DNA from: Heliocybe sulcata
Lineage: Eukaryota; Basidiomycota; Agaricomycetes; Gloeophyllales; Gloeophyllaceae
Length of the DNA stretch: 64,000 nucleotides
Direction of reading: 5' to 3'
NCBI GenBank assembly: GCA_004369045.1
Contig: ML213508.1
Coordinates: 224,183-288,182, forward strand
A model generated the notes under the pieces. That model saw only the letters and a list, made by a program, of their open reading frames with translations, searched no databases and had not been told where the DNA came from. Shown one piece after another: positions 1 to 64,000 of the stretch (the first letter of the stretch is position 1; each line of letters opens with the position of its first letter). The position numbers and the translations under genes are program-made.

Positions 1-184
1 TATCGTTAGAGTCGATGCACGGGCACTCCTTCCAGCACGCAAACGTCTCAATGAACAATAAATTACACACTCTGCAAGAACACAGTTACAAGATAAACAG
101 ACCAACTATACATAATGATACAGAGCGCATATATTCACTCGCTCTCCTGTCCATTCCAAGCTTCCAAGCGATCCGTCGGCTGCT

Positions 185-2116
185 TCACAGCCCCTTCTTC
201 CCAATCCTGACTGTGCCTCGGAACGGCAAGTCAGTCAGCTCCATCTCATTGTCCCTTCCGGTCCCATTGGAAAAGGGCAGCCCATGTACTTTGACGGCTA
301 CAGCTGCGACGCCCTTCACACCCGCCAACGCTCCTGATGGCCCCCATATCACCTAAAACACGTATTGCGATGTCAACAAGCAATAAAGGGACCAGCGAGA
401 GGTCTGCACACCTTCGACACGAAATGGCTGAACTCCTTCTCCCTTCCGGGCAGCACCTCCAACGGCACATCGTCAATTTTAGCCGTAACGGCAAACACTG
501 CACCCTCCTCCCCAGGCGCCTCCTCATGGCTCTCCGACAGCAACCACTCCTCGGGCTTGATATGCGCAAACGCACCCTCCGGCAACGGCGGCGTCTCCGT
601 GCATCCATCCACGCATGTACCCAGGTCCGGCACCACACCATCATACACCAGCACATCTGGCCAGACGCGATTCACACTAAGACTGACATCCATCCCCTTG
701 GGCAATACGGCACGTGCAAAAACGGTCCCGCTCGCCGCGATAGTGTCCCCCTTCGGGCCGGTGGGCTTGATCTTCATGTCCCGGATGGTGACATCGCGCA
801 GAATCTGCGGCTTCGGGTTCGGCGCCGGGAAGAAGGTGTCGAAGCTCATTCCCTGGAGAAGGTTGGAAGAGATCTGAATAGGGTTCCTCTTGCCGGAGAG
901 GTAACGAGAAAGGAAAGACGAGAGGACTGAAGAGACAGTTGAGGGCAGCGGGAGGACGCTCCCCGAGACGGACAGAGTGATGTTTGGATGCGTAAGGTGG
1001 AAGGGGTCGGTGTGGATGAAGGCGACAGGGACGGGAACTGAGGCGGAGTTGTTAAGAAGGGAGATTGTGAACGGCAGCTCAGGAGCAACAAAATGGACGT
1101 TGTGTGGCACGGGATTGATCATGGTTGCCAATGCGCCTAGGTGAAGGCTCTCTTTACCAGATGACACACTGAACGTCTTTAGGGTCACTAGGTCTTCGGC
1201 AGGTGGGAAGTCCTGGCCTGGAGAAGGCAAGCCCGGCAGCTCAGGTACTGCTAACGTTAGATAACCAACCACAAGGGATATTCTGGCACGACTCACTTTT
1301 CTTGCGCACATCAACATGGACGTTCGGACGGTCTAGTCTGAGGCGATTCCGCCAACCGTTGTCTGCGGGGCCTCCTCCATGGATTTGGACGCGATTGACA
1401 GAAGCTCGAATATCCGCAAAGCCGTTGCGCCAGCTATGCCGTGCGAAATCCAGCAGCGCAGACCCATTTGCCGTAGGTCGGATGAGGATTGGTATGGATA
1501 GGTTGGTGAGCCAGGACAAGTCAGAGGGCCGTTCGATGGTAAGCGGTACCTCCACTGGCACCGTAGACACTGTCGCCAAAACCACAGGCTGTTTGTGATG
1601 GAACACGAGGTCCGCTGTCATAGATTCAACGGTAACCGTCCGCAACCTGCGCATTCCCCACCGGCCGATACCCTTCCTCACGTCGTCAAAGAACCCATCC
1701 TCCTCTTCGTCCCTTCGCACGTCCATCAGCGTACCCGCGTCCAAGCCTATCCGCCCGTCTACTCTCACCCATATCCCATCTTCCGCTGTGATATTCAGCA
1801 CGTCCACCCGATCCGGCCCATAGATATGGAGCCCATGGTTGATCACATCGTCCGGAGTCAAGTGCTCCGCTCTTGCGCGATACGAGTACGCTATCACAAG
1901 CAAGAACAGCACGATGCATAGCAAGAAGGAAATAGCGAAGACTGCGCATAATTTCGACCACAGTTGTTGGCGGCTACGTTGCGACCGAGTCTGCTGTTCG
2001 TCGTCCAGTCCCCGGGATGAAGGCCCACCGAGCAAAGGCGCTCTTTCGTCAGGCTCGGGGGCTGTTGCCCGCTGCTTGCCCTTGTCAGGTCGACCTAGGT
2101 GCTCCTCTGCCGACAT
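185..2116 (-). CDS. Tag1/DUF3712-like vacuolar membrane protein
   Basis: Three exons (1297-2116, 412-1247, 185-352) join in frame to give 607 residues. The longer frame upstream begins with TTG, so the ATG at 2116 was chosen. The N-terminus is hydrophilic, carries an acidic ERAPLLG dileucine-type sorting motif near residues 24-30, and is followed by one membrane segment at about 56-78. The rest is a long beta-rich lumenal part with repeated hydrophobic strands and N-glycosylation sites. This layout matches the fungal Tag1/DUF3712 family, whose yeast member sits on the vacuole and helps end autophagy. Introns are 49 and 59 bp with GTGAGT and GTGTGC donors. The family is inferred from architecture and strand pattern; the autophagy role is by analogy only. 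Confidence 0.72.
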
Positions 2117-3526
2117 TGCGATAGTCGATGTAGCATCCAGATAGGCGGACGCGGAATTGTGGGTGTAAGTCAACCTGCGCGGCGATGTTATTTACAGGCA
2201 CGTCTCGATCGTTTCTCTGGACATCGCCTGGAGAATGACGTACTCGGCTATCTTTCGACCATAAAGGGAAGGTGCTTCCGGCTCCGGCGGGACTTGTCAG
2301 ACTTTCATTTCTTTTCTAACCTTTACTAATAGGGTGCCGTAAGGCTGCTACTACCGCCATTCTGCAAGCATGGCACCTGACAAAAAATAAGGATTATTAC
2401 GGCGTTCGCCCTGGATATCGAATTCATAGCTATCTTTCTACCCTCCGATACCCCAGGAATTGTGCAATCCGACGTTATCCAGGCGGCACATGGCTCCAGA
2501 AATTCAAGCACTTTATCGTATTTACGGGGCGTTACTCACTCCCAGGCATGATATTGATAATGATATTGAGCGGAGTTTCAATCCAGAATAGGGAAGTTCA
2601 CGTGGCTAGTGGCGACGCGGAAAGCATCTTGCACCGAGCTTCCAGAACGTGGAAACTGTCAAAAAAACCTAAAAGACCTATAAGCTGAAATATAGCGAGG
2701 GCTATAATACATTCCATGACCTTTAGCTGGTCAGCGTGTGCATACCGTGGCTGCTGCAAGAGCGACAACGTTGCTGAAGCACAGCGGATTTTGCCGGACT
2801 GACTTGGTAAGTTCGTACTCCGCTCAATATCATAGGTGATCCATAGGACGAGTTACAACTCGTAATAAAACGAGAAAAAAATTGATATAGTGTTTAGAGC
2901 ACCTTATGTATCTAATGGATGAAGTTTTTGCGGATAAACTGTGCAACAGAGCTTCATAGAAGGCATTGCATCTTCAGCCACCGCTGATATCGAGCGGGGG
3001 TTTAACCGTGGGAAGCATCGTGTCCGCTCTCTCGCCTTCCCGCTCAGAGCACCTTGAGGAGAGTTATGGAGCGCATTCTAGTGATATTGAGCGCCAGAAA
3101 CACACTGTTATATTTAACCAGTTTATTTCTCCCCTTGCTTTCCAGCCTCCGGCTTCTGTGAAGCTTGGGCACTGGTCTGTTGCCCGGTCGAAGACCGGGA
3201 GAAAAAAAAGTGAAAATTAGGGCCCAGAAGCAAGAATTATGGAATGCGTTGAACATGTAGATTTTGAGTTCCTTAAAATACCATGGTATTGCGAGCTCGA
3301 AGGCGAGGTACTGAACACTACCAGCCACAGTGGACTACATCCGGTCCGGATATGCCACATGGCTCTTTGAGCCAATCCTCTTTTTTCTTTTTTCTTTTTC
3401 TTTTTATTTTAATTTTAGTGCAGTGGTATCATTATCGTGCCGTATTTACGGCCGGTTCACGCGATTTCTCAAGGGCGACACATTACTATTCCACCTCTGG
3501 TTTTACCCGCCCCATACATCTGGACT
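2117..3526. other. Intergenic, 1.4 kb, repeat-bearing
   Basis: No convincing gene. It holds a short element with 16-bp inverted ends at 2561-2832, related GATAT(T/C)GAGCG copies near 2986 and 3084, and a T-rich tract near 3380-3420. Open frames here are short and lack family features. Confidence 0.6.
2561..2832. repeat. MITE-like element with 16-bp perfect terminal inverted repeats
   Basis: TGATATTGAGCGGAGT at 2561-2576 is the exact reverse complement of 2817-2832. The 272-bp span has no coding potential. Solo copies of the end motif lie just downstream, near 2986 and 3084. A target duplication is not clear. Confidence 0.5.
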
Positions 3527-5105
3527 TTACTCGTCCTTCTCAGACTTGCCATCGTGTCTCCAACCATGCAGGTCTTTGATGTCGACTCTCTTCTCGGGAA
3601 GCGCATCCGCGACCTTGTCAGGACGCCATCTCCACAACTCACGCAGGTCTTCTGGAAGCGTTCCTTCAAGGCAATCGCAGACATATTTGCCGAGGACTAG
3701 GTCGAATACATCAGCTCAGTGTCGTCTAGAAGATCCACGGGCCACCTACCTGGAAGATTCTTGAAAGCGTGGCCGGAACCTGCCGTCGCGATGTAAAGGG
3801 TAGATGGTGAGGAAGGACTGTTATCTACTCATTAGTACTCTGATCTGTTGACAACCAAGGCTGGACGTCCTGCGGCGATATTATGAACTGCATGTCTATC
3901 GACTCGGTGTCCCAGCACATGGCCGAATACACCACAGGGCGCTCTGCAAGTTCAGGCAGGCAAGCCCGGGCTATTCTTCTCACCAGATCTACACATTCTT
4001 CAGGTAGGGTATCGGTAGGATTCAGTGCTTTATCCCGAGGCACAGATACGCGGCGACCGTCAACCGACGTGTAGTTCGTCAGTGTATAGGGGAGACCTGC
4101 GATCTTGTAGATCCCATCGGCAGTAGGAGGGAAGCAGAATCCGCTGCCTAAAGCATGCAACTATACAGCTACGTGAGAACTGGGAAGATGAATTCAGAGA
4201 TGAGGCGAGCGTTACCACGGGTAACCTGGCGTATTTCTGGGTCTCCTCCTTGGTGAGCTGAATATGCGCGTATCCGTAGGACACGGTCACAAGCTGCCCT
4301 TCGAAGTCGAGCAGGCTTTCGCTCCACCCACCGGTGGCCAGAATAATGCGGTCGGCGAGATGCTTAGTCCCATCCTCGGCTAGCACGCCAATCACGTTAT
4401 TCGTCTGCCCGTCATGGATGAGCTCTTTCATAACTCCTGATGGTCCCGATACGAATTTGACGCCGCGTTTCGCGCAGTATTCGCCCAGGACTTGCATGGA
4501 GCGCATAGCCTCGACCCATCCTGCGTTACCTAAGGTTCCATAAGTCTCGGGCTGGACTGACTCCGTAAACGCGGAATGATTTACCATTGAATATCCCGCT
4601 CCATCCCTGCAGGTCGCCGGTCAGAAGGTCGCACTTCGCTTTGATAGCATCCTCGTCTGGCAAATCCTCGATCTGGCTAACATCACCATAACGCCTCGTA
4701 TTTTCGACGCTGCGCATAAACCATTCTCGTGAAGCCTCACCCAAGTGCGGAGGGTTCATATGGATCCATCCTGTCTGATGGAAGAGCTTTTCTGAAGCGA
4801 AGGGTTCCAGCTCGCGCCAGGCGTCCAGGGACTCGTGCGCGAGACGCGTAAGGACTGGGCTGCCGTATTCCGTACGTGCGACCTGCAACGCGTAATGTGG
4901 TCAGATGACATGATAGTCGGACGCTGACGCAGAGCACCTTTGAAAGATCCCATCCCGCTGAGGACTTACTCGGAACCTCCCATCGGTCCATGCAGGTCGC
5001 ATTGGTGTATCCTCGTTCGACCAGGTGAAAGGCTGTGGAGAGGCCAAAAGTACCAGCCCCGACAATCAGGATGCGAGCGTCCTTGTCAAGTGACGATGAA
5101 GCCAT
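3527..5105 (-). CDS. FAD-dependent amine/fructosyl-amino-acid oxidase, paralog 1 (probably splice-damaged)
   Basis: Exons 4938-5105, 4585-4882, 4216-4529, 3871-4160 and about 3750-3817, plus a last exon ending at 3527, match paralog 2 in order and phase. Exons 1 to 4 have exactly the same lengths (168, 298, 314, 290 bp). An N-terminal Rossmann motif GAGTFG binds FAD. A later SAMCWDTES segment carries the Cys that binds FAD covalently in sarcosine/amadoriase-type oxidases. Known members oxidise the C-N bond of secondary amines or glycated amino acids, giving H2O2. Oddity: the donor of intron 4 reads GGACGT where paralog 2 has GTACGT (position 3870). Without splicing the frame ends about 17 codons later and loses the C-terminus. 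The nearest alternative GT shifts the frame. It may be a recent pseudogene, may make a shortened product, or may hold a sequencing error. Confidence 0.72.
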
Positions 5106-5705
5106 GAAGCTGTAAGGAATTCCGCTGGACACTGGAGACTAGTGTCAGGACGGAGACAGTTTTCTACTACCTTTGGCTCAAATGTCTGTCATCTTATATA
5201 TTGTCTAGCTACCCGTACTGATGGGCGGCTAGATGGATGAAATGATGACGGGCCACGTGTGGTGCGGCGCAGCAGCAGAGAGATGGCGCGTAAGGTCGAA
5301 CTTGAGGCAAACTGTGCCGCAGTCCCGTGGTATTCCTCGCAGCATCTCACATGCTACATGCAGGGCTCCACACCAGACCTGAGGCTTACACTGGTCCCAT
5401 CGATGCTCAGCGCTCAGCGCATATATGTCGCGCTTCCGGCTAGCCCGGACGCTACCTCAACTCCAGAGAGACTTTCCGTGGCTGCGGGCTTCCAATTCGA
5501 AAGAATTGAGGCCAGAGGCCTGCGCTCTGTAGATCTGAATCATGAGTACTTGAGTCTCGCCTTGATCTTGGACGGCCTCGTCAGCTTCCTACAGTCGGAC
5601 CAAACTTCGGCTTTCAGCTCGTATTTTGGTCTGGCATAAGGAACATGATAAGATCCGACTCAACTTGGTCACGGAGATGCATCGATGAGCGTTTGGGAAG
5701 GATCT
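5106..5705. other. Intergenic, 0.6 kb, between the two FAD oxidase genes
   Basis: Upstream region of paralog 1 and downstream region of paralog 2. Apart from a GCGCTCAGC tandem motif at 5405-5420 nothing is recognised; a frame at 5259-5639 has no family features. Confidence 0.5.
5405..5420. repeat. GCGCTCAGC tandem motif, copy 1
   Basis: The sequence GCTCAGCGCTCAGCGC occurs here. Longer forms occur at 10231-10248 and, on the other strand, at 44806-44826, always outside coding sequence. Confidence 0.45.
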
Positions 5706-7312
5706 TCATACCGCCTCCTTCTCCGATCTACCGTCATGCCTCCAACCGTGCTGATCCTTGATGTCGACTCTGCTCAGCTGCGGTGCTCCCTCAACCTTGT
5801 CCGGACGCCATCTCCACGTCTTGCGCAAGTCTTCCGGCAGCCTTCCTTCGAGGCAATCGCACACGTATTTTCCAATCACTACACGAGGAGTTGTAAATAT
5901 GCAGTCAATGCTTGTAACAATTCGACGTATACCTGGCAGATTCTTGAAAGAGTGACCGGAGCCTGCTGTTGCTATATACAGACTCGATGGCGAAGAAGGG
6001 CTGAATCCAAAGCTGAGTGTTAAGCTATCACAGGATTCGAACGAGACGTACTGAGGAGACACTATCCAGTTGAAATCAATTGACTCGGTGTCCCAGCACA
6101 TGGTCGAGTGGATGATGGGACGGTCGCCTAGCTCAGGCAGACACGCCTGTGCAATCTGCCTGCATTCTGCTATACCTTCTTCTGACAGAGTGTCCGTGGG
6201 ATGCAGGGAGCGGTCTCTAGGAAAAGACACAAGCCGTCCGTTGACGGACGTGTAGTTCGTCCGGGTATAAGTAAGGTTTGCAATCTTGAAAATTCCATCC
6301 GGGGTGGGAGGGAAGCAGTACCCTATATTCGGAGCGTGGAGCTTTGCGAAGCGACAATAAGGAGGGTTATGTATTGGAAAACACCAGTACACAGCAGACT
6401 TACGACCGGCATGGAAGAATACTTCTCAGTCTCCTCCTTGGTGAGTTGGATATGCGCGAATCCGTACGCTCCGCTGAACAGCTGTCCCTCGAAGTCTAGC
6501 AGGCTCTCGCTCCACGCACCAGTCGCGACGACTATGCACTTTGCGAGATGTTGGCTGCCGTCTTCTGCTTGAACGCCAAGAACAGCATTCGTCTGGGGGT
6601 CACGTATCAATTCCTTCATTACTCCGGATGGTCCGGATATGAATTTGACACCGTGCTCCGAGCAGTATGCGCCCAGGACTTCCATGGAGCGCTTAGCCTC
6701 GACCCATCCAGCATTGCCTATACACAGAATCACATACTTATCCAAGCAACTCAAGAAGCGCATGCCACAATACCGTTGAATACGCCTGTCCATCCTTTCA
6801 GGTCGCCCGTGATAAGGCCACATTTCGCCTTGATTGCCGTATCATCTGCTAAATATTCGATCTGTGTACCATCACCGTATCGCCTGGTGTTCTCGAGACC
6901 AACTTCAAATCGATCCGCCGCAGTAGCGTCCAAATCGGGAGGTCGCATATGGAGCCATCCCGTCTGATGGAACAGATTGGCAGAGGCAAAGGGCTCTACG
7001 TCTCGCCATGCGTCGAGGGATTCGTGAGCGATACGGGTATAAAGGGGGTTGGCGTACTCGGTGCGAGCGATCTACAATTTGCGATTCGGTCAGATCGCTT
7101 AGTACTATAAGCAGGATACCACGCTTGAACCCTCGAAGAGTCACCTTAGAGATGTCCCAACCCGCGGATGACTTGCTGGGTACTGCCCATCGGTCCATAC
7201 AAGTCACATCCTTGTATCCACGCTCGACCAGGTGGAAGGCTGTGGACAGGCCAAAGGTACCGGCACCGACTATTAAGATCGACGCGTCTTTGTCGGCTGA
7301 GGTTGAAGTCAT
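5706..7312 (-). CDS. FAD-dependent amine/fructosyl-amino-acid oxidase, paralog 2
   Basis: Six exons (7145-7312, 6774-7071, 6404-6717, 6052-6341, 5933-6000, 5706-5878) give 436 residues, a normal length for the amadoriase/sarcosine-oxidase-type DAO family. The Rossmann motif VGAGTFG lies near residues 12-18, a STMCWDTES segment bears the likely covalent-FAD Cys, and SPHPSS...LYIATAGSGH near the C-terminus is the usual second FAD contact. All introns are GT-AG and 51-73 bp. The ATG at 7312 was chosen because the longer frame starts with GTG. It lies head to tail with paralog 1, and the same exon phases show tandem duplication. Substrate (fructosyl amino acid, pipecolate, sarcosine or saccharopine) cannot be decided from sequence. 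Confidence 0.85.
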
Positions 7313-7673
7313 CGAGTGCACGAACGTCCTCTGCGAGAAAGGCTGCGGGAGTGGTAGATAAGCACGTATCTATCGGACAAATCTCGAATGATTAGATATG
7401 GTGCTCACGTGGTAGCCTTCGGGTCTTCTTATGCGGAGGATTGCCCACAGTGCATGAATATCTGTGAGAAACTATAGGCTCTGAGTCGCGAACTCCGTGC
7501 GTGAGCAATTGCTGGAACGGACGCATCCACACTCCAAGGGTTGGCATGGATAGGGATACGCCCTGTTCCACGACCTCAAGAACGGCAAATCACGAGGAAT
7601 ATATATGAGCCAAGTTTTATACTTGTAACCGACCTGTCTCATAGATGGATTCTTTGTTCACGGCCAACTGATA
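7313..7673. other. Intergenic, 361 bp
   Basis: Promoter side of FAD oxidase paralog 2 and 3' side of dioxygenase A. Nothing else is recognised. Confidence 0.5.
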
Positions 7674-9269
7674 CTAGTTATAATGCTTCACGACTATCCC
7701 GTTCAGAGTTTGAACCTCTACGGCACTGGATGCACCTTCAGGCTTTAACTCGCTCTTGCCGTAAGCACTGGTCCTCGTCTTCCTCCACGCCTCCATAGTC
7801 GTGGTCTGCTGGTCATCAGACCGCTTCCGTACGCCGACTCTCTGCAACACAGGACTCTCATCCACGAGAGGCTTCAGTAGGACATCGTCATCTGGCAAGC
7901 CGAAGAAGAACAAGCTGAGCCGCGGGTAGCCCTGCTGGGATGGCGGAGGTTGAACCACGCGGTGAATGGTGGCCTTATAGAAGCCTCCTGTAAGAAACTC
8001 GAGAGCATCACCGATATTGACGACCTGTGAAACATCAATATAATTGTACCTCCTGAGGAAATTACCGAGCACGTACTATAGCGTTATTGACGTGCTTCAC
8101 CCATTGCCACTTGCCTTCCGGCGAGAGGATCTGGAGTGCCGCCACTGGTTGGCTCCATAATACCGTGACGCTACCGATATCTGGGTTGGGTGATGCGTAC
8201 ATACGTGACGTCTACTATAGATAAGGCGGCTGCGTACCAGTATGGCCCTTCATCCACACATTCTTGGTCTTGATCTCGTCTTCCTCCGGTCGCGGATAGC
8301 TGTCGACGTTGTGGTTAGCGGTCAAAGTCGAAGTCCGTGCCCTCCATTCCTCACTCACTATTTCATGAATCGAACTGCGCCATTCGTCAGGGGAAAGCGT
8401 CAAGAGCATGGTCATCGGGACGCACCGTAACTCTCCCCTTGAGCGTCCCAGTTGTGCAGCTCTACGAGCCTCTCTTCAGGCAAGTCAAGGCCACGGGCGA
8501 GCAGCCTAAACGTACATGAACAGAGTTCGAAGTACTGGGACGGACATACAGAGATGCTTACCTCAGGATGGGATGGACTACGTTGAAGTAGCAGTGCCTC
8601 GCGAAAGCATCGATCTCAGGCAGGAACGGCTGTATGGCATTTGGGTGCTGGCGCTTAGTAATGTCGTGATTTACTATGGCCGGTGTTAGCGGTAAAGAAC
8701 ACCATACTCACGGATCTGAAGCAACGTACGATTGTAGTGTTCGACCCGGTCGTGAACACCAGCGTCGATGTGCTAAGCCATTAATCCGTCAAATTTTGCA
8801 AACAGCACCATGCCCTGCAGCGCTCACCCAGTACTGAGGCAGTTTATAACCTTGGTAGGAGCCGGTCGCTTTGATATCACTAACAAGCTCTTTCTTCTCT
8901 TCGAGACTGACTTGCGTAAATGGAATGTGGGCAATATCAAACATGCGTTTTGTCTGCAAGTATAGAGTTTACCATGATTCAGACAATCATTCATCGTTAC
9001 GCACCTGAGCTGACGTGTATCCATGGTTGATGACATAGAGGAATCCTTGATGTGCCATGGCGTCCGTAGCTAGTTTTGTTAGCTGAGCCCGTCCTTCCGG
9101 AGTACCGGCTTGGGCTAAATCTATGACTGGAAGGACAGCATAGTCCACTTCCGGCGAAAAGTCCCAGTATGAGCATAAGCAATATCACGAAACTGGAACA
9201 CGTACAGTCCTCCGTCGCCTCAGGGGCGGGAGTATATGGCTCGACGTAGGGCAAAACCCTGCTTGGCAT
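7674..9269 (-). CDS. 2-oxoglutarate/Fe(II)-dependent dioxygenase A (isopenicillin-N-synthase-like)
   Basis: About ten exons join in frame, from the ATG at 9269 (exon 1 9206-9269, exon 2 9005-9147) to TAG at 7674. The N-terminal half has the DIOX_N pattern (VIDLAQA, GFLYVINHGY). The C-terminal half has the jelly-roll iron site: HTD from an exon junction near 8240, then ATIHRVV about 50 residues on. A YPRLS segment supplies the Arg/Ser that hold 2-oxoglutarate. Enzymes of this family use iron, O2 and 2-oxoglutarate to hydroxylate, desaturate or cyclise small molecules. It is a tandem duplicate of dioxygenase B, with the same intron positions, and lies on the same strand as the FAD oxidases. Substrate unknown. 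Confidence 0.85.
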
Positions 9270-10349
9270 GGCGGTGTACGAACGGGTGGGACTGAACACA
9301 GGCTTGAAGAGCTCTTTATCAGATAGCAGGAGCACTGAGACTGTATCGTGGTCCACAGTCTGCCATAACCAATGATGCTCGTGGGTGCCCAGGCATCGAG
9401 CCGGAATGTATACTCCCAAGCCGTGGGGTCAGCAGGGCCACGGATGTCTAGAAGCTACAGAGACTTCCGGCCGAACTTCGCAACACCAGTTCTTAAAGCT
9501 AATTAAGGCTCTGGCATTTCGGAGCACTGCCGGGAGCTTGTGCCAAGCAGAGTATAAGAAAACCTGCTTCTGCTGTTATATGGACACATCAGATGTACAG
9601 ATCCTTATTGAAACACGTACCGCGTGTTCACCGCTCAGAGTCTAAGAGTTTGGTGGGCATGTATTAGTGCATCTTGCGTAACAGACCACTTATTGATGGT
9701 GATAGACTCATCCAATCTCAAGACGGTAGTGTGAGAGACGCATAGCCGGAGTATTGTTATTATTGTTAGTACGTCGGCACGATAACAGGGCCTTCAACAA
9801 GTAAGGATCAGATCGCATGATAGCTAGATAAAGCTTGTGGTCTAAATTACGTACCTGCAGGACCTTCCAGTTCAAGCGAGTGATGTTTGACGCCAGTCCA
9901 GTCGATACTTTACCGCTGAGTTCATACAGCACAAGGGTAATCACAGTAGCCAGCGCATGAGCATGGAAAGAATTGGTTGCAAATGGGAATACTATGAGGT
10001 GAAGGAACAGCATCTCGAAGCAGACATGAACACTGAGAGGCTTGATAAGATGCCCTGCATCCCCCCAAAACTTTGTCGCATAACCGGTTGTAGAAGGATT
10101 CAATCTACGTCGGCGAGTGGTACAAAAGAGAAAGAAAAGGTCGTGAGCGGGATGCGGGGCGAGAAGCGGAGTCCGAATCATTGCATTTATTTGCGTATAT
10201 TTACTCGTCTTCAAAGCCACACTGAGCAGTCAGCGCTCAGCGCTCAGCACCCCGAAGTCGAGGCATCGGGCAAAGGACATGGTGCACAAAGTACGAAGTC
10301 TATTCTCACCAAAGCCGTGTACGTTGCTACCAGCCACAGAAGATACCAC
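9270..10349. other. Intergenic, 1.1 kb
   Basis: Between the two dioxygenase genes. A 170-codon minus frame at 9708-10220 opens with GTG and has no family features. A GCGCTCAGC tandem lies at 10231-10248. No dioxygenase remnant is visible. Confidence 0.5.
10231..10248. repeat. GCGCTCAGC tandem motif, copy 2
   Basis: CAGCGCTCAGCGCTCAGC, two full 9-bp units. It lies just beyond the 3' end of dioxygenase B, in the upstream region of A. Confidence 0.45.
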
Positions 10350-11938
10350 TCAATTCCAATGCTTGACAACGATCCCGTTGACGACCTCCTCCTCAGTCCC
10401 CTTCTCCTTGCCAGGTTTTAATTCTACCCTTCCATAGGAACGCGTCCGCCCCTTCCTCCAGGCCTCCATAGTAGGCGCCTCAGCGTCCTCGAAGCGAGGC
10501 TTGACCCCAGCTTCGTCGAGGATAGAACGATTGGACACCAAAGACGCTAGGCTAACATTGCTGTCGGTTTGGCAGAAGTAGTACGCCCCAAGGCGAGCAT
10601 AGCCACGCTGATCAGCAGGCGGTTGGACAACTCTATGAATGGTCGCCCGGTAGTAGCCTCCAGACAGGAATTCAAGCGCATCGCCAGCATTAACAACCTA
10701 AGAGAATTTATTCGTTACGTTGATTGCAGAACCATAAGAGTGCAATACGCCCTCACCAATCCATTAGGAATATGCTTGATCCATTGCCATTTGCCCTCAG
10801 GCGAGAGTATCTGAAGTGCGGCCACAGGTTGGCTCCAGAGTAGAGTCAGAGTTCCAAAATCTAGTTTGGTATGAGTTCGCAGCTCCACCTGCGACTGTCA
10901 TAATCGTACCTGTGTGACCCTTCAACCAGACATTTTCGGTCTTGGATTCTTCATCGTCGGTACGAGGATAACTTAGGACAATCTTCAATCAACTCTTCCA
11001 CGATCCGAGCAATGTTTGACTGACTATTTCATGAAGCGAGCTACACGGTGCAGGCGGTTATATCAATGTCTATCCTTAAATATGAGACATGATGGGCTAA
11101 CCTGATGTCTCTGCGGGGCCCTGGAAACTATGCTTCTCAACGAAAGTTTCTTCGGGAAGATCGACTCCCAGCGCCAATATCCTAAAAGCGGTTTTCATCT
11201 ATTGCCCTAACAAGTGTATTGCGCTAACTCACCTTAGAATAGGATAGAGAATGTTGAAGTGATTGTGTTTAGCGAAAGCCTCAATCTCAGGAAGGAAAGG
11301 TTTGAGCGGCTCCGGATGCTCTCGGCCAAATACGTCGCAATTTGCTAGTGTGAAGAATTGACTATGCGCGCTTTGTGCCAAGCCGTGCGTAAACACATAC
11401 TTGCATAGTGCTCCACTTGATCGTGGACACCACCATTTAAATGCTGCGAGATGGCGACGATAAATACCGCATCCGGACAGACATATACCAAGCAACCCAC
11501 CCAATATTGGCGAAGCTTGTATCCTTGGTAGACACCGGCATCACCGTTCCCCAGGAAACGTATCTTCTCTTCATGACTTACTTGAGCGAAAGGAACGTCA
11601 GCAATGTCGAATACGCGATCCGTCTCGATGCTCCTTCAGTGGCCGAATCATAGACAACAGACACGCATGAGCATCCATACCTGGGCCTGGGTCCACCCAT
11701 GGTTTATTACGTAGAAGAAACCTTGCTTGCTGATTGCATCCCGGGCGCGGGCGGCTAGCTCCCTGCGACCTTCCAGAGTGTCTGCCTTGGCAAGGTCGAT
11801 CACTGCCAGATCAGCATATTCCACTGAGTGAAAACATCAGCACCTGCTGTCCGTACATAAGGAGCAGGACATACATTCTTCCTTTGTTGGGGGTGCAGGA
11901 ACCCAGTGAGGTGTGGGCGGTAAAGTGAGACCTGGCAT
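10350..11938 (-). CDS. 2-oxoglutarate/Fe(II)-dependent dioxygenase B (isopenicillin-N-synthase-like)
   Basis: Start ATG at 11938, TGA at 10350, about ten exons with the same phases as dioxygenase A. The N-terminal part reads VIDLAKA and GFFYVINHGW. The iron ligands are the HTD formed at the junction near 10912 and ATIHRVV further on. QILSPEGKWQW and VVNAGDALEFL are shared almost exactly with A. One difference stands out: where A has YPRLS, B has YARLG, so the Ser of the usual RxS 2-oxoglutarate motif is Gly. The Arg is kept, so activity is likely, but co-substrate or substrate binding may differ. The C-terminal stretch ending VVNGIVVKHWN mirrors that of A. Confidence 0.85.
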
Positions 11939-12382
11939 ATCAGAAGCAGGAGATGGGGACAAGAGTCAGGAAGAGGAACAGAAAATTACCCTGCAATACG
12001 TGCCCTCGTCCTTCGCCTCCTTAAAAGCAACATCATTGCTTCTCGCCGGACCGAGGCGTACTGGCGATGTCCGCCATACCTTCCAAGTCGCATCACTTAC
12101 GTGCAACGATCTCCCCTAATGACTCCAAAGGATCCGAAGTTTATCTGAAATATGGACGCAGTTGATAGGGGAGTGTATACTTAGCACACGCGATCCATAT
12201 TGAGATGCCATTATCTCGAGGACATGGCCAGAATACCTTTATCTCGGTAGCGTTCTCCGTGGGACGTCACTTCCTCAAGATAGAAGGCAAGGCTTCGCGG
12301 CGTGGTAGCTTAACACCAGAGTGTATTATAGCATAGGGAAGCAATGGCCTACTTCTATATCGCATCGAGCCGAGGCCCGCTT
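11939..12382. other. Intergenic, 444 bp
   Basis: Promoter side of dioxygenase B and 3' side of the carboxypeptidase. No gene or repeat seen. Confidence 0.5.
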
Positions 12383-14601
12383 TCATACCGAGTGAAGCTG
12401 CTGTTTGTTGATAACCTGCGTGAAGATCTCTAGTGCTGCTGCTGGTTGGAACGCCGGCTAGGGAGAAGCGACCAATTAGCTATAGGTATCGGGCAGAAGA
12501 CATGACTTACGACTTCATGACCCGAGCCATACACCCTCCTATCAGGAACAAGGTGGAGTTCTGTCAGAAATGCACCTTGGCAGAGAGACTGGTACGTACG
12601 CAAAAGTGAAGTTATCCACGTTCTGGACTGCGGCTACCGGCGCTCCATCGATGGTCATATTCGTGAAGGGAGTGGCGTGTAGCCTCGCACCACCATACCA
12701 ATTCATGGCCAGAACAGAGGCATGACCTCCCAGCCAATTACAACTATACGATCCGAAGATTAGCATGAATCGATGGGTGCGATGGACTCTGCGTACTTGA
12801 TATCTGCATCCCCGGCCTGGACACAGCATCCACGTGAGTGCACCACCAGACAAGTATCGCTTCAAATGCCGTACCCATATAAGCATCTTTAATCCCGAAT
12901 TTGCCAAGGCTCCAAGTTGTGGCAAAAGCGTCCGAGCATCCTGACCAGCGGAAATGAGCTTCGAATAGCCCGAGTGTCAGATGGAACTTACATCTCCTGT
13001 ACGTGTGAACAGCTCGTATGGTGCGTCAGGACATTCGGAGTAGTTCGCTTCAGCTCCAATAGCAGCCATGACCGAGGGTAAGCTCAGATAGTTCACATAG
13101 TATTCTGGTGGGAACAAGGCTGATGCATTTTGCCGAAGATCGTCGGAATCTCTGTCCCCTACCGCCGGCACGAATACATTCTCAATCTGAGTTATGTCCC
13201 CAAGTAAACGAAGGGCAATATTGAAAGTTAATGAGCGACTCACGCAGTAGTCATCTGCTCTCCCACATATTTCATTCGACGCAGTTGAATTACCTGCAGC
13301 ATAACACGCTGCCTCTTGGACCAAGCAGCCATCAGGGCCATAGAACGCTGCGTTGATCTGAGCCAGAACTGTATCGTTCTGGAGCTGACCATAGCCTGGG
13401 GCGTAAGTTGCAAAGTCTACGTATGCCTTGTTCTGCAAGAGCGGGTCGTACCACCCGCTGATCATGATATCAGCAATGCGACAATGCGACAAAGTTATTC
13501 CAGGTATGAACTGCCTTACTTGTTGATCATCAACGCGCTTACGGTAATCTTCTCGCCTTGAATCGCACCAGAGTCAATCAGCGCGTTCTGCTGATCGAAG
13601 TATGTCACCATGGCGGGACCGTAGTGTCCACCGTAGCTTTCAGTAGCGAAAATGAATCTGCGGGGCGAAGTTGAGCGAAATATCTATGGGAGTCGAATTA
13701 ACATACTCTCTGCTTTGGTACTGAGCGAATTCACCACTCTCGAAAAGGACTTGGAATGCGTTCCAGACGTATGGCGAGGAGGTAAAGGTACTATTGACAG
13801 TATCGGTCCCGTACGAGAAGCCGGTCCCAATCGGTTGGTCGATGTAGATCACTGGGTAGCTGGCAATCATATCGGACCGTTTGCAGGAGATAGACCGATA
13901 CATACTATTACTAACGTTGTTCCAGCTAACCAACATGACGGCTGCGTTTGCATGATAGTCACAAAAGTCGAGACAACACAAGCACTGACCTGTACGGGTT
14001 GATGTACGTCGACTCGCCATCGGGATTAACCGAGCACGGTCCATTCTCTAAGAAGCGTAGACATGAAGTGAGGTCGCCAGATGCACCGCCCATCGAGCGT
14101 ACCTTGGAAAAGACCAATCATGGAAGAGCATCCAGGACCTCCATTGAGCCTAGCGGCCTAATCAAGACGAGAGGTCGAAGCGGGAATGGGAGAAAGCCTT
14201 ACCAAAGCGTGAACGGTGCGGTTTCCGGACTCTCGCGAGCCTCAAAGAACCAGAACCACTGAAGAGCAGCTCAAATAGCACCCGACGAGTCCTGGGTTAT
14301 GAGGCAGACTACCCACCATTGACATATTCGTCCCAACTTCGATATACCCAGACATCTGGTGCACACCCGGCGTCGTCTCGCAGATGCCTGAATCGTTAAC
14401 ATACCGCAGCTTCACATCAGGATTAGCTATCGATCTGAACTCGAGCTTGCTGTTCCCTGTCAAGAGCGTTGCCTGAGTGAGCAGGGCATGGGTCCCCAAG
14501 GTAAAGACCGCGAAGGCCAGGACAGACAGATAGGATACGACGCGCATGAGGGGTAGATCCAGGAGCGGGGTGCCGTCCAGCCAGTCCCTCCAGTGCGACA
14601 T
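12383..14601 (-). CDS. Serine carboxypeptidase (peptidase S10), secreted or vacuolar
   Basis: Many short exons carry the complete S10 layout. After MSHWRDWL there is a hydrophobic signal/anchor segment (residues about 19-42; a second Met at 19 may be the true start). Then come a WFWFFEARESPE strand, the LNGGPGCSS oxyanion region, and NPDGESTYINPYS. Nucleophile Ser is in ATESYGGHYGP near 13610, Asp in IWAGDADINCNWLGG (split by two introns near 12730-12880), and His in YGSGHEV near 12510. The triad is therefore intact. Several Cys and N-glycosylation sites fit a secretory enzyme that removes C-terminal residues from peptides. It is the most upstream gene of the co-oriented block with the dioxygenases and FAD oxidases. 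Confidence 0.88.
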
Positions 14602-15210
14602 CGCCCTTCTTTATATTTCTAGGTTGCGCGGTCCATATGCAAGGGGATATCTGAAGCGCCTTCTTTCCCGTTGCCCCGAGTGCGCATGCGGGAGCAATCT
14701 CATGGTATTTTTAGGTGGGCGACTGCGGGAGATCCCAAATGCGTCGCATTGCTCCCATTCCAGTAGAGCAGTCATGCAAGCTCAAGATGCAAGCTCAAGA
14801 AAGTGAGATCTGAGCAGGGATTTTCTGGTTTTTGCATTGTAGTACGTGGTAGTAGTTGAGATGCAGGGCGAAGCTCGAGTCCAAGCGAGAAACAAAGTCA
14901 ACCGGCAACGGCCCGGCTGATATCGGCAAGTGCACTCATCGAATCCGTTTCAGCGCGATTGGGCCTGAGATTATACATTTCGTACACTGGTCAGCCAGCC
15001 CGTGCAATGTCACGAACTTCAAAAGAAACGGTGCTACGCAAACGTGATCCAGTCCGAATCATCTGTAAATCTCCAATCGATATTATACGGAGCTACACTT
15101 CAACTTGGTCCATTTGGATCGTGCTGCGTTCATTTCGCCACGAGAGAATTTCAGCAGGTATAACATCTAGGCGCAAGATACGAGTCGCTGAGGAGTGTCG
15201 TTTGATAATG
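14602..15210. other. Intergenic, 0.6 kb
   Basis: Promoter side of the carboxypeptidase and 3' side of the 7-TM gene. Short frames only. Confidence 0.5.
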
Positions 15211-17132
15211 TCAGGCCGGGGAACGCTGGTCAGACCACAGAGTAGCAGAAGATGCAGCCGATGGCGAAGGGAGAACGGGGGGAGGCATGTCGAAAGCCGT
15301 ATACCTTGTCGTAATGGCAAGAGGAACTTTGGATACCGCAGGATCAGCAGAACGTAAGTGATACGGGTACGGAGTGAGAGTCGCAAAAGATCCCCGGCTG
15401 GTCTGAGTGGCAGTCTCGACGTCGACTATAATGTCGATCTGCAGCGTCGAAGGAGGCTGCCGATGGAAGGCGCCAAGCTTCCGGGCGATATACAGACAGA
15501 AGGTGGAGCCGGAGGATATACAGTGAGTCAGCGCGCTTCTCCATGTGACAAGGATGTCCTATATTGAGCGGCGTACGGCAATAGATGACGATGAGAATGG
15601 AAGAGAAGGTGCAAGTGGTGTGATGGGCGGTACTCACTCGCTGGCTGCCGAATACGAGGAAGACGACAATGCCAACTATGAATAGCGTGATAGGCGTGAA
15701 TGGCTCAATACGTCGTAACGGAGCACTTACATGTGGATAAACAAAGGTCCGGTACCGGCTGTGACGAGCAGCGTGAAAGACAGCAAACGACGGAAACGAT
15801 GATTATGTGTACATACGTTTGTCCAGTTCTTGATGGCCGAGCCATTGAGAGCTAGCCCAAGCAAGACGTAGGCTGCGAAGACAACCACCCGAATTGTGAA
15901 GGACTGATCCAGATCTTGCTCAACAATACTCGAGCAATTCCTGACAAGCAGGACACCAGTCCAAACTGGAAATCAGATAGTTAGTAGTAAATTGTCAACA
16001 AACCCGCCACACTCACAACCAAATAATCCAGCAAGGACGAGGGTAGCCAAGCAAATGGCGCTGACCGTCACTTCCCTAGATCAATCGTCAGGACGTGCAT
16101 GAATGACCTGCGAAGTAAGCCTGACAAAGCTCGGATATCTACAACGCAGTAGAACAATGCTCGATATACGCTGGAAGGGTGAGCGAAGCCAAGCTAAGAT
16201 GGACCTCAGACACCAACCACCCAACATCAAGACAATAGACTCACTACTAAAGTCGTCAAACCGGTGATGACGAAAGCAAGGTAAGGCATAAGAACTAGCT
16301 ATACAGCGCGCCATTACCGTATAGCTATGGACCGGATAGCCTTTGACTCACGAGAATCGTTTCAAGCGAGTCACGGTACCATAACGGTGGTACTGGTTTC
16401 GGGCCCACGGCATCTCTCATTGTGAGCCATATCTGAAGGATGAAGGTAAACTGACGGAGACGGGCGAGCAGTAACATAGGCATACATGGAAGACAAGGGA
16501 TGTCGCGGAGGTTGCTACCCTATCAAGGTTGTTAGCTGTATGCTATTGGCTGTCTGTGGAATGTATACGTACAAAGCAGACTGTGCTATCGTTAGCGAGG
16601 CGCTTGCGAGACAGGTCGAGTACCGCGGGGGTGGGCCAACCACTTCACCGGAGAAATATCTACCTCATGATCAGCCCAAGATGGCAATACCCAAGGAGCA
16701 GATATACGCACAGCAGGAGAAGGCATGGAAACGTGGACAACCACCATGAAGAACACAATGATATCAAGACTGGGTTCCTACAAGGAGTAGCCATAAGTTA
16801 CTGAACCTGCGTATACGAACGAAAATAGACGCACCGCTTGGTTGTTGTCGGCCAGAGCATGGTAAGTAGAAGAATAGTAAGTCCGAATCCTCCCAACACC
16901 TGCATCCAGAAGTAAAACTGGACCCTCCAGTCGCCGTCAAACATAATATTCGCAAGTCTGGCTCAAACTGTTGCTTGTTGCTGCAAGGGTGACGCTGCGG
17001 TAATTCGACGGAGGGGGGCGACGGAGGTGGTCCACGTACGTCTTGAGGGTGTCCGAAAGAGTCGTATGTGAGCAAGTCAGAGGAGGAAGGAACAGCCGCA
17101 AACCTCTCCGAATCCGTCAACTCATGCATCAT
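15211..17132 (-). CDS. Seven-TM GPCR-like membrane protein of an Agaricomycete family
   Basis: Several exons encode hydrophobic segments in the order of a common mushroom-fungus 7-TM family. An FDGDWRVQFYFWMQVLGG segment leads into TM1, then come WPTTTKRNPVLISL, a TM with LLLYFSG followed by GPPPRYSTCLAQ-like residues, MRDAVGPKPVPPLW, MPYLAFVITGL, an NCSSIVEQD loop, and a cytoplasmic tail rich in Ser/Thr/Pro that ends at TGA 15211. The tail is one open stretch of about 130 codons. The 5' end is uncertain: an upstream frame begins at 17132, but its junction to the next exon is not resolved, and the ATG at 16944 is an alternative start. Ligand and G-protein coupling are unknown. Introns are about 50 bp. 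Confidence 0.62.
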
Positions 17133-17457
17133 AGGCCTTTCACCTCTTCACGTCTCGATACATTACGCAACGTGGTCAGTGGCGCATCGTTGCATATCCT
17201 GTCAAGGTTGGCAGCCTTGGAAAAAGGTATTGCTTGTCGATATAGCACATATATGGGCCTGCCACGGATCTGCCACCGAGGTCGGAGAATAGAATCTATC
17301 CGGAGAGGAGATTCAGAGGATGGAGCGATGGACTCGCAGTGTATCAGGGGAGATACGTGGAGACTAGTCACTGTGGCCCAAGACGTGCCGAAGAAGACAA
17401 TCAGTATCATTACCAAGTTGAATACGATATAAGCAACGTCCAGATATCGGAAAAGTT
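17133..17457. other. Intergenic, 325 bp
   Basis: Between the 7-TM gene and the GH5 gene. Nothing recognised. Confidence 0.45.
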
Positions 17458-20400
17458 CTACTGCAAGAAAGCCACGAAAAGATAAGCAAAGAAAGCGAAG
17501 AAGACCATGCCGACCGCAATCACTTGGGCACCAAAGTCAGTCATGAAGTCGTTGACTTCGAAGAGTGGATTCATCGGAGGCCTAAGGGAAACCGAGATGC
17601 GATGCTTAGCCCCAGGGTCGGTGTTGTCGGTAACGATGAACAGGGTCTGTCGGGACTCGTCGTAGACATATCTATCCTTGGAGTCCAAATCCTCCACGAC
17701 GAGGTCTCTTCCCTGTACCAAGGAGGAGGGAACGTAAATCTCGGTTTCCCGCGCAGCGAGAATCGGATGGCCTCCGAGGGGCGGGGATGAAATAGATGGC
17801 TTCCCTGTGGCAGGGGCGGACGGATTGGGGTTGGCCCATTCGAACGTGAAAGCGCCGGTGTTGATCTCGTACTCGAACTTCAGAGGGATTCCAGCTGTCT
17901 TTGCAGGGTAGGGCCGTACAATGGACTGAAGGATCCTACCGCCGTTGTCAAGAGTCGGCGATGTCTGCTCATAGTCGAGCAAAGAGGCCGGAAGAGCTCT
18001 GCTTCGGCTAAACCAGGAGAAATTTTCGCCGTTCCAGTCGTCGCCGAGTTGATCTGTGTTCGAAGGATTATAGTTCCAGAGGCTATGAAGGACGCTTCGG
18101 AAAAAGCGGAGAACATGACTCGATAGTGGACTTACGTGAATCCAATCATACACCGCTCAAGGGCGGTCATCATCGCGTCCATCATCTTGAGCTGCCAGGA
18201 CCAATTCTCGGTCTCGAAAGCCTCTCCTTTGCTGTTTCACAGCATAGATTCAGTAATCTGATACCCTGATCGCCTTATCCTGGAGTATAATGACTCACTC
18301 CAAATCCATAGGAATGCCACATTCCCCGATCAGAACCGGCTTCTCGCCCAGAGATTTATACCCAGCTTCAATTATATTCTTGATTTGTACGAAGAAATTA
18401 TCGCAGGCGCCCTTCTGCCCCCAGTAGAATGCCTTCAAGGGAAACATGCCCTAGAATAAGCAAGATCGTGAAATTGAGAAGGCGAAGGTGCTAGTACTGA
18501 TGCTCGACCATACCCTTGACAACCCTTGCACGTTAACTGTGAAATTGCCGAACGATTTGGTGAACAAGGCATTCAGATCATACCTAGGAAGTGTTCAGGT
18601 TCATCCTTACGAAGAAAATGAGAACGTCCCACCAATGCGGCGCATATACCATGTTGTCAGGTTGACATCCTGCAGTCCAGTTCGAGGGACAGAACTTCAT
18701 GAAAGGAGTCAGACACCAGTACAGAAATAACATCCAAAATACCATACCTCGTTCGGAATAGGCTCGACAAACACGAGCTTGTCATTCCCCGTAAATCTCC
18801 GCACCCGCTCAGCCCACCTTTGAATAAACGGATAATAGAAATCCTGATACCAGTCAATCTATCAGCCCGTATTAGCAAGCCGTCATCACATTTGAGGAGA
18901 TGCAAAAGTTGCCTTCTCGTTGGTCATCGGATGCTTCACGAAATAATTCTCTCTCAAGACCACTCCTTCGTTCTTGTTTCTATCCCAGCCCCACACGCCA
19001 TGCATTTCCCAAAGACACTTGCCTTCGGTGGGACCGTCCTCGCGCCATGCTTTCTTACCGTCTGGATTGAGCACGCCCTGACCTGTGAGGCGAGTGGGTA
19101 TAGGCCATGAGCGCGTCCAGTGACCCACCGAGGTTGGGTGGCCGGCACCGAGCATGAAGGACTGGAAAGCAGTAGCTGCCCAACAGTTGGTAACTGACTG
19201 ACGAAAAAAGCGAGGCAGACATACGGACGTAGGACAAATGAAGATCGGTGTTGTAATCGAATTGATGCAGAGATGGAAGCTGCACATATCCTCTATGTGG
19301 TTCGTTCATTATCTACATAGAATGCATTAGAACAGATCGGCATATTCAAGGTGCGAATTAGGACCTCGAAGCCCAGTACGCCTGGTAGGTCACCAACTGT
19401 CCTGGCCACGACTTCCCACATATTCAGGAATGCATTCTGTAGAAACTGCTGGACCGAGGCTTCAGACCCGTCGCCACATTTGATCTTGGCCTTCGGCGCA
19501 AATGTATCGCCCGCCCAGAAGCAAGTACTGTTCCTTGTCAGTCGACTCCTGGCTGCATGAGCAAGACCCACTTACGCCATGGTGGACGCGGCCAGTTTCT
19601 GATACCCACAGGGCCATATACCCCGCTCTACCTCGACGTGGCCGCCTCCCTTTACTCCAACCAGCCATGCCGCTCCAGTTTCCTCCAAGGACATCAAGTC
19701 AAATCCTACCACTTCGAGAGTCCATCCGGGAGCGCCGGAACCGCCGGAGTAACGCGACCATACGTCCTGGTGCATGGCAACGAATGCAGTCATGCCATAA
19801 TTAGGTAGCAAGGATAAGACTTTGCGTATATATTCTAGATAGTCCGTGTCATAGATTCCGCTGTGGCGCGTCAGAGCGGACAATGACTACTGGTTCGGCG
19901 AACTCACGGTCCGGCATGTTCAACAGCCTCCCACGTCACAAGGAAACGAACTAAGCGGAAGGCTTAGCACTGCAGCAGCGATGGCTACATTTCACGTACT
20001 AAATGTAAGGCCCCATCTACGGAGTCTAGACAGGTGTTCGTGCGCTTCTTCTAGAGGAAACGGCCGACCGACAAAAGTTACTGATGAAGTGTGTGCTGGA
20101 AAGAGGTCATGATCATCATTGACTGGGCTTCAACCAAGTCAGAATCGCAGGGCAGTAAGACCGGTTTTGTCACGCACGTTTTGCTACTTCCCGACAAGTT
20201 GACGCCCCTCAGATTACAGACTCTTCCGTACGCGTCTATGAAATGACGGCCATGAGGGTTTAAGACGCCGCCTGTTCCTTCTGCAGACCAATCGTGTGCA
20301 TAACTCGAGGATGATCCAGGGCGGTAAGTTGCTTCTGCGGACGGATGCACTTGGGGCTGGACATACTGTTCTCAACAATGGAAAGGCCACGTAGACGACG

Positions 20401-20506
20401 CAAGTACCTTGTGTTCCCCTGCTTTTGCTGCTGACTTAGTTAAAGTCTCTGCTGCGTCGGGACCGATCAGAATGAACGACGCTTCGGAGGCAGTACGAGA
20501 CAGCAT
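17458..20506 (-). CDS. GH5 glucosylceramidase/ergosteryl-beta-glucosidase-like enzyme with C-terminal membrane segment
   Basis: The ATG at 20506 opens a 33-codon first exon (20408-20506). A 42-bp intron follows, then exon 2 (20178-20365) with FIDAYGRVCNLRGVNLSGSSKT. The next junction keeps frame only with the acceptor near 20125, giving PVNDDHDLFP and VTFVGRPFPLEEAHEHL. The acid/base Glu lies in IMNEPHRGYVQLPS (near 19305) and the nucleophile Glu in VLIGECGIPMDL (near 18315). FTLWNYNPSNTDQLGDDWNGE is the usual substrate-side loop. The last exon adds a beta domain and ends with one hydrophobic segment of about 25 residues, AQVIAVGMVFFAFFAYLFVAF. Fungal relatives (EGCrP type) hydrolyse glucosylceramide or steryl glucosides. 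The absence of a signal peptide fits an intracellular, membrane-tethered enzyme. Confidence 0.87.
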
Positions 20507-20730
20507 GGAGAGCTGCTGACAACAGAGAACTCAAGGACTAGCGATATTACAGCCGCAGCGCAGGAGGTTGTGCGCTGTTCAGATACAATTTCCAGTATGC
20601 GGAACAAGTTTTGATAATGAGGGGGAATAGTCCGCCAGATTCACGTTCGACTTGAGCGCGAGTGAAGTCAAGTTGAAGTCATGAAGTTGAACTGTGGCAA
20701 GGCAATTACCCAATTATTTATCATATGTTA

Positions 20731-20937
20731 GTACATCAGAAAAATGTTAGCACAAAATGACTTGGCTTATTTTATCTTATTGTCTTAGCCGGTCTTAAAT
20801 CTGTCTTAGAGACGTTTTAAGGCCTATTTTAAGCGTTTAAGCGCTCGACTTGCCTTATTTTTTCTGGGAAAATCGGAGTTAAAACCGAAAAAGACGTCGT
20901 TAAGGAGAAAAGTCGATTTAGCATTTTCCTGATGTAC
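20731..20937. repeat. Small AT-rich element with terminal inverted repeats (MITE-like)
   Basis: The left end GTACATCAGAAAAATGTTA and the reverse complement of the right end, GTACATCAGGAAAATGCTA, match at 17 of 19 bases. The inside is AT-rich with repeated (T)CTTA and TTTTAAG words and codes for nothing. No transposase is present. Confidence 0.5.
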
Positions 20938-21189
20938 CGGGCAGTTAAGTGCGCTATCAATAATTATCGCGACTAATTTCCTAGTCTCCTGCTCTCGTGA
21001 ACGGATGCATGGTCTTGACTTGTCGCATCGACACAGGGTCCTCGCGGTGCACTGCAGTCTTTCATTTGTCTACGCAGTACTTCGGCAACCTTTTGGCGGG
21101 ACTTTGGTTACGTCTTCCAAACCCGTTTCGTTCTCTTGTGTTCGAATGCGAGACCAAAGTCACCGAACTCTTGACACCCAAGCTGGCCT

Positions 21190-21345
21190 GAATCGTAGGG
21201 ATGACTGGCCTCCCAAGTAATCTTATGTATGCTAGCTGCTGCGGACACCTCCTGAAGTCAGGGCGCTCTGGGGCGAATGCGACCCTGCGACCATATCTCC
21301 TACTGGGACCAGCAAGTCGTGTCGCACGGACTCTCTCGACCGCTG
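21190..21345 (+). repeat. Diverged direct repeat, copy 1
   Basis: Starts TGAATCGTAGGGATGACTGG; 30733 onward starts TGAACCGTATGGATGACTGG. Scattered identity continues for about 150 bp (for example CCCAGCAAGTC versus ACCAGCAAGTC). Nature unknown. Confidence 0.35.
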
Positions 21346-22094
21346 CGTTTACTGCATCCTGGGATAGACAAGTGAGCTGCGGGAGCCATGCTCAAGAGAT
21401 TCTGTGCCTACATGTGCTCGTTTGGATCCCTTCATACCTATGTTATTCTCGTTGACTGTCACCTGGCGTACGAAGCTTCATGATCAAACTGAACCTCGCC
21501 GCATTCTTGAGTCACTTCACGCTGTTGAGTTCCGGCGTCGAATGTAACTGATATATGCAGGCGCAACACTGGCGCGCATCTCATATCTACGAGCATGGTG
21601 GGAGTTAATTACGCTCCTGGTCCCTATATATTGATCTGATTTAGCCTGTCCATGGCAAGTTAGGGAAGGGCCTCGTTTATTAGCCTGTATTCTGGTGCTG
21701 CAATGTATGCCTGCAAGCGCAGTACTTCATAAGAACATTTACCTATTTGCGCGCTACGGTCTGCTGCCACATTAACGCCGCATAGGCCCCATGTTTCTAT
21801 ATGCTCTTGAACATTTTCCGATTTGCTCGCCCTGGGTATGACCGCAATAAGTGCGCTTCCTTGCCTCTCGGGGTCAGACCTACCTGGTGTTCGTGAAGAC
21901 TACGCTGCTGAGGGTTGAGGGTCGAGGTGCGTTTCATTGATCATTCATGCTTCCAAATATTCGCTCTTGAACGTTTGAACTACAGTTTCGAATTTATCTG
22001 CAATGCTTTAACGGAGCATGCTTAGCGGAACCTAAGGAAACATTGAGAACCGATACGCCGACGATGGACGGCGGGCCGGGCCGGCAAGCCGGTT

Positions 22095-24432
22095 CTATTC
22101 CGATATATTGATAGCTACTTTCTTTATATATGGCTCACGCAGAAGCTCTTTCGCCCCGCCCACGACAATCCAACCCGTAGGTCAAGCGCCCGCTACGTGC
22201 ATTCGCCATGGCGTCAGCTGCGTTCTTGATTTACAGCGGGTGCATGCCGCTCATCAAAATGTGCGACGTGGTCGTGTCTCATTGCGATAGCCTAACTAAC
22301 CGTGTCGAATTTAGGTTCTTGACTATCTTCTTTGGTTACATTCTTGCTCGCAAGGACCTATTCCCACCCGCAGCTTCAAGAGGAGCTTCGCAGGTAACCA
22401 TGAACATCTCCCTGCCAGCATTGATATTCGCCAACATTGTCCCTGCCTTTACTCCGGCCAACGCAGCAGCTATTGGACCGCTTCTGCTGCTCGCTTACAC
22501 GTACCAGATAATTGGTTTCATATTTGGTTACATCATACGTGAATTCTTCTATGTGCCCCGCAATTTCTGGCAAGGGATTGTGATCATGTGCGGCATGAGT
22601 AACTGGGGGAATCTCCGTCAGTGCCTTTCAAAAGTACATTCGAAGCGTCAGATGTTGACCTTAGACTCTGACAGCTAACTCCATCGTAACTAGTGTCACG
22701 ACTCAAGCGCCCTTCGACCCGGATACAGACCCTCAGTGTACGTACCCGCCTGACCTGGCTTACCTAGCCTGAACTAACCAAAGTCCCCACGACAGTAGGA
22801 GTATCCTTCGTATCTATATTCATCGTCTCGTATCACATCACTTTTTGGGTATTCGGGTGAGCGTAACCCTACAACCCCTTCGGTTTTTGGCTGAAGACGG
22901 ACTCTCCGACATAGTGGTGCTCGATCTCTTAGCTGGGACTACCTGCCTGGTGTTCCTCAGAAAGAAGAAGCTGAGCGTCGCGTCTCTTGGAAAGAGAAAC
23001 CTATCGGCGGCTGGATAGCCCGCACTTTCCTCGGCTACAAGCCACCATCCCCAGCCTCGAGTCCGGAAAAGGCCAGGGAGAAAGACTCCACTCCCCCACC
23101 GGACGCAGCCGCACTTGAGAACGAAATAGCAGTAGAGGCGCGAGAGGCACCTGTATTCGAAAAGCACCCCAACGCGGACCCCGATATCCAGCTCGTCAGG
23201 CAGACTTCTCGTCTGTCAGCCACTTCCTTCCGCTCTAGACGGCCCTCAACCGGACAACCCCAACTCCCGTACTTCCGCGCTCAACCACAACCCTCCTACG
23301 CCCCCTCCCTCCCACCACCCGCCCCAGCCCCATCAATAGCATCTTCTCATACCGCCGCACCTGCAACTACCCCCAACTCCCGTTCCGTCTTCCCACCGCT
23401 GCTCGTCAAGATCTTCAAACCCGTATCCGCCATTATCACACCCGTCACTGCAACACTCGCAGTCTCCTTACCCATCGCACTCATCAACCCGCTGAAAGCC
23501 CTCTTCGTGCCCGTCTCGGGCGGTCCGTCCTGGACAGGCCCCGACGGACGCCCGCCCCTCGCCTTCGTCATCGACACAGGTACGTTCTTCACTCTTCCCA
23601 ACCCCATCCAAAGCTCTTAGTCGCATCCCTGGCGCCCCTGCCTCTCCCTCCCCAGCAACATTCCTCGGTTCCATAGCCATCCCCCTCGCCCTCATCCTCC
23701 TCGGCGCCTCCTTCGCCCGTCTCCGCATCCCCCGCCCCCTCTCCCGCCTCCCCATCATGGCCATGCTCGCCGTCTCCCTCGCCAAACTCTTCATCCTCCC
23801 CGTCCTCGGCGTCCTCATCGTCCAAGCCATGGTCCACGGCGGCCTCATCCCTCAAACCGCGCGCGCAGAGAAGTTCGTCGCGATGCTGCTCAGCGGGACG
23901 CCGGCAGCGGTGAAGTGCGTATCTCTCCCTTTCCGATATTGATGTCTGGTATGAAGGCGTATGTTGAAATGTGTATAGTCAGCTCATTGTTGCCTCCCTG
24001 TACGCGCCGGACGGTGACGTTGACACACTTTCGGTACGCCTTCCAGTCCGTCTTTCCCCGTGTGGTCTAACTCTATTGTACAGGCGTTCCTGCTAGTGCA
24101 ATGTACGTTGCGGTATCTCACGGTGGACTATCCTATCTAATCGACATTTCTATTGTAGATGTCCTGATGTTCATATCCTCCGCGTAAGTCATCCTATCCA
24201 GCACAGGAAGGACTCCAAATATTCACGGCCCTCCCAGGGCCTTAACTGCCGTTGCGTTACTCCTTTCTTGAATCCTCTCTGTTTCCATCTAGAGACGTAT
24301 ACGCATGCATCGCCAAACTACCCCGGCGGTAGGTAAAGTTCCAGAAGCCACGCGCGTCAGACTTCATTGTCGCATCTAGACAAGACCTTCCAGCAAGCAT
24401 GCTAAGGGGTGTGGTACGTATCATAAAAGTAA
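22095..24432 (+). repeat. Left arm of 2.3-kb inverted duplication
   Basis: This arm includes promoter, efflux carrier gene and 3' flank. It matches 27872-30160 in reverse complement: the TATA-like TTTCTTTATATATGGC upstream and CCTTCCAGCAAGCATGCTAA downstream are shared. Divergence in introns and flanks suggests an old event. Confidence 0.65.
22208..24271 (+). CDS. Auxin efflux carrier (AEC/PIN-like) family transporter, copy 1
   Basis: Starts at the ATG at 22208 (MASAAFLIYSGCM), with a first intron near 22260. Early helices read FGYILARKDLFPPAASRG, ISLPALIFANIVPAF and AYTYQIIGFIFGYIIREFF. A long hydrophilic loop is rich in Pro and Ser. It is followed by C-terminal helices: AVSLPIALINPLKALFVP, TFLGSIAIPLALILLGASF, LFILPVLGVLIVQAMVHGG and LLSGTPAAVKQLIVASLY. 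This two-bundle layout with a central loop is that of the AEC family, whose plant members move auxin; fungal members are mostly uncharacterised and often sit on the ER. The gene ends at TGA 24271. It is an inverted duplicate of 28014-30061; the two encode closely similar helices but diverged loops. Confidence 0.85.
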
Positions 24433-24536
24433 CTTATTGTATCACTATCGAACGCGTAATCATGAGAGGTCGTTACGTATCATCACATACAATATAGACA
24501 CCAGTCGACTGCGCCACACTCCTACTCTACCCGGAA

Positions 24537-26676
24537 TTACTTGCCCAAGCTCAACCGAATCACATTCTGCAAAGTATAGCCATCGTCCTAGGCGATTGCC
24601 ACGTTTATCAGCCACCTTCAGCATGGAGACAGACGATGCCTACCTGGTCAAGCGACCACGTGAAACACCCAGCCATACCCTGCTGATTCGCATACGTCGC
24701 CTTATCCGCGATAGAGTACGTATCATCGTATGTGATGACAGTCTGCCGCGACACATCGAAGAGGAACTACACCAAGATACTCTCAGTCGCCTTACATTCC
24801 AGGAAAAGAAAGTCGTACTTACCGGCGTATCACTGCAATTATCCCACCCTACGCACCAAACAAGCCTGAATCAGCCAAGCCAAGTCCCCGTACCAGCAGA
24901 GCCACTCACCCTCAGTATATCCATTGGCGCCCACATACGTCCCGTTACTCTGCTTCTGCAAAGCGCCCAGCGCCACAATCTGGTTAAACGCCACCTGTTG
25001 CCCATAATACGCACTCAAATCCCCCGACGCTTTCGCCATGACATCCCCCGTCCTCTTCCCCTTATACCTCGCATGCTCCCCGCCCATATAATTCACAACC
25101 TCTGGAGTCGCATCCTTCCCGTCGTCGCCCACGTCCTTACCAACTACCTCATTGATATCAGGTAGCCTGCACGCCATGGCCCTCTGCACCTCAATGCTGG
25201 GGGCCATCACGGCCTTTCCGGGACGCTTGTACGAGCCCGTCAGATAGGTGGCCGTGCTCTTGGAGACATACCCGTAGAGCGGCAGGCCGAGCATGAGCTT
25301 GCTCGCAGGGAAGCCGGCGTTGGTCCAAGCAGAGAAGGCAGCCTCGGCAGAGGCCTGGGGCTGCGACGAGGTCCCGCAGAGGTTGCCCAGGGGAGCGTTA
25401 GGACCTGGCGTCGAAGAGGCTCCATTGACGTCATAGTTCCTGAAGCCTATAAACCCAAAATGCCAACGGCGAGTTGCGAGCAGGAAACTCACATGATGTT
25501 CGCATAGGTCATGACCGAGGCGTAGGCGCTGACGTTCGTCAAAGGGCTTCCGTTCGACCCCAGCCAAGGCTGTTGAGTCACGGCGGCCGAAATGATCTTG
25601 GACGATCCCAGGGCCGAACGGAGCTGCTGGAAGAAACTCAGCAGGTGTGCCGCGTCCGAGGACGAATACGGGTTGCCAGCGCCGGATTCGTTGGGATATT
25701 CCTGTCCTCCGCAATTTAGCATGGACCACAAGAATCGCTATAGTATCCTTACCCAATCAATATCAATTCCTATAGATGAGGTATATAAGAGCCATCTGGC
25801 ACAGTGGAAGTCGTAACATACCAGCCAACCCGTAGGTATTCACGGCGCTCACAGCAGCATTGACAAACGTGGTTCTGTTCGAAGACGAACTCATCGCGTT
25901 ATGGAACCAGTAGCTCCCGCCCCAGCCTCCAATAGACAAGACCACTTGGGTACCATGGCCACTGTTGTTGGCTGCGGTGACCAGACGCTGTAGGAGGGAC
26001 GTCGCGCCACTGTCCCAAGAGATAGTCGACGAGGAGTTGGGAGTCGCAAAAGCTACCAGAGCGCCATCAGACGGCGTCTATAAGAGCAGAAAGATCCTAC
26101 CGAACAACAGTATGTCGAACTTGGAGAAATCCAAGTTCTCCGGTGGATTACTGTCTCCCACCCAGTCGGGGTAGTAAGCAGCAGCCACCTTGGTCGCCTT
26201 GGCATCAATCTCTCCCAGCATCGTCAACGCAGCTTTCCTGGACAAAGTCGATGGGAGCGCGTCTTCGAGGTCGAAGGCTCTTATAGTCCCAGCGCCCGCG
26301 GCTGACAGGAAGTGCAGCAACGCCGGTTCAGATCGGAAGGCGTCGTCCGCCAGCAGACTTCTTAGGTAGCTTGACAGGCCCGATTTGCGCTCGGCAATGA
26401 GGTCATCGTCGACCCAGGCAGACGGGATAAATGTCGTGACGAGCAGACGCTTCGGTGGCAGGCCGTACGAGTCGCCCAGTTGGCTCTGTAAAGCTGCGAA
26501 CTGTCGCGATCTTTCAATCCAGGCCGATGCTCGTGTGCGTTTCTACATACCTCTGAAAACCTTTTGGCAACCTGGTAACTGCGTTGACCGTCATTTACGT
26601 CGACGATATAAAGGACATGAGGGCGAGGCGCGGAAGCGGTGGTGTGGCGGGTGATATTCACAGTGAGGGGAGCCAT
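24537..26676 (-). CDS. PX-domain / GH18 chitinase fusion protein
   Basis: The ATG at 26676 opens a PX (phox homology) domain: PLTVNITRHTT, HVLYIVDVND, the KRFSEF phosphoinositide motif (split by a 50-bp intron at SE/F), the PPKR turn, and ERKSGLSSYLRSLL. It is closest to the Vam7 type. The exon continues in one frame through a linker of about 35 residues into KVAAAYYPDWVGD, the first strand of a GH18 barrel, so the fusion does not depend on splicing. Later exons carry VVLSIGGWGGSYWFH, GIDIDWEYPNES (catalytic Glu present; the first Asp of DxxDxDxE is Ala), VMTYANIMNYD, and a C-terminal GCFTWSLDQDDGY with the barrel Trp. Stop TAA at 24537. No signal peptide: the product should be cytosolic and bound to PI3P-type membranes, unlike secreted chitinases. 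It lies between inverted copies of an AEC gene. Confidence 0.85.
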
Positions 26677-28013
26677 GTGAAGGAGAGCAAGCTAATTGCC
26701 CTTTTATTGATCATAGAGCAGATACGAGGTTGCTCAGGCCTGCCGAGACGTCATCGCGGTAGCTATCACCTTGTTCTGCTGGATGTCCATGGAAACCCGC
26801 AAATAGCTTGCGCACAAAGTCAGCCGGTTGAACGCTGTGTGAGCATTTGAGAGATATGATCATAAGGAAGTTTCCTAAGAACGAAACGCGGCTTCTTTCG
26901 CGTTGCGGAGCATCTTGAGATACGACACGTGGGAGCAGAGTCTGATGGCGCGTCTGGAGGAGAACAATCATCGATGGAATGCCACAGCTCCTGCGGCGAA
27001 CCGAAAGGCTGGTCTCAAGGTATCGATAGAATCTAAAAGCGAGCACGAGCGATATGCCGCCGGCATCACGTTCAGTGATGAACAGGAGGTGTTCGCCATC
27101 TTCGCAGAGCGCTTCTGAAGAAAGGAGCTTGACAGAACACTGAGTAGAAAGTGCTCAATGTGGTTTGGTGCTCCCTGCAATATGGGCCTACCATCGGCTC
27201 GAACAACTGTGGTCAGCTATGGAGGACATTCTAAGGCAGGGGAGACGGTCGTGGCTGCCGGGCAGACTGGCTCCGTGACTTGCCTCGTATGATCTCGGCC
27301 TCATTCTGGACGAGAATGCCTCTTACGGAACATGCAGACAACGTAGTTGGAGCGTCTGTAGCTGGACGTAGCGTCGAGGCGACAGTAGTAACTGAGAACG
27401 CTTGGACGAAAGAGATACCCAGGAAATTTATGCAATTCCCTTGCTTGGAAGTAGCCATGAGACCCCGGACTCTGCAGCTTACAGTCGAGGGTGTTCTCTG
27501 AATGAGTTTTAAAAAAAGGTACTCAAAACATATAACTCACCAAATTAGATGACATATTTATCTTGTAGCAGAGTTGTTGCCAGGCCCAAGCGTACGAGAG
27601 GCTAGCAGGAGAAATTGGGAGCAGTTGCAGAGGCAACAATCAGAGGACGCTTGCGACCGAGGAAAAGGAACTCAGGCCTCAAGACCTCATGGCCAGCTGT
27701 GCAGCTATTCAAAATCCGTCTTCGGGATCGACTCCCTTTCCCCAAAGGAGAATTCTCCCAGCAGTGATTTTCTTTCCTGAATTTTCCCTCACTTTCGCAG
27801 GATGCTGCTCACCGGAAGCGACACCTATATGGCTCACACCACAGATGTTCGATAGTAGAGCAATCACTTGCTTTTATGACACATAGTATGACCCTTAGCA
27901 TGCTTGCTGGAAGGCCGTATTATGGTGCAGTCACGGCATCTGACGCGCCTGGCTTCTGGCATTTTATCTGCCGAGACCGGGGTCGTTAGGTGACGCATAG
28001 AACAGGAGAGGAT
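26677..28013. other. Intergenic, 1.3 kb
   Basis: Shared upstream space of the PX-GH18 gene and 3' flank of the second carrier. A 75-codon minus frame at 27231-27458 has an ATG and a weakly hydrophobic start, but no family features. Frames at 26711-27180 look non-coding. I see no clear gene. Confidence 0.45.
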
Positions 28014-30160
28014 TCAAGAGAGGAGTAGTGCGACGGCCGTCAGAGCGCTGGAAGAACAGTAAACGATTATAGAATTCATTGTAGTGGATGGGATGACTTA
28101 CGAGGAGGAGAGGAACATTAAGACATCTGCGATTATAAATATCAATTAGTTACGATGGACAGCTGTGAGAGACAGAGATGTACATTGCACTAGCAGGAAT
28201 GCCTAAACAGCCGAGTTAGACCGGGAGAGGAAAGCAGATAAAAGGCATACCGAAAGTGTGTCAACGTCACCGTCCGTTGCGTACAGGGAGGCAGCGATGA
28301 GCTGGCTGTATAACGTTCAGCAAACGCCTTCATAACACATAGCATCATCGGTAGGAAAAAGAGACGCACTTCACCGCGGCTGGCGTCCCGCTGAGCAGCA
28401 TCGCGACGAACTTCTCTGCCCGTGCGGTTTGGGGGATGAGGCCGCCGTGGATCATGGCTTGGACAATGAGGACGCCCAAGACCGGGAGGATGAAGAGTTT
28501 GAAGAGCGAGACGGCAAGCATCGCGCGGAGGGGGAGGCGAGAGAGCGGCCTGAGAATGTGGAGGCGGGCAAAGGAGGCACCGAGGAGGATGAGGGCCAGG
28601 GGGATGATTATGGAGCCAAGGAAGGTGGCTAGAGTGAGGTGGAGGGGGACAGGGGATGTTATGGCAGAACTCAAGATACTTGCTATTGGTTCACGTACCT
28701 GTGTCAATGACGAAAGCGAGGGGCGGTCGTCCATCGGGCCCTGCCCAGGATGGACCGCCCATAACGGGCACGAAGAGGGCTTTCAGCGGGTTGATAAGCG
28801 CGATGGGTAGGGAGACCGCGAGTATCGCTGTGACGGGCGTCATGATGACGGAGATGGCGTTGAAGATCTTGACGAGAAGCGGCAGGGACAGAGAGCGGAT
28901 AACGGAGGTCGTCTCAGGCGCAGCAGTGTGAGAAGAGGCTATTATTGATGGTGCTGGGACGGGTGCTGGGAGGGACGGCGAGTAAGAAGGTTGTGGTTGA
29001 GTGTGGAAGGAAGGGAGTTCGGGTTGTCTGGCTGAGCGCTGTGGCAAAGTTGAGAAAAGGGCAGTCTGTCTGGCGAGCTGGATATCAGGATCGGCGTTGG
29101 CGTGCTTTTCAAATACATGCGCTTCTCGTGCCTCAACTTCTATACCATTCTCAAGTGCCGCTGCGTCAAATGGAAGGCTCGAGTCTTTCTCCTCGTTGGG
29201 CTTTTCTGGGGTGGAGGCCGGGGATGATGGCTCATAGCCGAGGTAGGCGCGGGCTATCCAACCGCCGATAGGTTTCTCTTTCCAGGAGACGCGACGCTCG
29301 GCTTCTTCTTTCTGAGGAACGCCAGGTAAATAGTCCCAGCTCAAAGATCGAGCACCGCTACAACAGGGAATTGCTCTCAATCAGAGACCGCATGCAGCGT
29401 AGGATCAAGCTCACCCGAATACCCAGAAAGTAAGGTGATATGAGAGAATGAATATGGACACAAAGGACACTCCTACTGTGATCGCGAGTTTCGTTAGTCT
29501 AGGCCAGGTAAGCAGGTCGCTCGAGTACTAACACTCTGGGTCAGTATCTGGGTCGAAGGGCGCCTGAGTCGTGATACTGGTCACGATTGAGTTCGCTGTC
29601 GGGTCTAATATCAGCAGCTGACGCTTTGAATGTACGATACAAAGCGACTGACGGAGACTTCCCCAGTTGCTCATGCCGCACATGATCACGATCCCTTGCC
29701 AAAAATTGCGCGGCACATAGAACAACTCGCGTACGATGTAGCCAAATATGAAACCAATTATTTGGTACGTGTAGGCGAGCAGGAAAAGGGGTCCAATAGC
29801 TGCTGCGTTGGCCGGGGTGAAGGCAGGAACAATGTTGGCGAATATCAGCGCTGGCAGGGAGACATTCATGGCTACCTGCGATGCTCCTCTTGAAGCTGCG
29901 GGAGGGAATAAGCCCTTGCGAGCAAGGAGGTAGCCGAAGAAGATGGTGAAGAGCCTAAAGTCGACAGGTTTAGTTAGACTATCGCAATAAGACACGATCA
30001 CGTCCCACATTTTGACGAGCGGCATACACCCGCTGTAAATCAAGAACGCGGCTGATGCCATAGCGAGTTGCACGGAGTGGCTGGACCTGTCGTGGATCTA
30101 AGGGGCTTCTGGGCAAGCCATATATAAAGAAACTAGCTTTCAGTATATCGGAATAGCGCT
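27872..30160 (-). repeat. Right arm of 2.3-kb inverted duplication
   Basis: Mirror of 22095-24432. Outer ends share the promoter segment; inner ends share the 3' flank. The 3.4-kb spacer holds the PX-GH18 gene. Confidence 0.65.
28014..30061 (-). CDS. Auxin efflux carrier (AEC/PIN-like) family transporter, copy 2
   Basis: The ATG at 30061 was chosen because the longer frame starts with GTG. Exon order and helices match copy 1: MASAAFLIYSGCMPLVKM, SLPALIFANIVPAFTPANA, IIGFIFGYIVRELF, then a hydrophilic loop. The C-terminal bundle includes SLPIALINPLKALFVPVMGG, TFLGSIIIPLALILLGASF and ILPVLGVLIVQAMIHGG. The last codons after an intron near 28050 read ALTAVALLLS and stop at 28014. The loop between bundles differs from copy 1 by substitutions and a few indels, while transmembrane residues are kept, so both copies appear under constraint. 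Likely an ER or plasma-membrane transporter of organic anions; substrate unknown. Confidence 0.85.
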
Positions 30161-31308
30161 GGCTTCTGCTTGCACACGTGGATCCAGACGTCGTCAGCTG
30201 CATCTATCCTCAAGATGTGATACTTTATGAGAGACGTCATAGGTGTTTCAATAGCTACCTTGCAATCCATTAAACTACTGCGGAGCCATCCGAGAGCTGC
30301 GCTGTACGGAAAGAGTGAACATTCAGAGAGACAAATAATCAATGGAACGTACCTCAGCAGCGTGGTCTTTACGAACAGTAGTCAGGTCTGACCCTGAGAC
30401 ACGGAGAAGCACGCTCATTACGACCATCCAGTGCGAGCTTATCAGAGTGTCAAACAGTGAACAGGAACTTGGGGTTGATGCGGCGTTAATCAGGGCATAG
30501 GACGTAAATCGGCCAGTGTTCTTATGAAGTACTGCGCGTGCATATACCAGCGACATTAATATCGAAGTTTGTAATAATCCAAGAGCGTAGCGTGGCGAAT
30601 TTCATCATTCGAGTCGCTGAGGGTGATATGGGTATAAACGATTCCCCGTGAGCAGATGTATGCGCATAATCTCCTAGAAATGGCTCTCACATTCACTCTT
30701 CTATCCGAGGATGCAGTAAAGCCGACCGGTTGAACCGTATGGATGACTGGCTTCTCGAGTGATCTGGTGTAATGCTAGTTGCAGGCGGCCCCCGGAATAT
30801 AATCCTCTGGCGCGAATATGCACCGACGTTTCTCGTTAGTCCCAGCAAGTCATGTTGCACCGACAGACTCTGTCGATGGCTGCCTTGGCTCTCGAGCGCG
30901 AGTTTGGTCTTGCATTTGGACAGAGGAGCACAACGAGGTTTTGGAAGCGGCGCCGAAACCCTGCCAGAATACTGCGCGGACATATGAGAGCTTAAACATT
31001 GAACGCGTCTGCTGCAAAAGACCTATGAGAGCAAGGATTATTAATTATTACAAAATCCTAGTAGTTAACATGTAAAGCGGGATAAATATTCAAGTAATTG
31101 TCTCGCCGGAGTCAAAACTTGATAGCTGGGAGCCCGATCTTGTCATCATATATATTAATCGGACCTGAGGCCTGAGAGATCAGGGGATGCAAGAAGGCGT
31201 GAAGTCGAGCGTATTCTGAGCATAGGAGACCCGACTGATCCCAGAACCAATAATGTTACAACTGAGGGTAGCACAGGAGAAAGGAAACAACGTATATGAT
31301 GTCGTACA
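30062..31308. other. Intergenic, 1.2 kb
   Basis: Promoter of AEC copy 2 and 3' flank of the MaoC gene. It contains the second diverged direct repeat at about 30733-30890. Only short frames occur. Confidence 0.5.
30733..30890 (+). repeat. Diverged direct repeat, copy 2
   Basis: Partner of 21190-21345, in the same orientation, although the carrier genes between them are inverted. It is therefore not simply the outer part of the inverted arms. Confidence 0.35.
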
Positions 31309-32754
31309 TTACAGCTTGCTCTTCTCCACCTTCTTGATATACGCAATGCCACCGCCAAGCGCAGCCTACACAGCCAATTTCTCAGCTCATCGCCCAACTC
31401 CTAGAACCGCAAATCACTTGCCTTCCCCGATGTGAGATTCTTCGTCACGAAAGCAACCTCAATAGTCCCATCCGGGCCAGGCCCCACCTCCCATGCACTG
31501 GTCTCCAGCACATCCCCAGGCTTTACAGGGGACGTGAACCTGCACCCGAAGAATTTCAGTGCATGGGGGTCATTGCCGCCAATAGCGGAGAGGAGTGCGC
31601 GCGCCGCGAACCCGTAGGTTGAGAGACCGTGTAGGATAATGCCGCCGAAGCCTGCCGCTTGGCCGATGCGCGGGTCTACATTGCAATTCAGATAATCAAG
31701 TTTACGCGTGATCCCGTCCGCTTACCGATGTGCAAGGGGTTGTAGTCTCCGCTCAGCCTGTAGACGATGGCCTGATCGGGGGAGGTCTGATCCTTGACGA
31801 CCCAGTCGGGCTTTCTATCCTTCGGGATGGGTTTGCCTTGCGGAGGACCTGCGATGACTTTGTCGAACTTGGTACCCGTGACTTTCGAGCCGATGTGGAA
31901 CGCGGAGCTCTGGTATTGCGATGATTTTCAATGTTAGAGGTCACTCGGGACGGATGAGCTTACATAGAGCCTGGCATAGGCCGTTCCGTTCCCGTCCGCG
32001 AGGGTGGTCTCGGCGTCGACGATGATTCCAGATTCTACCAGTACAGTCGCATACCAAAGTTCTTACTGATTTAGTTAATCACTCACTGTTCTCGTGCACT
32101 CCGCATATCTTCTCTTTCAACTTCCACCCATGACCGCTCACAGCCGGCAGTGGCTTCAAGATCTCAATGGTCTGGCTTCCATGTACCTTCACACGGCACG
32201 CCCACTTTCCATACACACTGTTCGAAAGATAGACGCACGACTTACCACGCGATTCAGATCGAAGTTGGGCAAGCCCGGGGCGCCTTCAATCTTCCCTTTC
32301 TCCGCGAAGGAGTTGACATCCTGATCCTCGCCTGCGGTGCGCGAGAAACGTTAACATTTGGTAGAGTTGTCGGAGCCTTAGTGAGACTAGGACGCACCCT
32401 TCAGACCGAGGGCAACGGGGTATGTTGGGAACGGCGCGAACTTCTTGTCTAATCGTGGGAGTGAGTACGCTTAGTCTGGAGTTTCCATGATGGGGAGGGA
32501 TCTGACCGAGCTCTACGAAACGCAGATTAGAATCCAAAGGATAGTCCAACAAGAAAGATGTCTACCAACCGTAAACGAATGGAAAGTCCTCTTTCTTAGC
32601 ACCAATCCCGACAGCGTAAAGCAACAAATCCCGTTTGTTCCAGGCCACCTTTTGCAATGTCTTCAATATCGATACGCAAGCTAACTCATGTCAAAGAACA
32701 CACCGGCTTGTCCGGAGACTGGTGTCCAACAACTTTAGCTAGGTCGACAGACAT
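31309..32754 (-). CDS. Peroxisomal MaoC-type enoyl-CoA hydratase 2
   Basis: Starts at the ATG at 32754 ([14 protein letters not shown]), with short exons giving [35 protein letters not shown], and [18 protein letters not shown]. The hot-dog hydratase half has [14 protein letters not shown], the hydratase-2 motif with catalytic Asp and His, then [22 protein letters not shown] and [17 protein letters not shown] final exon follows a GC-AG intron (GCAAGT donor near 31420) and ends VEKSKL, a perfect PTS1 peroxisomal signal. The protein should hydrate trans-2-enoyl-CoA to the (R)-3-hydroxyacyl-CoA in fungal peroxisomal beta-oxidation. Without the GC-AG splice the frame stops early and loses the peroxisomal tag. 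Confidence 0.87.
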
Positions 32755-33049
32755 CTTTTGCCAACAGTTACGAGACGTAGAGGAACAAGAATGCGGGGTA
32801 AGGGATGCGGCCGGGTAAACAGGGTGCGTTCAGCCGGTGCTCATGATCGTTGAATCGGAGGAACAGATCCCCCGCGGGTAATTTATAGTAGCTGTGGCTG
32901 TGGACTCATTCATATACGATCACTCATATGTAGTAATGGCCCCTCCCTCGAGCTCGAGGGCTATCGTGCCCAGACTTGTTGAATCACTGGGCTCAATGTT
33001 CCATTCCAAGTATGCCACCGGTGTGGGTCATGCCATGCCTCATCACTTC
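32755..33049. other. Intergenic, about 0.3 kb
   Basis: Promoter side of the MaoC gene. Contains a TCGAGCTCGA palindrome near 32950. No gene seen. Confidence 0.4.
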
Positions 33050-33700
33050 TTTTAAAACTCAAAACGTTCGTGCGGCCAGTATGAATGACCAGGTCCTGCG
33101 CAACGCGACGCCGCCAAAATCAGGAAGAACGGCTGACATATCCCGGCGCGAAACATACCTGATGTCTGCTTGAACGACGCCATGCTTCCGAGCAGCCCGA
33201 AGTACTGCCGAGACAGACTGCGCCATTTCTTTGCATTTCGCTTCGGATACCTAATTGTGCCGCTAGACACCTTTCAAGATAGGCCCTCCGATGTATTTCG
33301 AGCTGAGGCGGAAAACGTTGTAAGGGTAGTTCCTACTTTGTAAACGAATCAAGGGGTAAAATGCGGGATGGAAGTACCTTGCAGTCAGCCACCGGCGATA
33401 GGCATCGCACTCATAGTCCTGACGCTCTGTGAGAAATGAGAAGCCGTATTTGCCCCTTTGCTACAGGTCCGACTCCGATAAACCAGTGCCACAAATGTCG
33501 TCGTCCGAACCCAGACGTTTGCCAGGCAGCCACTCTTCAACAGCACTTCGAGCCGACGGCCACCAGTCGGATTCCATAGGTCGCTTGAAGGAACGGCGGT
33601 CAGAGAGTTTCACACTGAACAGTGCGGGAAGATGCTCCAAAGCCGGCCAGGACAATGGTTCCGAACCATAGATATAAGATGGGAAATTCTTCAGGTTGTC
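33050..33700 (-). pseudogene. Decayed kinase-like relic related to 39101-40129
   Basis: Translated minus frames follow the kinase-like gene at 39101-40129: FSVKLSDRRSFKRPMESDW matches FILKLFDRRFIERPIDCDW, and EMAQSVSAVLRAARKHGVV matches EMAQSVLTVVRAARKLGVV. A stop lies after GLSESDL, another in the middle, and the region after ADIR has lost about four codons. The catalytic-loop HAD is QAD, and the Asn of the loop is gone. No single frame runs through, so it cannot encode a working kinase. Confidence 0.65.
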
Positions 33701-33965
33701 CAAGGGTACTGGTGGAACGACGTTTATAAACAGGGAGGAAGGCCCAAGCAAGCAGAAGAGAACAGTGTGGAGTCCTTCCACAATGAGACAGAATCAGTCC
33801 ATAGTACCATCCCGACCCTCACTTACCTGGAGATCCGACTCAGTCTTCCATGGACAATAACTCATGGATAGAATTCGGACCGAAAGCATACATTCACGGC
33901 AGGACAGAGAACGTACGTGCAGAGAAATATATTAAAACACTACACGGCCTATGATGTGTCTAGGA

Positions 33966-34449
33966 TCAGTAGGGACATCGAGCAGGCGAAATGTGGGACA
34001 TGACCTTAGGTGCCAGACTGGCGATCTTAGCCCATCCCTTCATCCGCAGGTCAGCACTGACAACACCACCTATCCGCGTCCCTAGCATCTCCCTCTTATT
34101 ATTCAGAAGCACAACAGCGTTGTCATCGAACTTGACCAGCCGGCCATCTGGTCTTCGGACTGCTTTCGCAGTGCGAACAACCACTGCTCGACGAACGTCT
34201 CCTCTCCGCACTTTGACCGCACTAGCCGAAGCTTGTTGCGCAGCAGATACAGCGCGCGCACGCTTCACAACGCAGACAATTTCGTCGCCTACGGAGCCCC
34301 AGCCATTGGTGACCTTGTTCTTCAGGACGTTTACGCACTCGACCAGGAGAGCACCTGAGTTGTCTATGACCTGCCAAAGATGCTGTATGAATTTGGGGCC
34401 TTTCCAGCAGGGAAATCCATACATTGAGGGTACTTTTGAGTCCTATCAT
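33966..34449 (-). CDS. MRPL38: Mitochondrial large-subunit ribosomal protein uL14
   Basis: Two exons (34423-34449 and 33966-34370) give 143 residues. Nine residues, MIGLKSTLN, are followed by a 52-bp intron and [18 protein letters not shown], the conserved N-terminus of uL14. The later [16 protein letters not shown] pattern and [22 protein letters not shown] are diagnostic of the fold that binds 23S-type rRNA at the subunit interface. The short N-terminus and the lysine/arginine content fit the mitochondrial rather than the cytosolic form. A longer alternative start at 34424 is read through the intron and rejected. It shares a 370-bp divergent promoter with the hexokinase gene. Symbol by yeast usage. 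Confidence 0.85.
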
Positions 34450-34819
34450 TAGAAGCGTATGGGCAGGAGGGCTAGGTGGCGCGGACTGAATTACTACGAG
34501 GCGGTCCACGGCAAAGAACTCAAGGTCCATCGCGTGGTTCGGCGCCGTACCAGGGTTTCCCATGCCTGCTTAACCGGGGGGTCACGACGCATTTGGCGAA
34601 GTCGCATTGGGAGGTATCGTTCTCTCAATCACCATCGTCGCCCAGCATGCCCGCGTCTCGTCGAGGAAGTGGTGCTGTCACCCTGCCCACTGGGCAGACG
34701 CTGGCATTTCACACCAGGACGCAGGATGAGGAGGATCTGCCGCATGCGACCAAAAAGTGAGGCATCAGATCCTACTTGGCTGATCGTGCACTGAGTGAAA
34801 TGCATTGCGACGCAGAACC

Positions 34820-36874
34820 ATGGCAGATCATCTGCGGAAATATGAGAGTCTGTAAGTGTCGTCGCTCTGGTATAGCGATGTATGCATTGAAGAGACTAGG
34901 TTCACTTTAACGCCGCAGCGGATGCGAATGATTGTGGACGCGTTCAAGGACACCCTTGAGGCAGGCTTGGAAAAGCATGGGAATACTGTGGTACGTGTCA
35001 ATTTAAATGCGACTGTATAAACTCTCAGATGCCTGTAGCCGATGATCCCGACGTATGTATTTGGCTGGCCAACAGGCAACGAGACGGGCGAATATCTCGC
35101 GGTGGACCTGGGTGCGTGGATCGTGCTTCGATGAATTTAAAGCTTGAATCTAACAATATGCCTCTCAGGTGGTACCAACCTCCGTGTCTGTCTCGTCACC
35201 CTTCAGGGAGCCGGAAAGTTCGAGATTACACAGTCCAAGTACCGTTTAACAGAGGAGCAAAAGCAGGAGGATGGCCAGAAACTGTTCGACTTCTGCGCCG
35301 AGTGCTTGAAGACCTTCATCGACCAGCACGTCGGCGAGGAGCCTGGCATGATCAACCTCAAGCCTGGCGCCAAGCTCCCTCTCGGATTCACGGTACGTTT
35401 CGTCGCGTGCGAGCAGATCAACATGATCAATTGACTCGCCTGATCGGCCCAGTTCTCGTACCCTTGCTCGTTAGTGACTCTCACTTGAAAGGGTCATTTA
35501 ATTGCTGAGTATAACGCTTATGACTTCACAGACAGGACAGAATCGATCACGGCGAACTGATCCGATGGACCAAAGGCTTTGGGAATCCTAATACGGAAGG
35601 TCACGATGTGGCAGAGATGTTCCGCAAATCTCTCCAAAAATATGTGCGTGCACTCCACCACCTGTTGACGCACGATGCTCAGTGCAGTGTACAGGACGTC
35701 CCGGCCGACTTTATCTCGCTGACGTGCGACACGACCGGTACGCTAATAGCATCGCACTACGTGAACCCGAAGACGAAGATAGGCTGTATCTTCGGTACTG
35801 GGTGTAATGCTGCGTACATGGAGAAGGTGGTTGATATCCCCAAGATCAAGCACTTGGGAATCGCACAGGACGCCGAGGTTGCGATTAACTGTGAATACGT
35901 CAGACTTTTCTTGTCTCCTCGAAGGAACGCGGCATTCATCGTGTTTCGGATATAGGGTGCATTCGACTCTTTCGAGCACGAGCATCTGCCTCGGACGAAG
36001 TATGATCAAGTCGTGGATGAAACTTCGAACAAGCCCGGAGAGCAGGCTTACGAGGTGCGTTACCGGACGGTGATTCATGTCATTCCCACTACTGAACCTT
36101 CTCGATTCGTAGAAACTTATCTCCGGCCGTTACCTCGGCGAGATCATGCGTCTCGTCATCTGCGAGCTCATCGACGAGGGTGTCCTCTTCTTGGGTCAGG
36201 AGACATACAAGCTCGAGAAGGCCTATGCCTTCGACACGGCTTTCCTGTCTCTCATGGAGAGGTAATCGACTGCTCTACGGTTGCGTCGGCGATGTATTGA
36301 TGTCCTAATCCCAGTGACCCTACTGACGAGCTATTGATGATCATCGGCATCTTTACTCACTTCTTCGCGGTTGAGACGACGCTCGCGGAGCGCCAATTCT
36401 TCCGTGCTCTTGCGAAGCTCATTGGTCGCAGGGCCGCACGCCTGAGTGCCTGTGGCATCGCCGCGATTGTGAGCAAGATGGGTTACCTGGAGGAGGGGTG
36501 CTCGGTGGGCGCGGATGGCTCGCTGTACAACGTACGTCTTTGCAAACCTCGTGTGGTCATCTAGAATGAAGCTGAGTGACTCTCGCTCAGAAATACCCCG
36601 GTTTTGCGGATCGAATTCATGAGGGTCTGGTCGATGTCTTCGGAGATAAGGGCCGGTAAGTCGGGTGTGTGACTCTCACTTGTGTCATTTCGCTGAGGAA
36701 GGTACTCTCAGGAACATCGTTACATACCACGCAGAGGACGGAAGCGGTGTCGGTAGCGCCGTCATCGCAGGTACGTTGCAGTAGAACTGATTCGTCTCCT
36801 TCTTCGCTGACTCCCAATACTTCGCAGCTATGACCAAGGACAGGAAGGAGAAGGGGCTATATGTGAACGTGTAA
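34820..36874 (+). CDS. Hexokinase with Asn-to-Cys change in the glucose site
   Basis: About ten exons from ATG 34820 to TAA 36874 encode a standard fungal hexokinase: FGWPTGNETGEYLAVDLGGTNLRV (phosphate 1 loop), GFTFSYPCSQ, RWTKGFGNPN, FGTGCNAAYME, DETSNKPGEQAYE, ERQFFRALAKLIGRRAARLS, and EDGSGVGSAVIAAM. It would phosphorylate glucose or fructose with ATP at the start of glycolysis. The conserved Asn-Asp pair that contacts sugar (Asn204-Asp205 in human glucokinase) reads Cys-Asp here, in SLTCDTTGTL (near 35720-35750). The catalytic Asp is kept, as are Lys, the other Asn and both Glu contacts. The usual NCEWGAF reads NCEYGAF at a splice junction with donor GTCAGA. It may be a low-activity or sensor paralog. 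Confidence 0.88.
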
Positions 36875-37057
36875 GCCTCGCAGGCGGACTGTCTTGTGTA
36901 AGTTCTTGAAAAGAAGAAATAATGCATGTATACCTATAAGTAGCTAGAGTTGGTTGTATGCCCCGCACACCCGAAGGATATCATGTTATACCTCGAGTCC
37001 TTACTATAGACGAGCGCGAGCTTCCCTGAACTTCTTGTCTTGTTCGTGCGTACGACT

Positions 37058-38706
37058 TCACTTGCTTTGATGATTATTTTTAAGGAATTCATCGTAGCGT
37101 AGTACGGCGCCCAGCAACACGTTCGCTCCGGCTTGGCTACACGTAAGATATGAAGGTGTTCGTAAGATCGCGGACGGATCATTGTGGCATGACACTCACA
37201 TATCTTCCTGGGAGGAGTACTCTACCGGGTTGTGGGAGATACCGTCCTTGCACCGAATAAAGATCATGGCCGTAGGCACTTTCCTTGCTGTGTATACTCT
37301 AGCGAGCAGCATCATCAGCTCACATTTATCCCGGCAAGTGGTCTGGGAAGACGCACGAGTCGTGCCCAGCTCCACTAATCATCTCCTTAAACTTCCCGCT
37401 CTCCACCTCTCGGGCACTTCTCCGCACCATCTCTACCGCGGTCTCGTCGAAGGCCGTCTTCGGGCAGCGCCATATGCGGTCCCAAACCTCGATCTTCACC
37501 CCGTCGTTCCCCGCTATCTCCCTGCATGCCGCTTCCAGGCGCTCTTCCAGCTGCGCAAGGAGCTCATTGGACGACGCGCGCGCGTCGATGTTGAACTGTA
37601 CCCGGCCGGCGAGGGTGTTGATCGATTGCGGGGTGGAGTTGATAACGGCCACGGAGGCGAGGGAGCCGGGCAGGGAGAGAGCTTGGGCGTTGATGGACTG
37701 GATCATTTTTGCAGCGCAGAGAAGGCTGGGTGATATGCCGTCTGCAGTGAAGTTATGACAGGCAGTCGAAGGGTACTTACGTGTCTGCACGCATATTCAT
37801 TGGCGTGGTGCCGCAGTGCTGCTCGCGCCCGCGGAGAACGACGTTGTACCAGTTCATGGATTGGACTCCCTATAAAGACTATGAATATTCGGTGCTATTT
37901 GGACAGTCAGGTGTGGACCTTACGGTGACTACGCCGACACGCAAATCCTCCGCTTCCAGCGCAGGTCCTTGTTCGATATGGACCTCGAAGTGGGCAGATA
38001 ATGGGTCGGCCTCGTAGGAACACTCAGTGTCTCCGAGGAACCCGATGCGCTCGAGCTCGGATTTCACGGTCTTTCCGGAAGCGTCTGAGCGCGAGTGTCT
38101 GCTCTTATGAGTAGGGCTAGACGAAGGTACATTAGGGCGATGCCTACCCATGCTCTAGCGAAAAAGCCCCGCCCCAGACTCCGCTGGCCAGCATGGCAGG
38201 TGGGAACCTTGCGCCCTGGAACCACTGATAAATGCAAGGTGTGACATCCGAATTGAACACAAGCATACCTCTTCGTTTGTCCAGTTCACGACAGCAATAG
38301 GAGCGTATGTCTCCAGTTGATTGTCGTGTATAGTCCGAAGAGCTTCCAGAGCTGACAGCACGCCGACTATACCATCGTATTTTCCTCCAGCTGGCTGAGT
38401 ATCAAGGTGTGAGCCCATTCCAATGGGTGGTAAAGAGTTGTTCTTCCCCGGTCTGGTGGCGAAGATATTACCTATACACGGTATCAATAAGATCCACAAT
38501 AGCGAGTAGTACCTCTACCTACCCATCTGGTCCACTTTCACGGTGCACCCGCAGGCATTGACTTGTTCGACAAACCATTCTCTCACCCGCCTGTCATCAT
38601 CATTCAATGACAATCGATTCATTCCGCCATCTGGCGTGGCTCCCCACTGGCATGATTCGGAAAACGACGAGGCGAGGCGAGCTGCTGCGACACGGAGCGA
38701 AGTCAT
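37058..38706 (-). CDS. M20-family amidohydrolase (N-carbamoyl-amino-acid hydrolase / beta-ureidopropionase type)
   Basis: Starts at ATG 38706 (MTSLRVAAARLASSF). RLSLNDDDRRVREWF is the conserved entry. GMGSHLDTQPAGGKYDGIVGVL supplies the His and the bridging Asp of the binuclear metal site, VVNWTNEEG the Glu pair and VHIEQGPALE the next His. CGTTPMNMRADT precedes the dimerisation domain. The C-terminal metal His lies in MISGAGHDS, and an exon with ARKVPTAMIFIRCKDGISHNP follows. The last exon ends at TGA 37058. Family members hydrolyse N-carbamoyl amino acids, ureidopropionate or allantoate, releasing CO2 and ammonia in pyrimidine or purine breakdown. The exact substrate cannot be set from sequence. 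Confidence 0.85.
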
Positions 38707-39100
38707 TGATTTCTAGAGGATGCAAGATGACTTGGAAACGTACCTTTTATCTAGGAATCCCGTCAAAATCCCGTAGGAAGCTTGTAATTATAGCCCGGAG
38801 AAGTCAATGGCAAGATAATGGACCAGTCCACAGCCACAGCATGCGTGACCATTATCGGAAGTTTGTGTCGTGAGAAGTTTAGGTCGCTCTTGCGCCACTT
38901 CGCCTGCCAGTGCCGCTTTCGTCCACTTATGATGTCCAGAAGTCCAAAAGAGCGTTTGCCTTTCTCTTCAGCCGCAGTTCGACCTCTGGAGTTTCCAAGC
39001 GGTTATTACGGTCGATGTCCTCTCAGGCGTGCGTTAAACCGCATTCATCTTTCCGTGCTGCAGTCAGTAGGTTCTGACCCCATGTAGGCACCCTTACCAG
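38707..39100. other. Intergenic, 394 bp
   Basis: Between the M20 hydrolase start and the kinase-like gene, so a divergent promoter region. Nothing recognised. Confidence 0.45.
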
Positions 39101-40129
39101 ATGGAGACGACGCTGCAAGTGCAGTATTACCCAGATTACCAGACTTCGGCTCGACCACGAACCATACGTATGGCCATCGAAAAGCCTTACACCCCGTTCA
39201 CAATGAGCCAAGTACTGCTCGTCAAGAATCTGGATATGTCCTTGGAGGATCTTCCTGCCCAGTTCATTCTGAAGCTCTTTGACCGTCGTTTTATTGAGCG
39301 TCCCATCGATTGTGATTGGGTGCCATTGATTGAGAGTACTCTTCAGGTGATTGGAGCCAAAATCAATGCCGGAAAACGTCCGGATACGGCTGACGACTTT
39401 GAGAGCGGTTATATCTCTGATTGGGAGCCGTGGAAGAAGGAGAAATACGTGGTCTCGCTTCTGAAGGAACGTTAGCAAAATGAACAAGGGGCCTATCGCC
39501 GGTTGCGGATTTTGCAGGGCACCAGCATCCCACGCTTCTACGGGACCATCCATCTGGAAAGTCCAAGCCAGACATACGACATTGTTCATCCCGTCTTGAG
39601 CAGCGTTTTCGGGATCGCCATGGAGTACATAGACGGGCATACCTTGGAAGATGTCCAGCAAGATAGCGAGCTATCTCAGGCCAGACGCGAGGAAATGGCG
39701 CAGTCTGTCTTGACGGTAGTTCGGGCTGCTCGGAAACTCGGTGTCGTTCACGCAGACATCAGGTCGCCAAATATTATGTTTCGCCGCCCGGACCTGTCAG
39801 CCGTTCTTATCGACTTCGTTCATATCGCCCTGCGTGGCAGCAGCATGTCCGATATCGAATGGGCAAGGGAGGTGCGGTCATGGTCAGCGATGCGCGCCAC
39901 ACGGTTCCTGTTGGAAGACGCGAGGATGCATGATCCCACTCCGGTGGCACAGTTGGCGCGGAACGTACAGGCTGACAAACTTACGGGTTGGAAAACATAC
40001 AATGAGCAGAGGGAGAAGATGGATCCTTCCAGGAGGGACAAATACTATGTCCGCATCCACACTCCAGGGCCTGACTGGATTCCAGTCGATGATGAAGACG
40101 GCACTATCCACCAGTGGCATATCCGTTGA
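39101..40129 (+). pseudogene. Atypical protein-kinase-like gene interrupted by an in-frame TAG
   Basis: One frame runs from ATG 39101 to TGA 40129 except for a TAG at 39473-39475. Before it, FILKLFDRRFIERPIDCDW resembles the beta-strand region that holds the kinase lysine. After it come PRFYGTI, FGIAMEYIDGHTLEDV (hinge), GVVHADIRSPNIMF (catalytic loop, HAD in place of HRD, Asn kept) and VLIDFVHIALRG (DFV in place of DFG). Fungal kinase-like proteins of this kind are widespread and their substrates are unknown. No GT-AG pair removes the stop, and no ATG lies close after it. It could be a young pseudogene, a readthrough gene or an assembly error. A more decayed copy sits at 33050-33700. Confidence 0.65.
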
Positions 40130-40475
40130 TGGTATATCAGGCCTGGAGCCAGGTTGGTGGATTATGATGACATGTAGCCGCGAACGTTCTTCAAACGTAT
40201 TCGATGCGGCCAGTCTAGGACTCTTGATTGCCATCGGCCACTAGGCCATTTTCCTTGAGCAGGCACGAGAAGCAGCAGTCGTCTTGCCTCCACTCTTTGC
40301 AAGACGACACTTTCGCACCACCGAACATGGAAGAAAAGAGCCTCTGCATCCGTGAAATCTAGTAACCATGCATGTCGGACACGATAATCTATTGATCGTA
40401 TTCCTTTCTGGAACCTTCAGCTGTCATCTCAGAAGGACATTGCCGACTCTTTATATCATCCACGGTGCTCTAGCA
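40130..40475. other. Intergenic, 346 bp between convergent genes
   Basis: 3' flanks of the kinase-like gene (plus strand) and the HAD gene (minus strand). No further feature is seen. Confidence 0.45.
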
Positions 40476-41623
40476 TCAAATGTTACCCACCAGTACCTCG
40501 GACAATTCCTCCAGACTGCCAACCGTGAACGTGGGCTTCGTAACCAGTATCTCTGCAAGCTGCTCGCTACCCTCCAGACTTCCGTCGCGACGCACCCACG
40601 CGGTAGGCGTTCCAAGCAGCGTAGACGGCTCAATACACCGGTAGCCGCCAGTGCTCACCATCAATATTTGCTTCGGAGTCGCGTGGAATTTGTCTCCGCA
40701 CAGGCGAATGGTGTCCTTGTAGGGATCCTCATCCTGCGTGAAAATCCCGCGGACGGAAGGAGTGTCTACGATGGCGTCGAACTGGAACCCGTCCTCCAAG
40801 AGTGGGCGTATAGCGGTGAAGGTGCTGCGATCGACGTTTGGTAAAGCGACGATACGGTAACCCTTCGTCTGGAGCTTCTTCAGCGCGGTACCGGCATCAG
40901 GCCATACCTTCCACCTCGGCGCTCGCACTTTCGTAAGCGGATGGATCTGGCCTGCATCGAGGAGTGAGAGCCTCGCAGACTCCACCAGATCGAAGTACGT
41001 TAGTGTCGTATTCGAGCGGATAGTCTTTGCTTCCTGCTCCAGGTATCGCCTTAGAAGATCCATGGCTAAGTGACCGTCCCTCTGTTTTCCCTCCGTCCTG
41101 GGATACAGCATCTCCAACAGTGCTCCTTCACGATCCTGTTCGTACGAGTCAGTGTTTGAAGGCCTGCGACAGCGCTTGCGACGTACGATGAGGGTGCCGA
41201 AGACATCGAAGCATATGATTCGGATATCCGAAGCGTCTGGAGTAGAAAATTCTTCCGGAGGTTCAGGGAGATCCGGATCCCAGTCCTCATCGTTGTCGTC
41301 ATCTTCCCAACCCACCGGACCAGGTATATCTTCGGGGTTTATGACAATGGTAGCTGGGGACTCGCCATCAATAGGGACGGCCAGTTCGTGCAGACTAAAG
41401 GCTGCTTGGCTCTTTGACCAATCTGTCTCGTTGTCGATCCCCTGGCGTAAGTCTGCAAACTCAGATGCGGGAATGGCTGTGACCTAATCATCGAAAGCAT
41501 CAGAGTGGCGGATCAACGCTTATAGGGTGGCCTTACCGTGCGAGACTGTCGAACGTACGCTATTGTGGACTTTGCACCAGACCACGAATAGTCATAGACA
41601 ATACTACAGGATGAGGAACTCAT
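40476..41623 (-). CDS. HAD-superfamily hydrolase (haloacid-dehalogenase-like)
   Basis: Exon 1 (41537-41623) and exon 2 (40476-41483) give 364 residues. The first 115 or so are acidic and disordered (WEDDDNDEDWDPDLPEPPEEF). The catalytic core opens with IICFDVFGTLI, motif I with nucleophile Asp, typical of L-2-haloacid-dehalogenase-type enzymes. The cap follows, then a KGYRIVALPNVD motif II region, a Lys in DPYKDTIRL (motif III), and a final STGGYRCIEPSTLLGTPTAWVRR segment. That last segment replaces the usual SNxxxD motif IV with a weaker version, so metal binding may be reduced. The substrate is not predictable; fungal relatives act on phosphorylated or halogenated small molecules. Confidence 0.75.
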
Positions 41624-41665
41624 CTCAGCTGCCCAGTTCAAAAATGGGTGGCTCCCCGTCAGTAC

Positions 41666-42319
41666 TCACCGTTTCAATTTTTCGAGTTCTTCATATGGGC
41701 CGGTAAGATTCACAAGTTCCAGCCCTTGTTCATCTATATCGTTTACTTCGATGTCGTGCCAAGCTGGTCTACTGAGCGTTTCAGTATGCGGTCGACCACT
41801 GAATGTGTCCCATTTGGATCCGACGGGCTCGGGACCTCCAGTGCCGCGCGAGATTTTCTCTTGGTCACGCCGCCACTGTCCGATGGCCATGTCGTCCTTC
41901 CTGAGGTACTGGAGCAGTCGTTCACGATCTTCCTGTCCAATAACATGGTCGTCTGGGTGGGAAGGTATGTCTGGCTGGGCTGGCATTCTAATCGCACCGC
42001 TAGTGTGAAAATACAGCGTCCCGACGAATGGTAGGGGAGGATCTATGCGAATCGGAGGACGAGGACCCTCGGTGTTGGGCCATATTGGCACGTAAAATGG
42101 TGATCCGTTCGGAGGCCTAGAGTCGGAGATGATGACGAGACATTCGTCCTCCCGAGGATGACGTGGCGACATATCTTTCACGGGAAACTTGAGAGCCAGG
42201 AAAGGCTGCGTTGATACCCTCTCAGCAGCTTGGATAGGTGGGGGAGAGCGTAGCCAGGCTAGATGCTTGCTGGGTAGCAGCCTGGCCGTCACAAAGGAAT
42301 ACTGCAAAGGACGCGCCAT
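41666..42319 (-). CDS. Hypothetical protein, 217 residues
   Basis: A single open exon from ATG 42319 (MARPLQYSFVTARLL) to TGA 41666. I recognise no domain. The protein is rich in Pro, Arg and Asp, with charged stretches and the motif PREDECLVIISDSRPPNGSP. It ends 42 bp before the HAD gene on the same strand. A donor-like CGGTGAGT overlaps its stop, but every tested join to the HAD frame creates an early stop, so I keep it separate. The uninterrupted length favours a real gene, but no homology supports it. Confidence 0.45.
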   Translation of the reverse strand: MARPLQYSFVTARLLPSKHLAWLRSPPPIQAAERVSTQPFLALKFPVKDMSPRHPREDECLVIISDSRPPNGSPFYVPIWPNTEGPRPPIRIDPPLPFVGTLYFHTSGAIRMPAQPDIPSHPDDHVIGQEDRERLLQYLRKDDMAIGQWRRDQEKISRGTGGPEPVGSKWDTFSGRPHTETLSRPAWHDIEVNDIDEQGLELVNLTGPYEELEKLKR

Positions 42320-43979
42320 AGCAGAAGAACAAAGGCTGAGAGTGTGTGGTATATAATGGGACCTGTGTTAGAAAGGCTATCGCACTTGTAGGGCACCGCC
42401 AGATAAACCCAAGCCTTATCTTCAGTGAGGCTGCGCTCGCAAGTGGACAATCAAGTAATAGGGACCAGGTGTTGATCACCGTCACCGAATCAGCCGACAA
42501 TAATCAGATGTCAAGCGGGAGTATGACTAGGCGACGACCAGCCATCGATATACATAACCTTAAGTTGTGTAATGGGATGCTGTGCTCTTGGGAAACCGGG
42601 ACCCACAAGCAACAAAGCTCGGCAATGTCATTTGCAGGCCGGTTCTCACGTCCTTGTAATGGTTCAGGCCGGCTCAGCCAGTAGCCGTAGAAGACGACAA
42701 CATTTCATACCACTTAGCATGATCAGGTCCTTGACTGGCTTGGGGAAATACTCGGCGACCGGTGATGGATGGACGTCCCCTAGAATCTAGAGACGCGGCC
42801 TCCGCAAACTGAAGGTTGAAGCTTCACAAACGGCGCTCTTGCACATCAATGTAAAGTTCGCAAGGTCTTCAGTTGCAGTGATGTTGCGCCTCACTCTTCA
42901 GAGAGATCTAGGCTGTTCTGTCTTGGACGCTGATGTTGGAGTAAAGGCGATATTCAGTCCCGTCTCCTCTTGAGCTGAGTTGTTCCAATGCCTATCTTAG
43001 TACCGCGGACGAATGACGCGAGCTCTCTCTAGAGTCTAGATTCCACTGTGCTTCCGTTTCTGCTAATGTATGCCATATCCAGGATTAGTTTTCGCCACGA
43101 GATTTTTCCCTGATCGTTGCCTGAACCTGCGCGATTCTTAAGCGCTCTAGACTGTCTTAGACAAGTATCCCGAGGACTTCATCGGACGTAAACAGCTCTC
43201 GTAAGTGTTCCGGACCAAACTTTACTTTTGGTGGACCCAAGATTTGCTACGCTGATGCGGCTCTGCTTCTAGAATAGGCGTGACGAGGGTCATCAACGGC
43301 AGCGCTGAACAGCGTGAATTACGACGGTTGGGGACGTCCGCTTGTTTTCTGCCCTCTGATGCGCCGGGAAGTGCTCCTTCGCTACAAGTTGGGGCATCAC
43401 AGATGTGCAGTTAGCCTCGTACGTGTCTTCTGCTTTTGACGAAAAACGGGGTTCTCTTGGGCTACTACCGTAATGCACCTAGCCGTTGTCTGAAATCATG
43501 AAACCCTTGTCTACGAGACGGAAGCGTGGTGTCTAGTATTATTTGACAAGATGTCTGTTTGCCCGTGGCAGATCCGCCTAGGACTGGCGGTGCTACTGAC
43601 CATCTCTGCAAGGTGTCGCCCTGAACATGGCGAAGATACTTTGTTCCATACTCGCAGTAGTCCTTCTCGGGCGGGTTCCACCGCCCCAGCTGCTCCCACG
43701 ACGCAATGCATCTGGTACCTCACAAGGCTGATGCAGAAGTCTTTTAGTGAACTCAGCTTACACCGTCTGTCGCTTTGTTATGAACAAGGAGATTATTTGT
43801 AAAGCCTTGTAATACTTTCCATGATCGCTCACTTGCAGAGCACCATGGAGAATGCCCAGGGAGAATGGAGAAATTCTATATAAAGGAGGTACGATGCAGC
43901 ATTCATATCAACATCGACTGTAGAAACTTACATACCTTCACTAGACCTCCACACATTAACTTCGGGACGCCTCTACGCG
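42320..43979. other. Intergenic, 1.7 kb
   Basis: No convincing gene. Frames at 42346-42790 and 43293-43802 are short and overlapping, with no family features. Confidence 0.45.
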
Positions 43980-44627
43980 ATGAGCGAGTTTCAGGCTGGC
44001 CAAGTCATTCGTCTCCGCCCGACCCGGCAGGTCTTTGCGACCTCCTCTGGCTCCTGGTCGGGCAACCCAGCGCACTACAACAGACCCGTGATTGTTACCT
44101 TTAGCCAGGATGGTGATCTTTGCATTGCTCCTCTGCTCGGCGCAAAGCAAAGGCACGGGCGATGGGGTCCTAAACCGAGGGTGAGATACCCCGATTACTG
44201 TTCGCCCTTCAGCATCATATTAATGGAATATCTAGATGACCCATGAGTGGTGGAACCCCGTTGATATGATCAATTTCCATGGCCCTCCCAGAGATGACGC
44301 CCAGATCGCCCGCGCTCCTATTCGCGTGCGTTGCTACCAGCAGGGCTTGCCTCAGGGGTACCACTTTAAGCCTAGCTATGTCTGGGTCGGCGACAGCGGG
44401 CAATGGTTTCGGAGCGATGAGGTGAACGCCCATACTGTCCAATCTCTGGATTCTGCATACCAACTTGCTTCCGACGCTCTGCAATCGATGGCGGCTCAGA
44501 ACGCGTTTTGTAAGTTACAATATGTCGTTCATGGAGCGATTCTAATCCAGTCATTCAGGGGCCCGTTATCTCCCGCCTCCTTACTAGAGCCGCCCATCGC
44601 AGCAGATGGGATGCATTGCATGCTTGA
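43980..44627 (+). CDS. Hypothetical protein, 183 residues
   Basis: Three exons (43980-44180, 44236-44509, 44551-44627) join in frame with GT-AG introns of 55 and 41 bp and end at TGA 44627. The start reads MSEFQAGQVIRLRP and later parts include SYVWVGDSGQWFRSDEVNAH and ALQSMAAQNAFF. It has no signal peptide or membrane segment. It resembles small fungal proteins of unknown function with Trp-rich turns; I cannot name a family. It lies in the same orientation as the CK1-like gene, 385 bp upstream of it. Confidence 0.5.
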
Positions 44628-45012
44628 CATTTATTGTTTTGCTTATCCTCTCGTCTCCGTCCGTTCTGAGTTACATATATTCTATCCGATCATTTATAGT
44701 TGTTTATCTTCTCTTGTATCACCTGGAGTGACACCGGACTCAAGCCTTGTGGATGGTATCATATGCGCTGGGGAGCCTGCCACTTATATTTATAGCAATG
44801 ATTAATGAGCGCTGAGCGCTGAGCGCCGATGATGAAATGTTCTATCTGATGCATCATGCAGTATTCAAATATTCAAGGTTAAGGTTCCTCGGATACACAT
44901 AGCTGCATACGTCGAAGCCCGCAATGCCCGCAATACCGAGTTCTTAATGGTCCGTACCTCCTGACAGATAATATCCGTACTTCACTTCGCACCCTCTAAG
45001 TTCGAAGAGGCG
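44628..45012. other. Intergenic, 385 bp
   Basis: Upstream region of the CK1-like gene. It contains the third GCGCTCAGC tandem. Confidence 0.45.
44806..44826. repeat. GCGCTGAGC tandem motif, copy 3 (reverse orientation)
   Basis: The repeat unit GAGCGCTGA occurs twice with a partial third, the reverse complement of the motif at 10231-10248. Confidence 0.45.
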
Positions 45013-46152
45013 ATGTTACCCTCGGTGGGCTTCAAAGTACCACGCTTCCGAGTGAACGGCCTCTGGGAGCTGACCGGAAGTCTCGGTGGGGGCAGCTTTG
45101 GTAAGTGCCTGCGCAGCAGATAACGTAGAAACTCTCATCTAACCTGGATCAAAAGGGGCGGTTTATTCTGCGAGACAACTGTTGACGGGCGAGGAGGTTG
45201 CTATCAAGATAGAGCGGGCGGAGAGCAAGTACAAACCTGCCGTTCTTCCCTATGAAGGCGCAGTCTACCACCAACTGCAAGGGTGCTTTGGGATACCTGA
45301 ATTGCACTGGTCGGGACGGGAGAAGGACGCCAATATAATTGTAACCACCATGCTTGGCCCGAACCTGGAGAGCTTGAGGCGTTTTTGTTGCGGCAGATTC
45401 ACTCTGAAGACAGTCGTTATGCTCGCGGACCAGATGGTATTCAACGTCGAGCACGTCGCATATTGTATGCTGACACTCTTCTGGATACTCTAGCTGTCTC
45501 GCGTGGAAAGCGTTCATTCACGCGGTTTACTCTCGCGCGACCTTAAGCCTGACAATTTCGCGATGGGTCGCGGAAAGTGGTCGAACCTACTATGTCTCTT
45601 CGACTTCGGCCTCGCCAAACTCTATGTCAACCCCGTCACTGGAGAACATATCCAGTTCAGACAGGGGAAAGAGGGGCTTGGGGCACCACGCTATGCCAGC
45701 GTGAACGTTCATCTTGGATACGGTGGGTCCCCCCTAACTTGACGAGCTACGATAGTTTGACGGACAATATACCATGTTTAGAGCAAGGCCGGCGAGATGA
45801 CCTGGAGAGTCTCGTGTTCATCTTCATATATTTTCTGAAAGGAAGACTACCCTGGCAGGGGTTCTTCGCTCCTAGTATCCCCGACAAGCTGAAGCGCATT
45901 GGCGAGATGAAGTCGTTGGATCATGAGGCAATCCGGACGGCTTTGGAAGGTTGTCCACCAGAGTTCCGAGCATGGCTGGAGTATTGCCGAGGCCTCGAGT
46001 TCGCTCAGCAGCCAGACTATGAGTATTTGAGGGGACTCTTGCGAGGGATAATGGATGGAAACGGATGGGAATTTGACTCCGTCTGGGACTGGAGCGAAGG
46101 CGTAGAAACGGAGACTGGTAATATCCTTCCAGAATGTTATAAGATACAGTAG
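45013..46152 (+). CDS. Casein-kinase-1-like protein kinase
   Basis: ATG 45013 to TAG 46152 in four exons gives about 310 residues. The glycine loop is GSLGGGSFG, the ATP lysine is in EEVAIKIE, the hinge follows VTTMLGPNLESL, and LLCLFDFGLAKLY carries an intact DFG. The catalytic loop reads LLSRDLKPDNFAM: the His of HRD is Ser, while the Asp, Lys and Asn are kept. [25 protein letters not shown] is the CK1 signature in place of the APE region. Such kinases phosphorylate Ser/Thr in many pathways. The lack of a long C-terminal tail or lipid motif sets it apart from Yck-type CK1. This is likely one of the expanded, diverged CK1-like genes of Agaricomycetes. Confidence 0.82.
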
Positions 46153-46342
46153 GTGTAGGTGTCAGATATATGGTGTGAGTCGGGAGTGATATTGAACGTA
46201 GGAAATACGTTGACAATGATGCGCAATGGAATGGAGGTTGCGTAACCTCGCGAAGGGTATCCGCGTGTCCCTAGAGCGCATGTTATTACCAAGACATGGC
46301 GGATCACGGTTCTGTTACGCACTAGTATGCTAAGCGAACGGT

Positions 46343-48649
46343 TCAACGTCGCGGTACAAGAGACACATAGAGCGGTAACTGCGCTCCTTTCTCTTCCTCG
46401 CCTACGACCACGGGTATCGCGACGATATCACCTATCTTCACGATTTCCTTCTTAGGGTCGATATCGAACTCAAAATTCTTGACCAGTTCCAAGAGGAAAC
46501 ACTGCATTTCGGCCATCCTTACAAGACCGTATCAGCATCCGCACGAGGCCAAGGAGTGACGTCCTCGACTTACGCAAACCGCCACCCAACGCATGTTCTT
46601 CCTCCAGTACCAAAATTCATCCTGGTTCGCGAAGCTATCGTCAGTCCGGCAGTACTCTTGGTAAAGCGGTAGATCTCACAGGTGCCCCACCACTCCTAAC
46701 GACAGACCCTGGGCAGGCGTCTCAGATTCTGAAAGCCATCTTTCAGGTTTGAACTCATTAGCATCATCGCCCCAGATATCCTTATCCCTGCAGCAACCGC
46801 GAGATCAGATAGGTCCGACCCCAGTACTAGAAGCGGGATCATACCTATTATAACACGAGTAGGATGTGACGATACGCGTTCCAGCGGGGATTGCAACCTC
46901 ATTCACAGGTACGCCTGAGGCGGACATGACCGGTTTTGATAGAGATACGACAACATCCCTTGCCGCCACCCGGAAGTTCTGGAAGATAGCTGGATGCAAT
47001 CGCATGGATTCCTGAAAGGGAGAGTGCGCCCTTGCATGAGGTGGCTGCTTCCGGAAGGGTTGGTCCATTGGGGAGATACGGAACCGCTCACCTTGAGAAC
47101 AGCCTGGAAATAGGGCAATTTCTCGACCTGGGTAAGAGACAAGGATGCCTCGCCTTGGGAGCGAGCGTCATCCTCCGCTGCAAGGATCTCTTGTCGCATA
47201 CGATGCTGTACATCCTTGTGGCCAGCAAGCACCCATAATGCCCAAGAAAGAGAGGTCGCCGTTGTCTCGTGCCCGGCTAATAACATGACACTATTACCAA
47301 CCGGCGGTTAGCCGACTACGTCTCTCCCGACGACGACCCTAGCCGTACCTCATTTGTGCGTATAGCTCCTCGTCCGACAGGCGGGACTTGCTTTCTTCCG
47401 AAGCATTGGCTTTCACTGTTCCCGGTGGGGGGAGATCCACGTCAGTACATCGTCACCGGACAGATGGACGACAGACCTAAGAGACTCATAATGTCATGTC
47501 TGGATGTTCCTGCTTCTACCTCCTGCGCCTTGACTACGAGCTGCTTCGCCACCTTATAAGCAGTGCGCTTCGCCTCGCGGATACGAGAGAGCCATTGGGC
47601 GGGGAAGTAGCGGAACATGGAAGCCATAATGACCGGTGGCAAGTTGCTTATTATCGCATCAAGCAGGGCTTTGCCGTACGCTTGCGTGCTGGCAGTATCT
47701 ACGCTGCAATGAAAAGCCATGATTATTTCTATGCCATTCCGAGAATAACGAGGTGCTTACGCAAGGTTATTATATGCTTTACCCAGCTCCGTCTGTGCAT
47801 CGTCAATAGCGCCGAAAGTGTAGTTGAAACCAGCTGAGCATTCCAGGGAATTTGCGTTAATGCAGGTATGCCTTTCTGACGGGCAACCTACCTTGTCCAA
47901 CAGCATCTAACGCAGCGCGGCTGAGCCAGTTGTTAACATTGATTTCGATCGACTTCTGGTCTCCTATCATGTTCTGCCATTTTGATACCAACTTGTGATC
48001 TACGTGTCAGCTGGGAGAATTATATCCACGCGACGAATATCGTACTTGTTGCCCAACTTCCTGGAACACAGGAAAGAGTGCCCGGATCTCTGAAGGGCCA
48101 AATGCGGGGAGGATTATTTTCCGTTGCCGCCTGTGCGCTTCCCCTAGATTGCGCTTCAGCCAACGAGTCAGAGGAACATATAAGGAACGGTATACCTTCC
48201 ACTGCAACGATGTTCGGGCCAGATAACTCGTAAAGGAAGACCAAAGACTCTTTGGGCTTGCAGAAGTCATGCGACGATGTATTGAAGATGTGCTGCAAGG
48301 CCTTCGGGTCGGATACCATCAAGCGATCCTCCTGAAAGAAGTGAGGCGTTATTAATAGGAATGATCCTGTCAACTCACTCCGAACGGTCCTTTGTATTTG
48401 ATAACAGAACCATACCGTTGCTTCCATGCATATGGGACTTCGCCCGCCGCGCCTTGAGCAAGCTCAAGTACATTTCCTGGAGGACGCTGAGCGGCAACTG
48501 ACTTGAGGACACTGGGACTGCTCACCTAAAAGCCACGATTGGGAAGGAGGACCCGCAATTGATGCCAGCGGTGTACGTCTGAATATCTTATATAGGATCG
48601 CTGTAATGGGCAAAGCAGCAGCAGCCATGAGGACCGCACTCGAAACCAT
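46343..48649 (-). CDS. Cytochrome P450, paralog A
   Basis: Starts at ATG 48649 with an N-terminal membrane anchor (VLMAAAALPITAILYKIF), then a proline-rich hinge PLASIAGPPSQSW. EAHRRQRKIILPAFGP is the C-helix; VMLLAGHETTATSLSWALWVLA is the I-helix with AGxET; ESMRLHP is ExxR; FKPERWL follows, and NFGTGGRTCVGWRFA carries the heme Cys (near 46590). The C-terminal exon ends at TGA 46343. About 14 exons with 50-bp introns. This is a class II, ER-bound monooxygenase needing a P450 reductase. The I-helix and heme motif fit fungal CYPs for alkane, fatty acid or terpenoid hydroxylation; no closer subfamily can be named. Confidence 0.85.
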
Positions 48650-49224
48650 CTTGAGCGTGGCCAGTCTCTGTGTCGTATACCGTGCCCGTGTCTCATGCTG
48701 TTATATAGTCAGTATAATGCGCAGCGAGGAGCTATCCCTCCGCATCAATCAACCCGGGCAGGGCCGAGCAGGATCAGCGTCTTGTGATAGAGTGCATGTC
48801 ATTGATGTGTTGGTGGCGAGGTTGTGATGACAGTCTAACGCCCTGGAGCGCTCGCAAATAACGTTAACGTTGCAATGGAGGGAAAGCACAGCATGCATGA
48901 TCAGTCAGTTGACTAGGACTACTCGGGAAAACGCGGAAATGGGTGCGCTGCAAATTCCGGCTTCTCGCGGGCCTATGAGAATATTGCAATATTCTTCCTA
49001 GGGTGTGCGCTTCACGAACACGAAAGAAGATCTATCATGGCGTACCTCATTTAACTCCAGACATACTCTTCATGCTAGTTTGGAAGGAAACAACTGGTGA
49101 GCTTACATGAACCTTCCATATGGTGCAGTCAGAAGTTCAGGAGTAAGATAGAGCAACAAGAAATACAAGCTTCGCAGTCTTCGCATAGATACCTGCCCGT
49201 ACCAAATACACACCACAGCCCATT
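48650..49224. other. Intergenic, 575 bp
   Basis: Promoter side of P450 A and 3' flank of the BTB gene. No further feature. Confidence 0.45.
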
Positions 49225-52068
49225 TTATGCATCCGCAATACTCAGCCAAATCCCCAAATTATCCCAAATCTTCTGCCTTTGCGCCCTCCACGCCTTCCGT
49301 CTCATCTCGACACACTCTTCACAGAACCCCTTCCCGCCCTGCCCCCAATTGATTTCGATAAGCGCACTTAGCCCACAGATCGGGTCGTACGCGAAACTCG
49401 AGTTCTCGCTAGACAACTCCCGAGTGACATTGTGCCAGGCCACGATCTTCTCTGCCTCGGTAGGGCACGACCTGGCAGGGGTGAAGGAGCTCGGGCTGGG
49501 CAGCTGTCCTGCGGTGGGGTGGCTTTCCAGGTCTTGAGGACAGACGAACGTGGAGTCGTGGCAGGCGCGATTCCATTCCCCACAGAGGTTCTGGCTCGCC
49601 CTGACCATCTTGAGAACCAACGGCGTCGGCAGCTCCCACACCTCATTTCCTCCCTCATGTTCTTCGTACGACATGCTCGCCGTCGCCGTCCCTTTCCCCT
49701 TACTCTCCACCTCCATCACCTCCCAATCCGGCTGCCCCAACCCACTACTCCTCAGGAGTTCATAAAACACCCTCTTCAACAAGCTGTTCAGACCACACTC
49801 CCTTGCCACCACGACCATCTTTGTAGCCCACTTCGCCTCCCTTCCAGCCTCGTACCTGGCGCTGAAGTCGCTACCACCCCTCCACTGAGCAATGAGACCC
49901 TCCAAACCACCACCCCAGGTCTCCTCAACCTCGGCGAGCGCCCAGTCGCGGTACTTCAGGAACTGAAGGTGCGTGGAAGCGCGGAGGATGGAGATCACGT
50001 CTGAAAAGGGCGGCGGATGCTTGATGTAGGTTCTACAAGTCGAGACTCATGGGTATCCACCGCTACGAAGGGTTCTGTAGTGGTAGCAGACTTACATTCC
50101 ATCCTCCATAGCCGCCAGCACCTTTTCAAAATCCCTCGCAGTAACATGCGGATGGCGGACGCAATACACCGGACAGCTATCGATCGTCTCCCTCTCTCCT
50201 TCTTCCTCCTCTCCCTCCTCCTCCTCATATTCGACCTTCTCATCCCCGTCCTCCTCACCAGCCCGTCGCTGACCAAACAGCTTCGCAAAGTACGGCGACT
50301 CGCTCACCAACCTCGACCGGTGCAGCTTAAACAGCATGCTTTCCACTTGTACAACCACGGTCCCGTCCAGCAGCCAGAAGCTCGGATGCCGGAGGCGCGA
50401 CCGCGCTCGAGATTTGCGGCGCTTAGGCTGCGGCGTGCTGGTCCTCACAGGCGAGCCATCAAGGGAAACAGATGGGGAAGCAGCCCGTTTGCGCTTCTTA
50501 GTCGGAGACCTCGGCCTCGCCTTTATCCTCGGAGGCTCATGTGCGCCATCCGAGTCCACCAGCAGCGAGTCGACGTCAATAGGCTGGCTGATGTCTGCAC
50601 CCGCCCCATCCTTGAAGGACACCCTCCTTCCCTTCCTCGTCTTGCTGTCCTTATCCAAAATGTGATCCTGATCCTCACTCTTAATCACCCTTTTCCCTTT
50701 GTCCTGCCTCGCGGACGAAGCAAGACCGGTCTGCCCAGCAGAACCGAGACGGGAAGACTGGGACTGTGACCCGGGGTGCTTGATCCCCGCCCAAAAGTCC
50801 ACGAGATCAATGTCTGAGGAAGGTTCCCGCAGGGGGTACGAGTCCTTAGGACTGTTCTCACGGTCCCGTCTGAGGCTGGCTTCGGCTGCTCGGAGCTGTG
50901 GGGAAGCCAAGGGCGAGAGGGTGGGCATCTGGGATGGGCGCACTGCAGGCGGTGAAGATGTGACAGATGCGAGAGGGGACGATGAAGAACTCTCAGCTAG
51001 AGCGAGCGCTAGTTCCAAATCATTTGCGGCTGTATGTGCGTGCGGAGGCGGGGTCTTGGGTGCACTGGACAGGCCTGAACTGTCCGCGTCGTTGCTTTGA
51101 TGAGCATCTCCAGAAGCGGGCTTTGGATCTTTTTTCGCCGAATGAGACGTTGCTTGGGCTTGCTCAATGGAAACTGTGGACTGCGCAGACATGTAATTAG
51201 ACGACTCGGTGGCAACAGTCCCTGTGGATGAACTCGGGTCTACAGTGCCCACCGAGCCCGATTGAAGGTCGGAAGAGAGGAATACGTAAGGGCGAGGCGT
51301 TCTCGTTAGTCTCGCCGCGCGTCTAGTCGAAGTAGGGCTCGCTGAACTGGTGGATGGGTTCTGCGATGTCTGGGGTGCTGCCGGAGTACCCGCTCCCGGG
51401 CTAGCAGGGGCCGCCGCGGAAGATACAGGCACAGCATTCGCTGAGGTAGGAGTTGCTGGGGCCTTTGCTTTATCCATTGCTTGCGACGGTGCAGAAGAAC
51501 TCATGTCTGAAGATTTATCCTTTGTCCCCGCCCTGGCCCTTTTCCAAGCTTCAAGAGACGATATTGATCCGGACACCGCGTCTCTAGTGGATTCTAAGAG
51601 CCAAGTGTAATCGGAGACAGACGAGAACGAAGTGCGCATCGAGGAATGTTTCTTTTTAGCAGCTCCTTCCACTTTGACCCTGACCTCTGATGAACGCGGA
51701 GTGGCTTGGGATGCTGATGGACGCGTTGACTTGGAAGAGGTAGCTGACGAAGGCGTTGACTTCGAACCGGTCGCCGATGACGAAGAGCTGGGGAAGATGG
51801 CCATGCTGTGACGGGGCGTCTTCGTTGGTGAGTCGGAGGAGCCCGTGGGTCCTTTCTTCTGGGCTGTACCGGCAGCTTGGCCAGCCTTTGAGGCGGAGGA
51901 TCGTGTAGCAGGCGTTCCAGGCGTACGAGGAGCAGAACTCTCCATGGCGTTCTTGCTTGGACTTTTCTTGAGCGACTGCGACCTACTTTTCTTCCTTGTC
52001 GATTTCGGGGTTCGCAACAGGTCCTCGGCCTCCAACTCCTCGATCATTTCTTCAGCTCCTTTGGCCAT
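49225..52068 (-). CDS. BTB/POZ domain protein with long disordered N-terminal region
   Basis: Exons 50096-52068 and 49225-50032 give 926 residues. The longer frame starts with TTG, so ATG 52068 (MAKGAEEMIEELEAEDLL) is used. The first 550 or so residues are Ser/Thr/Pro/Lys-rich and low in complexity, with many possible phosphosites and a basic KKRKRAASP nuclear-type signal. The BTB core follows: HPSFWLLDGTVVVQVESMLFKLHR and SRLVSESPYFAKLF are the first strand and helices; an acidic insert interrupts the domain; AMEDGITYIKHPPPFSDV continues it. The last 270 residues hold an all-helical extension with Cys pairs. BTB proteins of this kind are very abundant in Agaricomycetes and may act as Cullin-3 adaptors or transcription partners. 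Confidence 0.8.
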
Positions 52069-52334
52069 GCAGTCAATCCTCAAAATATGAGCAGATATAA
52101 CGCGTGTTCGGGGCAAGAGAAAGCTGCTGTCCTAGTCAGAAACACGAGTAGACGCGAGCGTGGCCTAAGCAGAGCGCGATGTGCAACGCGAAAGTGGCAA
52201 AACGCCCACGGTATTGTGGCTGTGCAAACCCACGCGTTCTGCACGTGGCTGAGATGGCCAATACCAACACCGCTTCAACGAGCAAGACACCATCGACGAC
52301 GACTTAGACGGCCCCGCCACTTTAATCTATCCAA
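52069..52334. promoter_or_regulatory. Divergent promoter between BTB gene and ribosomal P1
   Basis: 266 bp between two oppositely directed starts, so it must hold both promoters. A pyrimidine-rich stretch precedes the P1 ATG. No further element can be named. Confidence 0.45.
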
Positions 52335-52930
52335 ATGGTGAGTCGTGTTGCTCTTGGTGGGCTGCTGGGGTACTGTTGGATGAAGGTGGAAGGAGAAATT
52401 CTGCGGTCCTGGGGATGGATTCGAAGGCTGCAATGAGGATGTATCGCTGGGCTAGGATATGACTGACATCGTACCCGATAGGCCACCTCAGAACTCGCCG
52501 CTACCTATGCCGCTCTCATCCTCGCCGATGAGGGCATCGAGATCACCGTACGTCGCTTTACACACCGTCACATTTCTGGCGAATTCCGTCTAAGTCTTTC
52601 GCAGTCTGACAAAATCCTCGCATTAACGAGCGCAGCTGAGGTCGAGCTCGAGCCCATCTGGGCAACCCTCCTTGCCAGAGCGCTCGAGGGCAAGAACGTG
52701 AAGGACCTGTTATCAAACGTCGGCGCGGGCGGTGCCGGCCCTGCGGTAGGCGCTGCACCCGCCGCGGGTGGTGCTGCTGCTGCTGGTGCCGCTGCTGAGG
52801 AGAAGGAGGAAGAGAAGAAGGAGGAGGAGAAGGAAGAGTCGGACGACGATATGGTGCGTGAAGTTTGCGATTCCGTGTTGAGGCTTGTCATGCTGAACGC
52901 GTCTTGCAGGGCTTCGGTCTGTTCGACTAG
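52335..52930 (+). CDS. RPP1: 60S acidic ribosomal protein P1
   Basis: Four exons (52335-52337, 52482-52547, 52605-52853, 52910-52930) give 112 residues. The ATG stands alone before a 144-bp intron. Exon 2 has [22 protein letters not shown]; exon 3 has [30 protein letters not shown], then the Ala/Gly/Pro hinge and a Glu/Lys acidic stretch. The last exon adds GFGLFD, the conserved tail that binds elongation factors and ribotoxins. With P0 and P2 it forms the lateral stalk of the large subunit. A housekeeping gene under strong constraint. Confidence 0.93.
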
Positions 52931-53812
52931 GCAGCTGTGGTGTGGTTTGGATTGTCCGTATCGTTCTTTCGTCCCTGGTCTCCCATTGTTTGCTCTCCGC
53001 ACTCGCATTGTATCCATTGCAAGACGCTCTTCCTCCGCCCTCAAAACTTCCCCTCCCATACAGCCATATGTCATCTATGCAAATGCAGTATGCCACAATT
53101 TGATGCTCCGCGAGGAGTGTTATAGGAGATTCTCGGTGGTGTCGTTAGCTACACTTTGCACGATTGTCATTGACGATAAATTGACAAAGGTGCGGCGCTG
53201 CGCTCGTATTTCTTCAAGCTTGTGGGCCATTGGTATTCTGAGTGGGACAGATCCATATATTGTCGACGATAGATTTCATGCTCCAGTTGAAACGGAAGGT
53301 ATAGCGATGACTGCTCCCTGAAGCCTCTGCAACGAGAGGAGGTGTCGTATCTTGAATAGCGATCGCTTCTCCTCCGAGTGCGTTGTCGCATGAATGGTCA
53401 TGCTGTCCTCGTGCAATATGTCGCTTGCATGTCAGTACATTTGGAGAAATCTCACCTCTACTTCCAGATCTCTTTAGCCACATAGTACAGCCTTTCCCCG
53501 CATTCCCCAGGCGTCCGACACCTTCGCACCACAGAAGCTTGGGCCCTGATCTCGTGCCACTCCTTCGCGGACACGAGAACAACTCGCGATGCAATACCAG
53601 TGCGACTCGGGCTCAAGGGACGCGGTAGGGAATGCATTTCTTCCAAACGATCTATCTACTCCGTGCAGGGACGACATCGAAGAGGTCACGCTCGGGTTTG
53701 TTATAAATGCGATGACTTCTATCCAGGTGACCAGCTGATCGTGTCCCAGGACTATATTTACCTCAGCTCAGGCTTGCAGTTCATTCAAACATTCATCCTC
53801 GACTCTTGAAAT
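52931..53812. other. Intergenic, 0.9 kb
   Basis: 3' flank of P1 and promoter of P450 B. A minus frame at 53458-53634 encodes MHSLPRPLSPSRTGIASRVV with a Lys-rich end. It could be part of a small unknown gene, but neither start nor splicing can be supported. Confidence 0.4.
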
Positions 53813-56104
53813 ATGCCCGTGCTGCCTGAGATGACGCCGGTAGAGCTTAGCGCGTTCGCTATATGCGTCGCCTTAATCTGCATCGGGCTCTACACGAAAG
53901 CCAACAACAACCGACAGTCTAGCGGGCATGGGCTGCTCCCCCCAGGCCCGCCCGGGCACTGGTTCTACGGGAATACAATGCCTAAACCTCAGTATGTTCC
54001 CGATTACCTTTCGCATATGTGCGAGACACAGCATGCTAAGACATGATTACGTTCAGCGCCCATCGCAAATTTGAGGAATGGACGAAAGAATACGGGCCCG
54101 TCTTCACGCTGAGACAAGGACGCAAGCTTCTGATTGTCGTCGGGCGGTATCAGGTGCGCGTATAGTAGACCTTTGAAGGAGAGGCGTGCTGAATCCTCTA
54201 TAGGCCGCGGTAGACATCCTGGAGAAGGAAGGGGCCAATACAGCTGATCGGCCGCGATCCATATCCTCTGGGGAGACGCTCTCCGGCGGGATGAGGACTC
54301 TTCTAGTTGGTGCGGGAGACAGACTCAAGAAACTGAGAAGGTCAGTGTACTCAGGTCTGTAAAGACTGGGGAGTTCTGAGAATAGACATTTGGGGATGTG
54401 CAGGGCGCTCCATTCTCAGCTGCAACCGAAGGTTGTGGAGACGTACGAACCTATTCAGATGGCGAACGCGAAAAACGTGATTCTGGATATCCTCGAGAAC
54501 CCGTCGGCTCACCAGGCACACGCGAAGAGGTATTTGTCGTCCTCTCTTGCACCCTTCCTCCTGCTGACAGCAAGCTAGATACGCGGCATCGGTGATCATG
54601 TCCCTGACGTACGGTAAAGCCACCCCCACGTCGTACTCTGATCCAGTTGTTCAGGACGTCAATAAGTGCTTGACGAGACTGGGCGTGACGTTACAGCCGG
54701 GGAAATGGATGGTGGATGCCTTCCCAATCTTGAGGTACGCGACTTAGAGTCAGGTACGCGGACAAAGCTCAACCTGCTCGTTATCGTCCCTGTAGATACA
54801 TTCCTGGCTACCTCAGCACTCTGCGAGACTGGCACAAAGAAGAGCTCGCGCTGTTCAGAAGCCAGCTCGACGGTGTCCGAAAACAGATGGTACGTGCCAA
54901 ACCACCTACGGCAGTACGATATCCTGACTTCTATCTTACACACGTTAATGTAGGAATCCGGTCAAGCCCGACCCTCCTTCGCCAAATACCTCCTCGAGCG
55001 GCAGGCCGAGTATGAGCTGACGGACGACGAGCTGGCGTACCTCGCCGGGTCAATGTTCGGAGCGGGCTCCGATACTGTGAGTTTTGCGTTAAAATCTGAA
55101 TACCTCCGGTCCGTAGACTGAATATGATTCCTTGGCGATGATAGAGCGCTTCCGCGATCAGCATCGCCATCATGGCTGCCGCCACGCACCCTGAGACGCA
55201 GGCGAAGGTGCAGGAGGAGCTGGATACTGTTGTAGGTCGTGATCGCTGTAAGTCTCCCCTTGACCAGCTTCCGATTGAGCAGGGCTCTGATATGCATGAT
55301 GGGCAGTGCCGAATTTTGGGGACATGGACATGTTACCGCAGACTATGGCCTTCGTCCTGGAAGCATTCAGGTGGAGGCCTGTTAGTGCTGGGGGTGAGTA
55401 GTATCAACATCGCTAATTCAACCAGCGCTGAAGGAGGACTGGCGAATAGGTTTCATGCATAAGGCGACGAAGGATATATTCTGGGTATGAATGCCGAACT
55501 CTTTGGTCTCCTAACCCGGATCTTACACACCGAATAGAAGGAGTATTGTATCCCGAAAGGCGCTACGATTGTCGGGAACCATTGGTACGCACAGACTCTT
55601 CTACCACTTGGTTTTCCGCTTATCCGTCTGTACCGCGACTCCAGGTCCGTTGCGCGAGATCCAGAGGTCTACCCAAATCCCGAATCCTTCAATCCTCAGC
55701 GATGGATGCGCGACGATGGCCGAGTGAAAGATGACGCGAAGTATTACCATGTCTTTGGCTTCGGCCGGCGGTAAGATGCTCCTACGCACTGTCTCTCATC
55801 TGTGTCTAACTAGTGCTTTCTCGAATTTCACAGGGTTTGCCCTGGGCAGCACGTCGCTGTTCGGTGAGCCTGCTTTCCCTACACGGATATACAGCGTAGC
55901 CGGAGCACTCATGTCCACTGTAGATCTGTCTTTATCAATACCGCTCTGATTCACTGGGCGTACAACATCCTTGAGGAGCCAGCCAAGAAGATAGACACGC
56001 TCGCCTTTACGGACACGGCAAATACGCATCCGTTGCCTTTCCATGCCAAGTTCGTACCGAGAGTGGAGAGGCTGAGGGAGCTGGTTGAGGAACATATCGA
56101 GTGA
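53813..56104 (+). CDS. Cytochrome P450, paralog B (CYP-E group, O-methylsterigmatocystin-oxidoreductase-like)
   Basis: Start ATG 53813, stop TGA 56104, about ten exons. An N-terminal anchor of about 20 residues precedes the LLPPGPPGHWF hinge. FEEWTKEYGPVFTLRQG and GANTADRPRS mark the B-helix side. I-helix: YLAGSMFGAGSDTSAS with AGxDT. ExxR lies in FVLEAFRWRP. The PERF-type segment is PESFNPQRWM. The heme loop reads VFGFGRRVCPGQHVA, split by an intron after FGRR (near 55770). The C-terminus ends VERLRELVEEHIE. Agaricomycetes carry dozens of such genes, many near secondary-metabolite genes. Here no terpene or polyketide synthase is close, so no pathway can be named. Confidence 0.87.
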
Positions 56105-56469
56105 ATGTTTACGTTGGCCAAATAACTAGGGGAGGTACGATGTAAGTCCACTTCTTGCTGTCTGTGCCCTAGCAGGACAGTAATAGCTACTGGCTAGTTT
56201 TCCTTTAAGAGCTCGCAAGCTTGACATATGGACACCTGAGATGCAGGGTGGACAGTGTTGATACTTACCAGACATAATCCTTGGACCGTACGTTGAGGAG
56301 TTTCCAACGGGCAGAGTAAAGGAGTCCTCAGATACAAGAGACGGTGATATGTGTTTGTTGTATAGCCTATGGATGTCCTTAATGTCCGTGGTCAAGTGCC
56401 CTCTATCATCTCTACATATCAGCGAGTTTTGCAATTCCTGCACCACGAGCAAACAGGCGGCAGACAGCG
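56105..56469. other. Intergenic, 365 bp between convergent genes
   Basis: 3' flanks of P450 B and the single-pass membrane protein. No further feature. Confidence 0.45.
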
Positions 56470-57612
56470 TCACTCCTTCCGTTTGCGCCGAGGTTCCTTC
56501 TTGGGACGGCTGGCCTGAACGGACCTGGCATATTCCTCGAAAAGCCCATCCCATGGTGCCACGCTCCCGAACTCCGCAACATTCGTCCCGTTTTCAAGGG
56601 CTATCACATTCGAATCTTGGCTCGTAGGGCGAGCGGGGATGCCGAAGCTGGACGTACTATCAGCCGTACGGACTGAACGCTGGAAATCTTCCCGGCGCAA
56701 GGGTCGCAGGACATTCATGTTCGGCTTGCTGGCGTGTGTTTTATCATTGTCGTCTTCACCGAGTAGCGAGACTGGGTTGATGACGTAGGGAGTCACAGTG
56801 TGCGCAGGTTTGCTGGGTCGGAAAGGGAGCCATGTGCGCGGGGATGCCAAACTGCTGCCCTTAATAGATACATCTCTCGTTGTAAGATCTTCTTCCACTG
56901 ACGACGCGTTTGTCCCTAAAATTGACTTGTTAGCTAGGCTGAAGTGAAACCAGAGAAGCCGGCATGAAAACATACAAGGTAAGCTAGAGGTCATCCCGCA
57001 TCGTTCCTCCAACGCACGGAACTTGCGCATGACGAAGAATGCAAGCACCGCGATCGTGCAAAGGAGACTAATCGCGGCTGCAGCAATCCCAGCCTTCACT
57101 GTTACCAGGGACGTACTGGCCTCGAGATCGACTGACGGGGACGGTGTGCTAGACGGAGACACTTCTGTCGCATTATACAGAACGTAGTCCACGAATGGTT
57201 CCGATTGGTTGTTATTGAACATCGTAAGATTGTGTTGCCCGTATGGAAGGAGCGGTGAAGCAAAGTACGTCTGATTCCAGTTGAAACGATCGGCTTGTGT
57301 GACGTTGAACTGGCTCGTCCACCCGGGTTCTTTGCCACTATCCAGCAAGAACGATACATTAATGCCGCTGGGCCCGATTGCTCCGTAGACGCTGACCCAA
57401 TTGCCTTGAAACGGAACGCGAGCTGTGAACACCTCATAACAGGATCTGGATGACCCAGGGAGCTCACCAATGAAGGAAAATGCCATCGTACTAGTGTAGG
57501 AAGTGGTATAATGGCTCGTACCCATGTAGGTGTTGTTAGGGTCGCCACCGAGCGTCCAGTTTCCAAAGTAGTGAAGCTGCGGGGACGTGTCGTCTAACTG
57601 AACTTGGCCCAT
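56470..57612 (-). CDS. Single-pass membrane protein with extracellular sandwich domain
   Basis: From ATG 57612 an uninterrupted exon encodes about 205 residues. The N-terminus VQLDDTSPQLHYFGNW opens the sugar-binding-like beta-sandwich domain of an expanded Agaricomycete family, and the domain has about eight N-glycosylation sites (NWT, NNT, NVS, NQT, NLT, NAT). A Ser/Pro stalk precedes the TM segment VKAGIAAAAISLLCTIAVLA and a basic RKFRALEER border. After an intron near 56910-56970 a cytoplasmic tail of about 160 residues ends RPKKEPRRKRKE. No signal peptide is seen before the first Met; an upstream exon could carry one. A cell-wall or surface sensor is likely. Confidence 0.65.
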   Translation of the reverse strand: MGQVQLDDTSPQLHYFGNWTLGGDPNNTYMGTSHYTTSYTSTMAFSFIGELPGSSRSCYEVFTARVPFQGNWVSVYGAIGPSGINVSFLLDSGKEPGWTSQFNVTQADRFNWNQTYFASPLLPYGQHNLTMFNNNQSEPFVDYVLYNATEVSPSSTPSPSVDLEASTSLVTVKAGIAAAAISLLCTIAVLAFFVMRKFRALEERCGMTSSLPCMFSCRLLWFHFSLANKSILGTNASSVEEDLTTRDVSIKGSSLASPRTWLPFRPSKPAHTVTPYVINPVSLLGEDDNDKTHASKPNMNVLRPLRREDFQRSVRTADSTSSFGIPARPTSQDSNVIALENGTNVAEFGSVAPWDGLFEEYARSVQASRPKKEPRRKRKE

Positions 57613-58315
57613 AGTAGTCGAGGCAGGAGAACGGGGAGGCTAGGCCTACTGAGGAAAGAAGCATTCGCAGTTAGTGGCCTACGTGCTGCATAAGTACGTC
57701 TGCCCATGGTGCAACTGTTGGCACACTGATGCGCCAAATACAAGCAGCAACAGAGTACCTGTATGTATCCATGCACGAGGTAGTTAGAACACACAGCGAC
57801 ATTCAGAAGAATAGATATCGCACTTCGCGTGATGCGAACTTAGACATCAGACAGCAGGAGCAAGCAACAGCTTGGTGGCACGTACATTTGGCACAGCACT
57901 GTTCAGTTGGTGTCTCATTTCGGGAAGCTGTGCGGACAAGATTTGAGCTGATGCCGCGCAGTTAAAGCAATTGCGGTGCATACACGGTTCAACTCCTTGG
58001 TATGGTCGGAACCCGAGACTCATCGCAACAGAGAATGATTGCGGTCCAAAGCACCTCGGTGCGGCGAGTTGAAGGATTGCCTGCTCTTCAAGCTTCATGG
58101 GCGAAGTCGAGAGCGCCTGAACGCCTAGATGACAATGCTCACCGATAAACCCTCCTCCCGGGCTCCACGTGCGTTCCGTCATCATACGAGCAACGGACGA
58201 TGCACCAGGGAAGACGAGTAAATTCATACAAGATGCCACAACTTCCTGGCAGCCCGATCTGATTGAACGTTTACATACAATAATACGGACAACTGAAATC
58301 GCTGAATCAGGTAGG
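57613..58315. other. Intergenic, 0.7 kb
   Basis: Upstream of the membrane protein and 3' of the WW gene. A minus frame at 57847-58344 overlaps the WW stop, has no family features and probably does not code. Confidence 0.45.
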
Positions 58316-59210
58316 TCAAGTGCGTAACCACGCCGTCTTCGCAATCTTCTTCTGGCGTTTCTGTTCTTTCCACCGATCCTGCACGAGGTTGAACCGGGTC
58401 AGCATACCAAACGCACCAAATGCCCGTGTCCTCTCCCAATATTCCACCCAACAAAACAGATACAAAACACCACTCACCAGATCCTTTTTCGTAGGCTTCT
58501 TCCTCTTCTTTCCTTCCCGCTCCTCCTCCTCCTTCTGCATCGCAACCTGCTGCTCCCATTCTGTCATGTCGAAGTACACTTCGCTCATGCGCTTCATTCG
58601 CTCGTACTCGCTCAGATGACCCGGATCACGAGCATCGGCCTTCGCAAAGGCACCGGTGCGGGAGTTGAACTTCGCCGTGAACTCGAACGGCACAGGTCCA
58701 GCACTAGCGCCAGTCGCATGAGCTAGGGATGGATCGAGGTACGCCAAGGACGGGTCAATGCCCTGCGCCTGCGCCGCGGCTTGCATGGCGTAGAGCTGTG
58801 CAACCGCAGGACTGGCGCCAGGACCAGGCGAAGCTGCAGAGCCAGCCTGGGGTTCCGGTGAGGCGGAAGGATTGGTCGAGGAGGAAGCCGACGCTTGAGA
58901 GGTCGATGCCGTAGGTTGCAGGGGATTTTGCCAGGTCGTCTCGTTCGTATGGGCGTTGTAGAAGTAGTAGGCGTTGTGCTGAGGCGAGTAGATAGCTTGC
59001 CAGCCGTGAGTGTCAGAGTCAGTAGCCGCCGCCGACGACGTATCTTTGGCGGATTCATTCCCGCCCTGGGCGGGGGAATCCTGGGCCTTCGAGGACGTTG
59101 ACGCCTGCGTGTCTGCAGTCTCAGCCTTGTCGATAACCTCGGGACTCTTACTGTCAACCTCTGAAGAGGGAGAGGCAGAGCGACTCTCACTCGCGGACGG
59201 GCTGGGCATC
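58316..59210 (-). CDS. WW-domain protein, likely mRNA-processing/transcription associated
   Basis: Start ATG 59210 (MPSPSASESRSAS); the frame is open up to ATG 59419, so a longer form with a hydrophobic N-terminus is possible. A Ser/Ala-rich region leads to the WW domain: WQAIYSPQHNAYYFYNAHTNETTWQNPL, with both Trp and the binding Tyr pair. FTAKFNSRTGAFAKADA, an acidic helix and the KKRKKPTKKDL stretch follow. An intron of about 100 bp near 58380-58480 leads to the final EQKRQKKIAKTAWLRT. WW domains bind proline-rich partners, often in splicing or RNA polymerase II complexes. The conserved basic end suggests a nuclear protein; exact role unknown. Confidence 0.68.
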
Positions 59211-59655
59211 GTTGTCGTCGTGAGCAGCGAGCTCGTGGTCGAAATGCCGGGCACAGGGTTTGATGGAGCCAACCAGTCCGTGGGAGACCTTCGTTTACGG
59301 GCTCTTACTGGCACGTGATCATCGCGTACGACGTATGCACGTCTGAGTTTAAAGTTCGAGCGCCGCCACATCAGCACATATGCTGCGATGACCGCCGCGT
59401 ATGAAGCGATTTTGCCCATAAATATCAATAAATTGCCTCTCTCTATAGCATTAGTTTTTTCTACAGCCTTCTATCAGTCGTAAACGTGGAAGTCCTGTCT
59501 CGAGCATCTCCAATTGCATGGTGACACAGGCATTTATCTTCGTGACCGAACAGATCACAATCTGCTGGAATAGCAAACACAAATATCCACCCAAAAATCT
59601 TAACCGTAAAGATAAATAGCTATGTGCCATAGATATATAGCGCATCGACTTCCAG

Positions 59656-61130
59656 TTAACTCTCGTCCTGTTTCGATACCTCATCATCTCTCAACCTGAC
59701 CCCTCTCTTCCCGCCCATAATCCCAATTCCCCTTAACCACCACAAATGGACGACAAGACCCACACAGCTCGCGGCAAAACACGTCCACCCAGCGGCGCGG
59801 TATCCCTTCAGCAAGCCCTCAGGCGAGTCATTATGGTTCGAGACACCAGTCGCAATTGCGGAGGTGATTGCTAAACCGATGGAGGTAGCGATCTGCATTG
59901 TACGTGAGCGTGCTGGATATGACAGCGGGAATAGGGAAGGAGAAGAACGCACGCGTGTACCAGTAGCGAACAGACCTCCGGCAAGGGCCTGCGAGTCGCT
60001 TGGCATGGAGGTGAGGACGAAGAGATTGCCGACCGTGTATATCGAGTCAGCGCCCGCTAGAGTGTCGTAGTATCGTCGCCAAAATGTCAGTGACGGACAA
60101 CATGTGCGGTGCGCGAGCGGATACAATTACTACTTACGCAAGAGCAAGACGACCCAGAATGCGTTGCGCCAGTAAGTCACATGGGGGTCAATAACCGCGA
60201 AGATAGCCGCGGAAGCCTGATAATGCATCAGTAAACAAATTTGCATCCGTTATGGGAGTAATAGTACTGACAACTGTGGTCATGACTCCGAAAGCGTTCA
60301 GCCACTGTCCAGGGAGGTACTCCACCAGCCATCCAGTCGCCGTATTCACGACAATGCCAGAGAGCGACTCCGGGATGAAGCGTATACCGGTCTGGGCGGG
60401 GCTCAGCCTTTGAACGTCCTGAAAGCTGTCAGGGGAGGAAGGTGGTGATTCAGATGTCAATCTGCTGCAAATTGAGCAAACAAGAAAGCCGTACTAAACC
60501 GTGACGAAGTACTGTAAGACATTGAAGTTCCACCAAATGAAGGATATGAGGATGAAGAATGCACTGAAGGTAACGTCCTTGAATATGCTGGTCTTGAGCA
60601 GAACGGAGTGCCCCCTCTTTTCCTTAATGTGTTCCCAAGTTATGAAGGCTGCCAAGATGATGATTGACACAGAAAATAGGGTAGGGATGTAGGTGACTCT
60701 CCATCTATATCCCTATGTATATCAGTAGTAGGCGTCAACCACATCAAGATACCTACCCGACGTTTTGGGACTGACTGAGTATGCGTGTCAATAATTACAA
60801 CGATCGTAATTGACAGCTGTTGGATACACTCACGATAGTGAGAATATCAGAAGGACGAGTCCACTCGAGCTAAGTACCACTCCAGGCCAATCCAGCGCAC
60901 GATCATATTTGACTGCATCCTTGGGCACGGTCACCACACCTGCGAGGAGAAAGACAATACCCAAGGCGGCTTGGATAACAAACATCCACCTCCATCCTCT
61001 GTGGAGCTGGCATAGGAAACCAGCTATAGAAACAGTCGGAATTTAAAGAAGCCACCAGTAAAATGAAATGAAACGAACATGCGAGAAGGCCGAGGATGAA
61101 GCTGTAAGGGCTCCCCTTCAGCCACCGTGA
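59656..61130 (-). pseudogene. MFS transporter, 5'-truncated next to a retroelement
   Basis: Exons read backward from 61110: FILGLLASGFLCQLHRGWRWMF, VIQAALGIVFLLAGVVTVPKDA, LDWPGVVLSSSGLVLLIFSLS, then NLFVLTSMPSDSQALAGGLF and IATSIGLAITSAIATGVSNH. The last exon ends KRGVRLRDDEVSKQDES at 59656. These are helices 5 to 14 of a DHA2-type drug/H+ antiporter. The first four helices and motif A are missing. At about 61130-61177 the sequence turns into the LTR-like region of a Ty3/gypsy element. The truncation is inferred from the missing conserved start; the remainder has intact splice sites, so the loss is probably recent. Confidence 0.68.
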
Positions 61131-61176
61131 CGTGACGTCACGTGTCACGCAGTGCGGCCACTTTCTGTTTTGCACT

Positions 61177-64000
61177 TGTTGAAGGGTTCCTTAACCTGTT
61201 CCTCTTTGGAACTCCCTTCAACAACGTGCAGGTGGGCCCTTAGATATTAGTAGTGGATGTATCTAGTGCTCATGAGTGTATATATTTGCTTTGGAACTCC
61301 CTTCAACAACGTGCAGCCTTGCCAGCTCACTGGTTGTTAAGGTAGCCCTTACAGCAGGAACAGGTTTCTCTTTGAAGGACTGGGCTTTATTCCACACTTA
61401 GAGGCTGCTACTGGCATCTGGCTGTCAGCGTTCCTTCGCTACAGGTAGTCAAGACCCAGTGGCCCTTCCAGTTGGATCATATAGCCCCCTCCTTTGTGCA
61501 GAAGCATACGGCCTCTCTACTCGTTCCCTGGGCCAAATATGGACGCTGTGACCACCTCCAGTATCCTAGCTAGGCTTGAACAGTTAGAGGCTCGCAGCTC
61601 TGCCGCTGCCATCGAGGAAGTTGGTGTGAGAGAGAAGTTGGATCAGGTGTTGTTGTTGATCTCTGGTCTGGCTTCTGGTGCGAATACCCCCTACTTTTCT
61701 GTTAGTGATCCAGTCTCCCCACACCCTGGTGACCTTTCCCACACACCCATTACACCCCCCACACCTTCCCCTCCAACCGCTTTCGACATTGAGGGACAAT
61801 GGATCCCAGAGCGGGTTAGCTGCTCTGGCACTCCGTGGTCTCCTCCCTCTGGTCCTGGAAACCCTTCCCTGTTCGCACTTCCACGCTTCCCTAATCCCCC
61901 TGACTTTGATGGGAAGCGGGAACACACTCGGCACTTCTGGAATCTCATCTGCACCAACCCCAGTCATTTCCCCAATGACCAGATGAGGATCCGATGGGCG
62001 CTTGGCTTCTTCAAGTCTGGGTGAGCTGCGGACTTTGTGATGAACCTCTACGAGGTCGAACGCGAGACTGGCAGCCCCTACTTCGAAGACTGGGCTGGTT
62101 TTGAGGCCGAGTTCACCCGCGAGTTCTTCCTGCCTTACGAACGTGCGGATGCGGCCTTAACCTTGGTTGGCACTGAATACTACCAGGGTCCATCTCTGAT
62201 CGAGGAGTACATCGACTCCTTCCGTCGTTTGCTCTGCCTCGCTCAGCTGCACTCCTCGGATCCAGGGCTGATGTCCCTGAACGTCCTGAACTTCCGTCGC
62301 GGCCTCAACCCGGAGATTGAGACCCCGCTAGCCACATCTTTAGGCCGCCCTTCTGACTCAGACCTCGAAGGGTGGATCTCAGCGGCGAAGCGTTACGCTC
62401 GAAGCCTTCGTGAGAGCGAGGTTTTCAGCTCAACGATCACGGACCAGACCTGTCCGGAGCCTACTGCAGTTGCAGAACCACTGCCATCACCTGCAGTCGT
62501 CACAACCTCTCCACTGGCACTTCCATCCACCAATTGCTTTGCCTCGCTCCCTGTCGAAGAGGTCTCTGATTCCCCCGAGCCCCCTCCGGTAGAACCCATC
62601 TCAGAGGTAGTCGCATCCACACTCGCGCCTCCACCCCTAGTCCCTCAGCAGAAGCTTGTCCCATACCACCTGCTACCACGTTGGGAGCGTAAGCTTCCAC
62701 GCAAGTACACCGTCTCTGCCATCCCCGGACCACGTTCTACCAGCATCAAGGTGGAGCTAGAGTCTACGCAGACGGCGAAGGTTGTTTCAACCGATGCTCT
62801 GATCGACAGTGGTGCGACTAGTGCTGGGTACATCAGTCTGGCCTACGTTCGCGAACAGGGTCTGCCCACCCGCAAGCTACTCCGGCCGATACCCGTGTTC
62901 AATGTGGATGGTACCCCGAACGAGGCTGGTTCGATCGAGGAGATCGTTGACACGGTCCTCCACTATCGCGACCATATGGAGCGTATCAACCTTGCGGTGA
63001 CCAGGCTCGGGAAACACAATATCATTCTCGGGCATGGCTGGCTCCGTGAGCACAATCCAGATGTGGACTGGCCGACTGGCAAGGTCGCCATGATGCGCTG
63101 CCCCGCTCGTTGCCAGGCATGTAGGCTGGAGGTACAGCAGGAGAGGAAGTTCTGCCTCGCCGCTCGTTGCCTCGATCAGAAGCGTAAGCTGGCTCTGCAG
63201 TCAGGACCAACCCCCGAGGTCCATGTCGAGGATGAGGAGGACGAGGAACCCGAGTTCGACCCTCTGCCCACTGAGCATGGCGTAGACGAGGAGGTCTTGG
63301 AGGAAGGTGATCGCATCTTCATCACCACCCTTGCACCCAAGGAGGAGTTCGTCCAGGCAACCTCGACTGTCTCGCAGTACCTTGCAGAAGCCCATGTGAA
63401 GAACACTGTCCGCGATCCCTTGGACGGCCTCCCTGAGCGATTCTTCGAGTTTAGGGATGTCTTCGAGAAGGAGTCCTTCGACACCCTGCCAGGTTGCAAG
63501 CACTGGGACCACGCAATTGAGCTCACCCCAGATGCGGAGCTGTTCAAATCCAAGGTCTACCCGCTCTCTCCAGTCGAACAAGTTGCACTCGATGAATTCC
63601 TGGAAGAGAACCTTGCAACGGGACGTATCCGGCCCTCCAAGTTTCCTATTGCCTCTCCCGTCTTCTTTGTTAAGAAGAAGGATGGTGGCCTTCGCTTCGT
63701 CCAGGACTACCACAAGCTGAATGCCATGACGGTGAAGAACCGGTACCCTCTCCCTCTCATCGGTGACCTCATCAACCGCTTGCGAGGTGCAAAGTACTTC
63801 ACCAAGCTCGACGTTCACTGGGGCTTCAACAATGTCCGGATCAAGGACAGCGATGAGTGGAAGGCGGCTTTCCGTACCAACCGCGGTCTCTTCGAACCCC
63901 TCGTCATGTACTTTGGTCTGACCAACAGTCCGGCGACATTCCAGACGATGATGAACGACATCTTCCATGACCTCATTATGGAAGGGTCGGTCTGCATCTA
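61177..64000 (+). mobile_element. Ty3/gypsy (Metaviridae) LTR retrotransposon, 3' part beyond the window
   Basis: TGTTGAAGGG at 61177-61186 has its reverse complement CCCTTCAACA at 61214-61223 and again at 61299-61308, the terminal words of a TG...CA LTR. The coding part begins at ATG 61539 and runs to the window end. No transcription or boundary is established at the 3' side. The insertion lies at the broken 5' end of an MFS gene. Confidence 0.75.
61539..64000 (+). CDS. Retrotransposon gag-pol polyprotein (partial, one in-frame TGA)
   Basis: The frame opens with a coiled-coil-like MDAVTTSSILARLEQ. A Pro/Ser stretch follows, then FDGKREHTRHFW and the MRIRWALGFFKSG gag helix. A TGA at 62022-62024 stops the frame directly after this motif; the same frame then stays open to the end. 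LIDSGATSAGYIS (near 62800) is the aspartic protease site, LGHGWLREHNP a linker motif, and FPIASPVFFVKKKDGGLRFVQDYHKLN with LTNSPATFQTMMNDIF are reverse-transcriptase blocks. The YxDD motif, RNase H and integrase lie outside the window. The stop could be a decayed codon or a gag-termination signal; it is described as found. Confidence 0.78.

What the first reader, a model, noticed from the sequence alone, without database searches (positions are those of the whole stretch)
24537..26676. PX-domain/GH18 chitinase fusion without signal peptide
The PX domain (KRFSEF, PPKR, ERKSGL) and the GH18 barrel lie in one gene. The PX end and the GH18 start share a single exon in one frame near 26078-26320, so the fusion does not rest on splice guesses. 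PX domains bring proteins to PI3P membranes such as vacuole and endosome; fungal GH18 enzymes are usually secreted. A cytosolic, membrane-bound chitinase-like protein suggests handling of glycans on the endomembrane side, or a lectin/sensor role.
Basis: partly seen in the sequence, partly recalled or inferred. Interest (0 to 1): 0.8.

Follow-up and report, generated by a model that had tools for sequence, protein, structure and literature searches.

The report
PX-anchored chitinase without signal peptide
This wood-rot fungus has a chitinase-type enzyme fused to a lipid-binding domain, in place of the usual export signal, so it probably sits on internal membranes; the same fusion occurs in many mushroom-forming fungi and has been mentioned in print, but its job is unknown.

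Summary
On the minus strand at 26676-24537, nine exons encode 570 aa: PX (residues 30-108), a linker, and a complete GH18 domain (149-555), both above Pfam cut-offs. The protein is letter for letter an NCBI entry of Heliocybe sulcata.

It is not a one-off: the 120 best-scoring of 585 hits (its own entry included) carry PX plus GH18; seven Agaricomycete orders were checked. PI3P-type and GH18 catalytic residues are kept in 117-120 of 120. No signal peptide is seen (hydrophobic start in 0 of 120; sister group 42 of 52). The nearest PX in this genome is a Vam7/Yup1-type PX-SNARE. Sister GH18s are mostly secreted, so PX appears to have replaced a signal peptide.

The architecture is in print: a Phanerochaete chrysosporium PX-chitinase, cited as expressed but chitinolytically inactive, and one in Ganoderma boninense. 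New here: apparent PX origin, family breadth, a conserved linker motif and a retained cysteine pair.

Best reading: a GH18 enzyme held on PI3P membranes from the cytosol. Lipid binding, location, substrate and activity are untested.

The parts
24537..26676 (-). PX-GH18 gene, nine exons, 570 aa
   Evidence: gene model; identical to P0001; Pfam
26551..26676 (-). exon 1: start codon, first PX strands, up to KRFSE
   Evidence: start conserved in family
26101..26500 (-). exon 2, the shared exon: PX from residue 43 on (LPPKR, ERKSGL), linker, first GH18 strand
26237..26266 (-). conserved linker motif EDALPSTLSR (residues 121-130), low model confidence
   Evidence: 0.78-0.99 per position in 120; pLDDT 41 for block 121-130
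25822..26052 (-). exon 3, GH18
25753..25769 (-). exon 4 (17 nt): IDIDW, catalytic D255 (25764-25762) and D257 (25758-25756)
   Evidence: conservation
25493..25701 (-). exon 5: catalytic E259 (25701-25699)
24910..25439 (-). exon 6: NYD of MNYD (residues 329-331, M328 split over the intron), C349, variable low-confidence insert from about residue 397
24823..24848 (-). exon 7 (26 nt): GWDNCSDTP with C509
24644..24766 (-). exon 8: CFTWSLD with W550
24537..24587 (-). exon 9 and stop codon

Best explanation
It is a leaderless GH18 protein that its N-terminal PX domain recruits from the cytosol to PI3P-bearing membranes (early endosomes, vacuole). The gene apparently arose once in an Agaricomycete ancestor, when the signal peptide and stalk of a secreted GH18 enzyme were replaced by a PX domain of the Vam7/Yup1 SNARE type. 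The GH18 barrel keeps its catalytic set and most likely hydrolyses a GlcNAc-containing glycan at or inside the endosomal-vacuolar system. SHOWN: the fusion, its conservation, the PX sequence affinity within this genome, the mostly secreted sister group, intact catalytic residues. INFERRED: single origin and direction of change, PI3P binding, location, activity and substrate.
Against: A P. chrysosporium PX-chitinase is cited as expressed but chitinolytically inactive (PMC8097845; the primary paper is not held). The cysteine pair C349/C509 is kept in 120 of 120, which a permanently reducing location would not require. The first Asp of DxxDxDxE is Ala in Heliocybe (10 of 120 Ala, 107 Asp). The gene tree places Auriculariales rows among Agaricales rows and one PX-less row (P0140) outside all PX rows, so a single old vertical origin is not shown. 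No lipid-binding, localisation or activity data were found for this protein. The structure search did not test the PX part.
Confidence: 0.5

Rival explanations
1. Unconventional export: PX loads a leaderless chitinase onto PI3P early endosomes, which carry it to septa or tips, or into multivesicular bodies and the vacuole, where the GH18 domain meets chitin. It would be an in-cis counterpart of the Ustilago Cts1/Jps1 pair.
For: Leaderless GH18 Cts1 is exported in U. maydis with the phosphoinositide-binding partner Jps1, and Yup1-positive PI3P endosomes gather at septation sites (PMC12167484, passages). The cysteine pair C349/C509 is retained in 120 of 120 PX rows, as in 154 of 155 sister rows at each site, and both are lost together in 3 of the 4 rows (of 287) that lack either, which fits a disulfide and later exposure to an oxidising space.
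Against: The smut relatives with a full N-terminus found for this GH18 subfamily mostly start like signal peptides, so the PX-GH18 is probably not the Cts1 orthologue; U. maydis Cts1 itself was not found or compared. Cts1 and Jps1 were not seen on motile endosomes (PMC7358432 passage). The cited inactivity fits an exported chitinase poorly. A buried cysteine pair may be kept without a disulfide.
Confidence: 0.22
2. A non-hydrolytic glycan sensor or lectin on endosomal membranes: GH18 binds a GlcNAc glycan without cutting it.
For: Cited chitinolytic inactivity of the P. chrysosporium protein. Chitinase-like lectins share the fold (Ym1). Position 333 (MNYDVx) varies: 63 W, 46 F, 10 N of 120, and Heliocybe has N.
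Against: D255, D257, E259, Y330, D331 and W550 are kept in 119-120 of 120, more than binding alone usually requires.
Confidence: 0.2
3. Annotation artefact: two neighbouring genes, or a GH18 transcript starting at an internal Met.
For: There is a Met (M136) between PX and GH18; some listed family gene models lack PX.
Against: Shared exon in one frame; the same fusion with a conserved linker in the 120 best-scoring proteins. M136 is not conserved: the commonest residue there is L, at 0.57.
Confidence: 0.02

Closest known systems
PX-domain chitinases of Phanerochaete chrysosporium (Karlsson et al. 2016) and Ganoderma boninense (PMC8097845)
   Same: Chitinase-type protein with a PX domain; white-rot Agaricomycetes; relatives such as Phanerochaete sordida P0023 and Ganoderma P0005, P0022 are in the homolog list
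   Different: I saw only the passage in PMC8097845; no sequence of either named protein was compared. One is cited as inactive; that passage gives no origin, membrane role or family breadth.
Ustilago maydis Cts1/Jps1 unconventional secretion
   Same: GH18 chitinase without signal peptide linked to phosphoinositide binding, in Basidiomycota
   Different: Two proteins in trans; Jps1 prefers PI(4,5)P2 and has no canonical PIP-binding domain; smut relatives of the present subfamily with a full N-terminus mostly look secreted
Vam7/Yup1-type PX-SNARE (L034 in this genome)
   Same: PX domain 34% identical, aligning from residue 5 on; Yup1 PX served as a PI3P-binding positive control in PMC12167484
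   Different: Carries a SNARE motif instead of GH18
Secreted basidiomycete GH18 (for example smut P0242-P0246) and RmChi1 of Rhizomucor miehei
   Same: Same GH18 fold and catalytic set; the basidiomycete ones share the cysteine pair, RmChi1 does not
   Different: No PX found; hydrophobic start in 42 of 52 sister proteins with a full N-terminus, often with a Ser/Thr-rich stalk

Membership tests
GH18 (PF00704) | Profile match over the curated cut-off | tested here: met
   182.9 bits against 29.6, residues 149-555
GH18 (PF00704) | DxDxE catalytic core, MxYD tyrosine and aspartate, barrel-end Trp | tested here: met
   D255, D257, E259, Y330, D331, W550 present and near-invariant; first Asp of DxxDxDxE is Ala here
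GH18 (PF00704) | TIM-barrel fold like solved chitinases | tested here: met
GH18 (PF00704) | Chitinase activity | not testable with these tools
   A relative is cited as inactive (citing sentence)
PX domain (PF00787) | Profile match over the curated cut-off | tested here: met
   40.6 bits against 21.6, residues 30-108
PX domain (PF00787) | PI3P-type residues (R, aromatic, K, R; p40phox R58, Y59, K92, R105 recalled) | tested here: met
   R39 and F40 align with the p40phox RY; conservation; the match of K59 and R80 to K92 and R105 is by motif, recalled
PX domain (PF00787) | PX fold by structure comparison | tested here: inconclusive
   GH18 filled the list; the PX part was not searched alone
PX domain (PF00787) | Binds PI3P | not testable with these tools
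   No binding data
Cts1/Jps1 lock-type secretion | GH18 without signal peptide | tested here: met
   Hydropathy and conserved start, (not SignalP)
Cts1/Jps1 lock-type secretion | GH18 orthologous to Cts1 | tested here: inconclusive
   Smut relatives with a full N-terminus mostly look secreted; Cts1 itself was not retrieved
Cts1/Jps1 lock-type secretion | Extracellular activity dependent on a PIP-binding partner | not testable with these tools
   Needs experiment
Vam7/Yup1 SNARE | PX plus SNARE motif | tested here: not met
   Only PX and GH18 found; PX affinity only

The most novel reading that the evidence does not exclude
Mushroom-forming fungi turned a secreted chitinase into a PI3P-endosome rider by swapping its signal peptide for the PX domain of a Vam7/Yup1 SNARE. 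The enzyme then reaches septa, the vacuole or the cell surface by a signal-peptide-free route, an in-cis counterpart of the two-protein Cts1/Jps1 system, with the conserved EDALPSTLSR linker as the sorting or regulatory signal.
Probability: 0.2. Interest if true: 0.75.

Novelty: new member of a known kind. Interest (0 to 1): 0.5.

Why it matters
Fungal chitinases are treated as secreted cell-wall enzymes. A family found in at least seven Agaricomycete orders, with near-invariant catalytic residues and a PI3P-type anchor, means that some GH18 chemistry or binding occurs on the cytosolic side of endosomes, or that leaderless export of chitinases evolved a second time. Either is directly testable in transformable mushrooms, and the cited lack of chitinase activity would point to an unknown substrate.

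Tried and rejected
Two-gene or mis-annotation reading: rejected on the shared exon and the fused architecture in the 120 best-scoring proteins. Chance PX resemblance: rejected on Pfam score, p40phox and CISK PX alignments, and residue conservation.

Cts1 orthology: the search with the smut relative P0174 returned enzymes that mostly look secreted where the N-terminus is full. P0241 (498 aa) lacks the hydrophobic start, but the longer model P0244 (535 aa, same species) has it. U. maydis Cts1 was not identified by name among the rows listed.

The signal-peptide check is a hydropathy heuristic, not SignalP. At a cut of 1.6 instead of 2.0 it flags 2 of 120 PX rows and 49 of 52 sister rows. With a shorter 8-residue window 8 of 120 PX rows reach 2.2, the ones shown because the first PX strand is hydrophobic, against 48 of 52 sister rows; 106 sister rows with short N-termini could not be judged and were left out of the 52.

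PX tree: L034 sits with the PX-GH18 rows, but the very long L007 row falls inside them and most forks are open; I rely on scores, not on this tree. The GH18 tree is a quick tree without bootstrap; rooting on the sister group is an assumption. In it P0140 falls outside all PX rows and P0132 in an open fork, so a first PX-less stage is not excluded, and the Auriculariales rows sit among Agaricales rows (SH-aLRT 82-93), so transfer between orders or poor resolution is not excluded and I give no age. Sequon density is higher in PX rows from residue 146 on (1.17 per 100 aa) than in whole sister rows (0.68); this does not support a cytosolic life and I draw nothing from it. The Foldseek and VIA lists are filled by GH18; PX was not tested alone. 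The model has pTM 0.69, so the relative placing of the two domains is not used.

Prior art: searches 'PX domain'+chitinase+GH18 (0 papers), 'phox homology'+chitinase+basidiomycete, 'PX domain'+chitinase+fungi+PI3P, chitinase/PF00787/PF00704 (75 papers hold at least two of the three terms, 15 listed, none of these with PF00787), 'PX domain'+chitinase and 'PX domain'+glycoside hydrolase+basidiomycete. Only PMC8097845 was found to describe a PX chitinase; of the nine I opened only that one. The 373-genome GH18 survey PMC8042737 has no hit for PF00787, phox or 'PX domain' in its main text.

Full report
WHAT IS THERE. The minus-strand gene at 26676-24537 has nine exons separated by eight GT-AG introns of 48-61 nt and encodes 570 residues. 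Pfam finds PX at residues 30-108 (40.6 bits, cut-off 21.6) and GH18 at 149-555 (182.9 bits, cut-off 29.6). The translation is identical to P0001, an NCBI protein of Heliocybe sulcata, order Gloeophyllales (a brown-rot mushroom, recalled). Exon 26500-26101 carries PX from residue 43 on, the linker and the first GH18 strand in one frame. Residues 1-42 lie in exon 1, so KRFSEF crosses intron 1. An in-frame TAG is the sixth codon upstream of the ATG.

HOW WIDESPREAD. The search with the whole protein gave 585 hits among 7992 scored candidates; the 120 best, the protein's own entry included, are listed. Of these, 119 have PX and GH18 precomputed. The remaining one, P0033, has PX by a profile I built, and that profile matches 120 of 120 (71 of its 77 rows are among those 120, so the match is partly by construction). 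Orders checked by taxonomy: Gloeophyllales, Auriculariales, Gomphales, Russulales, Geastrales, Atheliales and Corticiales; Polyporales and Agaricales members are also listed (orders recalled). Only the best 120 hits were visible, so absence from other orders is not shown. In this genome the window gene is the only place where PX and GH18 matches coincide, among 12 PX and 15 GH18 frame matches.

THE PX END. R39, aromatic 40, K59 and R80 correspond to the PI3P-binding set of p40phox (R58, Y59, K92 and R105, recalled; R39 and F40 align with the p40phox RY). They are kept in 119, 119, 117 and 119 of 120. In this genome the only other PX match to the N-terminal 175 residues at E<=0.001 is L026/L034 (34% identity). 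Its open frame matches the Vam7 PX structure 1kmd and a syntaxin-8 SNARE chain 1gl2, so I take it as the Vam7/Yup1-type SNARE. The family profile gives it 69 bits, against 28 for the next of eight distinct PX places scored; three further PX places were not fetched or scored with the profile.

WHERE IT CAME FROM. A shortened GH18 query brought up PX-less relatives, and a further search brought up smut homologs. Most sister-group proteins with a full N-terminus start with a hydrophobic stretch (12-mer mean hydropathy of 2.0 or more in 42 of 52, against 0 of 120 PX rows), and many, the smut rows above all, go on with a Ser/Thr-rich stalk. A further 106 sister rows have short N-termini and could not be judged. 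No PX was found among P0151-P0309. In a 77-row GH18 tree the 26 sister rows split from the 51 PX and near rows at SH-aLRT 100. Of the 12 PX-less near rows, P0140 falls outside all PX rows and P0132 in an open fork; the other ten lie among PX rows, and PX presence needs 8 changes (6 forced by starred branches). I read this as one gain of PX followed by repeated loss, but the tree is a quick one and an early PX-less stage is not excluded. Against a simple old vertical history, the four Auriculariales rows sit among Agaricales rows (SH-aLRT 82-93), so I claim no age. One PX-less copy, Rhodonia P0123, has a hydrophobic start like a signal peptide (hydropathy 2.53).

TWO CLUES NOT EXPLAINED BY A SIMPLE CYTOSOLIC ENZYME. 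First, C349 and C509 are each kept in 120 of 120 PX rows and 154 of 155 sister rows. Of 287 rows, 283 have both, 3 lack both and 1 lacks one, which looks like a disulfide inherited from secreted ancestors and still kept. C547 is in 116 of 120 PX rows and 10 of 155 sister rows. Second, the linker EDALPSTLSR (121-130) is conserved (0.78-0.99 per position in 120) although the model gives it low confidence (mean pLDDT 41 for that block). This fits a short linear motif of unknown partner.

WHAT IS IN PRINT. PMC8097845 (passages read) states that a modular chitinase with a PX domain is up-regulated in Ganoderma boninense on oil palm, and that a PX chitinase of Phanerochaete chrysosporium was expressed but chitinolytically inactive, citing Karlsson, Stenlid and Lindahl 2016, which is not held. 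So the architecture is known. PMC8042737 (passages read), a GH18 survey of 373 fungal genomes, does not mention PX in its main text. PMC12167484 (abstract, section 11 and passages) and PMC7358432 (passages) describe the leaderless GH18 Cts1 and its partner Jps1 in U. maydis; PMC12167484 adds Jps1's phosphoinositide binding, PI3P early endosomes at septation sites, and a GH18 without predicted signal peptide in the mushroom Hebeloma cylindrosporum. I could not compare that protein.

MECHANISM. Most likely the PX domain holds the protein on the cytosolic face of PI3P membranes and the GH18 barrel acts on a GlcNAc-containing glycan there or after delivery into the vacuole (0.5). Leaderless export through endosomes (0.22) explains the kept cysteine pair better. 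A non-hydrolytic sensor (0.2) explains the cited inactivity but not the near-invariant catalytic residues. The fusion and its conservation are shown; its history is read from a quick tree; lipid binding, location, activity and substrate are inferred.

VERDICT. Its apparent SNARE-type PX origin, breadth, linker motif and cysteine pair were not met in the searches named under Tried and rejected, and make the question of GH18 function on endomembranes testable.

Noticed in passing
window 21712-24453 and 27847-30542: The PX-GH18 gene sits in the centre of an inverted segmental duplication (arms of about 2.7 kb, aligned blocks 72-88% complementary); the right arm holds a PF03547 membrane-transporter (auxin-efflux-carrier-type) reading frame, and the left arm is its inverted copy.
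   Followed up: partly
window 26237-26266 (residues 121-130): Conserved but low-confidence linker motif EDALPSTLSR between PX and GH18; partner unknown.
   Followed up: partly
window 26100-26053: Intron 2 has a second possible acceptor 23 nt after the donor (ending 26078) beside the 48-nt one; the 48-nt intron gives the GH18 sequence found in P0001.
   Followed up: partly
window 62025-63998 (+): Retroelement reading frame with reverse transcriptase and aspartyl protease matches.
   Followed up: no
window 17461-18156 (-), 52482-53318 (+), 58319-59470 (-), 40479-41483 (-): ORFs with GH5 C-terminal, 60S acidic ribosomal protein, WW and HAD-hydrolase domains.
   Followed up: no
P0123 (Rhodonia placenta), P0124, P0125, P0143, P0152: PX-less copies nested in the PX clade; P0123 shows a signal-peptide-like start, others a more basic leader: a natural experiment in loss of the anchor.
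   Followed up: partly
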